Of a DNA stretch of 64,000 nt, positions 1 to 64,000 are shown in pieces; position 1 is the first letter of the stretch, and each line of letters opens with the position of its first letter. The translations under genes and the position numbers were made by a program. Origin of the DNA: Anaerobacillus sp. CMMVII (GTDB taxonomy: Bacteria > Bacillota > Bacilli > Bacillales > Anaerobacillaceae); assembly GCF_025377685.1 (NCBI RefSeq), contig NZ_JACEHK010000017.1, forward strand, positions 62,001-126,000. Reading direction: 5' to 3'. The notes under the pieces were generated by a model. That model was not told where the DNA came from. It ran no database searches and saw only the letters and a program-made list of their open reading frames with translations.

Positions 1-42
1 GATGCTATACAAGATCTCCAAGATCTAGTAGACGGTATCTAA
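1..42 (+). CDS. C-terminal end of a gene cut by the window edge
   Basis: Frame 1 is open from the first base to a TAA at 40-42 and would encode the tail DAIQDLQDLVDGI. It is followed at 62-89 by a perfect hairpin and then by a new ribosome binding site, which fits a gene end here. Only 13 residues are visible, other frames are also open over this length, and no function can be assigned. Confidence 0.35.
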   Translation, partial: DAIQDLQDLVDGI

Positions 43-61
43 CGAGTAGTAGTTTCAACTA

Positions 62-89
62 CCAGAAATCCTCCTACGAGGATTTCTGG
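62..89 (+). terminator. 12-bp perfect hairpin, possible weak terminator or processing site
   Basis: CCAGAAATCCTC at 62-73 pairs perfectly with 78-89 around a CTAC loop. No clear T-run follows, so it may stabilise or partly terminate the upstream transcript rather than end it fully. The AAGGAGG site of the next gene starts 12 bases later. Confidence 0.5.
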
Positions 90-117
90 CTATTACATAA
101 AAGGAGGTTAAGTAAAA

Positions 118-720
118 ATGAGTAGGTTATATAAATATAAAGTTGAAAAAAAACAAGGGTTTAAACGTAAATTTGTAATTGGACTTGTTTCTTTAAGTAC
201 AACGTTTGTGCTGACGACGGGTGTAGCATTTGCTAATTCAGAGCTGAACATTTCTACTTTGCTGCAGGATTGGTATAGCAAAAAGGCCAATGAAGCCATT
301 GTAAAAATGGAGGGTGAAGTTCAACGTGAATTAGAAGAACAAAAGCTACGTTTGAAGGAAGAAGTCCAATTAAAATTACAAAGCTCTGCCGAAGAGATCG
401 ATAGTTTTACAGAAACCCAAACAAACAAAATTATTGCTGAGATTCAAAAGTATGCTGATGAATTGATTAAAAATGCAAATTTTTCCAATGGAGCTGAGAA
501 GCAACAAATTGAAGCAAAGTTAGCTGCAATACAAAATGAGGCCACTCAAGCCATTGACGCTCTCTTTTCTAGTAGCGGTGAAGAAGCTACAGACCCAGCG
601 TCTAGCAATAACGATTCTGATGTGATAGAAGAAGTAGAGGAAGAAGAAGAAATAAAAAAAGAAGATAAGAAGGAGAAAGGTCAAGAGAAGAAGAATGTAA
701 AGGAAGAAGATCAGCCATAA
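118..720 (+). CDS. Secreted coiled-coil protein of unknown function with charged tail
   Basis: I do not recognise the family. The 200-residue product starts with a basic segment (KRK near residues 17-19), a hydrophobic stretch at about 20-38 and a likely signal peptidase I site after AFA (residue 39). Residues about 45-145 are heptad-rich and predicted coiled coil (alternating E, K, Q, L). From about 152 to the end the chain is almost purely acidic and then mixed charged (E/K runs), a low-complexity tail likely to be disordered. The start has a strong AAGGAGG site at 101-107. A type I signal peptidase gene follows 68 bp downstream, which suggests, but does not prove, that this protein is exported and processed by it. 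The upstream partial gene may belong to the same unit. Confidence 0.7.
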   Translation: MSRLYKYKVEKKQGFKRKFVIGLVSLSTTFVLTTGVAFANSELNISTLLQDWYSKKANEAIVKMEGEVQRELEEQKLRLKEEVQLKLQSSAEEIDSFTETQTNKIIAEIQKYADELIKNANFSNGAEKQQIEAKLAAIQNEATQAIDALFSSSGEEATDPASSNNDSDVIEEVEEEEEIKKEDKKEKGQEKKNVKEEDQP

Positions 721-788
721 ACATATACATGCATTAAGAAAGTAAAACAACAGTAATAAACCTTATACTACTGGAAGGTGTATAACTC

Positions 789-1367
789 ATGCATGCAACT
801 AAACTAGAAATTGATTCTAACGGGTTACAACAGAAAACTGAAGTTCCTAAGAATAACACCAAAAAAGAAATCATCGGCTGGGTTAAATTCATTTTTTTCT
901 TAACACTTGCTGTATTCGTTATAAAGGGTAGTGTTGGTTTTACATTAGTGGCTGGGGATTCGATGCAACCTTCATTACGTGATGGAAGTCTTGTTTTAGT
1001 GAATAAATTATCTGCGACTTTTTCAGAGCCTAAATATGGAGATATTGTCGTTCTTGAAGAGGCTGGCTATGATGTGATCAAAAGGGTAATAGGGGTACCT
1101 GGAGATACAGTTTCGATAGAAGATGGAGTGGTTTACGTAAACCAACAACCATTACCGGAACTACACACAATTGGCGAGGCAAATAATATGCCGGCCATAA
1201 CGATTCAGCCGGGGAAGATTTTTGTGATGGGTGACAATCGGACACCAGGGGAAAGCTTAGATAGCCGTGATCCAAATGTTGGACCGGTATCGATTGAAAA
1301 TATTAAAGGATATGCAACTATATCTATTTTCCCATTTTATAAAATAGCCAAGCCGTTAAAATTATAA
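789..1367 (+). CDS. sip: Signal peptidase I (SipS/SipT type)
   Basis: Cleaves signal peptides from exported preproteins at the outer face of the membrane. The 192-residue protein has one N-terminal membrane segment at about 34-54. The catalytic serine lies in GDSMQPS (about residues 56-62) and the general-base lysine in VIKRVIG (about 96-102), so it is the bacterial Ser-Lys type and not the ER-like SipW type. The conserved GDNR box is also present (MGDNRTPGESLDSR), as in canonical Sip proteins. The N-terminal cytoplasmic extension of about 30 residues is longer than in many family members. Its position just after a secreted coiled-coil protein hints at a dedicated substrate; this is inference. 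Confidence 0.92.
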   Translation: MHATKLEIDSNGLQQKTEVPKNNTKKEIIGWVKFIFFLTLAVFVIKGSVGFTLVAGDSMQPSLRDGSLVLVNKLSATFSEPKYGDIVVLEEAGYDVIKRVIGVPGDTVSIEDGVVYVNQQPLPELHTIGEANNMPAITIQPGKIFVMGDNRTPGESLDSRDPNVGPVSIENIKGYATISIFPFYKIAKPLKL

Positions 1368-1386
1368 GATTTTCAAAAAAAGTGTG

Positions 1387-1425
1387 AGGACTATCGCTAA
1401 TGTGATAGTCTCTTTACCTTTTTTT
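1387..1425 (+). terminator. Rho-independent terminator after sip
   Basis: GACTATC at 1389-1395 pairs with GATAGTC at 1404-1410 and can be extended inward by a G-U and a C-G pair. A T-rich run follows to about 1425. Confidence 0.75.
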
Positions 1426-1451
1426 GACAAAAAAATTTTTCTTTCTACAAT
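1424..1451 (+). promoter_or_regulatory. Sigma-A promoter for the two-component genes
   Basis: TTGACA at 1424-1429 and TACAAT at 1446-1451 are separated by 16 bases. It lies 119 bases before the histidine kinase start and just after the sip terminator, so it should drive the kinase-regulator pair. Confidence 0.7.
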
Positions 1452-1569
1452 ATGACAAGAAAACTAAACAAAAGGTGACAAAATAACCCCGTTGTTCAAT
1501 ATATAGAACATATAGTAAGATTTAACTAGAGTGGTTTTGTAAGTTTATTCCAAAAATAGGGGAAATTCC

Positions 1570-3117
1570 ATGAATAGTTTAGTAAAAGAAAGAAATTTGT
1601 ACCTAATTGTCTACCGATTGTCTCTGTGCTTACTAATTTTTTTATTCTATGGCACTTATTTTAGTACATATGGCTTACTAATCATCTCGGTGGGACTGAT
1701 TATAAACATAGCTTTTTATTGTTTAATTTTCTTTCAAATAGAGAAGCGTTACCTATATCTATTACTTATAATTGATCTCTCTTTAAATTTCGTATTGGTT
1801 AGTAGTACTGGACAAATTACTAGTCCATTTATGATCTATTTGTTGTCATCGCTTATTTTTGCAAACTTTTATTATTCTGGTAAGAAATTTTATTTTTTTG
1901 CATTAATCTATATCATTGTTTGTACGCAGCTACCATTAGTAGTCTCAGAGGAATTATTACCGGTTAATGTTCATTTTCAGCTAGTTCTTGTCATGCTTTC
2001 GCTTTTCTGTGTAATCTTTCTGAGTAACTTATTTTTAGAAAAAATAAATTCTTGGTACCGTCAGATGCTTCGCATTAATTACGCAATCAAGCAGTTAGAT
2101 GGTTTACATTCGTTACAAATCATAAGCGATCGCGTAGAAAAACAATTAATACGAATTTTTAAGGATCGTAAAGTTTTTATCTACTGGTTTAGTGAAGGAA
2201 ACCATGAAATCGATTGGCAGAGGAACTTATACTATAAAGAAATTACGAAAAGAAATAAGTATCACATGGAAAAGAGAAAGGAACTCATCCTTACGAACCA
2301 TACTGGTGAAAAAGAGCTATACTATTTTTTCCCGATTCGTGGAGATAAAAAAGCACATGAGGGATTTATTTTAGTTGAAGATAGCATTCATTGGTACGAA
2401 CTAATTTTTTTGAATATTCTATCTACCTTTTTAGTGGGTCAAAAAAAGAAGCTTGCCTTAAGGAGTGAGTTCAGTAACTCACTTAAACAGGAAATTCGTC
2501 AAAAGTTGGCTCAAGACTTACATGACGGGGTTGCTCAACAATTGTTCTTTCTGTCGACTAAACTATTTCAGATTAAACAATTTCGAAACAGTGACCCAAG
2601 TTCTACAAAATTAAATCAACTAATTCAAGAAATGGAAACTCAAATACAACAATGTCACCGAGAGGTAAGAGAACATATTCACTATTTAATGGAAGGAAAA
2701 GAGAGCTACCATATCGTTGATGCACTTCAAGCTCTAATTACGAAAGCAATGAAGGGAAGCAATCTGACCATTGACCTAGTAACCAAGGGAAGAGTGATAG
2801 AGGAATCATTTGAGATTAACGATGCATTATACAGGATAACAGAAGAGGCTATCAATAATATCATCAAGCATGCAAAAGCAAGTAATGTAGTTGTTTTGTT
2901 GGAGGTCACGGTAATTCAATGGACCTTGAAAATCATTGATGACGGTATCGGTATTGAAGAGTTACATAAGGGTGATACAAGCGATCATTTTGGAATGAAG
3001 GGGATGAAAGAACGTGTTAGTAAAGTTCAAGGTCAATTAATGGTTCGTTCTAAACCAAGTAGAGGGACAGAAATTATCGCAATCATACCTAGAAAAGGAG
3101 TTGAAGTAGTTGGTTAA
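1570..3117 (+). CDS. Membrane sensor histidine kinase, NarL/LiaS-DesK class (HisKA_3)
   Basis: Senses an unknown signal and phosphorylates the response regulator encoded next to it. Residues about 10-160 form five or six membrane segments, with no sizable external sensor loop, so the signal may be in or near the membrane. A linker follows, then the HisKA_3 dimer helix with KLAQDLHDGVAQQ; the phosphorylated histidine is about residue 318. The HATPase_c domain has the N-box NNIIKHAKA at about 429-437, a DDGIGI box and HFGMKGMKER near the end. GGGGA precedes the ATG. The stop overlaps the start of the regulator gene by 8 bases, so the two are translationally coupled. The target genes cannot be told from sequence. 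Confidence 0.88.
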   Translation: MNSLVKERNLYLIVYRLSLCLLIFLFYGTYFSTYGLLIISVGLIINIAFYCLIFFQIEKRYLYLLLIIDLSLNFVLVSSTGQITSPFMIYLLSSLIFANFYYSGKKFYFFALIYIIVCTQLPLVVSEELLPVNVHFQLVLVMLSLFCVIFLSNLFLEKINSWYRQMLRINYAIKQLDGLHSLQIISDRVEKQLIRIFKDRKVFIYWFSEGNHEIDWQRNLYYKEITKRNKYHMEKRKELILTNHTGEKELYYFFPIRGDKKAHEGFILVEDSIHWYELIFLNILSTFLVGQKKKLALRSEFSNSLKQEIRQKLAQDLHDGVAQQLFFLSTKLFQIKQFRNSDPSSTKLNQLIQEMETQIQQCHREVREHIHYLMEGKESYHIVDALQALITKAMKGSNLTIDLVTKGRVIEESFEINDALYRITEEAINNIIKHAKASNVVVLLEVTVIQWTLKIIDDGIGIEELHKGDTSDHFGMKGMKERVSKVQGQLMVRSKPSRGTEIIAIIPRKGVEVVG

Positions 3118-3730
3118 TGTCTTATTAGCAGATGATCACCAAATTGTCAGAGATGGCTTGAAGATTTTACTTCAAAGTAACCCAAAGTATGTTGTTGTCG
3201 ATGAGGCTTCAGATGGTGACGAATTAGTTGAAAAGGCCTTGAACACACAACCTGAGATTATTATTTCCGATTTGAAAATGCCTGGAAGGTCAGTCATTGA
3301 ATCTAGTAAAGGATTGAAGGAGCGTTTACCGAATACAAAGATCATCATTCTAACAGCGTATGATGATAGTGGTGATATTTATCGTGCCTTAGACAATGGG
3401 GTTGATGGATATATTATGAAGGATACTTTACCTGAACAAATCATCAATACCGTTGAAATGGTTCTAATGGGATATTCTTGTTTTCAACCGAAGTTAAATA
3501 AGGAACCAAAAACCAAGAGTGATCAAAGCGAAATTACATTAACAGACCGTGAAAAAGAAGTATTTAAATTAATCGTTGATAACTATACAAATGCTCATAT
3601 AGCAGAAAAGCTATATATTTCTGAGGCGACAGTAAAAACACACGTAAGCAGTATCTTAAGAAAAACAGGACAACCTAATCGCTCACAAGCTGTTTTGTTT
3701 GCTTTGAAAACAGGGTATGTTCAAGTGTAA
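3110..3730 (+). CDS. NarL/FixJ-family response regulator
   Basis: DNA-binding partner of the upstream kinase. The receiver domain (1-120) has the acidic pair in LLADDHQ, the phospho-acceptor Asp54 in SDLKMPG, the switch threonine in LTAYDD and the conserved lysine in IMKD at about 104. The LuxR-type helix-turn-helix spans about 140-203 (LTDREKEVFKLI to VKTHVSSILRK). The start is TTG at 3110, with AAGGAG at 3095-3100 and an 8-base overlap with the kinase stop. An insertion of a few residues follows the Asp54 loop (GRSVIESSKG), slightly longer than usual. No autoregulatory site is obvious. Confidence 0.9.
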   Translation: MVNVLLADDHQIVRDGLKILLQSNPKYVVVDEASDGDELVEKALNTQPEIIISDLKMPGRSVIESSKGLKERLPNTKIIILTAYDDSGDIYRALDNGVDGYIMKDTLPEQIINTVEMVLMGYSCFQPKLNKEPKTKSDQSEITLTDREKEVFKLIVDNYTNAHIAEKLYISEATVKTHVSSILRKTGQPNRSQAVLFALKTGYVQV

Positions 3731-3759
3731 AAGACAGTCCGAAAGGAAGTGTTTAGACT

Positions 3760-4929
3760 TTGGTAGAGACGCAATTTAAAAATCGAATCGGTAGTATCGC
3801 TATCTTGATCGTAGGTGTTTTGGTCTCTTTAGAATATGCTATAGGTTTAATTAACTTACATGCGAGTCCTGCTCCAGTTATGATTAGTTTCTTAATAAGT
3901 ATCATTATGGTTCTAGCATGTTATTTACTACAAAAAGTAACCTTACAAAAACGCAAATATTCATTAGAACTTGCAGCAGGACTCTGCCTAACACTACTCC
4001 TTTATTTTGCTATCTATAATCCTTTTAACCATGCGGCTTTTTGGTACGGTTTAATCTTTTACCCAATCCTAATCAGCCTGTTTGAAAATAAAGCTATTTT
4101 TATCCGCTGGACTACAATATTTTTAGTTGTTTTTTCATGTTTCCTATTATATTTAAAGTACATACAAAATATTAGTACCCTCACGCTGACAAATATATTT
4201 TTATTTGGTATAGGGACAAGCCTAATTTCTACGCTTATTTTTCATACAAACATACTCTTTAGTGAGTACCGGAAAAATGTTAGTGCGAAAAAGAAGCAGC
4301 AGTATGTGATGAATTTATTACAAACATTTATTCCAACAATCGAAAGAAAAACACAAATTAACCGTAATGAAATACTAGTGATGAGTAGCTTAATTAAATT
4401 GGTCATGGACCGTTTCCCAGAAGAGGAAGTCACTGAAACCGAAGCGTATTTAATTTCTTTATTACACTTTGTTAGTAGGATTAAATGTCCAGATTATATA
4501 TTCGAAAAGGACGGTAGGTTAACCTCATTTGAATACCAGCTTGTTCAGGAACACTGCATGTTTGGTAATGAAATTATTGGAGAGATTGAGGAGTTTAGCA
4601 AGGTAGAGGTTGCATTTACCCATCATCATGAAAAAATTAATGGTACTGGCTACCCTTATGGTCTAAAAGGTGATCAAATCCCAGTTTTTTCACAAACTCT
4701 AGGGATAGTCGAAAGTTACTTAGCAATGATAAACCCACGTTCTTATCGTGAAGGTACATTATCTTCAAAAGCTGTGATAGCTGAAATATCCAGAGAGAAT
4801 AGTTATGACGACAAAGTGGTAGAGGCATTACTGTCAGTACTAGAAACGGAAGGCTTGAAGCCAGATCATGATTATCTGGTTGTAAACAACAAACATTCCG
4901 AAGGTCAAAGTGACTATTTCTCTGCTTAA
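3760..4929 (+). CDS. Membrane protein with degenerate HD-GYP domain
   Basis: Residues about 10-165 contain roughly six hydrophobic segments; the remainder (about 170-375) resembles an HD-GYP c-di-GMP phosphodiesterase. The most typical part is preserved: HHHEKINGTGYP at about 288 followed by GLKGDQIP. However the HD metal pair appears as LHFVSRI (Asp replaced by Phe, about residue 237) and the later vaDvydA motif reads IVESYLAM. Metal binding and catalysis are therefore doubtful and the protein may be a c-di-GMP sensor or a regulatory relic. Start is TTG at 3760 with AAAGGA upstream; no ATG or GTG fits. It follows the response regulator by 29 bp and is probably cotranscribed. Confidence 0.75.
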   Translation: MVETQFKNRIGSIAILIVGVLVSLEYAIGLINLHASPAPVMISFLISIIMVLACYLLQKVTLQKRKYSLELAAGLCLTLLLYFAIYNPFNHAAFWYGLIFYPILISLFENKAIFIRWTTIFLVVFSCFLLYLKYIQNISTLTLTNIFLFGIGTSLISTLIFHTNILFSEYRKNVSAKKKQQYVMNLLQTFIPTIERKTQINRNEILVMSSLIKLVMDRFPEEEVTETEAYLISLLHFVSRIKCPDYIFEKDGRLTSFEYQLVQEHCMFGNEIIGEIEEFSKVEVAFTHHHEKINGTGYPYGLKGDQIPVFSQTLGIVESYLAMINPRSYREGTLSSKAVIAEISRENSYDDKVVEALLSVLETEGLKPDHDYLVVNNKHSEGQSDYFSA

Positions 4930-5109
4930 GAAAATAGTCTCTTTTCTTTAAGTAGTAGTTTAAGAGTTCACTGTCTAAATATATAAGAATGCGAAGGTTA
5001 TGAAAGAAACCTAAGCAAAAAATCATCCCAATGGTTGATATAAATTATTCTCAAGTCTAATCCCCCACTACATTGTAAATAGGTAAAATTGTGGTAGGGG
5101 GGATGACCT

Positions 5110-5280
5110 GTGTATCAGAAGACTTGTCCATATTGTTGGGAGGAATCTTTTAGTAGCTATAAGGATGGTTTATGGTATTGTCCTTATTGCAAAAAAGATA
5201 TTACTAAACTAAAAGTTATTCATTCTACGAACGTTCTAGCAGAAAAAAGAAAGAAAGTAGCAGGTAGTATAAGACTCTAA
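5110..5280 (+). CDS. Small zinc-ribbon-like protein, 56 residues
   Basis: Starts with GTG at 5110, seven bases after a GGGGGGAT-rich ribosome binding stretch, and ends with TAA at 5278-5280. The product carries two CPYC knuckles (about residues 6-9 and 25-28) with 15 residues between them, typical of a zinc-ribbon fold, and a basic C-terminal half (AEKRKKVAG). No family name can be given. It stands alone between the degenerate HD-GYP gene and the GGDEF gene. The paired CxxC spacing and the good ribosome binding site argue that it is real. Confidence 0.6.
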   Translation: MYQKTCPYCWEESFSSYKDGLWYCPYCKKDITKLKVIHSTNVLAEKRKKVAGSIRL

Positions 5281-5439
5281 TTTAAAACTTCCTCGTATTA
5301 GACCATGAGTAAATTATGTCTTTCCTCAGGTTTTTTTTCGGATGTTTTACCTTCCTTTAATACAAACAATCTTGTATAGTAAAATAAATGGTAATTTACA
5401 TAAAATGAAAAAAAGCTCAGAAGTAGAAATTTTAGGGAA

Positions 5440-6523
5440 GTGATAGTTTTGAACTCAATAAAACTGTTTATTAAACAAGCTTACCAATCTGACCATGTGT
5501 TAGAAATTATATTTTCTTCATTAAGATGGTTTTTTCTACTAGTGTCTACCGCAGTTTTTTACGTTAGATATAATACAAACCCCGTCGAAACACACTTATA
5601 CTTGTTTGTATTTTTGTTAATTTTTGGGGTTACCTATATGGCATTATCCGATATTTGCTTACGTCGGACAGCTGAAGACTCCTTCATGTATACCTTGATG
5701 ACAAAAGGTGGCCCATTTTTTGATTTCATCGCTTTTTTTTGCCTTAATATCTTTAACAGGGGGTATTTTTAGCCCTTTAACGCCAATAGCCTACTTAATC
5801 ATTTTACATGTTGCTGTCTATTGGAAATTTATTGGTGCAATTATTGCCTCATTTCTGTTTGTTTTAGGTTTTTCAGTTGTATTTACGGTTCAAGGAAATC
5901 TACTGTTATCTTTTGATTTTATGACGTATAGTACACAGCTTGTATTCTTCCTATTAGTTGGGTTTTTAGGTGGGATTATCGTCTCTAGAGAAAGAAAACA
6001 TTTTATAGAAAAGAATGTTTTTGAAAGTCTAGCAAACAAAGACCATTTGACTACTCTTTTTAACCACCGCTCTTTCCAAGAACAGTTACGTATAGCCAAA
6101 GAAAAAAACATCAATTTTTATCTAGTATTTTGTGATATTGACGAGTTTAAGACTGTTAATGATAAATATGGTCATGTTGTTGGCGATCTAGTATTAAAGA
6201 AGATTGCCAAAATACTTAGTGCAACTGTTCCTACAAGTCTTGGAACTGTATTTCGCTATGGAGGAGAAGAGTTTGCGATCTTATTATATACAGATCAATC
6301 CTCTGTTGTAGAGGAACTACTTATAGATGTGAAACAAAAAGTAGCGGAAGAAGTACATTACTGTCACGGTGGAAAGTTCTCGGTGACAATGAGTTTTGGA
6401 TGTAGTAAAAATGGGAAAGAGGAGCCAATTGAATTAATTGAAGAAGCTGATAAATTACTATATGAAGCGAAACGGCAGGGCCGTAATCGAGTCGTTCAAA
6501 GTAAAGAAGTAAAAATTGGATAA
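5440..6523 (+). pseudogene. Membrane diguanylate cyclase (GGDEF) split by a frameshift in a T8 run
   Basis: Two overlapping reading frames make one protein. The first (5440-5772) gives the N-terminal membrane segments; the second (open to 6523) gives more membrane segments and a GGDEF domain. Removing one T from the T8 run at 5733-5740 joins them into about 360 residues, with the junction reading DFIAFFALISLTGGIFSPL. The GGDEF domain has DxLTxLxNHRSF, FCDIDEFKTVND and the active-site motif YGGEEF, so the catalytic half is intact. Product would be c-di-GMP from two GTP at the membrane. The break could be a true mutation, a sequencing error, or be bypassed by slippage on T8; sequence alone cannot decide. 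Confidence 0.75.
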
Positions 6524-6637
6524 ATATTGTAGTTGAAGTAGCTTATTTGCAGGAAAAACCAATATAATTGTCGAAATAGGAAAATATATATATCCAAATT
6601 GTAGATTTGCGGTTTTTATCTAGGAGGAAAGAACTAA

Positions 6638-9457
6638 ATGTCCCGACATCAAATGAGATATTCTCGCCTTGCAAAAATAACAAAACTAATTCATACAAAT
6701 ATAGAGCTCCAAGAAATACTAGAAAATGTTGTTTCTACTATTTCTGAAGAAATTGCAAGCTGTAATTCAATAGGGATCTTTTTATTACAGGAAGACGGGA
6801 CATTTCGGTGGTTTATCGGGAAGGCTCATTTAGATTTTGTTACAAACCTTGATAAGCATATCATTAACCCTGTAACAGATATGTTAGCGAAAGAGGCTAT
6901 TGAAGCAAACCAAACGCTTAATATCCGTAATGCCATGAAGGACAAACGTATAGATTCTACATTCGTGGAAAACTTTCAAATCAACTCATTACTCGTATCA
7001 CCTATTTCACTTGGTGAAGAGCTTTATGGTTTAATCTATGTAATGAACCATGAAGTAGGCAAGGCTATGACAAAACAAGAAGTACAGCTAGTCGATATGT
7101 ATGTCAATATGGCAGCCGTTGCTATTTTAAATGCTGACAACTTAACTCGTACGGAAAATTTGCTTTATGAAAAGCAGTTATTATTAGATGTAACAAGTGA
7201 CTTAGCCCTTTGTTCGACTATGCAGGAAGTACTAGATAAATGCTTTCATTATCTATCACAGGTGCTTAACAACTATAATATTGGCGCGCACATCTTAGAT
7301 CCAATTGCTGAGCGAAATATTAAACCGACAAGATTAAGCAAGGAAAGTGATTGGACGCAAGAAGAGTGGTTAGAAAAACATAAAGATATTAAGGTTGATC
7401 ATAGCAAGGATAAGCTTTTTCAAGATATAGTGAAAAACAAAAAAGCGGTGTTTATTCCTGATGTTTTTGCGGATGAGAGACCAAACCATCATGCCTGTCG
7501 GACCTTTGGTATTAAGGGGTTGTTTAGAATCCCGTTAGTGTCGATGGGGGAGGTTCTGGGGATCATTTCAGTAGTAAATTTAGATGAGGTTAATCGGGTG
7601 TATACCAAGGTAGAGATGCGTCTTGCCCAATCGATTGTCGATGCGACTTCATTGGCATTATCCAATTTACTATTCCGAGAAAAACAGGAAATTATGATTG
7701 AAGAACGAACAGAGCAAATTACGCTTAAAAATAATGAGCTTGAAAAAGTTGTGAAAGAACTACAACGTTTAAGTCACGAAAAGGAATTAATTCTTAATTC
7801 AGCCGGCGAAGGTATCTTTGGTTTGGATGTTGAAGGGAAAATTACTTTTTGCAACCCAGCGGCAGCGATGATGTTAGGCTATGAGAATAAGGAAGAATTA
7901 ATTGATGTGGTGTATGATACGATTTTTAACCGTATCAAGACAAATCAAGTAAGCTTTCATCAAAATTTTCCAGCTTATATTGAAAAAAATCTCAGTGGCT
8001 ACAGTAGTGATGAGGTCTTTTTTAGAAAAGATGGTACAAGTTTCGCAGTTGAATATGCAGTTTCACCGATAAAAGAAGCAGAAGAAATAACCGGGTATGT
8101 CGTCCTTTTTAAGGATATTACGGTTCGTAAGCAATTAGAAGAGAAGATTAAATACCATGCATATTATGATAGTTTAACAAATCTCCCAAACCGCGTGTTA
8201 CTAAAAGACCGCTTAAATCAAGCTTTAACGTATGCCCACCTCCACCAAGAGGAACTGGCCGTTTTGTTTATTGACCTTGACCGTTTTAAGCTTGTAAACG
8301 ATACACTTGGCCATAGTTATGGTGACTATTTGCTTCAGGAAGTTGCTTCGCGCTTAAAAAGGAGTGTTTCAAAGGGAGCTACGGTTTCCCGTCAAGGTGG
8401 CGATGAATTTACAATTATCCTACCTACCATTCAATCAAAAGGTGATATTTCCGAAGTAGCTGACCGAATTTTAAATGCCTTTTCAAGCCCCTTTGATTTA
8501 AAAGGGAATGAAGTATTTATTAAACCAAGCATCGGGATTAGCCTGTTTCCGAATGACGGGATTGATGTCGATACACTAATTAAAAACGCCGATACGGCGA
8601 TGTATAAATCAAAGGAACTACACGGAAATAATTTTCAATTCTATCAAGAATCAATGGACCGCATCAACCTCCGCAGTGTGAAGGTCGAAAATGCGCTTCA
8701 TAAAGCCTTGGATAATGAGGAATTTGTCCTGCATTACCAACCACAGATTAACTCGAAGACGAATGAAGTTATTGGTGTTGAAGCACTAATCCGGTGGATT
8801 CACCCAACAATGGGACTTATCTCACCTGCGGATTTTATTCCAGTGGCAGAAGAAACGGGGTTAATTGTCCCAATCGGAGAATGGGTGCTTCGAAATGCTT
8901 GTAAACAAATCAAGGCATGGCATGAGATCGGATTTTCGAATATAGTTGTTTCGGTTAATTTGTCAGCTCGTCAATTTGAGAAGCAAAATTTAGTTGAAAT
9001 CGTCAAAGAAATTTTAGCTGAAACCAACTTGCATCCTAAATTCCTAGAGTTAGAGCTTACTGAAAATATGATCATTAAGAATACAAAATCGACGTTAGAA
9101 ACGATGGAAAAATTACGTGAGCTTGGAATTAAAATGTCCATTGATGATTTTGGAACTGGTTACTCGTCTTTAGGATATTTAAAGAACTTTCCGATAAACA
9201 CACTGAAAATTGATCGATCTTTCGTTCACGATGTTGCCGCTGATACAGCCAATGCAGCAATCACAAATACGATCATCACTTTAGCTGGTAATTTAAGCTT
9301 AAATGTCATAGCTGAAGGGGTCGAAACAGAAGACCAAAAAAACTTTTTGTCTTCAAAGGGGTGTTTCCTCATGCAAGGATTTATGTTTAGTCCACCGATT
9401 AAAGCTGAGGAATTTTTGGCGAAATATTTTATTCATGAGGAAGAAGAAATATTTTGA
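6638..9457 (+). CDS. GAF-GAF-PAS-GGDEF-EAL c-di-GMP turnover protein
   Basis: A 939-residue soluble signalling protein. Order: GAF at about 15-165, second GAF at about 185-345, coiled-coil linker, PAS at about 380-495, GGDEF at about 510-665, EAL at about 690-930. The GGDEF site is intact (GGDEF at about 587) and begins with YYDSLTNLPNR. The EAL domain keeps the residues needed for phosphodiesterase activity: EAL at about 714, SVNLSARQF, LELTEN, the DDFGTGYSSL loop, LKIDRSF and AEGVET. It may therefore both make and break c-di-GMP, with balance set by ligands of the GAF/PAS domains. AGGAGG precedes the ATG. It follows two other c-di-GMP-type genes and precedes the TPP enzyme by 15 bp. Confidence 0.92.
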   Translation: MSRHQMRYSRLAKITKLIHTNIELQEILENVVSTISEEIASCNSIGIFLLQEDGTFRWFIGKAHLDFVTNLDKHIINPVTDMLAKEAIEANQTLNIRNAMKDKRIDSTFVENFQINSLLVSPISLGEELYGLIYVMNHEVGKAMTKQEVQLVDMYVNMAAVAILNADNLTRTENLLYEKQLLLDVTSDLALCSTMQEVLDKCFHYLSQVLNNYNIGAHILDPIAERNIKPTRLSKESDWTQEEWLEKHKDIKVDHSKDKLFQDIVKNKKAVFIPDVFADERPNHHACRTFGIKGLFRIPLVSMGEVLGIISVVNLDEVNRVYTKVEMRLAQSIVDATSLALSNLLFREKQEIMIEERTEQITLKNNELEKVVKELQRLSHEKELILNSAGEGIFGLDVEGKITFCNPAAAMMLGYENKEELIDVVYDTIFNRIKTNQVSFHQNFPAYIEKNLSGYSSDEVFFRKDGTSFAVEYAVSPIKEAEEITGYVVLFKDITVRKQLEEKIKYHAYYDSLTNLPNRVLLKDRLNQALTYAHLHQEELAVLFIDLDRFKLVNDTLGHSYGDYLLQEVASRLKRSVSKGATVSRQGGDEFTIILPTIQSKGDISEVADRILNAFSSPFDLKGNEVFIKPSIGISLFPNDGIDVDTLIKNADTAMYKSKELHGNNFQFYQESMDRINLRSVKVENALHKALDNEEFVLHYQPQINSKTNEVIGVEALIRWIHPTMGLISPADFIPVAEETGLIVPIGEWVLRNACKQIKAWHEIGFSNIVVSVNLSARQFEKQNLVEIVKEILAETNLHPKFLELELTENMIIKNTKSTLETMEKLRELGIKMSIDDFGTGYSSLGYLKNFPINTLKIDRSFVHDVAADTANAAITNTIITLAGNLSLNVIAEGVETEDQKNFLSSKGCFLMQGFMFSPPIKAEEFLAKYFIHEEEEIF

Positions 9458-9472
9458 ACTAAGGAGACTGCG

Positions 9473-11110
9473 ATGAAAGCCGTACGTGCTGTATTACATT
9501 TTCTTAAAAGAGGCGGAGTTAAATACGTATTCGGTATACCAGCAGGGTCGGTTAATGCCTTTTTTGACGAATTGTATGATATGAAAGACCTAACGCCAAT
9601 CATCGTCAAGCATGAGGGGGCAGCTTCGTATATGGCTGCTTCTTATGCCAAATACGTGAATGGTTTAAGTGTTTGTATAGCCAGTAGTGGCCCAGGAGCA
9701 ACTAATTTAATTAGTGGCTGTGCCAATGCCATGCGAGAGCATTTACCTGTCTTGTTTTTAACTGGCGCTGTGCCTGTTTCAACGGTTGGGTTAAATGCCT
9801 CGCAAGAGCTTCATGCCGAGCCTATCTTCCGTTCAATTACGAAATATAGCGTGACGGTCAATGACTCTAAAGATTTGTTGACAGAAGTAGCAAAGGCTGT
9901 GGAAATTGCAGTCAGTGGCGTACCTGGCCCGGTTCACATTGCGATGCCAATTGATGTGCAGCTTGATCAAGTAGATTTGGCAACAATTCCACCATATCCG
10001 AAGCGGACTCAAATCTATCCGGACATGACAACGATTAAACAAGCAGCGATCGCCCTCATTAGTGGAAAAACAGGTTATATTTTTGTCGGACAAGGTGCCA
10101 GAGGTTCAGTTCCGGCACTTTTAGAAGTTGCTGAAATGCTACAATGGCCAATCATTGTTACTCCTCAGGGGAAAGGGCTCATTCCTGATGACCATCCTCT
10201 GTTTGCTGGTGTTTACGGCTTTGCTGGGCATGAATCAGCCTCCAAGCTACTTAGTGAGGGTGACGGCAAGATTTTGCTCATTGTTGGCTCTAGTCTAGGA
10301 GAAACTGCGACGAATAATTGGAATAGTTGCATAACCAAAGACCGTGTCGTGATCCAGCTTGATTTTGACAGTACGGTTTTTCGTAGAAAGTATGAGGTGG
10401 ATATTCCGATTCTAGGTGACATTGATTTAAGCTTGCTTTATTTAAGCGAATATCTCAAGGATTTGGGCTTAACAATGAAAAGTGAAATACAACCTGAAAA
10501 AAGTACTTACCAATCTTCAAAAGAATATAATTCTCAGGACGTGCTATTAAAGCTTCAGGAGCACTTGCCAGCTGCAACCCGCTATACGATAGATATCGGA
10601 GAGTTTATGGCCTATGTTGTTCACTATATGAATGTATTGGAATCGGACACCTTTGATATTAATATCCACTTTGGGGCAATGGGGCAAGGAATTGGCGCTG
10701 CCTTTGGTTCTAAGCTTGCTGAACCCGAAAGACCTGTTGTTTGTATTACAGGAGATGGCTGCTTTTTCATGCATGGGATGGAGATGTTAACTGCCAAGGA
10801 ATATAAACTGCCAATTCTTTTTGTCATTATGAATAATGCTCGTTTAGGAATGGTTTATCACGGACATTCGTTACAATACCAGCGAGCGCATCCTCGGTTT
10901 GAGCAGCAACCGGTAAATATCACTGCGATGGCAGAAGCTTTAGGAATTCCTAGTATCCGTGTTGAAAGCATGGAAGATATTAATAAATATATTATTAACC
11001 ATCTAATGAGCTTTAATGGTCCTACAATTTTAGAGATATCTTTAGTAGATGAAAATACACCACCAATGGGAGAACGCGTAAAGTTTCTCTCATCATTTGG
11101 AAAGCAGTAA
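9473..11110 (+). CDS. Thiamine-diphosphate-dependent enzyme, acetolactate synthase-like
   Basis: Member of the IlvB/pyruvate oxidase/benzoylformate decarboxylase superfamily. The N-terminal TPP domain has GIPAGSVNAFFDEL and the cofactor-activating glutamate in VKHEGAAS (about residue 48). The C-terminal TPP/Mg site is GDGCFFMHG (about 426) ending in IMNNARLG. There is no neighbouring small regulatory subunit and no branched-chain amino acid gene, so this is more likely a catabolic or orphan acetolactate synthase, pyruvate oxidase or another decarboxylase than biosynthetic IlvB. The substrate cannot be fixed from sequence. It starts 15 bp after the GGDEF-EAL gene and ends at a strong terminator. 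Confidence 0.8.
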   Translation: MKAVRAVLHFLKRGGVKYVFGIPAGSVNAFFDELYDMKDLTPIIVKHEGAASYMAASYAKYVNGLSVCIASSGPGATNLISGCANAMREHLPVLFLTGAVPVSTVGLNASQELHAEPIFRSITKYSVTVNDSKDLLTEVAKAVEIAVSGVPGPVHIAMPIDVQLDQVDLATIPPYPKRTQIYPDMTTIKQAAIALISGKTGYIFVGQGARGSVPALLEVAEMLQWPIIVTPQGKGLIPDDHPLFAGVYGFAGHESASKLLSEGDGKILLIVGSSLGETATNNWNSCITKDRVVIQLDFDSTVFRRKYEVDIPILGDIDLSLLYLSEYLKDLGLTMKSEIQPEKSTYQSSKEYNSQDVLLKLQEHLPAATRYTIDIGEFMAYVVHYMNVLESDTFDINIHFGAMGQGIGAAFGSKLAEPERPVVCITGDGCFFMHGMEMLTAKEYKLPILFVIMNNARLGMVYHGHSLQYQRAHPRFEQQPVNITAMAEALGIPSIRVESMEDINKYIINHLMSFNGPTILEISLVDENTPPMGERVKFLSSFGKQ

Positions 11111-11113
11111 CTG

Positions 11114-11137
11114 AAGCCCTTGTTAAAGGGCTTTTTT
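11114..11137 (+). terminator. Terminator after the TPP enzyme
   Basis: AAGCCCTT at 11114-11121 pairs with AAGGGCTT at 11126-11133, followed by a T-run. Confidence 0.85.
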
Positions 11138-11170
11138 AAATTTATAAGAACCGGAAAAATCTATTATCCT

Positions 11171-11314
11171 TTTAGTGTGTTTAACTTTGAGCGTCTTCTA
11201 CTCCGAGGTTACTCGGAGCAATGATGCAATGGAGTCGCTTCAAGGATGTACTTGGCACGAGGTCAATGTTTTGCCCGTGTAAAGCGTAAAAGAACATTTC
11301 AACGGTCAAAAGCA
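11171..11314. repeat. Intergenic segment sharing end motifs with 16894-17159
   Basis: The stretch between the terminator and the next gene holds no convincing gene. It begins with TTTAGTGTGTTTA (11171) and ends with AACGGTCAAAAGCA (11301-11314); almost the same pair of end motifs brackets the noncoding region at 16894-17159. A small hairpin CTCCGAGG/CTCGGAG lies near 11201-11219. It may be a shared dispersed element, but the interiors differ. Confidence 0.35.
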
Positions 11315-11337
11315 GATGCTTGCATGGCTAGGTTTTC

Positions 11338-11634
11338 TTATTCGCCACTTAACGCCTTCAAGTAGCTCTTCTGATCTAACGTTTTTTCACCATTGATACA
11401 GGCTTCGATATATTCGCGTAAGCGTTGGTTTTGCTGGAACATTTGCTCATTCGCAGCTGTTAAATATTCTACTTTTACATGACTAGGTTGGTTTAAATTT
11501 TGGGTCGAGTCAATGCGTTCTTGCATTTTTTCAACAGTCAAACTAAGTTCTATTAAGTGATCAATGAAGTGCTGACGTTCTTTTTCAAGTCTTTTTAGGC
11601 GATTTTCAATCGTTTCAAGTCGATCTTCGCTCAT
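11338..11634 (-). CDS. Small coiled-coil protein of unknown function
   Basis: The frame is open for longer, but the true start is the ATG at 11634, which follows GGGAGGTGA; this gives 98 residues. Residues 1-45 are strongly charged with heptad leucines and isoleucines (ENRLKRLEKER, LIELSLTVEKMQERI), predicted coiled coil; a second helical stretch covers about 60-80. No domain is recognised. It is divergent from the glycine-rich repeat protein next to it, with about 140 bp between them. Confidence 0.65.
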   Translation of the reverse strand: MSEDRLETIENRLKRLEKERQHFIDHLIELSLTVEKMQERIDSTQNLNQPSHVKVEYLTAANEQMFQQNQRLREYIEACINGEKTLDQKSYLKALSGE

Positions 11635-11775
11635 ATTATCACCTCCCGAATGAAAATCCTCGTAAAAGATGTATGAAAGAAGCCCAACATTTATGCTTTC
11701 TAAACCTCTGACCTCACTAATTAAATTGGCAACGAATATAATATCGGAAAGCTGAGATAGATGGGGGAAATAGGA

Positions 11776-12327
11776 GTGGATGATCAACAAAAACAAGTAA
11801 TCGGAGCTTGGATTGATGCAATAGGGACAATTATCTCAGCGGTTGGTGAATTGAGGGAATTAGCTGGGTTGAATGACATCAATAAAAAGTTGGTGGCTAT
11901 AGGTGATGCCTTGCAAGCCGTTGGTCCAATGATCATTGGAACGGCGCAAATTGACGACCCGTTGAATTTTGCGGGCAACTGGATTGACGGAGCTGGTGCT
12001 GCAGCTGCTTCTCTTGGTGCTTACCGTGAGTATATTGGTGTTGGTGATGAAGAAGGAAATCTTCGAATTGAGTTTCTAGGTTATATTTTTCAATCGATGG
12101 GGGCTTCACTTAGTGCTTTAGCAGACTATTTAGCTGGTGAAGATGAACTTGCTGTTGGAAATGCCCTGCAAGGCCTAGGCGCAGGTCTTGAAGCGATAGG
12201 TGCCATATATTTATTAAGTGATAGAAAGCAGGAAGGCCAGCCGATTACAGCACTAGGAGCGATCCTACAAGCCATTGGTTCAAACTATAATGCTGTTGTC
12301 GTAACGCGGGATTTTTTGAGGGAATAA
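11776..12327 (+). CDS. Glycine-zipper-like repetitive protein (DUF6944-like)
   Basis: About 183 residues made of repeated amphipathic helices. The pattern G-x-W/A/L-x-D/Q-x-I/V/M-G recurs six or seven times: GAWIDAIGTI, GDALQAVGPM, GNWIDGAGAA, GYIFQSMGAS, GNALQGLGAG, GAILQAIGSN. I recall a Bacillus family annotated DUF6944 with this look, but cannot confirm it. No signal peptide or catalytic motif is seen. The chosen start is GTG at 11776, seven bases after GGGGGA; an ATG at 11761 is in frame but has no ribosome binding site. It may interact with membranes or self-assemble; this is inference. Confidence 0.65.
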   Translation: MDDQQKQVIGAWIDAIGTIISAVGELRELAGLNDINKKLVAIGDALQAVGPMIIGTAQIDDPLNFAGNWIDGAGAAAASLGAYREYIGVGDEEGNLRIEFLGYIFQSMGASLSALADYLAGEDELAVGNALQGLGAGLEAIGAIYLLSDRKQEGQPITALGAILQAIGSNYNAVVVTRDFLRE

Positions 12328-12334
12328 AAAATGA

Positions 12335-12356
12335 TAAGAGAGAAAAACCTCTCTTA
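12335..12356. terminator. Bidirectional hairpin between convergent genes
   Basis: TAAGAGAG at 12335-12342 pairs perfectly with CTCTCTTA at 12349-12356. It sits between the repeat protein (+) and the L,D-transpeptidase gene (-) and could serve both. Confidence 0.6.
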
Positions 12357-12370
12357 CCATCTTCTAATGT

Positions 12371-14284
12371 CTATTCAATTGTAAAATTGATTTCCTGACT
12401 ATCATCGATTTCTTTTTTAGATAGTCGATGTTTTACGTCTGTTTTGATTGTAAACGTGCCTGGAGTTGTTGCTAACCAGTTGTAGTAGCTTTGCTGAGAA
12501 TAATCTTGGACCACAAGCCACTGTGTGCCATCAAAAATAGAAAAACGATAGAGATGTTCTGTTGGTACCTTTGATTGAGCAGTGAATTTGATTTCTGTAT
12601 TTGAAGGCTGTGGGCTACTCTTATCAACATCAATCGATAGCAATGATGCTTCATTAAAGACAGTGAACGCGCTCACTTGCTGACTATCATAACCTTTCTT
12701 AGAGAGTTTATGCTTTACTTGTACTTTGACTTGGTAGGCTCCAGCCTCCGCAGGCTTCCACGCTGCTGTTCTCTTCGTAGAGAAGTCTTGAAGAGTGATC
12801 CATGTACTTCCATCAAACACTAAAAACTTGAAAAGATTATTAGCATCGTCATTCGATTCTGCCGTGACTGTTATAGAAGTATTATTAGGCTGCGGGCTCA
12901 CGTTATTAAACGAGACCGTTTTTATTGATGCTTCATCAAAGACAGTAAACTCACTTACCTGCTGACTATCATAGCTTTTCTTCGAATGTTTATGTTTAAC
13001 TTGAACTTTTATTTGATAAGCGCCAGCCTTCGTAGGTTTCCAAGCGGCTGTCCTTTTTGTAGAGAAATCCTGAACAGTGACCCATTTGCTTCCATCAAAT
13101 ACTAGAAACTTGAAAAGGTTGTTCGCATTATCATTCGATTGCGCCGTGATTGTCACAGATGTATTCTTAGGCTGTGGGCTCACTTTATTAAACGAAACAG
13201 TTTTAAGCGAAGCTGGGCTAAAGATCGTATAATCAATGACGCGTTGACTATCATAGCTCTTTTTAGATAGCTTATTCTTTACTTGTACTCGAACCTGGAA
13301 AGTGCCAGCTTTTGTCGGCTTCCAAGTAACTGTATTTTTAGAAGAATAATCTTGTAAAGTTACCCATTTCGTCCCGTTGTAGTAAGAGAATTTAAATAGG
13401 TTATCCGTGTTCTTGTTTGACTGAGCCGTCAAGTTTATCGTTGTGTTGCTAGGCTGAGGGCTACTTTTACTTGTAGTAAATGTAGTGACTTTTGCCGCTG
13501 TATAGACAACATAGTTGAGTACCTTCTCATCTTCAAACGACTTTTTTGAATTCTTATTTTTTACCTGGACTTTAACTTTATAAGATCCCGACTTTTCAGG
13601 GGTCCAAGTCAGTTTATTGTTGGTTGAAAAGTTACGAAGCGTCGTCCACTTTTTACCGTCATGGACCATAAACTTGTACACAGGATTTGTCCCACTATCA
13701 AGATTAGCCGTAACAGCGATTGAGGTTTTAGACGGCTGGGGACTAGTTTTGTTAACCGTTACATTTTTAAGTTTACTTGTGAAAACATAGCCATTTGCAG
13801 TAGCTATTTGCTGAAAGCTTTGTTTTGAATTTGTGATAATAACGGGAGTGTTCACTGCGACCCGATCGAATAACCAGCGAATATCTTCATTATACATACG
13901 GATACATCCCGCACTTGCATATGTACCAATTGAGCTTGGATTATTATTTCCGTGTATCGCATAGGTTGTTCCATAAGTACCTCGTGCATTTAAGCCTAAC
14001 CACCGGTCACCTAACGGGTTGGAGGGGTGACCACCAGGGATATTATTTGTATAATAAGGTCGATTTTTAATCATATTAACAATCTTGAACTTTCCCTCTG
14101 GTGTAAAACTATTTTCTCTACCAGTTGCTACTTTAAATGTCTTTTCTAGTTTGCCTTGATTATAAAAGGCTAATTGATTGTTACTTTTATTAACAATGAT
14201 CATTTGTTGTCCATTTGCAAATACATTTGAACTGCCGACAACCAGTAAAAATAGTAATAGAAAAAAGGAAAATAGTTTTTTCAT
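12371..14284 (-). CDS. Secreted L,D-transpeptidase (YkuD) with five C-terminal repeats
   Basis: Forms or edits 3-3 cross-links in peptidoglycan outside the cell. Start is the ATG at 14284 after GGGGTGA; 637 residues. Signal peptide 1-24 (cleavage after VFA), YkuD domain about 27-155 with the catalytic His111 (HGNNNPSS) and Cys127 (SAGCIRM). From about 182 to the end are five tandem repeats of about 91 residues, each starting near (K/N)xSPQPxxT and containing a conserved LFKF...DG..W..LQDFS core and a QVKxKxSKKSYDSQ end. These resemble the triple-tyrosine (Y_Y_Y) beta-sandwich repeats seen on other cell-wall enzymes and probably bind or span the wall. The repeats are also nearly identical at DNA level in places, so copy number may vary. 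Confidence 0.88.
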   Translation of the reverse strand: MKKLFSFFLLLFLLVVGSSNVFANGQQMIIVNKSNNQLAFYNQGKLEKTFKVATGRENSFTPEGKFKIVNMIKNRPYYTNNIPGGHPSNPLGDRWLGLNARGTYGTTYAIHGNNNPSSIGTYASAGCIRMYNEDIRWLFDRVAVNTPVIITNSKQSFQQIATANGYVFTSKLKNVTVNKTSPQPSKTSIAVTANLDSGTNPVYKFMVHDGKKWTTLRNFSTNNKLTWTPEKSGSYKVKVQVKNKNSKKSFEDEKVLNYVVYTAAKVTTFTTSKSSPQPSNTTINLTAQSNKNTDNLFKFSYYNGTKWVTLQDYSSKNTVTWKPTKAGTFQVRVQVKNKLSKKSYDSQRVIDYTIFSPASLKTVSFNKVSPQPKNTSVTITAQSNDNANNLFKFLVFDGSKWVTVQDFSTKRTAAWKPTKAGAYQIKVQVKHKHSKKSYDSQQVSEFTVFDEASIKTVSFNNVSPQPNNTSITVTAESNDDANNLFKFLVFDGSTWITLQDFSTKRTAAWKPAEAGAYQVKVQVKHKLSKKGYDSQQVSAFTVFNEASLLSIDVDKSSPQPSNTEIKFTAQSKVPTEHLYRFSIFDGTQWLVVQDYSQQSYYNWLATTPGTFTIKTDVKHRLSKKEIDDSQEINFTIE

Positions 14285-14409
14285 AGATTCACCCCACAAT
14301 TTGATAGAATATTAAAACAAGTGTAAGTTACACTTACGGAAATATTTGTAAAAAAGTGGAATAGAATTCAGAAAATTTTTCGACAAAAATATTAGTAGAT
14401 AATAATAGA

Positions 14410-14450
14410 AAAAAACTCTAGCAGGCACTGCGCCCTTACTAGAGTTTTTT
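14410..14450 (-). terminator. Terminator of the thiamine-binding protein gene
   Basis: AAACTCTAG and CTAGAGTTT arms (14413-14421 and 14439-14447) enclose a 17-base loop, with A-runs and T-runs on both sides, so it can work on either strand; the adjacent gene is on the minus strand. Confidence 0.75.
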
Positions 14451-14470
14451 TATTCTTATCTAAGACCTAA

Positions 14471-14770
14471 CTATTCAAGATTATCTTCTACGGTTTTAAC
14501 CTGGTGTTCTAGGGTCATTGGTTTATCAATGCGGTCGTCAATAGAGATATTTGTGACGACTCGCTGGGTACCGTTGGTGATCTCGTTTTTATGAATGAGT
14601 TTGGCAACTTCCATGATCTCATCTAAGTTACCTTCAATAACTGTAGCGGTTGGAGTTACCTGATAGTTTAATCCTTTTTCTTTAATAATGTTTACGGCTT
14701 CAGTAACATTGCTACTAAAACTTGGGGTATCCGAACCAACGGGGACGACACTAATTTCTAATATTGGCAT
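14471..14770 (-). CDS. MTH1187/YqgV-family thiamine-binding-type protein
   Basis: A 99-residue ferredoxin-like-fold protein of the family once called UPF0045, in which some members bind thiamine or a related pyrimidine. The family signature is visible: MPILEISVVPVGSDTPSFS at the N-terminus, YQVTPTATVIEGN in the middle and RVVTNISIDDR near residue 80. AAAGGAGTG lies upstream of the ATG. It stands alone on the minus strand, so no pathway is shown by its neighbours. Role is probably cytoplasmic binding or regulation rather than catalysis. Confidence 0.85.
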   Translation of the reverse strand: MPILEISVVPVGSDTPSFSSNVTEAVNIIKEKGLNYQVTPTATVIEGNLDEIMEVAKLIHKNEITNGTQRVVTNISIDDRIDKPMTLEHQVKTVEDNLE

Positions 14771-14863
14771 GAAATTTCACTCCTTTTCAACATTGGTCAA
14801 TTATGACCTATGTAATAGGTTTTGCATTTTCTACTTTCTTAACCAACCTAAATATTCTTTTAA

Positions 14864-14923
14864 CTGAGTGAAATGCAGTTGCGATGGTTTTTACACAACT
14901 TAGTAGCGGTGGTGAAATTCATT
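14864..14923. repeat. Diverged copy of the TGAATTTCAT element
   Basis: Begins AACTGAGTGAAATGCAGTT and ends GCGGTGGTGAAATTCATT, matching the ends of the better copies at 15026-15094 and 62340-62403. The central part differs. Lies in the noncoding gap before glnS. Confidence 0.4.
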
Positions 14924-15025
14924 TCTTTCACCAGAAAGGGGTTTATTCTGTAACGTTCTCAGAAACAATACTACATAGATATATTTGCTAATTTATGATA
15001 TAACTAAAATTATTATTTAGAGACT

Positions 15026-15094
15026 GAGTGAATTTCATAGTTACAGAAATTGAGCCATTTAAATGGCGGAAATAATGAATGATGAAATTCAATA
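15026..15094. repeat. Dispersed element with TGAATTTCAT / ATGAAATTCA ends
   Basis: Perfect 10-bp inverted ends at 15029-15038 and 15082-15091. The same sequence, reversed, occurs at 62340-62403 after fadF: both share GAGTGAATTTCATA, a central GAGC, and AATAATGAATGATGAAATTC. Here it lies immediately before glnS and supplies in-frame ATGs (15079, 15082) that are not the real start. Confidence 0.65.
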
Positions 15095-15117
15095 AAATGG
15101 AGAAAGGTTGGTATTTG

Positions 15118-16776
15118 ATGGAGAATAAATCGAGCAGTTCAAATTTTATTAAACATATCGTCGTGGAAGACTTAAAAGCTGGAAAGTACAATGAAATTGT
15201 CACGCGCTTTCCACCAGAGCCGAACGGATACTTACATATTGGACATGCAAAATCAATCGTACTTAATTTTGAATTGGCAGACGAGTTTAAAGGAAGAACA
15301 AATTTACGCTTTGATGACACAAATCCTGTAAAAGAAGATGTGGAATTTGTTGAGTCTATTAAAGAAGATGTAAAATGGCTAGGGTTTGAATGGGATGGCC
15401 TATTTTTTGCGTCTGATTACTTTGATACGATGTATGAAAAAGCAGTTCTTTTGATTAATAAAGGACTAGCTTATGTTGAGGATCTTTCACAGGAAGAAAT
15501 TCGCGCCTACCGTGGAACGCTTACTGAGCCAGGAAAAGAAAGTCCATCTAGAACTCGTTCAGTTGAGGAGAACCTAGATCTTTTTGAACGAATGAAAAAT
15601 GGAGAATTTCAAAATGGAGAGAAAGTTCTCCGTGCAAAAATCGACATGGCTTCACCGAATATTAACTTACGAGATCCAGTCATTTACCGGATCTCCCATG
15701 CAACACACCATAATACTGGTGACAAGTGGTGCATTTATCCGATGTATGCGTTTGCTCACCCATTAGAGGATGCGATCGAAGGTGTCACTCATTCGATTTG
15801 TACGTTAGAGTTCGAAGACCAACGTCCGTTTTATGACTGGGTCGTTGAGCAATGTGAGATGGAAGCAACGCCACGTCAATATGAGTTTGCGCGCTTAAAC
15901 TTAACTAATACAGTAATGAGCAAACGAAAGCTGAAGCAGTTCGTCGATGAGAAAATTGTTGATGGCTGGGACGATCCACGGATGCCAACAATTTCAGGCT
16001 TAAGAAGAAAAGGTTATACACCTGAGGCAATTCGAACGTTCTGTCGTGAAATCGGCGTTTCTCGTGCCTTTAGTACGGTTGATGAGCAAATGCTTGAGCA
16101 TTTCATTCGTGAAGACTTGAAGTTAAAAGCACCACGAACAATGGCTGTATTAGCTCCACTAAAAGTTGTCATTACCAACTATCCTGAAGGACAAGTGGAA
16201 TGGCTTGACGCAGAAGTGAATCCTGAAAACGAAGAAATGGGTACGCGCCAAATTCCATTTTCTCGCGAAATTTATATTGAGCAAGAAGACTTTATGGAAG
16301 ATCCACCAAAGAAATACTTCCGTTTATTCCCGGGAAATGAGGTTCGCTTAAAGCATGCGTATTTCATTAAATGTGAGGAAGTTATTAAAGATGAGGCAGG
16401 CAATGTTGTTGAGCTTCGCTGTACGTATGATCCAGAAACGAAGAGTGGTACTGGCTTTACTGGACGTAAAGTTAAAGGGACGCTTCATTGGGTTGAAGCA
16501 ACGCACGCCAAAGAAGTAGAATTTAAACTTTACGAGCCGCTAATTCTTGATGATGCTGGGGATGAAGGGGAAGATAAGAACTTCCTTGATAAGGTTAACC
16601 CTAACTCATTAGAGGTTTTAAAAGGCTATGTTGAGCCAAATATGGCAGATGCTAAAGGCCATGACAAGTTCCAATTCTTTAGACACGGCTATTTCAACGT
16701 TGATCCGAAACAATCGACGAGCGACAACCTTGTCTTTAACCGAATTGTTTCGCTGAAGAGTTCGTTTAAGTTATAA
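15118..16776 (+). CDS. glnS: Glutaminyl-tRNA synthetase
   Basis: Charges tRNA-Gln directly with glutamine and ATP. The 552-residue protein has the class I motif HIGH inside [14 protein letters not shown] (about residues 34-47) and the KMSKS counterpart VMSKRKL at about 266-272. The C-terminal anticodon-binding beta-barrels follow (about 340-552). Start ATG at 15118 follows GAGAAAGG; an upstream in-frame ATG at 15079 falls inside a repeat element and lacks a ribosome binding site. Most Bacilli make Gln-tRNA by the GluRS/GatCAB route and lack GlnRS, so this gene is probably a later gain. Codon use looks ordinary for the window. It stands alone and ends at a strong terminator. Confidence 0.95.
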
Positions 16777-16853
16777 GATAGAAAAGCGCAAAGCGCCCTA
16801 GGAAAAAGTGTATTGCTTTTTTTCAGAAAGCCTAAAGATAGACATGAAATAAT

Positions 16854-16895
16854 AAAAACCAAGTCTTAGAAGTGTTTCTAAAGACTTGGTTTTTT
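16854..16895 (+). terminator. Strong terminator after glnS
   Basis: AAAACCAAGTCTT and AAGACTTGGTTTT form a 13-bp perfect stem (16855-16867 and 16881-16893) followed by T's. About 78 bases separate it from the glnS stop. Confidence 0.85.
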
Positions 16896-17159
16896 AGTGT
16901 GTTTAGAAGGTCATTTGCTTGCATTAGGAGCGTAGCCGAGCAAGGCTTGGCTCTTCACGTATATCGTGAAGTTTGTAAACTAAATGAGGCAGAGGGATAT
17001 ATACGAAGCAGTAGGTTTTATGCTCGGTTTACTTTATCGACCCAGTTTCGGACTACTTTTCTATTTATGAGCCTGCTCCATTCCTTAGCCTAGGTTCGGA
17101 ATACTTTTCTAATTATTAGCTAGATCCATTCCGAACTTGACTTTAACGGTCAAAATGCA
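16894..17159. repeat. Noncoding region with degenerate 48-bp tandem units
   Basis: No credible gene. End motifs TTAGTGTGTTTA (16894) and AACGGTCAAAATGCA (17145-17159) match the pair at 11171-11314. Between about 17040 and 17140 two units of 48 bp recur, visible as TTCGGAnTACTTTTCTA at 17048 and 17096; on the minus strand the unit reads TAGAAAAGTATTCCGAA. The same unit type is seen at 36541. Each contains an ATTCC/GGAAT-type inverted repeat. Confidence 0.5.
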
Positions 17160-17284
17160 AAAGATATATAATCATATTTTAGCCTACCAAGTCTTGCAGG
17201 GGGGCGGGCCCATCACCCCATGCACAATATCTTAGATAAAACATTGGCATAAAAAGGACGACGCTACAATAGTAATTTACTAAA

Positions 17285-17346
17285 CAACTATGTTTGAAAA
17301 ATACTTTTAAAACATAGTTGACGGATAGGAATTATAGGTGTATTAT
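17285..17346 (+). promoter_or_regulatory. tcyP promoter with an 11-bp inverted repeat running into the -35 box
   Basis: TTGACG (17318-17323) and TATTAT (17341-17346) are 17 bases apart. CAACTATGTTT (17285-17295) is the exact reverse complement of AAACATAGTTG (17310-17320), and the right arm overlaps the first three bases of the -35 box, as an operator would. The spacer also holds GGAATTATA, which resembles part of a CymR site; tcyP is a known CymR target in B. subtilis, but the match here is only partial. Confidence 0.65.
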
Positions 17347-17381
17347 TTGTTAATAAATTCAAAAAATGGAGGGGATAAACG

Positions 17382-18773
17382 TTGACAACCTTATTAATCT
17401 TATTAAACATTGCTATTTTATTAGTAGTTATCGTTGGTTTGTATGTCATGCAAAAGAAACATGTTTCATTTTCTAAGCGGGTATTTACCGCACTCGCGGT
17501 CGGAATTATTTTTGGTCTAATTTTACAATTTGTTTATGATCCAAAATCAGAGGTCATTCAAGTTACATCAGACTGGTTTAGCCTAGTTGGAACAGGTTAT
17601 ATCCGCTTTTTACAAATGATTGTAATGCCATTAATTTTTGTTTCCATTTTAGCTGCGTTTACGAAAATGAAAATCGCATCGAATTTAGGAAAGATCAGTT
17701 TATTAATAATTGGAATGTTGATTGCAACAACTGTCATCTCAGCAGTAGTTGGAATTGGGACAACAATTACTTTTAATTTAGAAGCAATTCAAATTGAACA
17801 GGGGGATGCTGAGCTAGCGCGAGGCGACTCACTAACAAATACGTATAGCAGTAATTTAGAAGGAAAAACATTACCGAACCAAATTTTAGAGCTGTTACCG
17901 CGCAACCCATTCTTAGACTTTACAGGTGCACGTGCAACATCAACGATTGCCGTAGTTATCTTTGCCGTATTCTTAGGAATTAGTTACCTTGGAGTTGCTA
18001 GAAAAGAACCTGAGCATGCCGAAATGTTTAAGAAAATCATCGATAGCGTTTATGCAATTGTGATGCGTGTTGTTACACTAATTCTTCGTTTAACGCCATA
18101 CGGTGTTCTGGCAATTATGACAAGAACCGTGGCAACAAGTGATTTAAATGCAATTTACAGTTTAGGGAAATTCGTTATTGCTTCTTATGTAGCGTTAGGA
18201 ATTATGTTCGTGATCCACTTATTAATCTTAATGGGTGTTGGCTTAAATCCAGTCACATACATGAAAAAGGCCTTCCCAGTATTAGCATTTGCTTTCACTT
18301 CACGTACAAGTGCAGGGGCGCTTCCAATGAACATTGCTACACAAAAGAAATTAGGTGTATCAGATGGAATTGCGAACTTTGCAGGGTCATTTGGTTTATC
18401 GATTGGACAGAATGGGTGTGCCGGTGTATATCCTGCCATGCTAGCGGTAATCATTGCACCGACAGTAGGTATTAATCCGTTAGACCCTGGTTTCCTAGTC
18501 ATGTTACTAGCGATTGTTGCGATTAGTTCATTTGGTGTTGCAGGAGTAGGGGGCGGCGCGACATTTGCAGCGCTACTCGTATTATCAGCCATGGACCTTC
18601 CAATTGCCTTAGCTGGTTTATTAATCTCGGTTGAGCCACTAATTGACATGGGCCGTACAGCATTGAACGTAAGTGGCAGTATGACTGCAGGCCTTGTGAC
18701 AAGTAAAGTAACAGGAGAAATTGATACAGAGGTTTACAAAGACCCAGAACAACAAATTGAAATTTCTGCTTAA
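17382..18773 (+). CDS. tcyP: L-cystine symporter TcyP
   Basis: Sodium- or proton-coupled uptake of cystine across the cytoplasmic membrane; dicarboxylate/amino acid:cation symporter family. The 463-residue length equals that of B. subtilis TcyP. About eight membrane helices and two hairpins; the substrate-site region is seen in FAFTSRTSAGALPMN (about 305-319) and GQNGCAGVYPAMLAV. Start is TTG at 17382 after GGAGGGGA. It stands alone behind its own promoter with a possible operator. Its long paired operator and solitary setting fit sulfur-responsive control. Confidence 0.92.
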   Translation: MTTLLILLNIAILLVVIVGLYVMQKKHVSFSKRVFTALAVGIIFGLILQFVYDPKSEVIQVTSDWFSLVGTGYIRFLQMIVMPLIFVSILAAFTKMKIASNLGKISLLIIGMLIATTVISAVVGIGTTITFNLEAIQIEQGDAELARGDSLTNTYSSNLEGKTLPNQILELLPRNPFLDFTGARATSTIAVVIFAVFLGISYLGVARKEPEHAEMFKKIIDSVYAIVMRVVTLILRLTPYGVLAIMTRTVATSDLNAIYSLGKFVIASYVALGIMFVIHLLILMGVGLNPVTYMKKAFPVLAFAFTSRTSAGALPMNIATQKKLGVSDGIANFAGSFGLSIGQNGCAGVYPAMLAVIIAPTVGINPLDPGFLVMLLAIVAISSFGVAGVGGGATFAALLVLSAMDLPIALAGLLISVEPLIDMGRTALNVSGSMTAGLVTSKVTGEIDTEVYKDPEQQIEISA

Positions 18774-18784
18774 AAATAGAGGGA

Positions 18785-18815
18785 GGCTGACACTAGGGTG
18801 TCAGCCCTTTCTTGG
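18785..18815 (+). terminator. Terminator after tcyP
   Basis: GGCTGACAC at 18785-18793 pairs with GTGTCAGCC at 18798-18806, followed by a T-rich tail. Confidence 0.8.
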
Positions 18816-18841
18816 TTTTTGGCTAGTTTGCCGAATAAATT

Positions 18842-18924
18842 AAAAAGTTGTTCGAATAACTGTAAAAGTTGTTCGAATAACTTCAAAAGTTGTTCGAATA
18901 ACTCAAAAAGTTGTCCGAATAACC
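18842..18924. repeat. Four tandem 21-bp repeats, unit AAAAGTTGTTCGAATAACT
   Basis: Four copies of a 21-bp unit AAAAGTTGTTCGAATAACT plus two variable bases; the last copy has CCG for TCG. Each unit carries an imperfect palindrome GTTGTTCGAATAAC. The array lies between the convergent tcyP and histidinol-phosphatase genes. Because 21 is a multiple of three, both strands translate into heptad-like peptides, but these have no ribosome binding site and I do not call them genes. Confidence 0.85.
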
Positions 18925-18945
18925 CCATATTCCAACCAAACCCAA

Positions 18946-18974
18946 ATAAAAAACCGGGCACTCAGCCCGGTTTA
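18946..18974 (-). terminator. Terminator of the PHP phosphatase gene
   Basis: AACCGGGC at 18952-18959 pairs with GCCCGGTT at 18965-18972; A's at 18945-18953 give the T-run on the minus strand. The stem overlaps the stop codon at 18972-18974. Confidence 0.85.
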
Positions 18975-19787
18975 TCTCAAATTTATCGGTACAAACTTCG
19001 GCTTTCGCTCACGAAACGTTGTAACATACTTAAAACCAGCCTTCCCTAGTAATTCATAGCCTAAATCTAAGTGTTTTCCAACGAAATGTTTGCTGTGAGC
19101 ATCGGTTCCAACCGTGATAATCTCACCGCCAACATCCTTGTAAAGCTTGAGGAACGGTAAATCTGGCAAAGCGCAATCAATCCGATAACGAAATCCGGAC
19201 ATATTTACTTCAATGCCGCGCTCAGTCTCAATTAGAGCTTTAAATGTATCTTCGATGATGTCATAATAATTTTTCCACTTCACGTCCGCCCAATGAGCCT
19301 TAACATAGTGCAAGTAACGCTTTATCAATGTCAGATGACCTAACACATTAAAATCCTTGAACTCCTTAACATATTGATTAATTGTTAAAAAATAAGTCTC
19401 TACAGCCTCGTCTAACGTTTTTTCTTTAAAGTAGTCGCCATTATGTAGATCGAGATCGTCTGCCAAATGAACCGAGCCAATAATAAAATCAAAATAATGA
19501 CTGTTTGCAAACTCCTTATTTTCTAAATGTTTAAAGGGGTGGATCCCAATCTCGACCGCCTTCAAAACCGTTAGCTTCTCGCGATATTTTTCTTGAATTA
19601 CTTCAACCGCTTTAGCGTATTCTTGATAGTCAAAATCAAAAATCAAATCACAGTTTGGATAAAAGTAATCAATATGCTCCGTGAAGGCAATTTCCTTTAC
19701 CCCTGCAGCAATGGCTGCATCACAAGCATCCTCAAGCTTCATTTTTGAATCCGCACTAAATAGCGAATGTACATGATAATCAAACAT
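18972..19787 (-). CDS. hisJ: Histidinol-phosphatase of the PHP family
   Basis: Likely removes phosphate from L-histidinol phosphate in histidine synthesis. The PHP metal-binding motifs are visible: DYHVHSLFSADS at the N-terminus, FTEHIDY at about 36-42, IGSVH at about 104, LGHLTLIKRY at about 145 and GTDAHS at about 230. Length 271 agrees with the HisJ/HisK group. GAGAGG precedes the ATG. No other his genes are near, so a different phosphoester substrate is possible. It shares the strand with the DAO-type oxidoreductase but 73 bp separate them. Confidence 0.82.
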   Translation of the reverse strand: MFDYHVHSLFSADSKMKLEDACDAAIAAGVKEIAFTEHIDYFYPNCDLIFDFDYQEYAKAVEVIQEKYREKLTVLKAVEIGIHPFKHLENKEFANSHYFDFIIGSVHLADDLDLHNGDYFKEKTLDEAVETYFLTINQYVKEFKDFNVLGHLTLIKRYLHYVKAHWADVKWKNYYDIIEDTFKALIETERGIEVNMSGFRYRIDCALPDLPFLKLYKDVGGEIITVGTDAHSKHFVGKHLDLGYELLGKAGFKYVTTFRERKPKFVPINLR

Positions 19788-19860
19788 AATAATAACCCTC
19801 TCCGAAGTGTTTGTTCTATTCTATCACAAATAATACAAAAATTCAGAATGTAGCACGCTA

Positions 19861-21069
19861 TTATCGAAGCCGACGCGTCTGGATATATAAATCTAGATCC
19901 TCGTTCTTCCCAGTAACAATTAGATCCCGGATGATTTTTGCAAGGACCATACTATAGACAGTGCCATTATCACCATAGCCGTAAAGAAAATAACTGTGAG
20001 GATACTCATCATAGATCCCTAGGATCGGCATGCCATCATGCGTACCACCATAGAAAGCACCTAAATAGTACTCGGCTTCAATTTCAATGTTAGGGAATAG
20101 CTTATTGAATTCTTGAACTAATTGGTCGCGCTTATTAAGAATCATCGAGTCGCGGCGATCAACAAATTCCGTTGTTTCGTCGAGACCGCCAAAAATGACT
20201 CGATCATCGTGTGTCGTCCGCATGTAAAAATAAGGCCGCGCTGTTTCCCATATCAGTGTGCGGTTGTACCAAAACTCTTTTAGCGGCTGCGTGACAATCG
20301 CATAGGAGCTAGTAACAGCGGCATTTTTTTCTTTATTAATTTCTAAATTCTCATAGCCAGCAGCGTAAATAATTTTTTTTGCTGTAATTGACCTTTGATC
20401 CGTCGTAAAAAAATGGACCGTACCATCATCCTCATATTTTTTGCGAATTACTTCAGTATGCTCATAAATTCTAACACCGTTCGCCTTTGCTTTTTCTAAT
20501 AATCCATAGTTGAACGCTAACGGATTTAATTCTGCATCATTAAGAGAATAGATAGCTGCAGGCGCCCTAAACGGGTAATGTAGACCTACTTTTTCTTCGT
20601 TGAAAAATTCAACTTGAAAACCATGCTTTTTTAACAGTTGAAACTCTTTCTCGATTTTTTCGACGTCATCTGAAGAACTAGCAAAATAGAGACTATCTCG
20701 TCTCATGAAATGACAATCAGTTGGTAACTTTTTCGCTGCAACCTCAATTTCATTGATTGCTTTTTGGCAAAGCTTAAGATGACGCGTCGAGCGTTCTTCA
20801 CCAAATGTCTGACAAAGTTCAAAAAACATTTTGTCTCCAGAATATTGAATTAAGGCTGTGTTGGTCGTCGTACTTCCTGAGCCAATTTCACGTTTATCAA
20901 CAACAATAATATCTAGATCTCCTTCAGATAAATAATATGCGCATTGTGCGCCAGAACTACCGCCACCAATGATTAAAACGTCACAGGTAACGTCTTCCTC
21001 CAACCGCGGATAGCTTGGTTTATTCGTAATTGTTGTCGGCCAATAAAACTTGCCACTTTGTAAATCCAT
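19861..21069 (-). CDS. FAD-dependent oxidoreductase (DAO family)
   Basis: A 402-residue flavoenzyme of the D-amino acid/glycine oxidase-like family. The FAD dinucleotide fold is CDVLIIGGGSSGAQCAYYL (about 29-47) ending in the acidic IVVDKREIGSGSTTTNTAL stretch. The C-terminal part has GGTHDGMPILG and YGYGDNGTVYS, which fit the second FAD contact. There is no Rieske domain, unlike some relatives. AAGGAG lies upstream of the ATG. Substrate unknown; neighbours give no hint. Confidence 0.8.
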   Translation of the reverse strand: MDLQSGKFYWPTTITNKPSYPRLEEDVTCDVLIIGGGSSGAQCAYYLSEGDLDIIVVDKREIGSGSTTTNTALIQYSGDKMFFELCQTFGEERSTRHLKLCQKAINEIEVAAKKLPTDCHFMRRDSLYFASSSDDVEKIEKEFQLLKKHGFQVEFFNEEKVGLHYPFRAPAAIYSLNDAELNPLAFNYGLLEKAKANGVRIYEHTEVIRKKYEDDGTVHFFTTDQRSITAKKIIYAAGYENLEINKEKNAAVTSSYAIVTQPLKEFWYNRTLIWETARPYFYMRTTHDDRVIFGGLDETTEFVDRRDSMILNKRDQLVQEFNKLFPNIEIEAEYYLGAFYGGTHDGMPILGIYDEYPHSYFLYGYGDNGTVYSMVLAKIIRDLIVTGKNEDLDLYIQTRRLR

Positions 21070-21136
21070 TTAGCTACAACTCCTTAAAAAATTCTCCCTT
21101 ATGTAGTCTCTCCAGTAAAAAATAAAAATTAATCCT

Positions 21137-21482
21137 TTGCTTTAATTGTTAATAAGTAGTAAGATAGGTAGGTTGCTTTCTTTTTATGAATTTCATGGAT
21201 AAAAAATCAATTTTGAGGGAATGAATGAAATGATATGCAACAAAATTAGAAACAATCGTTTCTAATGGGCGGTTATGGGGTTGACTAGATGGAGGATTAA
21301 ATTCTCCCGTGGTAAGTGCTCTGATTTTGGGCACTCTATTTTTATACTTAGTTGTATGAAAGCTAGTTATTCAATGACCTGGTTGTTGTTCATTCAGCAA
21401 CCAGGTGGGGAAGGTTTAGTATGTCAACCTCTTATACCGCCCGTCAGAAGGGATAAAAAAACAATCAAAAGGAGAAATGAAT
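21137..21482 (+). promoter_or_regulatory. Promoter and long structured leader of cshA
   Basis: A candidate sigma-A promoter, TTGCTT (21137-21142) and TAAGAT (21160-21165) with a 17-base spacer, would give a leader of about 310 bases. The leader holds AGAAACAAT/CGTTTCT (near 21247-21263), an AGTGCTC/GGGCACT hairpin near 21315-21337, and ACCTGGTTG/CAACCAGGT (near 21380-21407). Long leaders of RNA helicase genes can be cold- or self-regulated; this is inference. Confidence 0.5.
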
Positions 21483-23009
21483 TTGGCAACTTTTAACGAC
21501 TTTGGTTTAGACCAAAAAATTATTCGCGCAATATCAGATATGGGATTTGAGGAAGCAACACCGATACAAGCTCAAACGATTCCTACAGCAATCGCAGGAA
21601 AAGATTTAATTGGGCAAGCGCAAACAGGAACAGGGAAAACAGCAGCATTTGGTATCCCACTTATTGAAAAAGCTGATACTAGTCAAGCTGATATTCAATC
21701 AGTTATTCTTACACCAACAAGGGAATTAGCAGTTCAAATCGCCGAAGAAATAAACAAAATCGGTCAATACAAAGGTGTAAAAGCATTACCGATTTACGGT
21801 GGGCAAGATATCAGCCGTCAACTTAGAGCATTAAAGCAAAGACCACAAATTGTTGTTGCAACACCAGGACGATTTATGGACCATATGCGTCGTAAAACGA
21901 TTAATCTTCAATCAATTAGTATTGTTGTTCTTGATGAAGCAGATGAAATGTTAAACATGGGCTTTGTTGAAGATATTGAAACAATCTTAAAAGAGGTTCC
22001 TGAATCTCGCCAAACATTGCTGTTCTCAGCAACGATGCCTAAACGTATTCAAGTGCTTGCTCAAAAATTCTTACGTGAGCCTGAATTTATTACCGTAAAA
22101 GCAAAAGAAATGACAGTAGAAAACATTGAACAACAATATATGGAATTAGCAGAAAAGCAAAAGTTTGATGCTCTTTGCCGTATGCTTGATATTCATACAC
22201 CTGATCTTGCGATTGTCTTTGGTCGTACAAAGCGTCGTGTTGATGAGTTATCAGAAGCGCTACTAAAACGTGGCTACATTGCTGAGGGGATCCATGGCGA
22301 TTTAAACCAAGCTAAGCGTGACAGTGTTATTCGTAAGTTTAAAGAATCAACAATCGAAGTACTTGTTGCAACAGACGTAGCAGCTCGTGGGATTGACGTA
22401 AGTGGCGTAACTCACGTTTACAACTTTGATATACCTCAAGACCCTGAAAGCTATGTTCACCGTATCGGTCGTACAGGTCGTGCTGGTAAAACTGGTTTAG
22501 CACTTATGTTTGTAACACCAAGAGAAATTGATCACTTGAAATCAATCGAAAAGATGACGAATCGTAAAATTAATCGTATCAATGTTCCAACTTTTGCTGA
22601 GGCAATTGAAGGACAACAACGCTTAACGATTGATAGGCTGTTAGAAACAATCCAAGAAAAAGAATTCTTAGCTTATAAAAATAGTGCAGAGCAGCTTTTA
22701 GAAGAAGTGGACTCAGTAACACTTGTAGCTGCAGCATTAAAAATGCTTGTTAAAGAGCCAAACACAACGCCTGTTAAAATTACTGGTGAAGCACCTCTTC
22801 GTGCTAAAAAGGCGAAGTTTGACGGTAAAAAAGGCGGCGGCGGTGGAAGTTACCGCGGCGGCAGTGGTGGTGGCGGTAGAGACCGTGACCGTGACAGAAA
22901 TCGCGGCGGCGGTGGTGGCGGCAGTCGTACTCGTAAAGACGGCGAAGGCAGACCACCAAGAAATAATGCAGAACGCAGCTTTAAAAAGCGCAATAGAACG
23001 AAAGCATAA
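21483..23009 (+). CDS. cshA: DEAD-box RNA helicase CshA
   Basis: ATP-dependent RNA unwinding in mRNA decay and cold adaptation. All helicase motifs are present: Q-motif [11 protein letters not shown], Walker A AQTGTGKT (about 47-54), PTRELA, TPGR, DEAD at about 151, SAT, ARGID and [10 protein letters not shown]. After the RecA domains and a dimerisation region comes a glycine- and arginine-rich tail (about 440-505), typical of RNA-binding RGG tails. Best start is TTG at 21483, eight bases after AAAAGGAG; the ATG at 21477 is only two bases from that site. A long leader and a strong terminator frame it as a single-gene unit. Confidence 0.94.
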
Positions 23010-23026
23010 TTTAAATAACAAAGAAG

Positions 23027-23055
23027 AGCTGGTCCAAGTGGATCAGCTTTTTTTT
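23027..23055 (+). terminator. Terminator after cshA
   Basis: AGCTGGTCC (23027-23035) pairs with GGATCAGCT (23040-23048) with one G-U pair, followed by eight T's. Confidence 0.88.
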
Positions 23056-23129
23056 ACAATGTTGCAAACTTTAATTCGCCTCTGTAAATTAGTAACTAAT
23101 AGGTATTTTGATAAAAGGTGGGAAAGGCA

Positions 23130-23801
23130 TTGAAAAGACTAGAAGCTGTGATCTTCGATTTGGATGGTGTCATCGCAGATACGGTTGAACTATATTACTT
23201 AGCCGGGAAACGGTTAGCTGATGAACTTGAGGTCCAGTATGACCGCGGTTTAAACCAAAAACTTCAAGGGCTAAATCGCTATACCGGTGTAGAGATGATG
23301 TTAGGTGACAAACTTAAAGAATATTCGAGAGAGCAAATCCGTGTATTCGGCGATCAAAAAAGTGATTATTATCGGGAACTAATAGGAACATTATCAGCGG
23401 AGCACATTTTACCAGGGATGAAAGAGTTTCTTGAGGAATTAAAAAAGGCGGGAATAAAAACTGCGATTGCTTCGTCAAGCTCGAATGCTGTTGTCGTTAT
23501 CGAAAAGCTAGGAATAAGTGAACTGATCGACCATATCGTTGATATTACCAAATTGAAAAAAGGAAAACCTGATCCTGAAATATTTGTGACCGCCGCACAA
23601 GCACTGCAAGTACCAGAAGCGAACTGCGTAGCAATTGAAGATGGCGAAGCAGGGTTGTCAGGCATTTTACAAACAGACATTTTTGCCGTAGGAGTTGGAG
23701 AACATAAAGCGATGCAGCAAGCCAATTGGAACGTGTCCAGTACGAAAGAACTTACATTAGATACACTTAGAAAGAAATTAGAGATAAAAAAATCCTCTTA
23801 G
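23130..23801 (+). CDS. pgmB: Beta-phosphoglucomutase
   Basis: Interconverts beta-glucose-1-phosphate and glucose-6-phosphate; HAD superfamily. The nucleophile and acid-base pair are in VIFDLDGVIADT (Asp10, Asp12). Further motifs: SSSS at about 112-115, KGKPDPE at about 143, and AIEDGEAGL at about 165. Length about 223 fits. The TTG at 23130 gives the usual family start MKRLEAVIFDLDG and has AAGGTGG seven bases upstream; a GTG at 23118 is the alternative. In other Firmicutes the gene sits with maltose or trehalose phosphorylases; none is here, but a PfkB sugar kinase follows 132 bp later. Confidence 0.88.
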   Translation: MKRLEAVIFDLDGVIADTVELYYLAGKRLADELEVQYDRGLNQKLQGLNRYTGVEMMLGDKLKEYSREQIRVFGDQKSDYYRELIGTLSAEHILPGMKEFLEELKKAGIKTAIASSSSNAVVVIEKLGISELIDHIVDITKLKKGKPDPEIFVTAAQALQVPEANCVAIEDGEAGLSGILQTDIFAVGVGEHKAMQQANWNVSSTKELTLDTLRKKLEIKKSS

Positions 23802-23933
23802 TTGCTTTTTAGGAAAAAAGAAGGTTGCTTTTGCATTCTTTATTATTAAATTGAGTATTCTGCTTGCATTGCAATCCGCTAACCAATATGGCAACATAAT
23901 ATGAGAATTTATTAGCTAAAGGAGGACGTTAAA

Positions 23934-24884
23934 GTGGGCAAGGGTGTTATTTGCTTAGGTGAAGCGTTAATTGATTTTATTCCGATGGATAGTACGAATT
24001 TGAATTACATAAAGAGTCCAGGTGGCGCTCCGGCAAATGTTGCGGTAGGGTTAGCTAGGTTAGGAATTAATACAACGTTTCTAGGTAAAGTTGGTGACGA
24101 TGTTTTAGGCCATTTTTTACGAGATGTCCTTAAGAGAGAAGGGGTTTGGACCGACCAGCTATTCTTTTCTAAGGAAGTTCGGACTGGGGTTGTCTTCGTT
24201 ACATTAGCTCATAACGGTGAACGTAACTTTGATTTTTATATTAATCCAAGTGCAGACCGTTTTTTAGAGGAAAGCGATATTAATGAAAATGTTTTTAAGA
24301 TGAGTAAAATTCTTCATTATGGATCGATTAGCTTAATCAGTGAGCCATCGAGATCAGCAACAATTAAAGCGGTTAAGGTCGCTAAGGAAAATGGTTTAAT
24401 CGTATCTTATGATCCTAACTTACGCCTTGGGCTATGGGGAAGTGCTGAACAGGCTCGAGAAATGATTGTTTCAATGCTAGGTGAAGTTGATGTTTTAAAG
24501 ATCTCTGAGGAAGAATTAGAATTTATAACTGGTGAAACAGAGATTGACCAGGGAATTGCTGCATTAGCTCAATACAACATTCCACTTGTATTCATTACGT
24601 TAGGTGCAGAGGGAAGCTATGTTTTTGTAAACGGTGAAAAGGCTCATGTTGAAGCGATGAAAGTAGACGCTGTTGATACGACTGGTGCTGGAGATGCCTT
24701 TGTTTCGGGTATTTTATATAAGCTGCAAAAGCGCGGCAAAGGGATTATGAATTTATCTTTAGAAGAAGCGAAGGAAATTGCCGAGTTTGCCAGTGTCTCC
24801 GGTGGCCTAGCTGCCTCAACCAAAGGTGCAATGACCGCCCTCCCAACAATCAGACAAGTGAAGGATATACTAGAAGCTAAGTAG
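23934..24884 (+). CDS. PfkB-family sugar kinase, fructokinase-like
   Basis: Phosphorylates a sugar with ATP. Motifs: the N-terminal GEALIDFIP and PGGAPANVAVGLARLG (about 31-46), and the C-terminal DTTGAGDAF (about 248-256) with the catalytic aspartate. Overall pattern best fits fructokinase, though ribokinase-like or 2-keto-3-deoxygluconate kinase activity cannot be ruled out. Start is GTG at 23934 after AAAGGAGG. Probably linked in function to pgmB upstream. A palindromic repeat lies just after its stop. Confidence 0.85.
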   Translation: MGKGVICLGEALIDFIPMDSTNLNYIKSPGGAPANVAVGLARLGINTTFLGKVGDDVLGHFLRDVLKREGVWTDQLFFSKEVRTGVVFVTLAHNGERNFDFYINPSADRFLEESDINENVFKMSKILHYGSISLISEPSRSATIKAVKVAKENGLIVSYDPNLRLGLWGSAEQAREMIVSMLGEVDVLKISEEELEFITGETEIDQGIAALAQYNIPLVFITLGAEGSYVFVNGEKAHVEAMKVDAVDTTGAGDAFVSGILYKLQKRGKGIMNLSLEEAKEIAEFASVSGGLAASTKGAMTALPTIRQVKDILEAK

Positions 24885-24898
24885 AGGCAATGAATTTA

Positions 24899-24955
24899 AG
24901 TGTAGAGTTAAGGTTTAAAAGGCCTCGAAGCCCTCACAACTCAAAACTCTACACT
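24899..24955. repeat. Heptamer-arm palindrome, copy A
   Basis: AGTGTAGAGTT at 24899-24909 and its exact complement AACTCTACACT at 24945-24955 surround a centre with GGCCTCGAAGCCC. It is one of five such elements in the window (others near 50713, 52796, 56238, 58780). It lies between the sugar kinase gene and a small convergent gene and could act as terminator for both. Confidence 0.75.
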
Positions 24956-24967
24956 CAAAACTGCACC

Positions 24968-25108
24968 TTAGTCTCTCACATCATACTTACCATCAATTTC
25001 CTTGGCCCATTGCAGATCCTCGTCAGTTGTGGCAATGTCTTTCTTTGGTGTTTGCGGCAAACTATTTTTGTTTCTGTCACGTGTTTTTTGTTTACGAGCA
25101 CGTCCCAT
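24968..25108 (-). CDS. Small basic protein resembling the YfhD family, 46 residues
   Basis: Starts with ATG at 25108, preceded by AGAAAGGAG at a normal distance, and ends at TAA (24968-24970). The product begins MGRARKQKTRDRNKNSLPQT and then becomes acidic (TTDEDLQWAKEIDGKYDVRD). The GR...(K)NKxxLPQTPK pattern recalls the short YfhD-type proteins of Bacillus, some of which are linked to spores; this is from memory and not confirmed. No signal or membrane segment. Confidence 0.65.
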   Translation of the reverse strand: MGRARKQKTRDRNKNSLPQTPKKDIATTDEDLQWAKEIDGKYDVRD

Positions 25109-25217
25109 TTGTATCAGCTCCTTTCTAATTTCTATTTTCTGCGGAGAGTAGCAGGGATATGTAACGAAAAATTATTGGGAGGATGTATATTTCTCGCATT
25201 TTTTTCTGAAAATAGGT

Positions 25218-25246
25218 TTGACGACACTTGTAAGATTTGGTATGAT
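25218..25246 (+). promoter_or_regulatory. glyS promoter
   Basis: TTGACG (25218-25223) and TATGAT (25241-25246) with 17 bases between. Transcription would start near 25253 and run through a structured element and the T-box. Confidence 0.75.
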
Positions 25247-25276
25247 AAACAACAATAAAATTTAATAATAGATGTT

Positions 25277-25412
25277 CAAAAAGGAGGACGACAAGAGGTA
25301 AAAAGATCGAGGAAGCGTAGTTCTGAGAAACGGAGCGTATAGAGACAATACGTGAGTATCGGAAGAACAAGCTGACGAAGAGATTTGCCGCCTATTGTTT
25401 CCGGACTTTTTG
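25277..25412 (+). ncRNA. Unidentified closed RNA structure between glyS promoter and T-box
   Basis: CAAAAAG (25277-25283) pairs with CTTTTTG (25406-25412), then ACAAGAGG (25291-25298) with CCTATTGT (25391-25398, one mismatch). Inside, AGC plus GTTCT (25314-25324) pair with AGAAC plus GCT (25364-25373), capped by a CGTAT/ATACG hairpin (25336-25352). This is a self-contained fold of about 136 bases that is not part of the T-box. I do not recognise it as a named riboswitch. It could be a second regulatory domain or a dispersed repeat that landed in the leader. Confidence 0.55.
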
Positions 25413-25424
25413 TACTTACTATAT

Positions 25425-25628
25425 AGAACTGTGAAGGACGAATAGTAGTTAAATTAAGCTTCCCAAGCGAGCTAGGGCCGGTGAGAGCCTAGCGAAGACA
25501 TTTAACGAAACGGCAGTCTGGAGTTTTTACGATAAAGTGGGTATATGATCCTGTATACCAACTAGGGTGGAACCGCGGGAGATAACTCTCGTCCCTAGGC
25601 TAGAAAAGCCTAGAGACGGGAGTTTTTT
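25425..25628 (+). promoter_or_regulatory. T-box leader, glycine specifier
   Basis: The invariant T-box core AGGGTGGAACCGCG is at 25564-25577. Stem I starts near GAAGGACGAATAGTAG; GTTAAAT pairs with ATTTAAC (25500s), and the specifier loop reads GAAACGGCAGTC, placing the Gly codon GGC at 25512-25514. A terminator follows at 25584-25628: AACTC..CTAGGCT pairs with AGCCTAG..GAGTT and ends in six T's. Uncharged tRNA-Gly should block the terminator and turn on glyS. Confidence 0.88.
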
Positions 25629-25638
25629 GTATTTATTT

Positions 25639-25794
25639 GGTGTCAGACACCGCTCGTGGACAAAATCGTTGCGTTTTCCACGCTAGGTGGACGATAACTA
25701 ACTGTCGTTGAAACGGCTTTTCAAATAATTTATAAGAGGTGTTTACCTCAGGTGGAAAAACAGAGTAATTTGTCCATCTGGGGTGTCAGACACC
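25639..25794. repeat. Two GGTGTCAGACACC palindromes inserted between T-box and glyS
   Basis: Perfect 13-base palindromes at 25639-25651 and 25782-25794 bracket about 130 bases containing a GTGGAC/TCCAC hairpin. A GGTGTCTGACACC copy with the same GTGGAC hairpin occurs at 52922-52966. The setting suggests a REP-like element inserted downstream of the attenuator; it lengthens the glyS leader by about 150 bases. Confidence 0.65.
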
Positions 25795-25833
25795 AAAAAA
25801 GGACACCAAAAAAATCTATAAGGAGTGACTAAA

Positions 25834-27219
25834 ATGTCAAATGTAACTATGGATCAAATCGTATCGCATGCGAAGCACCGTGGGTTTATCTTTCCTGGCT
25901 CTGAAATTTATGGAGGTCTAGCAAACACGTGGGACTACGGTCCACTAGGTGTGGAGCTGAAAAACAATGTAAAAAAGGCTTGGTGGCAAAAGTTTGTTCA
26001 GGAGTCACCTTACAATGTCGGACTTGATGCTGCAATCTTAATGAATCCTCGTACATGGGAAGCTTCTGGTCATATTGGTAACTTTAATGACCCAATGATC
26101 GACTGCAAAAAGTGTAAAGCAAGACATCGTGCAGATAAAATTATTGAAAATGCGTTAGATGCAAAAGGAATTGAAATGGTTGTTGATGGTCTTTCGTTTG
26201 AAAAGATGGAAGAGCTAATTCAAGAGCACAACATCGTTTGTCCTGATTGTGGGGCGATGGATTACACATCAATTCGTCAGTTCAACTTAATGTTTAAAAC
26301 CTTCCAAGGGGTTACTGAAACAAGCACAAATGAAATCTTCCTTCGTCCAGAAACAGCACAAGGAATCTTCGTTAACTTTAAAAATGTTCAAAGAACAATG
26401 CGTAAAAAATTACCGTTTGGTATTTGCCAAATCGGTAAGAGCTTCCGTAACGAAATCACTCCAGGGAACTTCACGTTCCGTACTCGTGAATTCGAACAAA
26501 TGGAGCTTGAATTCTTCTGTAAGCCTGGTGAAGAATTAAAATGGTTTGATTTCTGGAAAGACTCAGCCGACAAATGGTTAACTGGTCTTGGATTAACGAA
26601 GGAAAACGTTCGTATGCGTGATCACGCTGATGATGAGTTATCTCACTACAGTAACGCGACGACTGATTTTGAATATAAATTCCCATTCGGTTGGGGCGAG
26701 TTGTGGGGTGTTGCATCACGTACGAATTTCGACTTGAAGCAACATATGGAGTTTTCTGGTGAAGACTTCAACTATCATGATCAAGAAACGAATGAGCGTT
26801 TCATTCCTTATTGTATCGAACCATCATTAGGTGCTGACCGTGTGACATTAGCGTTCCTAATCGACGCCTATAAAGAAGAACAATTAGAAGACGGCACAAG
26901 CCGTACAGTCATGCAGTTGCACCCAGCTTTAGCACCTTTTAAAGCTGCAGTCTTACCTTTATCAAAAAAATTATCTGATGGAGCACAAGCGGTATTTGCT
27001 GATCTTGCGAAGAGTTTCATGGTAGATTATGATGAAGCTGGTTCAATCGGGAAACGGTACCGTCGCCATGATGAAATCGGTACACCATTCTGTATCACTT
27101 ATGACTTCGACTCTCAAGAAGATAACATGGTAACAGTTCGTGACCGCGACACAATGGAGCAAACACGCGTCGCAATTGCTGACCTAAAGAGCTTCTTAGA
27201 AGCTAAAATGCAGTTTTAA
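25834..27219 (+). CDS. glyS: Glycyl-tRNA synthetase, single-chain class II type
   Basis: Attaches glycine to tRNA-Gly. The 461-residue protein is the homodimeric (eukaryote/archaea-like) form, also used by Staphylococcus and B. cereus, rather than the two-gene alpha/beta form of B. subtilis. Visible features: [18 protein letters not shown] near the N-terminus, a Cys-rich insert (CKKCKARH and CPDCG), class II motif 2 around [18 protein letters not shown], and motif 3 [10 protein letters not shown]. Start ATG at 25834 follows AAGGAG; a GTG at 25825 overlaps the ribosome binding site. Controlled by the T-box upstream. Confidence 0.95.
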
Positions 27220-27231
27220 TATCTGTTTGAA

Positions 27232-27264
27232 AACCAAGCTTAGAATAACTGAGCTTGGTTTTTT
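27232..27264 (+). terminator. Terminator after glyS
   Basis: AACCAAGCT (27232-27240) pairs with AGCTTGGTT (27252-27260), followed by T's. Confidence 0.85.
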
Positions 27265-27320
27265 ATTTTTTAGAATCAAAACCATTCACAAACATGTCGA
27301 TTTGTATATAGTAAATGTCA

Positions 27321-27349
27321 TTGTAGCTTTTATTCTATTAAAATATAAT
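27321..27349 (+). promoter_or_regulatory. Promoter of the chemoreceptor gene
   Basis: TTGTAG (27321-27326) and TATAAT (27344-27349) with a 17-base spacer, 45 bases before the ATG. Confidence 0.65.
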
Positions 27350-27393
27350 ATACTAGATAAACTACTCAGTCAGCATAAGAAAGCGGTGTAAGA

Positions 27394-29403
27394 ATGAAGA
27401 GTATCAAAACAAAATTAGTAGTCTTTTTTTCAGTAGTAATCTTTATTGCATCAAGTTTGTTAGGTTTTTTTATTTTAAATAATGCAAGCAAATTAATCGT
27501 TGCTGAAGCAGAGTCGGGGTTACAATCAGTCGTACAGGAAGGAGCACGACTCACCGAAAGTCGAATTGATAATCGATTTACCTACTTAGAAGGGTTGGCA
27601 AATATTGACGCGCTTAGTGACCCGAATGAAGATATCATGACAAAAATGTCGATCCTACTTCAAAAGGTCGAAGATAGCGGCTACATAAGGCTCGGTGTTG
27701 CTGACTTAAACGGGAACCTTTATTTATCAGATAGCTATGGAATAAATAAGCAAATCGTCGATATTAGCGAGAGAGCCTATTACCAGCAGTCGCTTAAAGG
27801 TGAACGACAAATGATGCCGCCTTCCCTGAGTGTAAATTCCGACGATAACGGCGGTATGGTCATGGTGAGTTCAATTCCACTTTATAATAATAGTAGAATT
27901 ATTGGCGTCTTAGTTGGCGTTGGGAGTGCCGATTTTATTAATAGTATTGTTGATGACATGAGTTATGGTAAAAATGGCTATGCGTACATCATTGATGGTA
28001 ATGGAACCGTGATTGCTCATCCAAATCGAGACATGGTGACTGATCAATTTAACCCAATTGGTGCACAAGACGAGACCAAATCTGTTGGTGAATTATTTAC
28101 AAAAATACTTGAGGAAAAAAGCGGTGTAAATGATTACTACTATAACGGTAACCACTTATATGCCGGATATGCGCCTATCGAAAATACCAATTGGACACTA
28201 GTTATTACAGCATTTGAATCTGAAGTGCTAGATGCACTACCTGGTCTGTCAGTTAAAGTTTTACTAATTACGCTAATTGTTTTAGTAATTAGCATTATCC
28301 TTACCTATATAATTGGCACTACTATTGCAAATCCAATTATTAACGTAATCAAACATTCTGAAAAAATAGCTAAGTTAGACTTAACCGAGGATGTACCAGA
28401 AAAGCTTCTTAGTAAAAAAGACGAAGTTGGAGAGTTATCTTTAGCATTGCAGACGATTACTGATAATTTAAGAGCTACTATCATTGAGATTACGAAATCT
28501 GCTGAGCACGTCTCAGCTTCTTCAGAGGAGCTAACTGCTACCTCACAGCAGTCAGCAAGTGCTGCAGAGGAAGTTGCGAGAACAGTGGCGGAAATTGCTA
28601 GTGGCGCATCAAGCCAAGCCCAAAGTACTGAAGAAGGCTCTGAAAAGGCTATCCAGTTAGGGGAAACGGTAGAGAAAGATCAGGCTTATTTACGAGAGTT
28701 AAATGAAGCATCTGAAAAAGTAAATATCGTTGTTGAAGCCGGCTTAGCTGAAATAGAGAATCTATTAAAAATCTCATTAGAGAGCAGCAAATCTACAAAA
28801 GAAGTTGAAGCAGGTATTATTAAGACCAATGCAAGTGCGCAAAAAATTGGCGAAGCAAGTAGTGTTATTGCGACGATTGCTGATCAAACAAACTTATTGG
28901 CTTTAAACGCAGCAATTGAAGCAGCACGAGCTGGTGAAGCTGGAAAAGGTTTTTCAGTCGTAGCTGATGAAATTCGAAAACTTGCTGAACAATCGACGAA
29001 CTCTACGAAAATAATTGATGAAGTCGTTCGCGAGCTACAAGGAAATGCAAAAGCAGCAGTAGAAGTGATGGCTCACGTCTCTACAATTCTAATTGATCAA
29101 GAAGTAAGTGTGAAAGAAAGTAAGAAAAAATATGAAACGATCGCTATCGCTATGAAAGAATCTGAAGCTGCGGTTGAAAGACTAAATGTTTCAGGCGAAG
29201 AAATGGAAAAAATGAAGGATGCGATTATCGATACCCTTCAATCCCTTTCCGCTATCGCGGAAGAAAATTCTGCCTCAACGGAAGAGGTTTCTGCAACCAT
29301 GGAACAGCAAACAGCAGCAGTTGAGGACATTTCACGAGCTAGTGAAGATTTATCAAATCTTGCCCAGGAACTACAAGCGGTAGTAACGAAGTTTAAGGTG
29401 TAA
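27394..29403 (+). CDS. Methyl-accepting chemotaxis protein with dCache sensor
   Basis: Membrane chemoreceptor signalling to CheA. Order: membrane helix at about 8-28, extracellular double-Cache domain about 35-270 (with [13 protein letters not shown] and [14 protein letters not shown]), second membrane helix about 286-308, HAMP about 310-362, and the coiled-coil signalling domain. Its highly conserved hairpin tip reads [18 protein letters not shown] followed by [15 protein letters not shown] at about 498-530. The dCache fold often binds amino acids or other small molecules; the ligand is unknown. No CheR-binding pentapeptide is seen at the C-terminus. Single-gene unit with its own promoter and a terminator. 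Confidence 0.93.
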
Positions 29404-29409
29404 AAAAAG

Positions 29410-29442
29410 TGCCAGTTAGCTCATATTGAGACTGACTGGCAT
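29410..29442. terminator. Hairpin between convergent mcp and nudix genes
   Basis: GCCAGTTAG and CTGACTGGC arms (with one G-U pair) and flanking A- and T-rich runs allow use in both directions. Confidence 0.7.
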
Positions 29443-29447
29443 TTTCT

Positions 29448-29840
29448 TTATGAAAAATCCCGGAGCCGTTCCACCGTCGGCACATCTGCAGGAGCCCATT
29501 CTAACTGCATTAGATCAGCACTCTTAACCCAAGCTAGTTTTTCATGCTCTAAAGGTTTAGGTTCACCCTCGATGATCTCGGCTTCGTAGGTAGCTAAATT
29601 GACTAGGATCGCTGGGTATTGGTGACTGACTTCTTCTATAAGCTTCCCTACACAAATCGTGCATCCCAACTCTTCTTGAATTTCACGAACAAGTGCATCA
29701 GCAGGATCTTCACCTTCTCTAATCTTTCCTCCAGGGAACTCCCAAAGGTTTGGCATCGACATTACCGGTGAACGCAACGCGCATAAAATTTTGCCATCTT
29801 TGTTTTTAATCACGGCGCCAACAACATTTACAGTTTTCAC
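29448..29840 (-). CDS. MutT-like Nudix hydrolase
   Basis: Hydrolyses nucleoside triphosphates or related pyrophosphates. The 130-residue protein has a complete Nudix box, GGKIREGEDPADALVREIQ followed by EELG (about 37-59), matching Gx5Ex7REUxEExGU. The N-terminal VVGAVIKNKDGKILCALRS strand is typical of the MutT/CTP pyrophosphatase group. Likely cytoplasmic and involved in sanitising oxidised or unusual nucleotides. The ATG follows a GGAGG site. It stands alone; a MITE-like element lies upstream of its start. Confidence 0.88.
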   Translation of the reverse strand: MKTVNVVGAVIKNKDGKILCALRSPVMSMPNLWEFPGGKIREGEDPADALVREIQEELGCTICVGKLIEEVSHQYPAILVNLATYEAEIIEGEPKPLEHEKLAWVKSADLMQLEWAPADVPTVERLRDFS

Positions 29841-29904
29841 TTAATCTAACCTCCAGATAACCTTTTTGTTGTCCTTCATTTTACTACTCAGTATAATAGA
29901 ATAA

Positions 29905-30066
29905 GGTTGTTTTCTCAAAAAACGTTACTTTATAAATAAGTAGTTTAGTTTTTGAACATCAAGGTGTCAGGGTGTCTTTTCTTACCTATAACCTTATGAA
30001 ATTTATGCAATTTGACCAACAATTCTGCGACGAGTAATCACAGGAACAATGTTTACGAAAAGAACC
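29905..30066. mobile_element. MITE-like element, copy 3 (diverged)
   Basis: Ends GGTTGTTTTCTCAAAAAACG (from 29905) and ATGTTTACGAAAAGAACC (to 30066) are imperfect inverted repeats of the type found at 45061-45213 and 58334-58525. The inside keeps AAATAAGTAGT seen in copy 1 and also contains GGTGTCAGGGTGTC (29963-29976), a fragment of the GGTGTC palindrome family. Lies between the nudix gene and ung. Confidence 0.5.
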
Positions 30067-30090
30067 TAATATAAAAAAGGATTCAAGCCA

Positions 30091-30759
30091 ATGAACTTAT
30101 TGAACAATGACTGGGACGAAATATTACATAAGGAATTTCAAAAATCCTATTTTCAACAATTGCAACAAGTGTTAAAAGAGGAGACGGCAACGATTTTTCC
30201 GCCTGAGCAGGACCGCTTTAATGCGCTTCGTTATACGGGGTACCGGGCGACAAAGGTCGTCATCCTAGGTCAGGATCCATACCATGGCGAGGGACAAGCG
30301 CATGGGTTGAGCTTCTCTGTAAAGCTAGGTGTGAAAATTCCTCCAAGCTTAAAAAATATATACAAGGAATTAGCAGCTGATCTAGGTTGCCCAATTCCGG
30401 ACCATGGCTGCCTAGAATCCTGGGCGAAGCAAGGGGTGCTTTTACTCAACACAGTGCTGAGCGTGCGCGAAGGCTTACCGAACTCACATAAAGGTCTTGG
30501 GTGGGAAACATTTACTGACCAAGTGATTAGCTGCTTGAATGAACGAGAAGAGCCTCTCGTTTTTATCCTCTGGGGCAAGCACGCGGCAAAGAAACGGGAG
30601 CTGGTCAACAAACCGCATCATTTAATTATCGAATCGCCTCATCCGAGCCCGTTTTCGGCTAATCGCGGTTTCTTTGGCAGTCACCCGTTTTCTCGTGCAA
30701 ACCAATTTTTACAAGCGCAAGAAATACCAGTTATTGACTGGTGCATTCCGACACGTTAA
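30091..30759 (+). CDS. ung: Uracil-DNA glycosylase
   Basis: Removes uracil from DNA to start base-excision repair. Family 1 motifs are intact: GQDPYHGEGQAHGLSFSV (about 63-80; catalytic Asp in QDPYH) and the DNA-binding loop HPSPFSANRGFFGSHPFS (about 187-204). Length 222 fits. It starts the region that follows B. subtilis order (ung, then ywdI, ywdK, gerQ). An AAAGGAT site precedes the ATG. The ykwC-like gene follows 26 bp later, so they may share a transcript. Confidence 0.95.
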   Translation: MNLLNNDWDEILHKEFQKSYFQQLQQVLKEETATIFPPEQDRFNALRYTGYRATKVVILGQDPYHGEGQAHGLSFSVKLGVKIPPSLKNIYKELAADLGCPIPDHGCLESWAKQGVLLLNTVLSVREGLPNSHKGLGWETFTDQVISCLNEREEPLVFILWGKHAAKKRELVNKPHHLIIESPHPSPFSANRGFFGSHPFSRANQFLQAQEIPVIDWCIPTR

Positions 30760-30785
30760 CATAAAGGTCAAAAGGGGGAGAAAAC

Positions 30786-31649
30786 ATGACAGTTATCGGA
30801 TTTATTGGAATTGGTGTGATGGGGAAAAGCATGGCGTCGCATTTACTTAAGGCTGGTTACGAAGTGATTGTGTACAACCGTACCAAGGAAAAAGCAGTAG
30901 ATGTCATTGAAGCAGGTGCTAAGTGGATGGATACTGTGAAAGAGGTTGCCCAAACGGCTGATGTGATTATTACGATTGTTGGTTATCCTCATGACGTTGA
31001 AGAGGTTTATCTGGGTGAGGAGGGCTTACTAAAACATGCAAAGCCTGGTACATACTTTATTGATATGACGACATCTAGTCCTTCTTTAGCGGCAAAAATT
31101 TATGATGAGGCGAAAAAACGTGAGATGCACGCCTTAGATGCGCCGGTTTCTGGCGGTGATATTGGAGCGAAGGAAGCACGTTTAGCGATCATGGTTGGTG
31201 GCGACGAAGCTGATTTTGAAGCAGTCTTACCGATTTTTGAAAAGATGGGTAAAAATATCATTCTTCAAGGTGGACCAGGTGCTGGTCAGCATACAAAAAT
31301 GTGTAATCAGATGGCGATCGCCACAACGATGCTTGGTGTTTGTGAAGCGATTACTTATGCTGAAAAAGCGGGGTTATCGCCTGAGCGAGTGTTAAAAACG
31401 ATTGAAACAGGTGCGGCTGGTAGCTTTTCACTTAGTGTGTTAGGTCCGAAAATGATTGCTGGTGACTTTGAACCTGGATTTTACGTGAAGCACTTTATTA
31501 AGGATATGACGATCGCTCTGAATTCTGCCCAGGAGCTTGGATTATTAACACCGGGATTGAAGCTTGCCAAGGAAATGTATGAAAAGCTTGCTGAAGCTGG
31601 TGAGGAAAACAGTGGGACCCAGGCACTGTATAAATTATATCAAAGTTAA
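30786..31649 (+). CDS. ykwC: Beta-hydroxyacid dehydrogenase (YkwC-like)
   Basis: NAD(P)-dependent dehydrogenase of the 3-hydroxyisobutyrate/6-phosphogluconate family. The Rossmann start GFIGIGVMGKSMASHL (about 5-20), substrate-binding DAPVSGGDIGAKEA (about 117-130), the catalytic lysine region GAGQHTKMCNQ (Lys about 170) and the C-terminal PGFYVKHFIKDM are all present, closely like B. subtilis YkwC. GGGGGAG precedes the ATG. The natural substrate of YkwC is not settled. Ends at a terminator. Confidence 0.88.
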   Translation: MTVIGFIGIGVMGKSMASHLLKAGYEVIVYNRTKEKAVDVIEAGAKWMDTVKEVAQTADVIITIVGYPHDVEEVYLGEEGLLKHAKPGTYFIDMTTSSPSLAAKIYDEAKKREMHALDAPVSGGDIGAKEARLAIMVGGDEADFEAVLPIFEKMGKNIILQGGPGAGQHTKMCNQMAIATTMLGVCEAITYAEKAGLSPERVLKTIETGAAGSFSLSVLGPKMIAGDFEPGFYVKHFIKDMTIALNSAQELGLLTPGLKLAKEMYEKLAEAGEENSGTQALYKLYQS

Positions 31650-31690
31650 GTGAATTTTTATGAAATCCAGTAACTAAAGATCGAGTTCTC

Positions 31691-31722
31691 ACAAGCCTTA
31701 GATATAGGGCTTGTTTTTTTTA
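31691..31722 (+). terminator. Terminator after ykwC
   Basis: ACAAGCC (31691-31697) pairs with GGCTTGT (31708-31714), followed by a long T-run. Confidence 0.85.
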
Positions 31723-31847
31723 TTTAAGAGTTCGTCACTAGTTTGTAAAAAAACAAGAGAAACATGAGAATTTTGTCGTTTTGTGCAACATTAGATTTCC
31801 TTTTTATACTATAATAGATCTAATGTATCATGGTAAGGAGTGTCCTT

Positions 31848-33986
31848 ATGTTTAAAACATTAAAAGCGAAACTATTAACTTTCTTTTTATTAATAACACT
31901 TTTTCCGCTTTTGTTCTTAGGTTATATCTCCTATCAGTCACAAAAATATGAGCTTACGAAATCAATCGAACAATCATTAGTAACATTTTCTAGCGAACTA
32001 GCCCTAGATGTTGAGAAATTATTAACTGAACGGGTGTTAGACCTCCAGCATTTAGCATTGAATCCGGTTGTCATGGACCCAAATGCTACAACTGAAGAGA
32101 TTACAGAGCAATTTCATCAATTCGTTAATGTCTATGATATTTATAAGGATACTATTTTTGTAAACCCTGAGGGGATTGTTTCGGTAAGCTTAATTGACCA
32201 TGTCGTTGGCAATGATTTCACTGAACGAATTTGGTTCCAAGCGTCAATGCGAGGCGAGGTCTACATTTCGGATATTTATTTATCAACGGTTCTCCATGAA
32301 CCGATTCTAGTCATGTCTGCGCCTGTATTCGATAAAAATGGCGAGGTTATAGGCGTGATTTCTCCAATGTTTGATTTAAATCATCTTTGGAAAACATTTA
32401 ATAAGTTTTCGGAGCTTGAACAGGTGGCTGGGTTAGGAGGCTATGCCTTCTTAATGAACATAAATGGAGACATCATCGCTCATCCTGATCAGAGTAAAAT
32501 ATTAACTGAAAATTATTTAATAAAGAACAGTCTTACGACGGATCATTTAATTAATAAAAGTGACCAACGAAAAATATATTATAACGATGACAGTGATGTT
32601 GTCTTAGCCTACGAAAAAATTCGTAAATTAGTTGGTTTTGATGAGGAATGGTTTGTTGGAATCTCCGTTTCAAAAACGGCCCTTTTTGCACCACTTCAAA
32701 AGTTGCTTACTAATTACCTATTGATCATTGGTCTAGTTCTCCTTCTCACAAAGATTGCTATTTTTAAGCTATCTGATTTTATCGTTAGGCCATTGGCAAG
32801 CTTAGGGGAAGCAACGTCTGATATTGTCATTGGTAGACCAATTTCAGCAAAAATGAAAAACTCGTATGAGGAAATTAGTCGTTTAAATCACACCTTTCTG
32901 ACTATGGCTGAAAAGCTAGCGGAAAGGGATCGTGCGGATAAAAAGTCTACATTGATTATTGAAACGACTGATAATGGAGTCATCGCGATAAATAAACAGA
33001 CATTGCAGATAACGACGTTTAACCGGATGTGCGAAGAGTTGTTTCAGTTGAATAAGCATGAGGTTATTGGTCAAACGATTGGTGAGCTTTCAAAGCAATC
33101 AGAAAGCTTTCATCATTTCGTCATTGCTAGCAAGATACCTACATATCTAAATGAAGAAGCAAATAAAAAGTTTGAACTTGAATGTAATTTGAGACAGAAA
33201 GCCTATCATTTTTTCGTTAGTGTCTCCTCTCTTCCGTCTTTAGAAAATGAAGAGATGCATGACGAAATACTGCTAGTTTTGAATGACCTGACTGAAAAAA
33301 GGCAAATGGAGCGAGAACTACAACGTTCGGAACAGCTAAAGGTTGTCGGCGAAATGTCAGCGGGCTTAGCTCACGAGATTCGGAATCCGCTCTCAATTAT
33401 CCGGGGCTTTATCCAGCTTTTTAGAAAAGAAGAAGAAGGCTCAAAAAAGGGGTATTACGATATTATTATTAATGAAATTGACCGAGTCAACAATTTCATC
33501 ACGGATTTACTAAATATCGCTAATCCAAAGCCTGTGAATGATATGAAAGAGATCAATGTTGTTTGCTTATTGGAAGACTTATTACTTCTGCAATCTTCAC
33601 AGCTTTATAAAAAGGGCATATCCGTTGTAAAAGAGTTTGAGCCACCGCCAGCGGTAGTTGTAGATTCTAGTAAACTTCAACAAGTATGTATTAACATTAT
33701 TCAAAATGCGGTTGAAGCGATGCCAGAGGGTGGCACGTTAACTGTAGCTACGACACATTTAGTTCCAGAAAACAAAGTGTGTATTAGCATTTCAGATACT
33801 GGTCTAGGGATGGATAAGAAAACTCTTGAAAAGATAGGAACGCCATTTTACACGACTAAAGCAACAGGCACCGGATTAGGCTTAGCAACGAGCTACCGAA
33901 TTATCGAGGAAATGAACGGGTCCATTGCGGTTACTAGTGAGATTAATAAAGGAAGCACATTTCATATCTACTTAAAAAGAGACTAA
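31848..33986 (+). CDS. Membrane histidine kinase with Cache and PAS domains, sporulation-kinase-like
   Basis: A 712-residue orphan kinase. Membrane helix at about 8-28, extracellular dCache-like domain about 35-280, second helix about 288-308, HAMP-like linker, PAS about 370-480, HisKA with AGLAHEIRNPLSIIRGF (phospho-His about 509), HATPase_c about 605-712 (N-box QNAVEAMPEGG, DTGLGM, TGLGLATSY). The H-box is of the type found in sporulation kinases that feed Spo0F, and there is no regulator gene beside it. Start is ATG at 31848 with TAAGGAG; an in-frame ATG at 31830 lies before that site. A second kinase gene with a very similar H-box follows. Confidence 0.88.
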   Translation: MFKTLKAKLLTFFLLITLFPLLFLGYISYQSQKYELTKSIEQSLVTFSSELALDVEKLLTERVLDLQHLALNPVVMDPNATTEEITEQFHQFVNVYDIYKDTIFVNPEGIVSVSLIDHVVGNDFTERIWFQASMRGEVYISDIYLSTVLHEPILVMSAPVFDKNGEVIGVISPMFDLNHLWKTFNKFSELEQVAGLGGYAFLMNINGDIIAHPDQSKILTENYLIKNSLTTDHLINKSDQRKIYYNDDSDVVLAYEKIRKLVGFDEEWFVGISVSKTALFAPLQKLLTNYLLIIGLVLLLTKIAIFKLSDFIVRPLASLGEATSDIVIGRPISAKMKNSYEEISRLNHTFLTMAEKLAERDRADKKSTLIIETTDNGVIAINKQTLQITTFNRMCEELFQLNKHEVIGQTIGELSKQSESFHHFVIASKIPTYLNEEANKKFELECNLRQKAYHFFVSVSSLPSLENEEMHDEILLVLNDLTEKRQMERELQRSEQLKVVGEMSAGLAHEIRNPLSIIRGFIQLFRKEEEGSKKGYYDIIINEIDRVNNFITDLLNIANPKPVNDMKEINVVCLLEDLLLLQSSQLYKKGISVVKEFEPPPAVVVDSSKLQQVCINIIQNAVEAMPEGGTLTVATTHLVPENKVCISISDTGLGMDKKTLEKIGTPFYTTKATGTGLGLATSYRIIEEMNGSIAVTSEINKGSTFHIYLKRD

Positions 33987-34003
33987 TATTAGTCTCTTTT
34001 TGT
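33975..34003 (+). terminator. Palindromic terminator overlapping the kinase stop codon
   Basis: AAAAGAGACTAAT (33975-33987) and ATTAGTCTCTTTT (33988-34000) are fully complementary, ending in T's. The TAA stop (33984-33986) lies within the left arm. Confidence 0.8.
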
Positions 34004-34071
34004 TTACACGAACGCCTACATGTTATACTAATGGTAAATATTTCAGATAATAGTCAAGGAAGAGAGATCCG

Positions 34072-35267
34072 ATGAATAATCATAGAATTCTTATCCATAA
34101 TCGCAATCAATTGATGGCAAAATTAATGTGGTTTTTTCTATTTTTGTCTATATTAGTTAATGGAATCGTTGACCCAGCGATCTTAGTCGTGATTATTCCG
34201 ACAGGTCTCTTTTGTTGTCTAGTTGCATCGGTATTTGTTGCAAAAAAATGGCTGGTTACGCAAACACCTGTGATCATTGTGACTGTTATTTTCCTTTTTT
34301 TCATTACTCTAGTCCTATTTGAGCCTTTACTAATAAATTTTGTCTACATTTGGTTTGCGTTAATTTTAAGTTCGATTTATCAGCAATATAAGCCGATTTT
34401 ACTAGCTGGAATTTATTCGTTAGGATTTACGATTTATATTTTTTATAACTATCATGCGGAAGTATTTCCTTTTACGGACCAAGAGGATATTGTCTATTTA
34501 GGCCTATTTTCAGTGTTTGTAACAATTTTTCTGATATATGCCAGTAAGTTTAATGAAAAGTTGCAGGAAAAATTACAACAGGAGAAGATGCAACAGAAGA
34601 ATTGCTTCGGAAATCTGAAAAACTCGCGGTGGTAGGGCAGTTGGCAGCAGGAGTCGCACATGAAATTCGCAATCCGCTCGCGGTCATTTCAGGGTTTATT
34701 CAAATGATGGAGAAAGATCGACAAGGTGCAAATCACCGTGAGATCATGCTCCAAGAATTGAACCGAATTAATTTAATCATCAGTGAGTTTCTAGTTTTTT
34801 CAAAACCTCAGTCACCTCAATTTGAAACAGAAGATCTAAAGAAAATCGTCTCTGAGGTCGTGACGTTGTTACAGCCAGAAGCGCTTTTAAAAGATGCGAT
34901 GATTAATTTTTTAGAATCCAAACAAGACATATTCGTTGAGTGTGAGAAAAATCAGATCAAGCAAGTATTAATCAATTTAATAAAAAATGCGATTGAAGCT
35001 ATGCCAACTGGTGGGAATGTCATGGTTGAATTGCTTGTAGTAGATGGAAGTAAGATCCGAATGAAGGTCACGGACGAAGGGTTAGGGATACCCGAAGAAC
35101 AAATTACAAAGTTAGGCGAGCCTTTTTTTACGACCAAAGATACCGGGACTGGTCTTGGGTTAATGGTGAGCCAAAAAATAATCGAGAATCACCAAGGCAA
35201 GATCAAATTTTTAAGCAAGGTCGGCAACGGAACGACTGTTGAAGTAGATCTTCCTCAAAAAAAATGA
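34072..35267 (+). pseudogene. Membrane histidine kinase split by a frameshift near 34570-34600
   Basis: The first frame (34072-34635) encodes about six membrane segments and a short coiled coil; the second (to 35267) encodes TEELLRKSEKLAVVGQLAAG, then VAHEIRNPLAVISGF (HisKA) and HATPase_c (LIKNAIEAMPTGG, DEGLGIPE, TGTGLGLMVS). Together they make a membrane kinase like B. subtilis KinB-type proteins. Joining needs one extra base; A5 at 34567-34571 is one candidate site. Alternatively the second half may be translated separately from TTG at 34602, but that has no well-placed ribosome binding site. Mutation or sequencing error cannot be told apart. Confidence 0.7.
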
Positions 35268-35284
35268 AAATAGTGAGGGATACG

Positions 35285-35536
35285 ATGAATATTGGAACTG
35301 AAGTGATTATCAATAAGCTAGAAGAGAAAGTTACATCGGTAAAAAAAGCGATACATACACAGGACAACGAACGACTTACTGAGGATTTAATTAGTATTAA
35401 GGCTTACTGTGACCTGCTTTTAGAAGCAAGAAAAGACGTAAGACCAGCTGTTGTTATGGAAACGAAAATAACTAGCAGTGAGACAAAGGTAGTACTGAAA
35501 GAAAAACCTGATAGTGAAAGCTTATTTGATTTTTAG
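35285..35536 (+). CDS. ywdI: YwdI-family protein (DUF5327)
   Basis: A short cytoplasmic protein of unknown function. Start is ATG at 35285 with GAGGGAT before it, giving MNIGTEVIINKLEEKV; an ATG at 35264 overlaps the preceding stop and lacks a ribosome binding site. The first 55 residues are helical and the C-terminal 30 are low complexity, ending SLFDF. Position between ung and ywdK and the N-terminal pattern match B. subtilis ywdI. Confidence 0.75.
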   Translation: MNIGTEVIINKLEEKVTSVKKAIHTQDNERLTEDLISIKAYCDLLLEARKDVRPAVVMETKITSSETKVVLKEKPDSESLFDF

Positions 35537-35601
35537 CACTCATAATAAACGAAAGTTAAGACCAAATTAAAGGGAGAGGTAAATTTTAAGGAGGCTTAGC
35601 T

Positions 35602-35907
35602 ATGAATTATAACTATAGTAATATTGGAGTTCCAGTATTTTTTACGACGAGGGACAATAATAATCAGGATACAACGAAATTATTTGAGGATCGCTATGAA
35701 GTCTTTGTCGAGGGAAAATATGTCGGCGAGAAAACATTGTATGCACAGAATGAAGATTTTCATGATGTTGGTGACTTTTTAGAACGACAGGGCTTTCAAA
35801 ACGTCGAGGTTGAATTAAACGGAGATCACATTATTGTTCATGCAGATAATGGTGAGGAAGCTTCACGAATGAGACAAGCCTTGGAAGTTTACTTAAAGAA
35901 CCGCTAA
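35602..35907 (+). CDS. Small protein of unknown function
   Basis: 101 residues with AAGGAGG upstream of the ATG. The C-terminal half, RYEVFVEGKYVGEKTLYAQN to YLKNR, looks like a small alpha/beta domain; no motif or membrane segment is seen. B. subtilis has the transporter ywdJ at this place in the order, which this is not. Probably a Bacillaceae-specific protein. Confidence 0.7.
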   Translation: MNYNYSNIGVPVFFTTRDNNNQDTTKLFEDRYEVFVEGKYVGEKTLYAQNEDFHDVGDFLERQGFQNVEVELNGDHIIVHADNGEEASRMRQALEVYLKNR

Positions 35908-35980
35908 TCCAATTTTTGAAGATTTGCTGTGACTATGCTATTCTGTGTGAAAAGATAAGATTGAGCAAAGGAGCATAGTT

Positions 35981-36355
35981 ATGATGAAACTATTTTTAAT
36001 AATTGGTAGTATAAATATGGTTTTAGCTGTAGGTTTAGGTGCCTTTGGAGCACATGGCTTGCAAGGGAAACTAACGACGCGAATGCTGGAGATCTACCAA
36101 ACAGGTGTACAATACCACATGATTCATGCCATTGGCATCTTAATTATTGCGATTGTCGCTGATCGCCTTGGTAGCCCAGGAATGATTACATGGGCCGGTT
36201 GGTCAATGTTCATTGGCATACTCTTCTTTTCTGGGAGCTTGTACATATTGAGTATTTCCGGCGTAAAAATCCTTGGAGCAATTACACCAATTGGTGGTGT
36301 TTTCTTCATGGTCGGTTGGGTGCTGCTCGCTTTAGCTGCTTTTAAAGGGTTATAA
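35981..36355 (+). CDS. ywdK: DUF423 membrane protein (YwdK)
   Basis: A 124-residue protein with four membrane helices. The family signature GAFGAHGL at about 22-29 and the polar YQTGVQYHMIHAIG stretch are present, followed by GWSMFIGILFFSGSLY and GAITPIGG. Function is unknown. Order next to gerQ agrees with B. subtilis. GAGGAG-type site (AAAGGAG) precedes the ATG. Ends with a terminator. Confidence 0.88.
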   Translation: MMKLFLIIGSINMVLAVGLGAFGAHGLQGKLTTRMLEIYQTGVQYHMIHAIGILIIAIVADRLGSPGMITWAGWSMFIGILFFSGSLYILSISGVKILGAITPIGGVFFMVGWVLLALAAFKGL

Positions 36356-36362
36356 AAAAATG

Positions 36363-36402
36363 CTTGGATGGAATTAAGTTTCCGCCAAGCGTTTTTTTGT
36401 TT
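36363..36402 (+). terminator. Terminator after ywdK
   Basis: GCTTGG and CCAAGC arms with a T7 run following; loop of about 19 bases that contains a further GGAA/TTCC pair. Confidence 0.75.
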
Positions 36403-36419
36403 TACGACTTGGCGTTGTT

Positions 36420-36640
36420 TTTAGAACAGGAAGCGAGATTTCTAGGTAGGAGTTAGGAAGATCGGCTGGAATAACCCTGATTGGAACGCAAAACGGTACG
36501 AAACCAGGTCAAAATTGTTCCAAGAACTCTGATTGGAAGATGAAAAGTATTTCCGAATCTGAGTCACCTTCGGAAAGGATTACTCCTAGAAGAAGAAAAG
36601 CATTCCAAATCCGAAAGGCGTCTCGCCAACTACTGAATCA
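36420..36640. repeat. Degenerate tandem repeat region with about 52-bp period
   Basis: No gene is credible here. CTGATTGGAA occurs at 36477-36486 and 36529-36538, exactly 52 apart, and GAAAAGTATTTCCGAA (36543) and GAAAAGCATTCCAAA (36595) are also 52 apart. Units contain inverted pairs such as TTGGAAC/GTTCCAA and TTCCGAA/TTCGGAA. The unit resembles that at 17040-17140 on the other strand and, in period, the large array at 43597-44090. Confidence 0.6.
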
Positions 36641-36642
36641 AC

Positions 36643-36681
36643 AAAAATAGCATACCAATCGACAAAAGATTTGGTATGCTA
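36643..36681 (-). terminator. Terminator of gerQ
   Basis: TAGCATACCAA (36648-36658) pairs perfectly with TTGGTATGCTA (36671-36681). The A5 at 36643-36647 gives the T-run on the minus strand. Confidence 0.85.
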
Positions 36682-36732
36682 TAAAACTATTAATATAGGT
36701 TTTTACTACCTAATGAATTTAAAAATGGTCTC

Positions 36733-37206
36733 TTATCGTGGAGAATAGGTACCCATTGGCGGCACTGCAGCACCATATGGATAATCATACTCAATTGGTT
36801 CGTCAAAGACTACATAATCTAAATTTAGCATAAGTAATAAAAAGTACTGTCCAGCTTGTGGATCGCTAATGACAATATGGTCACGACCAGCTTCTTCAAC
36901 AATTCCTCTAAAGATTTTTGCATTCCATTCTACATTATTTTCATATGTCATATAGAAAGTAGCTACTTTACCCCGATTTAGTCGTAAAATATTTTCAATG
37001 TATGATTGCTCAAGAGGCAGCATTCCAGTGACTGGAGGCTGAGGAGTTGGCATTGGATATTGTTGTGCAAATCCTGGTGGGACTGGCATCGGTGCCCCCG
37101 GTAAAAATTGTTGCTGCTGAGGTGGGATTTGGTAAGGTAAGGCAGGTGCTTCTTGTGTTGGTGTTAAGGGTTGTTGCATCCAAGGTTGCTGCTGAAACGG
37201 ATACAT
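36733..37206 (-). CDS. gerQ: Spore coat protein GerQ
   Basis: Inner spore coat protein that CwlJ needs for its location; in B. subtilis it is cross-linked by transglutaminase. Of 157 residues, the first 60 are Pro/Gln-rich (PQQQQF, PTPQPP), and the rest is the conserved GerQ domain starting LPLEQSYIENILRLNRGKVA and ending with VVFDEPIEYDYPYG. Gln and Lys residues for cross-linking are plentiful. AAAGGAGTG precedes the ATG. It is downstream of cwlJ on the same strand, 132 bp apart. Confidence 0.93.
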   Translation of the reverse strand: MYPFQQQPWMQQPLTPTQEAPALPYQIPPQQQQFLPGAPMPVPPGFAQQYPMPTPQPPVTGMLPLEQSYIENILRLNRGKVATFYMTYENNVEWNAKIFRGIVEEAGRDHIVISDPQAGQYFLLLMLNLDYVVFDEPIEYDYPYGAAVPPMGTYSPR

Positions 37207-37283
37207 GATATCACTCCTTTATAAATGATAGGGCAATTTTCGCGTAATCTTTTTTTTAATGTCTAACTTCCAATTAGGTAGGA

Positions 37284-37313
37284 GTAACTTTGTTATGAAA
37301 GCAACAAAGTTAC
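37284..37313. repeat. Short hairpin resembling the MITE-like ends
   Basis: GTAACTTTGTT (37284-37294) and AACAAAGTTAC (37303-37313) are exact inverted repeats followed by GAAAAGAGC, the end sequence of the MITE-like family. It may be a deletion remnant with only the ends left. It lies between cwlJ and gerQ and may affect read-through. Confidence 0.5.
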
Positions 37314-37338
37314 GAAAAGAGCGGTTGATAAAAAACCA

Positions 37339-37770
37339 CTAATATGTTGAATAAACCGACGGACATTCACTTGCTAACGGTGTATAGAAACAGTGAAGCT
37401 TATATCTCCCTGAGTTCCATTGACCCCACCATTGGGCTGGACATCCTGCCGCTGGTCGGAAAAACCATAAAGCAAATTCAGCTGGATGGTGTCTTTCACC
37501 TTTGATCACCTTTCTTGCAAGTCGAATTTCCTTTTCTCTTGCGCCTTGATAAAAATAACCTTTTTGAACAGCTTCAAATCCACCTGGTGATTGAAAAGCC
37601 ATTCTTTCAATCGAATTTATATCGCGAAAATCTAAACAGTCAACTCGAGTTCGATTAACCATGACATTTCCCGCCATAAGCATCCCTAGCTCTCCTTCAC
37701 CTTCTGCCTCTGCTCGCATTAATCGAGCTAGCACTTTCACATCATTTTCTGTAGCTTTTATGACTGCCAT
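37339..37770 (-). CDS. cwlJ: Spore cortex-lytic hydrolase CwlJ
   Basis: Degrades spore cortex peptidoglycan during germination, notably in response to Ca-dipicolinate. The 143-residue protein is a SleB/CwlJ hydrolase with the catalytic glutamate in LARLMRAEAEGEG (about residue 21) and GNVMVNR, YFYQGARE and HPAEFALWFF stretches as in B. subtilis CwlJ. ATG at 37770 follows AGGAGGTGA; a GTG at 37779 lies inside that site and is not the start. No signal peptide, as expected for a coat-located protein deposited from the mother cell. GerQ is encoded next. Confidence 0.94.
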   Translation of the reverse strand: MAVIKATENDVKVLARLMRAEAEGEGELGMLMAGNVMVNRTRVDCLDFRDINSIERMAFQSPGGFEAVQKGYFYQGAREKEIRLARKVIKGERHHPAEFALWFFRPAAGCPAQWWGQWNSGRYKLHCFYTPLASECPSVYSTY

Positions 37771-37790
37771 TTTACTCACCTCCTATATTT

Positions 37791-37952
37791 ATGTAAGCTA
37801 CAAAGTTGACTGATCAGGAGCAAGATTATTACAGAATACTTGGCAAATAAAAAAACTACAGCTAATCTACGATTATTGGTAAACTTCTTTCACTATCTTA
37901 TTCCTATGATTGGGAGTTCTGAATTATGAATTAAAAAGAATGTAGCTTACAT
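37791..37952. repeat. 162-bp segment with perfect 12-bp inverted ends upstream of cwlJ
   Basis: ATGTAAGCTACA at 37791-37802 is the exact reverse complement of TGTAGCTTACAT at 37941-37952. The inside shows no gene. It could be a small inserted element that now forms the cwlJ promoter region. No second copy was seen in this window. Confidence 0.5.
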
Positions 37953-37954
37953 AT

Positions 37955-37980
37955 AAAAAAGCCAGATCATAATGATCTGA
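37955..37980 (-). terminator. Terminator of hemQ
   Basis: CAGATCAT (37963-37970) pairs with ATGATCTG (37972-37979); A6 at 37955-37960 gives the T-run on the minus strand. Confidence 0.8.
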
Positions 37981-37989
37981 CTCTGAAGA

Positions 37990-38733
37990 TTATATGTGTA
38001 AATAACTAGGAATTGACTCTTTTACTAAAAGATTTCCGACGAAGAATGATCCGAACTCTCCGTAACGAGCACTTACTTCATCAAAACGCATTTCATATAC
38101 AAGTTTTTTAAATTGGAGAACATCATCTGAGAATAATGTTACGCCCCATTCCCAATCGTCGAATCCTACAGAACCTGTAATGATTTGTTTTACCTTACCA
38201 GCATATCCTCTACCAATCATGCCGTGGCTACGCATTAATGTTTTGCGCTCTTCCATTGGAAGCATGTACCAGTTGTCGTTGCCTTCGCGACGCTTGTTCA
38301 TTGGGTAGAAGCAAATATATTTTGATTTAGGTAGTGTTGGTTTTAAACGCGCTTGAATTTCAGGATCAGTGTTAGGGTCTACACTTGCAGGAAGGTAGTT
38401 ACTTAACTCGACAACTGAAACATAAGAGTATGTAGGGATTGTGTACTCTGCAAAACGAGTTTTGTTAAACGCATTTTCAATTTCATTTAGCTCTTCCATT
38501 GTTGGACGTAACAACATGATGGAAAGATCCGCTTTTTGACCAACAATGCTATAAAGAGCATGGCTTCCAGCTTTGCGAAGTTCAGTAGTTTCCCACTTTT
38601 CTAATAATCCTAAAAGTTCATTTGTGATTGATTGACGCTCTTCTGTTGAAAGGTACTTCCACTTTTCCCAATTCATTGCTCTGAAATCGTGTAAACAATA
38701 CCAGCCTTCTAATGTTATTGCTGCTTCACTCAT
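37990..38733 (-). CDS. hemQ: Coproheme decarboxylase HemQ
   Basis: Last step of heme synthesis in Gram-positive bacteria: two oxidative decarboxylations of coproheme. The 247-residue protein is of the chlorite dismutase fold. The catalytic tyrosine is in [16 protein letters not shown] (about 142-157) and the heme-ligand histidine in [16 protein letters not shown] (about 171). The distal Arg of true chlorite dismutases is replaced, as in HemQ, by the Gln-containing region. AGGAGTGG precedes the ATG. In B. subtilis the gene (ywfI) also lies beside pta; here a fatty acid block has been placed between them. Confidence 0.93.
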
Positions 38734-38894
38734 TCATATCCACTCCTCAAAATGTATCTTAATGAAAAACTATACTTATTCTCTTGTTATAACTACTATT
38801 TCTATGTTCATTATACTATTTACAATCTAAAAAACCAAATAAACAGTTTAGCGAATATAAAGATGTCAACGCTTTGTAACATATCTAAACTCAT

Positions 38895-38924
38895 AAAAAA
38901 GCGAATGCCATAGTTAGCATTCAC
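38895..38924 (-). terminator. Terminator of the enoyl-CoA hydratase operon
   Basis: GCGAATGC (38901-38908) pairs with GCATTCAC (38917-38924) with one G-U; A6 at 38895-38900 gives the T-run on the minus strand. Confidence 0.7.
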
Positions 38925-38937
38925 TTTTTATTCTACA

Positions 38938-39684
38938 TTATTTACCTTTCATGACAAAACTTTGGATGGCTCGCATATGTTCAGGAGTTTTTCCAGCTTG
39001 ACGTTGTGTCTGAACCTCCATCTCTAATACTTCAGTAAGTGATTTATCAAAAGAGTTACGCATATTTTTTTTCATTAAGCCAAAGGTGGTGCTAGGAACT
39101 TGGGTAAGTTTAGTAGCAAATTCGCTAGGGTTACCAATCTGATTGATCAGGCCGCAGCTAAGTGCCTCTTCAGCGGTAATTGGTTCGCCTAAACAAAGCT
39201 CTACTGCTTTTTGAAGGCCAACAATTCTCGGTAGATAGTAGGAAGCACCAGCATCAGGAACAAGGGCAATTTTTAAAAAGCTAACGCCTAAAATCGCACT
39301 TGGCTCTGCGTATCGAAAATCACAAGCGAGTGCGATGCTTAAGCCGGCGCCGACTGCTGTACCATTTAAATAAGCAATAATCGGTTTATCGATTGCCTCA
39401 ATGATTTCAATTAATTTGTTATACGTTTTAGCAAGGTAATCACCGTGATCAAACGAAGCAAAGTCGTGAACAGGAATGCTTTTTAAATCGGCTCCACTAG
39501 AAAACGCGCCTTCTTTTCCTTGAAGAATGATGACTTTAACGGTTGGATCATTGTCTGCTTCTGTAAAAGCTTGCTGTAAATCCTCATGCATCTCTAAATT
39601 AATGGCATTTTTTACTTCAGGACGATTTAGTGTTATTGTAGCAATTCCATTATGAGCTTCAAGTAGGACAGTTCCGTTTTTCAT
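38938..39684 (-). CDS. Enoyl-CoA hydratase/isomerase
   Basis: Crotonase-fold enzyme, about 248 residues, likely adds water to enoyl-CoA or isomerises it during beta-oxidation. Seen: TLNRPEVKNAIN at about 14-25, the first oxyanion-hole loop EGAFSSGADLKSI (about 59-71) and the second in NGTAVGAGLSIALACDFR (about 102-119). At the usual catalytic-glutamate region the motif reads FLKIALVPDAGASYYLPR, with Asp in the second position as in some isomerases. ATG at 39684 follows GAGGAG; a GTG at 39693 is within that site. It is 15 bp behind the fadH-like gene, so they form an operon. Confidence 0.88.
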   Translation of the reverse strand: MKNGTVLLEAHNGIATITLNRPEVKNAINLEMHEDLQQAFTEADNDPTVKVIILQGKEGAFSSGADLKSIPVHDFASFDHGDYLAKTYNKLIEIIEAIDKPIIAYLNGTAVGAGLSIALACDFRYAEPSAILGVSFLKIALVPDAGASYYLPRIVGLQKAVELCLGEPITAEEALSCGLINQIGNPSEFATKLTQVPSTTFGLMKKNMRNSFDKSLTEVLEMEVQTQRQAGKTPEHMRAIQSFVMKGK

Positions 39685-39699
39685 AAATTCCACTCCTCA

Positions 39700-41627
39700 T
39701 TAAATTTCTCTTGCAACGATCGTACCTTCGTAAATCGCTTTTTTCGCATCAAGCTCACTAGCGTCTTTGGCACCACCAATAATGTGAACAGGCTTTTTGC
39801 TTTCCGTAAGCTTGTTGTATAAGCTGTTGTTTGGCAGTTGCCCACTTGCATAAACGATTAAGTCAGCAGGGATGGACCTTAGAGCACCTTCACGTAAAAA
39901 TGTAATCTCGCCTTGATCAATCGCTTTGTACTCACTGATCCCACCAATCATGCGGATATTCTTCATGTTAAGTTCCATTAACGTTGCCCAGCGGGTTGTT
40001 TTGCCAATGCCTCTTGCAAAAGCCTTACTACGCTGAAGCATTGTAATCTCTTTGGCACCTTTTTGTTTTAGTAAAATCGCTAAGTCACAAGCTACTCCAC
40101 CACCACCAATAATGACGATGTTTTCTTTTACGGGAACTCGATCTTCAAAAATATCTTTATATGAAACTACGTATTCGTTATTTACACCCAAAATATCTGG
40201 TTTTCGTGGTTCAATCCCGGTCGCAATGATAATTTCATCTGCTTGGGCTACCAATGGATCATCAGCGGTAATGCGATGTTTCAGACGAACCTGGACGTTG
40301 AGCTTACTCAGTTGTGTTTTATAATAACGAATGGTTTCGTTAAATTCGCTTTTGCCTGGGACGATCCTTGAAAAATTTAGTTGTCCACCAATCGCGTCGT
40401 TTTGATCTGCAAGAACGACTTGGTGACCGCGAAGTGCTAAGACTCGTGCAGCTTCAATTCCGCCGGGTCCAGCGCCGATGACTAACACTCGTTTTTTTAC
40501 AGTGGCTGGAATAAGCTCTAGCTCTAACTCTCTACCTGCTTCAGGATTAACCAAGCAAGAGGCTGGTTTTAACTCAAATACATGGTCCAAACAAGCCTGA
40601 TTGCAGGCGATACATGTATTAATATCTTCTACTCTATTTTCATAGGCCTTTGTTAAAATCGCAGGATCTGCTAAAAATGGTCGGGCCATTGAAATAAGGT
40701 CAGCGTCGCCATTTAAGAGGATTTGTTCTGCATCAACAGGATTATTGATGCGATTACTAGCAATGACAGGAATTGAAACCTGTTTTTGATACTCGCTGCT
40801 ACAGGCACAAAACGGTTGCGCGGCACCTTCATGGAAATTGTCGGCACCTTAGATTCATGCCAACCAATGCCGATATTTAACAGGTCGACACTTGCTTTTT
40901 CTAACTCTTTGGCTAGGGTTAGCGTTTCTGCTTCTGTTGTACTATTTTCAATAAGGTCAAGACCAGACATCCGAAAAATGATCGGATAAGCTGACCCGAC
41001 CTCTCCCCGGACAGCCTTAACAATCTCCAGTGGAAACCGCATACGATTTTCAAAGGAGCCACCCCACTCGTCTTCGCGCTCGTTTGTAACAGGCGAGATA
41101 AACTGATTAATCAAATAGCCTTCTGACCCCATAATTTCGACTGCATCAAAGCCTGCTTCTTTGGCACGCTTGGCAGCGCTTGCAAAAGCAGCGATTGTTT
41201 CCTGAACTTGTTCAGCTGTTAAAGCATGGGGTTTATCTGGGTTAATTGGTGATTGAATCGCTGACGGAGCAACGACGTTACAACCTGTTAACGCTTGGTA
41301 GGCATAGCGACCAGCATGAAACAGCTGTAAGGCAATCTTTCCACCAACCTCATGAACAGCCTTTGTTAGTGGCTTCCAGTATTCAACATCCTCATCGTTG
41401 TAGATCGACATAAAGTGAAGCCCACCACTGCCCTCTGGACAGACGGCTGCACCACCAGTGACGATTAAGCCAACTTTGTTTTTCGCTCTTTCTGTGTAAA
41501 AAGCGATCAACTTCTCAAGACCGTTTTCTTCACCTTCTAAACCGACATGCATCGATCCCATAATGACTCGTGATGGTAACGTTAAACTGTTAATTTTGAT
41601 AGGATTAAATAGTAATTGCGATGACAT
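39700..41627 (-). pseudogene. fadH: 2,4-dienoyl-CoA reductase (FadH-like) split by a frameshift in an A5 run
   Basis: Old-yellow-enzyme family NADH:flavin oxidoreductase of about 640 residues. The first part (40713-41627) is the FMN TIM barrel; the second (39700-40689) has the 4Fe-4S cysteines (CIACNQAC and a later SCLVNP) and the NAD/FAD Rossmann domain (VLVIGAGPGGIEAARVLALR). Between them the frame breaks at T5 on the plus strand (40783-40787, A5 in the coding strand). Adding one A restores SIKKQVSIPVIASNRINNPV and QILLNGDADLISMARP, the expected family sequence, so only one base is missing. AGGAGG precedes the ATG at 41627. Mutation or sequencing error. Function would be reduction of 2,4-dienoyl-CoA from unsaturated fatty acids, or a related enoate. 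Confidence 0.82.
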
Positions 41628-41693
41628 ATACTAGCCTCCTAAGTAGTTTTATATTGAACAATCAATATAAATAAAAGTTTCGTTTACAACTTC

Positions 41694-41723
41694 ATTATAT
41701 AAACGAACTGAATGACTATTCAA
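41694..41723 (-). promoter_or_regulatory. fadH promoter with FadR-like operator
   Basis: On the minus strand TTGAAT (41718-41723) and TATAAT (41694-41699) are 18 bases apart. The imperfect palindrome TGAATAGTCATTCA (41709-41722) covers the -35 region. It resembles the TGAATGA...TCATTCA boxes of B. subtilis FadR, but with shorter spacing. A second inverted repeat, TATATTGA/TCAATATA (41650-41669), lies in the leader. Confidence 0.65.
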
Positions 41724-42309
41724 TATATTTTTTGAAAATTTCAACAAAATCACGATTTATGTTATCACGTTGTAGTTTTTCATTGGTAATCAAATAATAA
41801 AAGGCAATGCCCATCGCTTGTGAAAGAATTAAATTTGCGGCTGTTCCTGTTTCAACCTTTTTGATTACACCTTCTTGATAGCCAATTTGTAAAATACTTT
41901 CGATGAATTGACCTAAATTTTGAAAAAAGCGCGTAATCATTCGCTTTAGCTCTTCATGATATGGTGCTTGAGCCAGGTAGTTTAATAGGATTAAATAAAA
42001 ATCAGGGTTCTCTTCAGGCACTTTTGCTACGGTTTCTAAATATGCATTCATTTTCGTCTTATAATCGTTAGCCTCGTCGACATTTTTTTTTACAAGTGCT
42101 TCGGTTTGGGCAAAAGCATCTTTTAAAACATCCACAAGAAGATCATCCTTATTTTCAAAATAATGATAGATGACACCAGTACTTAGCTTCGCTGTTTTAG
42201 CGATGTCTTTAATCGAAAAATGAGGCAACCCTTTTGTGACGATGCAATGTTTTGCTGCTTCAATAATTTGTTGTCTTCGAATAGGTTCCATACCGATTTT
42301 GGGGCTCAC
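41716..42309 (-). CDS. TetR/AcrR-family regulator, possible fatty acid repressor
   Basis: 197 residues: N-terminal helix-turn-helix about 12-58 (IIEAAKHCIVTKGLPHFSIK, then TGVIYHYFENKDDLL) and a ligand-binding helical part. Start is GTG at 42309 after GAGGTG. It sits directly upstream of the fadH-like/enoyl-CoA hydratase operon on the same strand, and the operator-like palindrome of that operon overlaps its stop codon. A role as acyl-CoA-responsive repressor is the simplest reading, but the palindrome might also be bound by a FadR encoded elsewhere. Confidence 0.85.
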   Translation of the reverse strand: MSPKIGMEPIRRQQIIEAAKHCIVTKGLPHFSIKDIAKTAKLSTGVIYHYFENKDDLLVDVLKDAFAQTEALVKKNVDEANDYKTKMNAYLETVAKVPEENPDFYLILLNYLAQAPYHEELKRMITRFFQNLGQFIESILQIGYQEGVIKKVETGTAANLILSQAMGIAFYYLITNEKLQRDNINRDFVEIFKKYIE

Positions 42310-42504
42310 TTACTTCACCTCTGTTCAATGATTAATTTTATTCTAGCATAAAACTCATTTCTTTATGGAAAAACTAGGATAGGTTCAGTTGTTTATGTCT
42401 GAAAATTTAAACTTTGTATAGTTTCTCAAACTTGGTTTATTTTTCTTGTCAGAAGGAGTATTCTAGATGATATGATGATCTGATGTTATCTTAGGAGGAT
42501 GAAA

Positions 42505-43482
42505 ATGAGCGGTTTATTTGAACAAATTGAAGCAAAAGTAAAAGGTCAATTTCCTTCAATCGTATTTCCTGAAGGAATAGATGAGAGAGTATTAGAAGCA
42601 GCAGTTAAGTTAGGTGAAAATAAAGTTTTACACCCAATTGTTATTGGTAGCCATGAAGCAGTTGGCCAAAAGGCTGCTGAGATCGGTGTTACTCTTGATC
42701 ATGTAGAAGTGATCGATCCTGCTACATACCCAGAATTTGATGAGCTAGTAGCTGCATTTGTTGAGCGTCGTAAAGGGAAAGTGACAGAAGAAGATGCGCG
42801 CACGCAGCTTTTAAATGTTAACTATTTCGGGACAATGCTTGTTTATTTAGGGAAAGCAGCTGGTCTTGTAAGTGGCGCAGCACACTCAACTGGAGATACA
42901 GTTCGCCCTGCTCTTCAAATCATTAAAACGAAAGAAGGTATCCGTAAAACTTCTGGAGTATTCGTAATGGTTAAAGGCGAGCAAAAATTAATCTTTGGTG
43001 ATTGCGCGATCAATATTGCTCCTGATAGCAATGACTTAGCAGAAACAGCGATCGCAGCTGCAGAGACAGCGCGTGTATTCGACATTGATCCAAAAGTGGC
43101 AATGTTAAGCTTTTCAACAAAAGGCTCAGCAAAATCACCTGAAACAGAAAGAGTATCTGAAGCAACACGTCTTGCACAAGAAATGGCACCAAACTTAGTC
43201 ATCGATGGTGAGTTCCAATTCGATGCAGCATTTGTACCTTCTGTAGCAGCGAAGAAAGCTCCAAATTCACCTTTAAAAGGCGAAGCAAATGTTTTCATCT
43301 TCCCAAGCTTAGAAGCAGGAAACATTGGCTACAAAATTGCTCAACGCCTAGGCGAATTCGAAGCAATTGGCCCAATTCTTCAAGGCCTAAACAAACCAGT
43401 CAATGACCTTTCACGTGGCTGTAACGTAGATGACGTGTACAAGCTAGCATTGATTACTGCTATGCAAGGGTTAAACGGATAA
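42505..43482 (+). CDS. pta: Phosphate acetyltransferase
   Basis: Converts acetyl-CoA and phosphate to acetyl phosphate in overflow acetate production. The 325-residue length is that of the short Bacillus type without the N-terminal regulatory part. Conserved stretches: IVFPEGIDERVLEAA at the start, GLVSGAAHSTGDTVRPALQI (about 124-143), MLSFSTKGSAKSPE (about 196-209) and the DGEFQFDAAFVP region. ATG at 42505 follows AGGAGG by six bases; an ATG at 42499 overlaps that site. Ends at a terminator followed by the 52-bp tandem array. Confidence 0.95.
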   Translation: MSGLFEQIEAKVKGQFPSIVFPEGIDERVLEAAVKLGENKVLHPIVIGSHEAVGQKAAEIGVTLDHVEVIDPATYPEFDELVAAFVERRKGKVTEEDARTQLLNVNYFGTMLVYLGKAAGLVSGAAHSTGDTVRPALQIIKTKEGIRKTSGVFVMVKGEQKLIFGDCAINIAPDSNDLAETAIAAAETARVFDIDPKVAMLSFSTKGSAKSPETERVSEATRLAQEMAPNLVIDGEFQFDAAFVPSVAAKKAPNSPLKGEANVFIFPSLEAGNIGYKIAQRLGEFEAIGPILQGLNKPVNDLSRGCNVDDVYKLALITAMQGLNG

Positions 43483-43497
43483 ACTAATTATGGAAAA

Positions 43498-43560
43498 GGA
43501 CTGACGTCGTGAACTGTATCCCGATTTGGAGATGCTGGGCATGGGTCAGTTTTTTTTATA
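43498..43560 (+). terminator. Terminator after pta
   Basis: ACTGAC near 43500 and GTCAGT near 43545 enclose a long loop and are followed by T8. Confidence 0.6.
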
Positions 43561-43596
43561 TGGGTTTGGGAGTGGCGGCTGGTGGTTTATAGGAAG

Positions 43597-44090
43597 TGTA
43601 AAGGGTTCTACGCTAATAAATGTAAAAACAAGTCACATAGAAACATTCTATGTACCTAATTTTCCTAGGAAATGTAAATTCGGTCACGTAGAAGGGTTTT
43701 ATGAGCTGGATTCTCCTAGGAAATGTAAAATTTAGTCTCGTATAAAGGTTTTACGAGCCGAATCCTCCTAGAAAATGTAAAATTTAGTCTCGTAGGAAGG
43801 TTTTATGAGCCTTATCCTCCTAGAAAATGTAAAATTTAGTCTCGTAGGAAGGTTTTACGAGCTGAACTCTCCTAGGATATGTAAAATTTAGTCTCGTATA
43901 AAGATTTTATGAGCTGTATTCTCCTAGAAAATGTAAAATTTAGTCTCGTATAAAGGTTTTACGAGCCGTGTTCTCCTATAAAATGTAAAATTCAGTCTCG
44001 TAGAAGAGTTCTACGTGTCTAACTCTCCTAATAAATGTAAAAATTAGTCGCGTAGAAGAGCACTACCCGCACCCCTTCTCCTGAAAAACA
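43597..44090. repeat. 52-bp tandem repeat array with conserved hairpin, about nine units
   Basis: Units start (at TGTAAA) at 43621, 43673, 43724, 43776, 43828, 43880, 43932, 43984 and 44036, with a partial unit at 43597; spacing is 52 except one of 51. The consensus runs TGTAAAATTTAGTCTCGTA, a variable loop, TTTTACGAGC, then TCCTCCTAG and A's. CTCGTA pairs with TACGAG. In diverged units both arms change together (ACATAG with CTATGT at 43635-43652; CGTAGAA with TTCTACG in the 43984 unit). Lies between convergent pta and lipL. No gene is credible here. Confidence 0.92.
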
Positions 44091-44091
44091 T

Positions 44092-44128
44092 AATGAGGGT
44101 CATGCGGAAGCCCCACGTGACCCTCATT
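44092..44128 (-). terminator. Terminator of lipL
   Basis: AATGAGGGTCA (44092-44102) and TGACCCTCATT (44118-44128) form an 11-bp perfect stem at the downstream end of the minus-strand gene and directly after the repeat array. Confidence 0.7.
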
Positions 44129-44135
44129 CTAAAAT

Positions 44136-44960
44136 TTAAACCCCAAATCCTTCATTTCTTTTCTCCATCCTTGCGAGGTTGGTTTCGTAGAGTGAGAATT
44201 CGTCGTCAAGTAATTGAGTTGATTGGATGGTGATAGATGGGTCGTGCATGATCGTCTTTAATAGTCTCAGCATGACATCCTGCACAGTTAAGTCGAGGCC
44301 TAGTAATTCATTTAGTGAAGCCATTGTGCTTGGCTCAATCGTCGGATAAACAAATTTTGTTTGGTTGCCGTTTACAGCGAGTCGATAAAACTCTTTGATT
44401 AGAGCAGCGCGCTCACTACCGCTTCCGGTTACACATAAATATATTTGTACTGCAACTCCGCCACGGACACGGCGTTGAGAGATACCAGCAAACTTTTTGC
44501 CGTCTATACTTAGGTCATAACTTCCAGGACAGTATGATCCAACAATTTCTCGAGCCTCGATTGCATCAGTAACATCACGGAACATACTTTGTACTAGTTC
44601 ATACATCGCATCATAACCACTATTAATTGAAATTTGTTTATCTTCTTTAAAGATGAGGGATATATTAAGAATACCTTCATCTAAGACAACGGCTAACCCA
44701 CCTGAATTGCGGACAACGGTTCCATAACCAGCTGAGTGGAGATAGTGAACGCCTTCTGTTATAAAAGGTAGCCTACTATCCTGGATGCCTAAGACGACTG
44801 TAGCATGGTGAACCCAAGTTCTGATCACTGGTATTGAACGGCCTTCGCCAACCGAAGTGCAAAGAGTATCATCTGTAGCAAAGGATGTTAGCGGGCTGAA
44901 ATTTGGTCCAAAGGTTGTTTGATCAATAAAACGCCAGTTAGTTATCGAATTTTTACTCAA
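44136..44960 (-). CDS. lipL: Octanoyl-[GcvH]:protein N-octanoyltransferase
   Basis: Moves octanoyl groups from GcvH to lipoate-dependent E2 proteins. The 274-residue protein has the BPL/LplA/LipB fold; the catalytic cysteine is in [19 protein letters not shown] (Cys about 148), and [14 protein letters not shown] (about 83-96) is the ligand loop. TTG start at 44960 with AAGGAGC upstream. In B. subtilis it is ywfL beside pta; here it converges on pta with the tandem array between them. Confidence 0.92.
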
Positions 44961-45060
44961 TTTTTAAAGCTCCTTAGTAAAACTGCTAATTTCCTTTCAT
45001 AATAGCAAATCTTTCATTTGCATAACAAGTAGAAACAAGTGTAAAATACTCTTTAGGCTT

Positions 45061-45213
45061 GGCTCTTTTCGTAAACAATGTTGCAAGAAATACCTTGTAG
45101 AATTAGTAAGAAAAGAGCAATGCTTACTAAATAAGTAGTGATATATAAGTGTTTATGTGTAAAAATCCGGCTTTTGGGATTTTTACGAAAGCAACAAACT
45201 TTAGGAAAACAGC
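45061..45213 (+). mobile_element. MITE-like element, copy 1
   Basis: Ends GGCTCTTTTCGTAAACAATG (from 45061) and ACAAACTTTAGGAAAACAGC (to 45213) are imperfect inverted repeats of about 24 bases. Inside is a strong hairpin, GTAAAAATCC/GGATTTTTAC (45159-45168 and 45177-45186), and AGTAAGAAAAGAGCA and CTTACTAAATAAGT, all also found, reversed, at 58334-58525. No coding capacity. It occupies the gap between lipL and the DUF1450 gene. Confidence 0.75.
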
Positions 45214-45289
45214 AATAGCTTTAACAATATTACACTCAACATGTCAACCATTCATATAGATTTTGAGTAAAGTGAAAGGGTTTTGATAT

Positions 45290-45511
45290 ATGAATAATGA
45301 AATTAAGATTTGCGATGTTTGTCAGGCAACAAACGTTAAGACGCTTGTCCCACGCCTAAATCAACTAGATGCAAAAGCAGAACTTCATATTGGCTGCCAA
45401 TCGTATTGTGGTCCTGGTCGGAAAAAAGCATTTGCTTTTGTTAATAATCGTCCGGTAACAGCACCTGATGAGGACCAGCTTATTGAAAAAATTAAGAAAA
45501 AACTTAAGTAA
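45290..45511 (+). CDS. DUF1450-family small cysteine protein
   Basis: A 73-residue protein of unknown function. Four cysteines: CDVCQATN at about residues 8-11, and CQSYCGPG at about 36-40, a spacing that suggests metal or disulfide binding. AAAGGG and a short spacer precede the ATG. It resembles YuzB-type proteins. It stands alone between a MITE-like element and ywfO and ends at a terminator. Confidence 0.8.
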
Positions 45512-45515
45512 GCAG

Positions 45516-45552
45516 GTCGCTTTCCATTCAGAAAGCGACTTCTTCTTTTTTC
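45516..45552 (+). terminator. Terminator after the DUF1450 gene
   Basis: GTCGCTTTC (45516-45524) pairs with GAAAGCGAC (45531-45539), followed by a T-rich run. Confidence 0.85.
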
Positions 45553-45674
45553 GATGAAAACTTTGAATACCAACTCTAAACATTACACTCTCCACTATAA
45601 ACTAATGTAGCATGTATCGTAGTAGATAAATTATAATAAACTCATAAAAGGTTTGGTCGAAAGGGGTGCTGTGT

Positions 45675-46970
45675 GTGACAGATATTTTAGGCAAACTTGA
45701 GGAAGAAAAGGTCTTTAAAGATCCTGTTCATCGATATATTCATGTCCGAGACCAATTGATTTGGGAGCTAGTAGGGACAAGGGAGTTTCAACGCTTAAGA
45801 AGAATCCGTCAGTTAGGAACTACATATGTGACGTTTCACGGTGCTGAACATACACGTTTCAACCATTCATTAGGAGTTTATGAAATTATGAGGCGGATCA
45901 TTGATAATTTTGATGGGCGTGAGCACTGGGATGAGGGCGAACGACTTGTTTGTTTGTCAGCTGCTCTTCTTCATGATATTGGTCATGGACCGTTTTCACA
46001 CTCCTTTGAAAAAGTGTTTCAAACAGACCACGAAGAATGGACGAGGCGGATTATTTTAGGGAATACAGAAATTAATAAAATTCTTCGTAAGGTTAGTGCT
46101 GATTTTCCTAATAAGGTTTCCAATGTGATCGCGAAGACCTATTCTAATAAACTTGTAGTTAGTCTTATTTCTAGTCAGATTGATGCTGATAGGATGGACT
46201 ATTTGCAGCGGGATGCGTATTATACAGGCGTTAGCTATGGTCACTTTGACATGGAACGGATCCTTCGAGTGATGCGTCCGACTGAGGAGCAAGCAGTTTT
46301 TAAACAAAGTGGAATGCATGCTGTCGAAGATTATATTATGAGTCGTTATCAAATGTATTGGCAGGTGTATTTTCATCCGGTTACGCGTAGTGCGGAAGTT
46401 ATTTTAAGTAAAATATTGCACCGGGCGAAGCTTTTATACCAACAAAACTATCAATTTAAACAAGCACCAACTCACTTTTTTTCACTATTTAATGAAAAAC
46501 TGTGCTTAGAGGACTATTTAAAGCTAGATGAGGCGATAATCATGTATTATTTCCAAATTTGGCAAGAAGAAGAAGATCGAATTTTAAGTGACTTATGTGT
46601 TAGATTTAATGATAGAAAATTGTTTAAGTACGTCGAATTTAATCCGAGTAAACAGTGGAATGAATGGCCAAAACTGATTGAGCTCTTCAAAAAAGCTGAG
46701 ATTGAACCGGACTATTATTTGGTGATTGACTCATCGTCAGATTTGCCTTACGATTTTTATCGGCCAGGGGAAGAAGGCGAACGTATTCCGATATACCTAG
46801 TAACTCCTAACGGTGACTTACGAGAACTTTCAAGGGAATCTGATGTTGTTGAAGCAATTTCCGGGAAAAAACGGACAGATCATAAATTATATTTTCCATT
46901 AGATCTCTTAAATGACGAGACACAGCATGGAGAGGTTAAAAGACAAATAAAAGAGATACTTTTTAAATAG
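45675..46970 (+). CDS. ywfO: HD-domain phosphohydrolase YwfO
   Basis: Likely nucleotide phosphohydrolase of the dNTPase-like group, about 431 residues. Metal ligands are visible: HTRFNHSLGVYEIM (His), ALLHDIGHGPFSHSFE (His-Asp) and IDADRMDYLQRD (Asp). GTG at 45675 with AAGGGG eight bases upstream gives MTDILGKLEEEKVFKDPVHR, the family start; a GTG at 45666 is too close to the site. The C-terminal domain (about 300-431) is specific to Gram-positive relatives. Followed 12 bp later by ywgA, as in B. subtilis. Confidence 0.92.
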   Translation: MTDILGKLEEEKVFKDPVHRYIHVRDQLIWELVGTREFQRLRRIRQLGTTYVTFHGAEHTRFNHSLGVYEIMRRIIDNFDGREHWDEGERLVCLSAALLHDIGHGPFSHSFEKVFQTDHEEWTRRIILGNTEINKILRKVSADFPNKVSNVIAKTYSNKLVVSLISSQIDADRMDYLQRDAYYTGVSYGHFDMERILRVMRPTEEQAVFKQSGMHAVEDYIMSRYQMYWQVYFHPVTRSAEVILSKILHRAKLLYQQNYQFKQAPTHFFSLFNEKLCLEDYLKLDEAIIMYYFQIWQEEEDRILSDLCVRFNDRKLFKYVEFNPSKQWNEWPKLIELFKKAEIEPDYYLVIDSSSDLPYDFYRPGEEGERIPIYLVTPNGDLRELSRESDVVEAISGKKRTDHKLYFPLDLLNDETQHGEVKRQIKEILFK

Positions 46971-46982
46971 GGGGAGAAAAGG

Positions 46983-47486
46983 TTGTTAAATGATCATGTG
47001 AAAATTATGGCGTTGATTCGTGAAGCAGGCGAAGTCATTGGACGTAAAAAGCTGCAAAAAATCATTTATATCGCCAAAAAAATAAATTTCCCATTTCAAG
47101 AGCGTTATAACTTCCACTTTTATGGACCATATTCAGAGGAATTAACGCTTCGCATTGAAGAAATGTGCAACCTAGGCTTTGTTCACGAAACGAAAGAGCA
47201 AAAAGGTGGGTATTACCAATATCGCTACACCTTGTCCGAAGAAGGGGCAAAGTTTTTATCGATTTCTAGTTTGGACCTACCAAAGTTAAAGGATTTTACG
47301 TTAGATATCAATGAGAAGAGCTCGCGCTTTTTAGAGCTCGTCTCTACTCTGCTCTATTTTGATGGTTTATCAAAAGAGGAAATGGTCGAAAAGGTTCATA
47401 CAGTCAAAGCCAAACTAAACTTTACAGAAGACGAAATGGCAGATGCCTTTGACTATATCGCAAAATTGAAAGAAATCACCCAGTAA
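46983..47486 (+). CDS. ywgA: YwgA-family protein
   Basis: A 167-residue cytoplasmic protein, function unknown. The N-terminal part (LIREAGEVIGRKKLQKIIYI, YNFHFYGPYSEEL) and LGFVHE look like a winged-helix fold, similar to domains of antitoxin or regulator type. Start is TTG at 46983 after GGGGGAGAAAAGG. It directly follows ywfO and probably shares its transcript and its role. Confidence 0.85.
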   Translation: MLNDHVKIMALIREAGEVIGRKKLQKIIYIAKKINFPFQERYNFHFYGPYSEELTLRIEEMCNLGFVHETKEQKGGYYQYRYTLSEEGAKFLSISSLDLPKLKDFTLDINEKSSRFLELVSTLLYFDGLSKEEMVEKVHTVKAKLNFTEDEMADAFDYIAKLKEITQ

Positions 47487-47513
47487 GGTGGACAAGCACT
47501 ATAAATGTAGAAA

Positions 47514-47546
47514 TGGCTTTGAAGCAATGCTTCAAAGTCATTTTTA
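47514..47546 (+). terminator. Terminator after ywgA
   Basis: TGGCTTTGAAGC (47514-47525) pairs with GCTTCAAAGTCA (47529-47540) with one G-U, followed by T's. Confidence 0.75.
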
Positions 47547-47571
47547 CATTTAAGTTTTTGGATTCTAGATC

Positions 47572-47757
47572 CTATTGATCGCTCTTTAATACGCCACCGA
47601 CTGCTAAGTGGTTTTTAGGTAATTCTTCGATCATGACAAAGATATTTTCTTTTGGCGCATTCGCAGTTTCACTTACAGCTGCTGTTACTTTTTCAACTAA
47701 CGCACGTTTTTGTTCATCGGTTCTTCCTTCTAGTAATTTCACGGTTACAAATGGCAT
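47572..47757 (-). CDS. ywhB: 4-oxalocrotonate tautomerase-like protein YwhB
   Basis: A 61-residue member of the 4-OT family; the catalytic Pro is residue 2 (MPFVTVKLLEGRTDEQK). The second half FVMIEELPKNHLAVGG has the expected EL/Arg-free pattern of Bacillus YwhB. Such enzymes are small oligomers that tautomerise enols; the cell substrate is unknown. GGGGAG lies upstream of the ATG. Single gene, convergent with ywgA. Confidence 0.88.
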   Translation of the reverse strand: MPFVTVKLLEGRTDEQKRALVEKVTAAVSETANAPKENIFVMIEELPKNHLAVGGVLKSDQ

Positions 47758-47963
47758 GTTAATTAAACTCCCCTTCTCATTCGTCTTCCCGACAACAATA
47801 TTTACGAAAAGACGTTAAATAATCTAAATTTAGAAACACTATATATTATCATTCGACAAAGAGAAATTAATTCCTTCTGAGCTACTAGAAGCTTGTAACG
47901 TGCAAACGTGACTTTCCGTATGGTAGACTAGAAAAAATAATATCAAATAAGGTGGGATTTTTG

Positions 47964-48485
47964 ATGGACCTTTTAAATAATAATAACAATAAAAAAGGTA
48001 GTGGCTTTAACATTTTAGGTAAAGAGTCGACTACTCATGGTGGCTATGGTGCAGGAACTCTAAATTTAGATAATATGACTCCTGTAATCGTTGATGTTAC
48101 AGCAGGTGAGGCTTACGTTGAAATGGGTGCGATGCATGCAAGAAGCGATGTTGAAAAGGGAATAAAATTTTTAAAAGAAAAGGAAGAAGTGCCAAACGGC
48201 AAGCCATATTGGTTAGTTTGGATTACTGTTGATCAGAATGCTCAAGGCTCTTACTATGCGGGTGTGACTGCTTGTGAAATGACTGTTGACCGTGAAATTC
48301 GTCGTGGCTACAAAAGCTTACCAGAACACGTAAATAAAATGGATAAATCCTTAAAAAGACAAATTATCGTTGATCACATGGATAATCCTTCAAAAGAAGT
48401 ACTTGGAAACTTCCTTAAAGGCTTTAACGAAAAAATGTATGCAAACTCCGAACAAAAACTTCGTGACGATTTAGGCGTACTATAA
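47964..48485 (+). CDS. ywhD: YwhD-family protein
   Basis: A 173-residue cytoplasmic protein of unknown function, conserved in order in Bacillus. ATG at 47964 follows AAGGTGG by eight bases; a GTG at 47952 and a TTG at 47961 are alternatives. After an Asn/Lys-rich start come GSGFNILGKESTTHGGYGAG and a mixed alpha/beta body (VIVDVTAGEAYVEMGAMHAR, VDREIRRGYKSLPEHV). Ends near a bidirectional terminator shared with pbpG. Confidence 0.88.
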   Translation: MDLLNNNNNKKGSGFNILGKESTTHGGYGAGTLNLDNMTPVIVDVTAGEAYVEMGAMHARSDVEKGIKFLKEKEEVPNGKPYWLVWITVDQNAQGSYYAGVTACEMTVDREIRRGYKSLPEHVNKMDKSLKRQIIVDHMDNPSKEVLGNFLKGFNEKMYANSEQKLRDDLGVL

Positions 48486-48570
48486 ATGTGAACAAAATGT
48501 GAAGAACTTGTTTTTTGTTTACACTATAAGTAAACTAGAATAAGTATAAATACTTTTTATACTAGGACAC

Positions 48571-48609
48571 AAAAAGGTGCTAACCCCTACTCAAGGTTGG
48601 CACCTTTTT
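48571..48609. terminator. Bidirectional terminator between ywhD and pbpG
   Basis: AAAAAGGTGCTAACC (48571-48585) pairs with GGTTGGCACCTTTTT (48595-48609), with T/A runs at both sides. Confidence 0.88.
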
Positions 48610-48616
48610 CATTTAT

Positions 48617-50695
48617 TTAGTTACTCTTAAACCACTTAATTAAGCGATCCATGAGTTTTTCCTTTTTTGCCTCTTCAATTTCAGCAATTTCCTCTTTGGC
48701 TTTTTCTACACTTTCTGGGTTACTCAAGTGTTCTTGGCAATATTCTATCGGCTCAGTTCCTTTGACAAAATAGCTTACATGCTGCACAGGACATGCATCG
48801 GTTGCAAGGCGACCAGTATCAGGATTAATGGCCATGGCAACGACGTTTGCAGGCTTTGGAAAAGGAAGCTTTAATTTATCAGTTAAAGCATCTTCAAGGA
48901 AATTAGCCCAAATTCGCTTAGCATATTGTGTTTCAGGGCTTACAAGTTCTCGCCCTACATCGTGACCAGTCCATACACCTGTTAGCAGTTGTGGCGTATA
49001 GCCAATCATCCAGCTATCTGATAAGGTAGTTCCACTTTTTCCGGCAACTGGTCGGTTAACAAGGTGCATGACGCTTCTTCCAGTTACGCTATTGCCAAGG
49101 TCTAAATTAAACATACCGGTCATCAAGTCTGTCATTACATAAGCTAACTCTGGGTTAAGTACCTGCTCTAGAACCGGTTCTTGTTCTATTAAAACTTTTC
49201 CGTTGCGGTCAACAACTTTTGTAATGAAACGAGGCTCCACCTTTTTTCCGCCATTTGCAAAGGCGCTGTAGCTATTCGTCATTTCTAAAACACGGACATT
49301 CTCTGAGCCAAGTGCTAATGAAGGATACTCACGTAACGTACTTGTTATCCCTAGTCTATGTGCTGTTTCGATTAATTGATCAAACCCTAGAAAAAAATGT
49401 GTTTTCACTGCGTAAATATTATCAGATAAAGCAATAGCCTTCGCAAGTGTCATAAAATCATTTGCATATTTATGACCAAAGTTGGCTGGTTCATATGTTT
49501 CCCGACCATCATCAAAAATAAAGGTTGTTTCCTCACTAGTTAATGGAGTAGCTGGTGTGAAGCCATTCTCTAAGGCAGCATAATATAAAAGTGGTTTGAT
49601 TGTTGAACCAGGAGCTCTCGGCGCCATAGTTGCACGATTATATTGACTTTCTTGGTAATTTCTCCCACCTACCATTGCCTTGACGTCCCCGTTGCGAGGA
49701 TCGATGGCAACAAGAGCAGCTTGTAACTCAGTATCCTTAAGCTCTTTTTCGACCCACTTCTCGGCTTTTTCTTGCATAATTGGATCAAGAGTCGTATATA
49801 TTTGTAAGCCTCCAGCCTCAATTAGTTGCGGGTCTAATCCATACCGATCGGTTAGGATTTGGTAGACAACATCTTGAAAGTATGGAGCAATCGACGCTGA
49901 ATTCGAGGTTGTTTCATGTTCTAGAATTAACGGCGTTCGATAAAAGTCTTCAGCTTCCTGTGGAGTGAGATAACCTTCAGCAGCCATTGCATTTAGAACC
50001 TGCTGTTGTCTCCCTCTTGACCGTTCATAGTTCCGAAGAGGTGAATAGTACAGCGGCCCTTTTGGAATCCCAACAAGCATCGCTGCTTCTGCAATATTTA
50101 AATCGCTAGCACTTTTTCGGAAATAATAATTCGCTGCAGCTTCAATGCCGTAGGCACCGTGACCGTAATAGATAGTATTTAAATAGCCCTCTAAGATTTC
50201 CTCTTTTGTATAGTTCATTTCAAGTCGGAGTGCATAAATCGCTTCATCGCGCTTCCGTTTCCATGTTTTATCATGACTCAAAAATAAGTTCCGCGCATAT
50301 TGCTGAGTAATGGTACTAGCACCTTGAGCCTTTGTTCCGCTTTGGACATTCTTTAATACAGCTGCACCAATCCTGACAGGGTCGAAGCCAAAGTGGCTAA
50401 AAAACTTTCGATCTTCAATGGCAATCGTCGCTTCGATAATTGCTGGACTCATCTCATCTAAAGATATCCAGTGCCGATTTTGCCCAACAACACGCTGTCC
50501 AATAACAGAATCGTCATTCCCATAAAAGACTGTCGTTTCTTGGACTTGTAAAGGTGGTGGTCCCTGCATTTTTGCATATGTTAAGAGGCCAACTAGGCTA
50601 CCCATAATTAGGATTGCGGTAACTAACGCTAACCTAATAAGCCTTCTAGTTAGACCGATTCTTCTATGATATTTTTTTCTAGTGATGACTTCCAT
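48617..50695 (-). CDS. pbpG: Class A penicillin-binding protein (PbpG/PBP2D type)
   Basis: Polymerises glycan and cross-links peptides outside the membrane. About 692 residues: cytoplasmic basic start, membrane helix about 20-42, glycosyltransferase domain about 60-235 with EDRKFFSHFGFDP (catalytic Glu) and GASTITQQYARN, and transpeptidase domain about 310-590 with the serine in APGSTIKP (about 366), SDN and KSGTT. A charged tail ends it. ATG at 50695 follows AAAGGGTGG; a GTG at 50704 is within that site. PbpG in B. subtilis acts with PbpF in spore wall synthesis; position next to speE is conserved. Confidence 0.93.
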   Translation of the reverse strand: MEVITRKKYHRRIGLTRRLIRLALVTAILIMGSLVGLLTYAKMQGPPPLQVQETTVFYGNDDSVIGQRVVGQNRHWISLDEMSPAIIEATIAIEDRKFFSHFGFDPVRIGAAVLKNVQSGTKAQGASTITQQYARNLFLSHDKTWKRKRDEAIYALRLEMNYTKEEILEGYLNTIYYGHGAYGIEAAANYYFRKSASDLNIAEAAMLVGIPKGPLYYSPLRNYERSRGRQQQVLNAMAAEGYLTPQEAEDFYRTPLILEHETTSNSASIAPYFQDVVYQILTDRYGLDPQLIEAGGLQIYTTLDPIMQEKAEKWVEKELKDTELQAALVAIDPRNGDVKAMVGGRNYQESQYNRATMAPRAPGSTIKPLLYYAALENGFTPATPLTSEETTFIFDDGRETYEPANFGHKYANDFMTLAKAIALSDNIYAVKTHFFLGFDQLIETAHRLGITSTLREYPSLALGSENVRVLEMTNSYSAFANGGKKVEPRFITKVVDRNGKVLIEQEPVLEQVLNPELAYVMTDLMTGMFNLDLGNSVTGRSVMHLVNRPVAGKSGTTLSDSWMIGYTPQLLTGVWTGHDVGRELVSPETQYAKRIWANFLEDALTDKLKLPFPKPANVVAMAINPDTGRLATDACPVQHVSYFVKGTEPIEYCQEHLSNPESVEKAKEEIAEIEEAKKEKLMDRLIKWFKSN

Positions 50696-50712
50696 CGTAT
50701 CCACCCTTTACT

Positions 50713-50818
50713 GTTTAGTGTAGAGTGTAAAGTGTAGAGTTTATAGTTTCTCTAGCTTTGCTACGAAGCCAGACAAACAAAACAACTTTTACACTCTACA
50801 CTCTACACTCTAAACTCT
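50713..50818. repeat. Heptamer-arm palindrome, copy B
   Basis: AGTGTAGAGTGTAAA (50717-50731) is the exact complement of TTTACACTCTACACT (50788-50802). Arms consist of 7-base units (TAGAGTG type). The centre has GCTTTGCTACGAAGCC. It lies 5' of pbpG and of the speE leader. Confidence 0.8.
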
Positions 50819-50897
50819 TAACTACCATCCATTCTTGGATTTAGTTGGCTTTTTTATACTTAAAAAACATGATAAAGAAATTGAAGGAATATTTTCC

Positions 50898-50994
50898 TTG
50901 ATTTTTAAAGAAAGTCATATATACTTTCTTTGTAGTACAAATGGACAATCTATAGTGCAACGAACTAACTCGGGACTAATTAGCCGGGTTTTTT
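50898..50994 (+). promoter_or_regulatory. speE promoter with leader hairpin, possible attenuator
   Basis: TTGATT (50898-50903) and TATACT (50920-50925) are 16 apart. About 40 bases downstream AACTCGG (50967-50973) pairs with CCGGGTT (50984-50990) followed by TTTTT, looking like a terminator placed before the speE start. TATAGTGCAA is directly repeated on both sides of the hairpin (50951 and 50994). Confidence 0.5.
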
Positions 50995-51077
50995 ATAGTG
51001 CAATTATTGAAAAAAGCTTTATTGCTCCTTTTTTAGGGAATGATAAAGAAAGAAAATTATTAAAGAGGTGAATGAAA

Positions 51078-51905
51078 ATGGGAATTTGGTTTACAGAAAA
51101 GCAAACAGAGCATTTTGGAATTACAGCAGCAATTAAACGTACATTACATACAGAGCAAACAGAATTTCAAAAGTTAGATATGGTAGAAACTGCTGAGTTT
51201 GGCAACATGTTAATTTTAGATGGAATGGTCATGACTACAGAAAAAGATGAGTTTGTTTATCATGAAATGGTAGCTCACGTACCTTTATTTACACATCCGA
51301 ATCCGAAACATGTCCTAGTAGTAGGCGGCGGTGATGGCGGAGTTATTCGTGAAGTATTGAAGCATCCATCTGTTGAAAAAGCGACATTAGTAGAGATTGA
51401 CGGAAAAGTCATCGAGTATTCGAAAAAATACTTACCTAGCATTGCTGGAACTTTAGAAGATCCTCGCGTCGATGTTCAAGTAGATGATGGCTTTATGCAT
51501 ATTGCCAAAAGTGAATGTGTTTATGATGTAATTATGGTTGATTCTACAGAGCCAGTTGGACCTGCAGTAAACCTGTTTACGAAAGGTTTTTATGAAGGAA
51601 TTGCAAAAGCCCTAAAAGAAGACGGTGTGTTCGTTGCGCAAACCGATAATCCGTGGTTCCATAGTCATTTGATAACGAATGTACAAAGAGATGTGAAGGA
51701 AGTCTTCCCGATTACAAGACTTTACACAGCAAATATCCCAACCTACCCAAGTGGACTTTGGACTTTTACGATTGGCTCGAAAAAATATGATCCGCTTGAG
51801 GTTGAAGAAGAGCGTTTCCATGATATTGAGACAAAATATTATACAAAAGAGCTTCATAAAGCAGCATTTGCCTTACCGAAGTTCGTTCAAGATCTAATTA
51901 AATAG
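51078..51905 (+). CDS. speE: Spermidine synthase
   Basis: Transfers the aminopropyl group of decarboxylated S-adenosylmethionine to putrescine. The 275-residue protein is nearly the same as B. subtilis Spe[21 protein letters not shown], the nucleotide-binding [19 protein letters not shown] (about 80-98), and the catalytic Asp region [10 protein letters not shown] (about 156-165). ATG at 51078 follows AGAGG at nine bases; an ATG at 51072 is too close. speB follows 12 bp later, so they are an operon. Confidence 0.95.
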
Positions 51906-51917
51906 GAGGCATTTAAC

Positions 51918-52790
51918 ATGCGTTTTGATGAAGCATATTCAGGTAACGTTTTTATTGCAACAAATAGTACTTATGAAGAAAGTAAGGCCGTTCTTTACGG
52001 AATGCCAATGGATTTTACGGTGAGTTTTCGCCCGGGGTCTCGTTTTGGCCCAGCTAGAATACGTGAGGTTTCTCTTGGATTAGAAGAATATAGCCCATAT
52101 TTGGACCGCCATTTGGAAGAGGTAAACTTCTTTGATGCTGGAGATATTCCACTTCCGTTTGGAAATGCCCAAAGAAGCATTGATATGATCGAAGAATTTG
52201 TCGACAAGCTTTTGGCTGACAATAAGTTCCCGTTAGGTCTTGGTGGAGAGCACCTAGTGTCATGGCCAATTTTCAAGTCGTTAAAGAAAAAATACAATGA
52301 CTTTGTCATTATTCATATTGATGCACATGCTGATTTACGTGAACACTATGAAGGAGAACCATTAAGCCACTCCACTCCAATTCGTAAAGCATGTGAATTA
52401 ATTGGACCACAAAATGTTTATTCATTCGGAATCCGTTCAGGAATGCGTGAAGAGTTCCAGTACGCAAAAGAATCAGGCATGTACATGGCCAAATTTGATG
52501 TTGTTGAACCATTAAAACAAGTCCTACCAACGTTAGCTGGTAGAAATGTTTATGTAACCATTGATATTGATGTACTAGACCCATCAGCAGCTCCTGGAAC
52601 AGGAACAGCTGAAGCAGGAGGAATTACATCAAAAGAGCTTTTACAAGCAATTCACTTAATTGCCGATACGAATATCAATGTCATTGGTGCTGATATAGTA
52701 GAAGTAGCACCAGTTTATGACCATTCAGAACAAACACAAATTGCTGCTAGTAAATTTGTTCGTGAAATATTATTAGGTTGGGTGAAGTAA
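51918..52790 (+). CDS. speB: Agmatinase
   Basis: Hydrolyses agmatine to putrescine and urea, providing the substrate of SpeE. The arginase-family Mn sites are intact: GGEHLVSWP (about 111-119), IDAHADLREHYEGE (about 134-147) and TIDIDVLDPSAAPGTGT (about 213-229). Length 290 as in B. subtilis. AATAGGAGG precedes the ATG. Cotranscribed with speE. A heptamer palindrome lies right after the stop. Confidence 0.95.
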   Translation: MRFDEAYSGNVFIATNSTYEESKAVLYGMPMDFTVSFRPGSRFGPARIREVSLGLEEYSPYLDRHLEEVNFFDAGDIPLPFGNAQRSIDMIEEFVDKLLADNKFPLGLGGEHLVSWPIFKSLKKKYNDFVIIHIDAHADLREHYEGEPLSHSTPIRKACELIGPQNVYSFGIRSGMREEFQYAKESGMYMAKFDVVEPLKQVLPTLAGRNVYVTIDIDVLDPSAAPGTGTAEAGGITSKELLQAIHLIADTNINVIGADIVEVAPVYDHSEQTQIAASKFVREILLGWVK

Positions 52791-52795
52791 ACATA

Positions 52796-52872
52796 GTTTA
52801 GAGTTTAGAGTTTAGAGAGTAAAGTTGTGAAAGCGGTGCTTCGTAGCTTATAATCTAACTTTAAACTCTTTT
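52796..52872. repeat. Heptamer-arm palindrome, copy C
   Basis: Left arm TTTAGAG heptamers (52798-52818) and right arm ACTTTAAACTCT (52859-52870) surround GCGGTGCTTCGTAGC. The pairing is imperfect, but the core and heptamer make-up match the other copies. Lies after speB. Confidence 0.7.
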
Positions 52873-52921
52873 TTCTTTACTGTATAATGGGGAAGTGAAT
52901 TTTCGATGGTGTCTTTTCATA

Positions 52922-52966
52922 GGTGTCTGACACCATGCGTGGACATTTTTGATTAAAAGTCCACGC
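52922..52966. repeat. GGTGTCTGACACC palindrome with GCGTGGAC hairpin
   Basis: GGTGTCTGACACC at 52922-52934 is followed by GCGTGGAC (52937-52944) pairing with GTCCACGC (52959-52966). Same layout as the element at 25639-25794. It is 36 bases before the ywiB start. Confidence 0.7.
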
Positions 52967-53001
52967 CCAGTAAACATATTGGTCTAAAAGGATGAATTAT
53001 A

Positions 53002-53439
53002 TTGGCTAATCAAGAAGGGACTTTAGTTTCTGTTGCAATGAAAACACAGATTACAGATGGTGATCTTAGGCAAGTCAACGATCTTGCTACCGAGGGACGG
53101 CTGTTTCGAAAAGCTAGTGGTCTCTACCTTCAATTTAAAGAGGACAATCAAGACGTAGGCCCAGTAAATCAAATTGTAAAAATTGATGAAAATAGTGCAG
53201 TGACTGTGATCCGTCAGGGCGCTGTCTCTATGAAGCAACTTTTTTTGCAAGGAGAAATGACTGAAGGTGTTTATCGAAGTTCATTTGGGACAATGCTGAT
53301 GAACACGACGACTAATAAGATCCGTACAAACATTGATGAAGAAACCGGAGTAGGTTCGGTACAGCTTATCTATCAATTACATATGCAATCTCAATTTGCA
53401 GGAGATTATGAAGTAACGATTGACTTTAGGAGGAAATAG
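53002..53439 (+). CDS. ywiB: YwiB-family protein (DUF1934)
   Basis: A 145-residue beta-rich protein, family of small lipocalin-like barrels of unknown function. TTG start at 53002 with AAAGGATG upstream. The C-terminal [20 protein letters not shown] and middle [15 protein letters not shown] fit the family. It is separated from argS by only two bases, so the two are coupled, as in B. subtilis. Confidence 0.88.
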
Positions 53440-53441
53440 GA

Positions 53442-55112
53442 ATGAATACTGTTGAGCAAGTAAAAGAAAATTTAAAGCAGGAAATTCGTGCATCAATACA
53501 AAAAGCTGGACTAGCTACAATCGAACAAATTCCTGATATTGTTTTGGAAATCCCAAAAGACAAAACACATGGTGATTATGCGACGAATGCTGCAATGCAG
53601 CTAGCGCGAGTCGCTAAAAAAGCGCCACGTCAAATTGCTGAGGAGCTAGTGGCTAATTTTGATAAAGGTAATGCTTCAATTTCAAAAATTGAAATCGCTG
53701 GACCTGGATTTATTAATTTTTATATGGACAATAGCTATTTAACAGACTTAATTCCAGCAATTTTAAAAGCCGGTACTGATTATGGACAAACAAATGTAGG
53801 GAACGGAAAGAAGGTGCAAGTCGAGTTCGTTTCTGCTAATCCAACAGGTAGCCTGCACCTTGGACATGCTCGTGGTGCGGCTGTTGGCGATTCACTTTGT
53901 AACGTTTTAGCGAAAGCAGGCTTCGATGTTTCTAGAGAATACTATATTAATGATGCAGGAAACCAAATTAACAACCTAGCGTTATCCGTTGAAGCAAGAT
54001 ATATGCAAGCATTAGACCTACCAGCTGAAATGCCAGAAGGCGGATATCATGGGGAAGATATTGTTGGCTTCGGTAAAGATTTAGCAGACGAATTTGGCGA
54101 TCGCTTCGTTAATGACTCTGAAGAAGAGCGCTTAGCATTTTTCCGTGATTATGGTCTAAAGAAAGAGCTCGAAAAACTAAAGAACGATTTAAAAGAGTTC
54201 CGTGTTGAGTTTGATCATTGGTTTTCAGAAACATCGCTTTACACAAATGGTAAAGTCGTTGAAACCCTCGATCTTCTTAAAGAAAAAGGCGAAACTTATG
54301 AAAAAGATGGTGCTACATGGTTCCAATCTACAGTTTATGGAGATGACAAAGACCGTGTATTAATTAAAAATGATGGCTCGTACACTTATCTAACGCCGGA
54401 TATTGCTTATCACCGCGATAAATTAGAACGTGGCTTTGAGAAACTGATTAACATTTGGGGTGCTGACCATCATGGGTATATTCCACGAATGAAGGCAGCT
54501 ATCCAAGCGTTAGGATATAACAAAGATCAGTTAGATGTTGAGATCATCCAAATGGTATCTCTGTACCAAAACGGTGAAAAAGTGAAAATGAGCAAGCGTA
54601 CAGGAAATGCAATTACGCTTCGTGACCTAATGGAAGAGGTAGGCATTGATGCGACTCGTTATTTCTTTGCGATGCGTAGTGCTGACACTCAGTTAGACTT
54701 TGATATGGATCTAGCCGTTTCGAAGTCAAATGAAAATCCAGTATTTTATGCGCAATACGCTCATGCCAGAGTATGCAGTATGCTACGACAAGGTGAACAA
54801 ATGGGTGTACCGATTAGTCTAGACGCTGACTTCTCACTAGTTCAAAGCGAAAAAGAATTTGACCTATTGAAAAAATTAGGTGAGTTTCCAGAAGCAGTAG
54901 CAGATGCAGCCAACAAACTAACGCCACATCGAATTACGAATTACGTATATGAGCTAGCAGCAGCACTTCACTCTTTTTACAATGCAGAAAAAGTTCTTGA
55001 TCAAGATGATCAAGAAAAGAGTAAGGCTCGTTTAGCGTTAATGAAAGCTGTTCAACAAACCATTCAAAATGCACTAGCTTTAATTGGAGTATCCGCTCCA
55101 GAAAAAATGTAA
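53442..55112 (+). CDS. argS: Arginyl-tRNA synthetase
   Basis: Charges tRNA-Arg. The 556-residue class I enzyme has the HIGH motif in [18 protein letters not shown] (about 128-145), KMSKS as VKMSKRTGN (about 383), an N-terminal Add1 domain (about 5-85) and the DALR anticodon-binding helices after about 440. AGGAGG lies at the end of ywiB, nine bases before the ATG. Coupled to ywiB and followed by a terminator. Confidence 0.95.
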
Positions 55113-55124
55113 AATGCGATTGTC

Positions 55125-55153
55125 GAGGGAAATATTTTTCCCTCTTCTTTTTA
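55125..55153 (+). terminator. Terminator after argS
   Basis: GAGGGAAA (55125-55132) pairs with TTTCCCTC (55137-55144), followed by a T-rich tail. Confidence 0.85.
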
Positions 55154-55224
55154 CTATGGTTGTCTGACATCAGACGTGTTACAATAAGTAAGAATTTTTA
55201 ACTCAATAAAAGGAAGTGAACTTC

Positions 55225-55395
55225 ATGAATGAAATTTTTATGGCATTACTAGCAGGTTCAATTGTAGGCTTTATTTTTGCATTACTTCGCTTACCAATCC
55301 CAGCTCCACCTGTATTATCAGGTATCATGGGTATTATCGGTATTTTCCTTGGCTACAAGGCATTTGCATTACTTTTACCACTAATCACAAAGTAG
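55225..55395 (+). CDS. XapX-family small membrane protein, 56 residues
   Basis: ATG at 55225 follows AAAAGGAAGTG; TAG at 55393-55395. Two membrane helices (about 3-20 and 31-53) joined by LRLPIPAPPVLSGIMGIIG, the signature of XapX/DUF1427 proteins. In E. coli and others XapX-type proteins sit near transport genes; function remains unclear. The short length and the exact motif make this a confident call although it is easily missed. Confidence 0.85.
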   Translation: MNEIFMALLAGSIVGFIFALLRLPIPAPPVLSGIMGIIGIFLGYKAFALLLPLITK

Positions 55396-55458
55396 AATAC
55401 TATTTCGGATCTAGGTAAACAATATCACTATCAATATACGTTGGTGGTGTACATACTA

Positions 55459-56238
55459 ATGCCTTTTGCAACTCATCAAGATACAACTGAAATTTACTAT
55501 GAAACCTATGGTGAAGGGACGGCGATTTTATTTATCCATCCCCCAGCCATGGGTCATGTTACGTTTAAAAGACAACGTCCTTTGGCCGATCATTTTCAAA
55601 TCATTACAGTCGATTTGCGTGGGAATGGTAGAAGTGGAAATAAAGCTGAAAAAATAACCATGTCTCTCATTGTTGAAGACTTATTAGCTGTCGTAGATGA
55701 AATAGGTGTCAGCAAGGTTGTTGTATGTGGTTATTCAAATGGTGGTTCGATTGCTCAGGAATTTGCTTTATCATTTCCTGACCGAGTAAGTGGTGTGATT
55801 CTTTGTGGTGGTTTTTCCGAAGTGAATAGCTTCTTGCTGCGAAATGAATTTCGCTTAGGCATTTATGCAGCCCAATTTAAGCTTATAAAACTGATGTCCT
55901 TTGCTTTAGCAACGGCTCATACCCGTTCCAAGCTTTTTGAGCTTGAGCTTGAGGATTACGTAAAGAAAACCGACCCAGAAGTGTTGCGTCATATGTACAA
56001 TGAAGGATTGCATTATAAATCAACCGATCGCCTTCATCAGCTAAATGTGCCACTCCTACTTGTCTACGGTGCTAACGACCATTACGTTCACCATTACCAA
56101 GACATCTTTTTAGAAAAAGTAAAAACAAACGTCGACATCGTCTACATCTCAGACGTTAAACACCAAATTCCAACAAAGAAAAGCCTTGAATTGAATAAGG
56201 TGATTTATAATTTTATTAAGAAAAAGATTGAAGTTTAG
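55459..56238 (+). CDS. Alpha/beta hydrolase
   Basis: About 259 residues with the alpha/beta hydrolase fold. The nucleophile is in VVCGYSNGGSIAQEF (G-x-S-x-G, Ser about 92), the acid likely in VYGANDHYVHH, and the histidine in SDVKHQIPTKK. The oxyanion region is LFIHPPAMGHVTF. Substrate unknown; could be an esterase or a C-C hydrolase. ATG at 55459 is chosen with GGTGG upstream; an in-frame GTG at 55441 is possible. Its stop falls at the edge of a palindromic repeat. Confidence 0.82.
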   Translation: MPFATHQDTTEIYYETYGEGTAILFIHPPAMGHVTFKRQRPLADHFQIITVDLRGNGRSGNKAEKITMSLIVEDLLAVVDEIGVSKVVVCGYSNGGSIAQEFALSFPDRVSGVILCGGFSEVNSFLLRNEFRLGIYAAQFKLIKLMSFALATAHTRSKLFELELEDYVKKTDPEVLRHMYNEGLHYKSTDRLHQLNVPLLLVYGANDHYVHHYQDIFLEKVKTNVDIVYISDVKHQIPTKKSLELNKVIYNFIKKKIEV

Positions 56239-56384
56239 AGTGTTGAGTGTTGAGTTATGAGTTATGAGTTATGAGTTATTGGAAGAAAGGCTTCGAAGCG
56301 GTACTATCAGCAACTCAAAACTCAACACTCCTAACTCAAAACTAAAAAAGCAACTCAAAACTCAACACTCCTAACTCAAAACTA
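56238..56384. repeat. Heptamer-arm palindrome, copy D, with duplicated right arm
   Basis: Left arm: GAGTGTT twice then GAGTTAT four times (56238-56279). Centre: AAAGGCTTCGAAGCGGTACT. Right arm: a 36-base segment with AACTCAAAACTCAACACTCC present twice (56309-56344 and 56349-56384, identical). The second copy provides the TAG stop of the metal ATPase gene on the minus strand. Confidence 0.88.
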
Positions 56385-58295
56385 TCCTCTCAATAGCCTC
56401 AACCCATTCAATATCACCAAAATTGTGCTGCCTTCGTGGCCGATGACTCCTAGAGGTAGTGATACTTGTTGAAGGAAGTTACCGATAATTAAAAGGACAA
56501 TGATTGAGAGTGAGAAGATAATATTTTGTTTAATAATACGATTCATTCGTTTTGATAGTTCAATAGCTTTAGCAATTTTTGATAGATCATTTTTTACGAG
56601 TACGATATCGGCAGTTTCGATCGCCACATCAGTTCCTGTTCCCATCGCAATTCCGACGGTAGAAACAGCTAAGGCTGGGGCATCGTTTATCCCATCTCCA
56701 ACCATGGCTACCGAACCATATCGCCTTTTTAACTCTTTTACTTCCTCGACCTTTGTTTCAGGTAAACAGTTTGCGATATACTCATCAATGTTTGTTTCTT
56801 TGGCAATTGATTGAGCAGTTTTCTCATGATCACCAGTTATCATAATTGAGTAAATCCCTGCTTCATGAAAACGACGGATCGCCTCGATTGCGACATCACG
56901 AACAGTGTCCTGAAGGGCAATCATTCCGTAAATCCCTTCTTCGTCTGCGACATATACTAATGTCTTTCCTGAGATTGATAGTTTTTCAGTTTCTTCCTTA
57001 AAAAATTGGTCAGCCGCATCGTCACCGATAAAGCTTCGTTTCCCAACTTTATATTTTTTTTCATTTAAAGTAGCGGTAATCCCCCACCCAGTTATATCTT
57101 CTACATCATCTGGTTGAGCTAGCACGGATATATCTTCATTTTTAGCATAGTTCACAATGGCTTCAGCTAATGGATGAGTTGAATGGCTTTCGATCGACGC
57201 TACCGTATATAAAAATTCCTTAACAGCTGCCCCATCTCTAACAATCACATTTGTTACTTCAGGTTTCCCTTTCGTTAACGTTCCTGTTTTATCTAAAGCA
57301 ATCGCTTTGATTGAACTTAATGCTTCTAAATGAACGCCACCTTTAAACAAAATGCCATTTCTAGCGCCATTTGAAATGGCAGACAACGTTGCAGGCATAA
57401 TTGAAGCGACAAGGGCACATGGTGAAGCAACAACGAGCATGACCATCGCTCGATAAAACGTTTCTGTCCAGCTCCAACCTAGTAAGTAATGTGGTAAAAA
57501 CATCATTAGCGCTACAACAATTAATACTCCTTTGACATAAGTTCCTTCGAATTTTTCTATAAAAAGTTGAGAAGGAGATTTTTCGTCTTTTGCTGTTTGA
57601 ACTAACTCAATGATCTTCTGAAAAAGGGTTTCATCATTTGTTTTTGTTACCGTAACTGTAATTGCACCGTTCATATTTACTGTACCCGAAAAAACATGAT
57701 CGTCGATTTTTTTGACAACAGGCATGGACTCCCCAGTGATCGCAGCTTCATCAATGGTCGTTTGCCCTTTGCTAATTTTTCCATCTGTTGGAATTCGCTC
57801 ACCTGGCTTCACTAATACTTGGTCACCGACTTGTAAAGCTGTAACAGCAATAACTTTTTCAGTACCACCAACAAGGACCGTAGCTTCTTCAGGTTGTAAC
57901 TCCATTAAAGCAGAAATTTCACGATGGCTCTTATTTAACGTGTAAGTTTCTAAAGCCCCACTTAACGAAAAAATAAAGATTAGGATGGCGCCCTCAGCCC
58001 AATAACCGATAATGGCCGCACCAATTGCTGCCAAAATCATCAGTAGCTCGACGTTTAAAGAACGCTCAACAACTAAATCAGTAAAACCCTCCTTGGCTTT
58101 AAAGAAACCACCAATCACATATGATAGTAAAAAAGCAGCAACCGCAAACGTTTGAAACTCTAAGTTTTGTAAGACAATCGCTACGCCTAAAAAGAGCCCT
58201 CCAAATATAGCGAAAATTAATTCCTGATGTTCTTGAAATAACGACTTTTCAGTCGCTACAGGCTCTGCCTTCGTTAAACCAATACTCTCTCCCAT
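56382..58295 (-). CDS. P1B-type metal-transporting ATPase (PfeT/ZosA-like)
   Basis: Pumps a metal ion across the membrane at the cost of ATP. About 637 residues without an N-terminal metal-binding domain. Seen: TGES phosphatase loop, the transmembrane SPC motif in VVASPCALVAS, DKTGTLTKG (phosphorylated Asp), the HP locus STHPLAEA, GDGINDAPALA, and HEGSTILVILNGLRLLRG at the end. The SPC plus HEGST pair marks the P1B-4 subgroup, known for Fe(II), Co or Zn export; B. subtilis PfeT is the closest remembered example. ATG at 58295 after AAAAGGAG. No Fur or PerR box was identified. The last codons overlap a palindromic repeat. Confidence 0.88.
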   Translation of the reverse strand: MGESIGLTKAEPVATEKSLFQEHQELIFAIFGGLFLGVAIVLQNLEFQTFAVAAFLLSYVIGGFFKAKEGFTDLVVERSLNVELLMILAAIGAAIIGYWAEGAILIFIFSLSGALETYTLNKSHREISALMELQPEEATVLVGGTEKVIAVTALQVGDQVLVKPGERIPTDGKISKGQTTIDEAAITGESMPVVKKIDDHVFSGTVNMNGAITVTVTKTNDETLFQKIIELVQTAKDEKSPSQLFIEKFEGTYVKGVLIVVALMMFLPHYLLGWSWTETFYRAMVMLVVASPCALVASIMPATLSAISNGARNGILFKGGVHLEALSSIKAIALDKTGTLTKGKPEVTNVIVRDGAAVKEFLYTVASIESHSTHPLAEAIVNYAKNEDISVLAQPDDVEDITGWGITATLNEKKYKVGKRSFIGDDAADQFFKEETEKLSISGKTLVYVADEEGIYGMIALQDTVRDVAIEAIRRFHEAGIYSIMITGDHEKTAQSIAKETNIDEYIANCLPETKVEEVKELKRRYGSVAMVGDGINDAPALAVSTVGIAMGTGTDVAIETADIVLVKNDLSKIAKAIELSKRMNRIIKQNIIFSLSIIVLLIIGNFLQQVSLPLGVIGHEGSTILVILNGLRLLRG

Positions 58296-58333
58296 ATTTG
58301 TCATCTCCTTTTTATTTTTCGCTCTTTTATAAA

Positions 58334-58525
58334 GGTTGTTTTCGCAAAGGTTGTTGCTTTCGTAAAAATCCCAAAAGCCGGATTTTTACACAAAAAAACT
58401 AAGATTTCACAACTTATTTAGTAAGTAGTGCTCTTTTCTTACTCAATTTATTGAGTGATATCTTCATCTAAGGCATTTTTCCAATTATTTTACGTTAAAA
58501 AGCCACAATGTTTACGAAAAGAGCC
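58334..58525 (-). mobile_element. MITE-like element, copy 2
   Basis: The reverse of the element at 45061-45213, slightly longer. Ends GGTTGTTTTCGCAAAGGTTG (from 58334) and CAATGTTTACGAAAAGAGCC (to 58525). Shares AAAATCCCAAAAGCCGGATT and ACTTATTTAGTAAG with copy 1 in complement. It occupies the region upstream of the metal ATPase gene. Confidence 0.75.
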
Positions 58526-58632
58526 TTTCTAAAAGATAGCTTTTAGGTCGTAACCAAGCGAATGCTTGGTTCTTCACACGTTGTTTATTATCAAAAGACG
58601 ACCTAGAAGCAACAAACTTTGCGAAAACAGCC
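58526..58632. mobile_element. Second MITE-like end, probable nested or tandem insertion
   Basis: After copy 2 ends, AGGTCGTAACCAAGCGAATG and further sequence lead to another family end, ACAAACTTTGCGAAAACAGC (to 58631). This suggests an element inserted next to or inside another. An AGGTCGT/ACGACCT inverted pair (about 58551-58604) lies inside. Confidence 0.5.
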
Positions 58633-58779
58633 TTTTTTTTTCATCCAATTGAGAAGAACAATCAAAGTCATTACCCCTTAAAATGACGAAATGCTGCCAT
58701 CCATAAAGGACGACAGCAGTACCTGAAAATTTACATGTATTTTATTATATTCATCTTACCATATAAAAGATAATTTGTA

Positions 58780-58851
58780 ATTATGAATTATGAATTGTGT
58801 AGAAAGGAGAAGCTCCTCTGAAACAGCTTTCACCAATTCATAATTCATAAT
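58780..58851. repeat. Heptamer-arm palindrome, copy E
   Basis: ATTATGAATTATGAATTG (58780-58797) is the exact complement of CAATTCATAATTCATAAT (58834-58851): an 18-bp perfect stem. The centre differs from the other copies (GGAGAAGCTCC). It lies 15 bases from the stop of the cardiolipin synthase gene and may end its transcript. A GCTGCC/GGACGACAGC hairpin near 58690-58715 is also present in the gap. Confidence 0.85.
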
Positions 58852-58865
58852 TTGAATTCATAACT

Positions 58866-60059
58866 TTATAGAAGTGGCGCAAATACTGTAGCAATCTTTT
58901 CTTTACTTCTATGGAAGAAGGAGCGGTTTTTGAGCTGTTCAATCGTTAAGCGCTCTGAAATTGAAATGTCGTGTTCCATTACTTCAATCACATCTTTAAT
59001 AAATTCCTTGTTAAAGATGAGACAATTAATTTCATGATTAATATGGAAGCTACGGGGGTCGACATTAGCTGTGCCAATATCACATATTTTTTTATCGATG
59101 ATAATCGTTTTTGCGTGGTAAAAGCCACGGTAATACCGAAATACTTCACAACCTGCTTCGAGCAAAGGTTGAAAGTAAGGGAAGGATGCTTCTTTTACTA
59201 AGGGATGATCACCTTGTTTTGGAATGATTAATTTAACATCAACGCCCCGTTTCGCTGCGGCAATCAGCTCAGTCTTAATTTCCTTACCAGGAATAAAGTA
59301 CGGTGTTCCAATATAAATCGAATCCGTAGCTTCCTTAATAAAGTCAATAAACGATTCTTCAAGAAAAGCACCATCTGATGGGATGATTTTTAATTCGTGT
59401 AGTCCTTTAGCCAAAGGAGGATAGTATTGCTGTTGGGTGATTTTTTCTTTAGTAGCCACTGTCCAATCCTCTAAAAACTGTTCTTGCAGGTCCTGACAAC
59501 CGTCACCTTCAATTCGCAAATGAATATCACGCCAATCGCCAAACTTCGGATCTCTACCTAAGTATTCATCACCAACGTTGAAGCCACCAATATAACCAAT
59601 GTGACCATCTATAACGGTAATTTTTCGGTGGTTTCGGCGATTTAAGGTGAAAAATAGATAAGGGAACTTTGGAGGGTGAGAATGAGCAAAGGATACTCCA
59701 GCTTTTTTCAGCTCTCTTTGCATTTTTTTCGAGATGCTACAACCGACACGGTCGATGAGAAGTCTAACCTTTACACCCTCTTTTGCTTTTTCCTTTAAAG
59801 CCTTTAACACCTGTGTTCCAATATGGTCATCACGAAAGATATAGAAAAGCATATGGATATGATGCTCAGCATAGTTGATATCGGTAATCATTTTTTTATA
59901 CAAATCGTGCCCCGAAGTAAGAATTTCACATTGGCCATTGCGAATTTCTTGAACATACCTTTTTGCTTCTTGACGTTGCTTTTTTAAACCTAATCTAAAA
60001 TCTATCCAGAACCAAGTGATAAGTAGTAATATAATCGCTACTATCGTCATAAGTAACAT
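58866..60059 (-). CDS. clsB: Cardiolipin synthase-family phospholipase D protein (ClsB/YwjE)
   Basis: Forms cardiolipin or a related phospholipid at the membrane. 397 residues: one N-terminal membrane helix (3-22), then two PLD domains with HKD motifs NHRKITVIDGHIGYIGGFN (about 143-161) and YHAKTIIIDKKICDIGTANV (about 320-339). One helix fewer than ClsA-type enzymes, as in YwjE. Position next to fadF agrees with B. subtilis ywjE-ywjF. Divergent from fadF. Confidence 0.9.
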   Translation of the reverse strand: MLLMTIVAIILLLITWFWIDFRLGLKKQRQEAKRYVQEIRNGQCEILTSGHDLYKKMITDINYAEHHIHMLFYIFRDDHIGTQVLKALKEKAKEGVKVRLLIDRVGCSISKKMQRELKKAGVSFAHSHPPKFPYLFFTLNRRNHRKITVIDGHIGYIGGFNVGDEYLGRDPKFGDWRDIHLRIEGDGCQDLQEQFLEDWTVATKEKITQQQYYPPLAKGLHELKIIPSDGAFLEESFIDFIKEATDSIYIGTPYFIPGKEIKTELIAAAKRGVDVKLIIPKQGDHPLVKEASFPYFQPLLEAGCEVFRYYRGFYHAKTIIIDKKICDIGTANVDPRSFHINHEINCLIFNKEFIKDVIEVMEHDISISERLTIEQLKNRSFFHRSKEKIATVFAPLL

Positions 60060-60156
60060 AGAAGGCCTCCTTAATTTAAGGTTACAAATTAGTTTGTCCT
60101 AGTTTGCCAGGAATGTTGTATAAAGGAGAGTAAAAAATTTTTAAAAAATAATCGAC

Positions 60157-60191
60157 TGAATGCTCATTCACAAAAACTTTTATGTTATAAT
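60157..60191 (+). promoter_or_regulatory. fadF promoter with FadR-like palindrome
   Basis: TGAATGCTCATTCA (60157-60170) is a perfect palindrome and lies over the -35 zone; TATAAT is at 60186-60191. fadF belongs to the FadR regulon in B. subtilis. A similar palindrome lies at the fadH-like operon (41709-41722). Spacing between half sites is shorter than the consensus I remember. Confidence 0.65.
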
Positions 60192-60251
60192 AGTAATTAA
60201 ATTTAGTATTTTCTTAATATTCACTTACATACACTGAAGGGGGTTGTTGGA

Positions 60252-62339
60252 ATGGATGCATTTGTATATGTCAACTGGGCTTTATTTTTAGTTGTAACTG
60301 GTTACGCTGGGTTTCTTTTTGTCACCTTGGTTAAAACTCGTTACGAATTTATTAAACTAGGAAAAAAAGCCGAATGGAACAAAACAACGAAGGAACGTAT
60401 TAATGAAGTTTTAGTGAATGTCTTTGGTCAAAAAAAACTAATGAAGGACAAAAAAAGTGGTCTCATTCATGTCATGCTTTTTTACGGATTTCTCCTTGTT
60501 CAGCTAGGAGCTATTGACTTAATTTGGAAAGGGCTTGCAACGGGCTCTCATTTTCCTTTAGGGCCACTTTATCCAATTTTTACATTCTTCCAAGAAATTG
60601 TCGTTTTAATGATTATTGTTGCCGTCGTTTGGGCTTTTCACCGTCGTTATGTAGAGAAGCTTGTTCGACTAAAGCGTAACTTTAAGTCAGGTCTTGTACT
60701 TATCTTTATTGGTGGATTAATGATTTCAAAATTACTTGCTAAAGGTATGGAAATTATCTGGCTTGAGAAGAGCATTTCTTGGGCAGAACCAGTTGCAGCA
60801 TCAATTGCCACAATTGCTGGTGGGATTGGAGCGACAGCAGCAGGGGTATTATTCTTCATATTCTGGTGGGCGCATTTATTATTCTTACTAACATTTTTAG
60901 TGTATATTCCACAATCAAAGCATGCCCATTTAATTGCTGGTCCTGCAAACGTTTACTTAGGTAGAACTCATAAGGTCGGTCAATTGGCTTCCATTAACTT
61001 CGAAGATGAAGACCAAGAAGTATTTGGTATCAATAAAATAGAAGATTTCAACCAAAAGCAATTATTAGATTTATATGCCTGTGTAGAGTGTGGTCGCTGT
61101 ACGAGTATGTGTCCTGCAGCTGGAACAGGAAAGCTCTTGTCACCAATGGATCTAATCGTTAAACTGCGTGATCATCTAACAGAAAAAGGTGCTGTTGTAA
61201 CCTCAAGAAAACCGTGGTTACCTGCGTTTGCCTTCAATAATACAAAAGCAAACCAATTAGCGATGCAAGGAGCAGGCGGACAGGAAGCTGCAGCTGGCTA
61301 CGATGTTGCGTTAATTGGTGATGTGATCACAGAAGAAGAAATTTGGGCATGTACAACATGTCGTAACTGTGAAGACCAATGTCCAGTTGCCAATGAGCAT
61401 GTTGATAAAATCATTGATTTACGCCGTTATTTAGTTTTAACAGAAGGAAAGCTCGACGCAGATGCTCAACGCGCAATCACGAATATTGAACGCCAAGGAA
61501 ATCCATGGGGGATTAACCGTAAAGAGCGTGAGAATTGGAAGGATATGCGTGAAGATATTAGAGTGCCAACAGTGAAAGAAATGGAGAAAGCCGGAGAAGA
61601 AATTGAGTACTTATTCTTCGTTGGTTCGATGGGCTCCTTTGACAACCGTAGTCAGAAGATCGCTCAATCATTTGCAAAAGTAATGAACGAGGCGGGAATT
61701 AAGTTTGCGATCCTCGGCAACAAAGAGAAAAATTCAGGCGATACACCACGCCGTATTGGTAACGAATTTTTATTCCAAGAGCTTGTGACATCCAACATTG
61801 AATTGTTCCAAAAGCATAACGTCAAAAAGATCGTGACCATTGATCCACATACGTACAATACCTTTAAAAATGAATATCCGGAATTTGGTTTAGAGGCAGA
61901 GGTTTACCATCACACAGAAGTATTGGCAAAGTGGATTGAAGAAGGTCGAATCAAGCCTCAATACGAAGTGAACGAAACCATTACTTTCCACGATTCATGT
62001 TATTTAGGTCGTTACAATGAAGTTTATGAAGCGCCAAGAAACGTTTTACGAGCTATACCTGGCGTGAAGCTAGTTGAAATGGAGCGTAACCGTGAAAACG
62101 GAATGTGCTGTGGTGCAGGTGGCGGCTTAATGTGGATGGAAGAACATGTAGGCACAAGAGTAAATGTTGCCAGAACTGAACAAGCACTAGAAGTGAACCC
62201 AACTGTCATTAGCAGTGGCTGTCCATATTGCTTAACAATGCTGAGCGATGGAACAAAAGCCAAAGAAGTTGATGAAACCATTCAGACATTGGATGTAGTT
62301 GAAATTTTAGAAAAATCGTTATTTAAGTCTGCTATTTAA
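60252..62339 (+). CDS. fadF: FadF, membrane iron-sulfur electron carrier of fatty acid oxidation
   Basis: Likely passes electrons from acyl-CoA dehydrogenase via ETF to the quinone pool. 695 residues: about five membrane helices in the first 240 residues, two 4Fe-4S motifs (CVECGRCTSMCP at about 277 and CTTCRNCEDQCP at about 367), and a C-terminal CCG-type heterodisulfide reductase part (SCYLGR at about 582, MCCGAGGG at about 618, GCPYC at about 657). GGGGG precedes the ATG. In B. subtilis the next gene is acdA; here a thiolase follows after a 534-bp gap full of repeats. Confidence 0.92.
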   Translation: MDAFVYVNWALFLVVTGYAGFLFVTLVKTRYEFIKLGKKAEWNKTTKERINEVLVNVFGQKKLMKDKKSGLIHVMLFYGFLLVQLGAIDLIWKGLATGSHFPLGPLYPIFTFFQEIVVLMIIVAVVWAFHRRYVEKLVRLKRNFKSGLVLIFIGGLMISKLLAKGMEIIWLEKSISWAEPVAASIATIAGGIGATAAGVLFFIFWWAHLLFLLTFLVYIPQSKHAHLIAGPANVYLGRTHKVGQLASINFEDEDQEVFGINKIEDFNQKQLLDLYACVECGRCTSMCPAAGTGKLLSPMDLIVKLRDHLTEKGAVVTSRKPWLPAFAFNNTKANQLAMQGAGGQEAAAGYDVALIGDVITEEEIWACTTCRNCEDQCPVANEHVDKIIDLRRYLVLTEGKLDADAQRAITNIERQGNPWGINRKERENWKDMREDIRVPTVKEMEKAGEEIEYLFFVGSMGSFDNRSQKIAQSFAKVMNEAGIKFAILGNKEKNSGDTPRRIGNEFLFQELVTSNIELFQKHNVKKIVTIDPHTYNTFKNEYPEFGLEAEVYHHTEVLAKWIEEGRIKPQYEVNETITFHDSCYLGRYNEVYEAPRNVLRAIPGVKLVEMERNRENGMCCGAGGGLMWMEEHVGTRVNVARTEQALEVNPTVISSGCPYCLTMLSDGTKAKEVDETIQTLDVVEILEKSLFKSAI

Positions 62340-62403
62340 TGAATTTCATCATTCATTATTTTCGCAACTACAGTTAGCTCGGTTAAGGTAATTATGAAAT
62401 TCA
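62340..62403. repeat. Element with TGAATTTCAT / ATGAAATTCA ends, reversed copy
   Basis: TGAATTTCAT (62340-62349) starts right after the fadF stop and ATGAAATTCA ends at 62403. It is the reverse of 15026-15094. It may end the fadF transcript. Confidence 0.65.
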
Positions 62404-62505
62404 CTCGACTAGATAAGAAATAAAAAACTTTTAAAGAAAATAATAGAAAGAAAATTAAAAATATTGTAAAATTAGGAAAGAAAACAATTTTGTGTGAGTA
62501 AAATG

Positions 62506-62532
62506 TGGTGTGCCTGACCAATAGGCACACCA
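62506..62532. terminator. Hairpin after fadF
   Basis: TGGTGTGCCT (62506-62515) and AGGCACACCA (62523-62532) form a 10-bp stem. No T-run follows on the plus strand, so its terminator function is uncertain. Confidence 0.45.
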
Positions 62533-62633
62533 CCAACCTAAATTTATCTGTGAAAAATAGGCTCCCCTACAGTTTAGGAGGAAAGTTGTTTTTTCTAGAA
62601 AGATAATCATGTATAACCGTTTTTAGTAGTTAA

Positions 62634-62810
62634 TGTCGAGCTCTAGCGCCTAGCCCCTCGAGGTCAAAAACACGTGTTCACTTAAATGCTGCCTCTGTGG
62701 TCCAGTGGGTCCTCGAGGCAAAGCTGCATGAAGTAACTCTAGAAGTAACACATGTTGTGAACGAGGTCAGTAGCTTTTGTCGGGGCTAAGCAAGGCGTTT
62801 GCGCTTTTCT
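62634..62810. repeat. 177-bp imperfect inverted-repeat element upstream of the thiolase
   Basis: Starts GTCGAGCTCTAGCGCCTAGC and ends GGGGCTAAGCAAGGCGTTTG followed by CGCTTTTC; the ends can pair. CCTCGAGG occurs twice inside (62656-62663 and 62711-62718) and AACACGTGTTCAC has a partial complement near 62749. I recall similar intergenic elements as common in Bacillus, but cannot name them. GAAAAGCGCAAAGCGCC at 16785 may be a fragment of the same family. Confidence 0.6.
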
Positions 62811-62873
62811 TTATGCCGAACACCTGAGCGAGCGTTCAATCGAAGTAACTCATTTTTAAAGGAGGAAGTTGAG

Positions 62874-64000
62874 ATGACAAGAACAGTAATCGTAAGCGGA
62901 GCTAGAACACCATTCGGGAAATTTGGAGGAAGTTTTAATAACTTAAAGGCTGTAGAACTTGGTGGTATTGCCATTAAAGAAGCTTTGGTAAGAGGAAATG
63001 TAAACGCTTCAGAAGTTGACGAGTGTATCTTAGGGATGGTCCTACAAGGAGGCCAAGGTCAAATTCCGTCACGCCAAGCTGCGAGTCTCGGTGGCTTACC
63101 TTATAGTGTCCCAACAGAAACGATTAATAAAGTTTGTGCCTCTGGAATGAGAAGTATTACTCTGGGTGACCAACTGATTCGAGCAAAAGACGCAGAAGTC
63201 GTTGTCGCTGGTGGGATGGAATCGATGAGTCATGCCCCTTATTTTATGTCAAAGGCTCGCTTCGGTTTTCGTATGGGCGATGGCAAGGTTCATGATTTAA
63301 TGGTTCATGACGGGCTTACATGCTCATTCAAAGGTGTTCACATGGGTTCATATGGAAACGGAGTAGCAAAAGAACTAGAAATTACTCGTGAAGAGCAGGA
63401 TCAATGGGCTCTTCGCAGTCACCAAAAGGCAGTCGAAGCGATAAAAGCAGGAAGACTTTCCGATGAAATCGTTGCCGTCGAAGTACCAGTTCGAAAGGGT
63501 GATCCAATCGTTGTATCACAAGACGAATCACCAAGAGCAGATACCTCAATTGAAAGATTGTCTAAACTTGCCCCTGTCTTTGACTCTACAGGTTCAATTA
63601 CTGCTGGAAATGCCCCAGGAGTAAATGACGGTGCCTGTGCAGTCGTTCTGATGTCTGAAGAAAAAGCACAAGCAGAAGGAAAAGACGTCCTAGCAACAAT
63701 CATTGGTCATACATCCTTAGCAATTGAACCAGAAAATTTTCCGAAGACTCCAGGCTTGGTCATTAATAAATTGTTATCGAAAACAGGAAAATCAATCGAA
63801 GAGATCGATTTATTTGAAGTAAACGAAGCATTTGCAGCAGTTGCCCTTGCAAGTAATCGAATTTCAGGTCTTGACCCTGAAAAAGTAAACGTTAATGGTG
63901 GGGCAGTTGCTCTTGGTCACCCAATTGGTGCCAGTGGCGCAAGAATTGTTCTTACCTTAGCTTACGAATTAAAGCGTCGCGGTGGCGGTATCGGAATTGC
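62874..64000 (+). CDS. mmgA: Acetyl-CoA C-acetyltransferase (thiolase), 3' end beyond window
   Basis: Condenses two acetyl-CoA or cleaves 3-ketoacyl-CoA. The first 375 residues are visible. The acyl-accepting Cys88 is in [20 protein letters not shown] is present, and the base His349 is in [16 protein letters not shown]. The second active-site Cys would lie just past the window end. AGGAGG precedes the ATG. Closest to B. subtilis MmgA/YhfS-type thiolases. It follows fadF and fits the fatty acid breakdown setting. Confidence 0.93.

Follow-up and report, generated by a model that had tools for sequence, protein, structure and literature searches.

A dispersed family of 52-bp intergenic tandem repeats with a nearly invariant box in two genera of Bacillales

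Introduction

Bacterial minisatellites mostly serve as typing markers and are regarded as neutral. BOX elements of Streptococcus pneumoniae, in the part of their description used here, are dispersed repeats holding a variable tandem boxB array, which boxA and boxC flank, and their terminal inverted repeats are likened to an insertion sequence (PMC3049150). The portion of the REP and BIME literature drawn on here presents these sequences as short intergenic palindromes, tandem in some families and linked to RAYTs, with REPs of the CGTC class lacking a dedicated Y1 transposase (PMC3733652).

Here, we analyse a tandem repeat of Anaerobacillus sp. CMMVII found in a 64,000-nucleotide stretch of contig NZ_JACEHK010000017.1 (the window, meaning the whole stretch analysed, whose numbering is used for its features below). 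The array in the window is one of a dispersed, intergenic 52-bp repeat family, with about ten arrays in the source genome.

Results

The tandem array in the window was confirmed between two convergent genes that lie outside the repeat family, the forward-strand pta (phosphate acetyltransferase, 42499–43482; TIGR00651, 411 bits, cut-off 311) and the reverse-strand lipL (octanoyl-[GcvH]:protein N-octanoyltransferase, 44136–44960; NF053589, 425 bits, cut-off 400), which end at 43482 and 44136, respectively. Nine phased units with half-unit edges span 43606–44089 on the forward strand, the first beginning at 43610 in the CTCC register, and TRF reports a period of 52 with 7.7 copies and 84% matches over 43658–44057. 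Seven of the eight unit-to-unit steps measure 52 bp and one measures 51 bp, in agreement with the arrangement of about nine units between convergent genes given in a preliminary description of this DNA. A leading half dyad (TTCTACG, 43606–43612) stands 5′ of the first box; unit 1 (43610–43661) carries the dyad ACATAGAA/TTCTATGT and is followed by the 51-bp unit 2 (43662–43712), by units 3–7 of 52 bp each with the dyad CTCGTA/TA(C or T)GAG (43713–43972), by unit 8 with CGTAGAA/TTCTACG (43973–44024) and by a ninth, degraded unit at the edge (44025–44071), all on the forward strand. The conserved box described below occurs once per unit, for example as CCTA-N5-TGTAAAA at 43923–43938 of the same strand. 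The whole unit repeats and, because unique spacers are absent, the array is not CRISPR-like, as the preliminary description had also held; no cas genes were seen among those array neighbours that were annotated, and no ToxN-type gene, the mark of type III toxin–antitoxin repeat RNAs, adjoins the window array, its neighbours being pta and lipL.

In the source genome, we found nine arrays by TRF together with two short remnants (L062 with two units and L025 with one degraded unit) and one likely assembly duplicate, L021, of array L020; a DNA search of this genome returned 20 matches on eight contigs (E up to 0.001). L020 (5580–6800) and L021 (5770–6866) present the same array and flank in inverted orientation 25 kb apart; L021 carries small deletions and sits where a contig ends, and it is probably an assembly fold-back of L020. 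L021 was accordingly left out of the pairing and diversity tests and kept in the TRF, step and free-stem counts.

Related genomes, in which the preliminary description had proposed to look for the unit, yielded the family in five of seven and five of nine species of two genera. A sequence model of two units (R1), for which no more than 150 candidates per genome were scored so that weak solo copies could escape, was positive in five of the seven genomes of the source genus (E up to 0.01); one of these, G005, is weak with R1 (4.4e-4), but TRF gives one 52-bp and one 51-bp array there. Two genomes, G002 and G004, were array-free in both the R1 search and a scan for exact box matches. A second model that included diverged arrays (R2) was positive in 10 of 397 genomes and two of 135 genera sampled from the order, under strict order-wide filters by which weak matches were lost. 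In the second genus, taken as Fredinandcohnia, five of nine genomes were R2-positive, and it was the only positive one among four genera of its family (5/17 genomes). Pattern scanning of named genomes located arrays in Fredinandcohnia onubensis, F. quinoae and Bacillus timonensis. A stricter first pattern scan of a genome contig collection, from which the source genome and near ones may be absent, returned nothing, and a looser one returned nine records, seven of them Fredinandcohnia or B. timonensis; the other two, assigned to Nealsonbacteria, have no 52–53-bp array and were taken as chance matches. Altogether, the set comprises 36 arrays, which fall into about 11 unit types and come from two genera belonging to different families; the repeat stands in tandem at numerous places between genes, as in a dispersed minisatellite family. 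The window array was unmatched in plasmid and phage collections, the tandem pattern had no match among viral contigs, and no description of this repeat was recognised in the literature searched, whose coverage takes in few subscription journals.

The length of the unit is nearly constant. Among 35 fetched loci (L021 counted), TRF gave a period of 52 in 27, of 51 in two and none such in six; without the duplicate, the period is 52 at 26 of 34 loci. Loci of the Fredinandcohnia group have units of 53 bp, except in F. quinoae, TRF giving a period of 53 at those of F. onubensis and B. timonensis, and in B. timonensis a 52-bp stretch adjoins the 53-bp one. The distance from box to box, found with a chain finder that favours about 52 (as TRF does not), was 52 in 149, 53 in 17 and 51 in 13 of 185 steps; leaving out L021, which supplies 12 steps, eight of them of 52, the count is 141 of 173. 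Five helical turns of 10.4–10.6 bp amount to 52–53 bp, and the earlier suggestion of a unit of about five turns holds, with a period of 51–53 bp maintained in two genera.

The element conserved within this unit is not the hairpin stressed by the preliminary description but a box that it had overlooked, CCTA-N5-TGKAAAA (K = T or G), which occupies positions 1–16 when the first C of CCTA is position 1. This 16-bp box is nearly invariant inside arrays and common to both genera, and the remaining 36 bp are genome-specific. Mean within-array diversity is 0.023 at ten box positions versus 0.174 at positions 17–52, and diversity is lower in the box than in the rest of the unit in 23 of 24 arrays, including those that lack a dyad, with L081 as the exception; this test left out arrays with fewer than four intact units as well as L073 and L074, and counted units unseen between two located ones. 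Over 30 arrays, identity between genomes is 73% for the box and 36% for positions 17–52, and between arrays within a genome 82% and 61%, respectively; because units were located by the box itself (allowing up to two mismatches, with tighter patterns in eight arrays), these measures of box conservation are partly ascertainment and thus inflated. Exact matches to the box followed by AG(G/T)C number 78 in G000, 36 in G001 and 14 in G003, with none in G002 and G004, and 127 of these 128 lie inside arrays (four of them, on G001:C32, assigned by spacing alone), the sole exception being G000:C17:367476.

Arrays are homogeneous in their interiors and degraded at their edges. The array L024 is 87% alike to L061, located elsewhere in its own genome, and 56% alike to one unit of L027, at the same locus in G003; in the G003 array L068, interior units are of the GGGC type and those at one end of the CGTAG type. 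The likeness of L024 to L061 and the mixed composition of L068 indicate that units have spread between loci of one genome, and the view put forward earlier that the array reflects more than a single recent duplication is upheld.

Few sites are shared among the fetched loci of the source genus, namely that of L024 with L027 and, by one flanking gene, that of L073 with L079. The array at pta–lipL is absent from two sister species, G003 (with a 129-bp gap) and G002, where the gene pair is also convergent. One Fredinandcohnia-group site does hold an array in four genomes, three of them named F. onubensis: L081, L082, L083 and L084 share flanks and have 10, 6.2, 5.3 and 3.2+2.2 units, so that the copy-number comparison suggested earlier reveals a difference at this one locus, between species rather than strains. 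Of 32 loci with both neighbours called, based on mechanical ORFs of at least 90 aa, nine are convergent, 20 co-directional and three divergent. No kind of neighbouring gene stands out as shared among the neighbours compared and 20 that were scanned; alike pairs were L020/L021, orthologous-looking or one-gene pairs across genomes, and a distant pair, L028–L075 (32%). One neighbour, at L065, is a DDE transposase. At L026 (6114–7490), a 52-bp array is split by an element that, on visual inspection, resembles an IS3-type insertion sequence.

Each unit of the window array contains an inverted repeat, as first noted: 88.9% of 81 cells pair in register, versus 32–52% when one arm is slid by 1–3 bases, and the consensus dyad stands out from its own shuffles (p 0.005). 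The claim that both arms change together stands for unit 1, whose ACATAGAA/TTCTATGT is truly two-sided; the change in the unit at 43983 is mostly an inward extension of the stem. Covariation, which the preliminary description proposed to check, is thin inside this array, with pairing of 88.9% compared to 85.4% when shuffled (40 of 500 shuffles as high), two-sided changes at two of nine pairs (130/500 as high) and a covariation score reached by 6/500 shuffles. Selection on pairing would have to be inferred from other arrays, and these bear it out only in part.

Across arrays, the dyad is centred at unit positions 32.5–33, with pairing peaking at i+j=65–66, centres being chosen after inspection of the data. 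It is significant against own-unit shuffles (p<0.05) in only 12 of 30 arrays, the window array included, and selection on hairpin pairing as the main theme, as proposed earlier, is not supported; the 18 arrays without significance are the five of G001, L024, L061, L087 and ten others. The dyad keeps its place with differing sequences across genomes, reading CTCGTA/TACGAG in the source genome, CGGGC/GCCCG in G003, GTGCATTGA/TCAATGCAC and GCATCAA/TTGATGC in G005, and ACTCT/AGAGT in L089. A free search for the best stem per array reached p<0.05 in 12 of 37 (L021 included), a picker restricted to Watson–Crick pairs identified a stem in 10 of 36, and RNAalifold, run on an initial set of 36 aligned dimers, predicted no consensus pair. 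L025, L027, L028 and L078, in which fewer than two units were located, entered none of the pairing and conservation tests, and tests that need three units also left out the two-unit arrays L023, L062, L070, L076, L077 and L083.

When 3′ halves were swapped between arrays, with L082 and L084 left out as belonging to the locus of L081, the observed pairing total was never reached in 20,000 permutations. Swapping arms inside one genome gave no significant difference (observed 123, mean 115.0, reached in 2547/20000), and since such swaps pair nearly as well, stems are a property of the genome and not of the array, and what speaks independently for the dyad is how many unit types there are. With one array per unit type, hand-picked as the largest where there was a choice and omitting the G003 array L066, which has the source-genome type, six of 11 were significant at p<0.05 (combined p 5.9e-6). 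In an alignment of 48 dimers, two-sided changes occupy 107 cells versus 63.4 when shuffled (0/500), a figure that relatedness inflates. Over 36 arrays, Watson–Crick pairs at the dyad reach 0.437 compared to 0.307 when swapped (z 7.3), and G–T and A–C are both depleted (0.081 versus 0.101 expected, and 0.099 versus 0.118, respectively), which constitutes a symmetric, duplex-type signal. G–T outnumbers A–C by 8:2 in the window array and by 11:0 in L020, with the reverse in L030, and distinct mispair cases number 20 for G–T and 14 for A–C (p 0.39). Tolerance of G–U on one strand, which a structured RNA family should display, was not seen over the 36 arrays, and as G–T is not favoured over A–C, pairing in RNA is not supported. 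The dyad either acts in duplex DNA or is renewed by template switching.

Other repeats were seen in the window and at further loci. At 18832–18923 of the window, a transporter-like gene and a gene convergent with it flank a 21-bp array of 4.4 copies of the TTGTTCGAATAACTnnAAAAG type; each unit spans two helical turns, and the array may form a small family in its own right. At 56238–56384, runs of TGAGTTA (7 bp) lie close to a tandem duplication of 40 bp with abundant ACTCAAA. In G129, the region downstream of pta (L106, about 2470–2900) holds a different array, which shows, by eye, CGTGCAnAT motifs about 20–25 bp apart. In G006, 37-bp tandem repeats adjoin the 52-bp array (L074, 308–474). The sequence CGCAAAGTTTGTTGCTTTCGTAAAAATAC abuts the end of the L061 array (about 5690–5750) and recurs in a 201-bp tandem repeat of another species (L063, 7952–8358).

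Discussion

The account we favour, with confidence that is about even, is that of a dispersed, concertedly evolving intergenic satellite whose box is read as duplex, most likely by a DNA-binding protein with sequence specificity. Every unit, about 52 bp long, would offer one CCTA-N5-TGKAAAA box to this putative protein, and boxes five helical turns apart would lie on one face of the helix, where the protein could bind side by side; such phasing would then be the cause of the 52-bp length. The dyad, about 25 bp from the centre of the box, may belong to the site as a second component that changes faster, or may arise as a side effect of template switching. On this account, units are homogenised inside each array and pass from array to array within a genome, which gives each species a unit type of its own. 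We consider the fixed box, its spacing on one face and its near-exclusive occurrence in arrays to be best explained by a protein that reads duplex DNA and depends on multiple boxes. The beneficiary may be the chromosome, in architecture, segregation or titration, or only the array itself, and the patchy presence of arrays (five of seven and five of nine species) implies that hosts can dispense with them. A more far-reaching version is a nucleoprotein scaffold, in which the putative protein would occupy every box at about ten chromosomal sites and co-evolve with the species-specific dyad, by analogy with centromere satellites; this we regard as possible and rather doubtful.

An equal degree of box conservation would be produced by an enzyme that amplifies a selfish repeat and requires the box, which counts against the protein-read satellite, and the fixed period could be inherited without selection because the arrays of one genome share ancestry. 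Such a repeat, its box and perhaps its dyad read by an enzyme from another locus (a transposase, a recombinase or a nicking enzyme), with only box-bearing units copied and dispersed, fits the fact that most of the fetched sites are unshared between source-genus species, the empty pta–lipL sites of G003 and G002, the genome-specific unit types spread across loci and mixed in L068, and Y1 transposases in six of eight genomes. However, insertion of single units should leave solo copies, which are scarce (1/128 and the degraded L025), Y1_Tnp is absent from the array carriers G129 (100% complete) and G005 (80% complete) yet has 7 and 17 matches in the array-free G002 and G004, and the Fredinandcohnia-group locus keeps its array in four genomes; we judge a selfish origin rather improbable. 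Slippage and unequal recombination of an arbitrary unit in which nothing is recognised, with the dyad renewed by quasi-palindrome template switching, would account for degraded edges and homogeneous interiors, for copy numbers that vary at one locus (L081–L084) and for annotated neighbours that are unrelated genes, and the equal depletion of G–T and A–C also fits templated correction. Against such a plain minisatellite, which we hold to be unlikely, stand the position-specific drop in diversity within the box, seen in 23 of 24 arrays, and the sharing of one box by two genera of different families.

Two of the three functions that the preliminary description had floated for the array fare less well. 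Transcribed arrays whose hairpins act in RNA, as a repeat RNA, a sponge or processing signals, would agree with the folding of both array strands better than 100 of 100 shuffles (z −3.07 and −3.06), with the two-sided changes between arrays and with the excess of G–T in the window array and L020, but over 36 arrays G–T is unenriched, so that wobble pairs are not favoured, L030 leans the opposite way, and 18 of 30 arrays have no significant dyad. Furthermore, Rfam gave no gathering-level match in any array at the seven loci tested, where its hits (two of Bacillaceae-1 at L080 and one of BsrC at L017) all lie outside the arrays, and in positions 42400–45000 of the window it returned nothing even at E 0.5, its only two matches there (E 0.52 and 0.86) being at chance level and falling far below gathering scores; no sigma-70-like promoter was found in 43400–44250. 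A role as structured RNA is very improbable. The two Bacillaceae-1 RNAs (RF01690) lie near the F. quinoae array, at L080 2471–2537 and 4348–4414. A terminator, roadblock or insulator for convergent transcription suits the setting in the window, but the sister sites in G003 and G002 are empty despite their convergent pair, only nine of 32 loci are convergent against 20 co-directional and three divergent, and a scan of 43400–44250 found no terminator-like site, for which reasons we give an element local to pta–lipL hardly any credence.

The family separates constants, namely the 16-bp box, the unit length and the position of the dyad, from sequence that drifts. For the protein-read satellite that we favour, the box offers a direct route to its putative reader. 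Should the arrays be scaffolds, Bacillales would possess a kind of site for organising the chromosome that is new as a class; should they be selfish, they would represent a system of amplification with almost no solo copies left behind.

CENP-B box satellites consist of fast-changing, species-specific, homogenised units surrounding one conserved box. The 52-bp family may be compared to them by analogy, as genome-specific, drifting units around a conserved box, but it is bacterial and forms short arrays at many sites, and its reader protein is putative. With REP and BIME sequences, as characterised in the portion of PMC3733652 drawn on, it has in common short palindromes between genes, which in some REP and BIME families are likewise tandemly reiterated. 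Their tag, an unpaired GTAG or CGTC at the foot of the palindrome, was not seen as judged from the alignment, where the bases at this place vary (AGTC, AGGC, CGGGC, ACACG) and CGTAG is confined to the interior of the arm in some stems; solitary or paired copies are scarce too, with one of 128 exact matches outside arrays, and the presence of arrays does not track Y1 transposases as a RAYT link would have it, these being absent in G129 and G005 and present with 7 and 17 matches in G002 and G004. BOX elements resemble the family more closely in kind, as dispersed repeats with a variable tandem array of short units, but the 52-bp arrays have no visible common flanking modules of the sort reported in the part of PMC3049150 used here, and fade instead into degraded units. 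The MIRU/VNTR minisatellites of mycobacteria are likewise similar in kind, and relative to their description in the excerpts of PMC3914561 consulted, the 52-bp family is set apart by a period that hardly varies and by a nearly invariant box surrounded by sequence specific to each genome. The family is therefore of the MIRU and BOX array kind, unlike REP and BIME.
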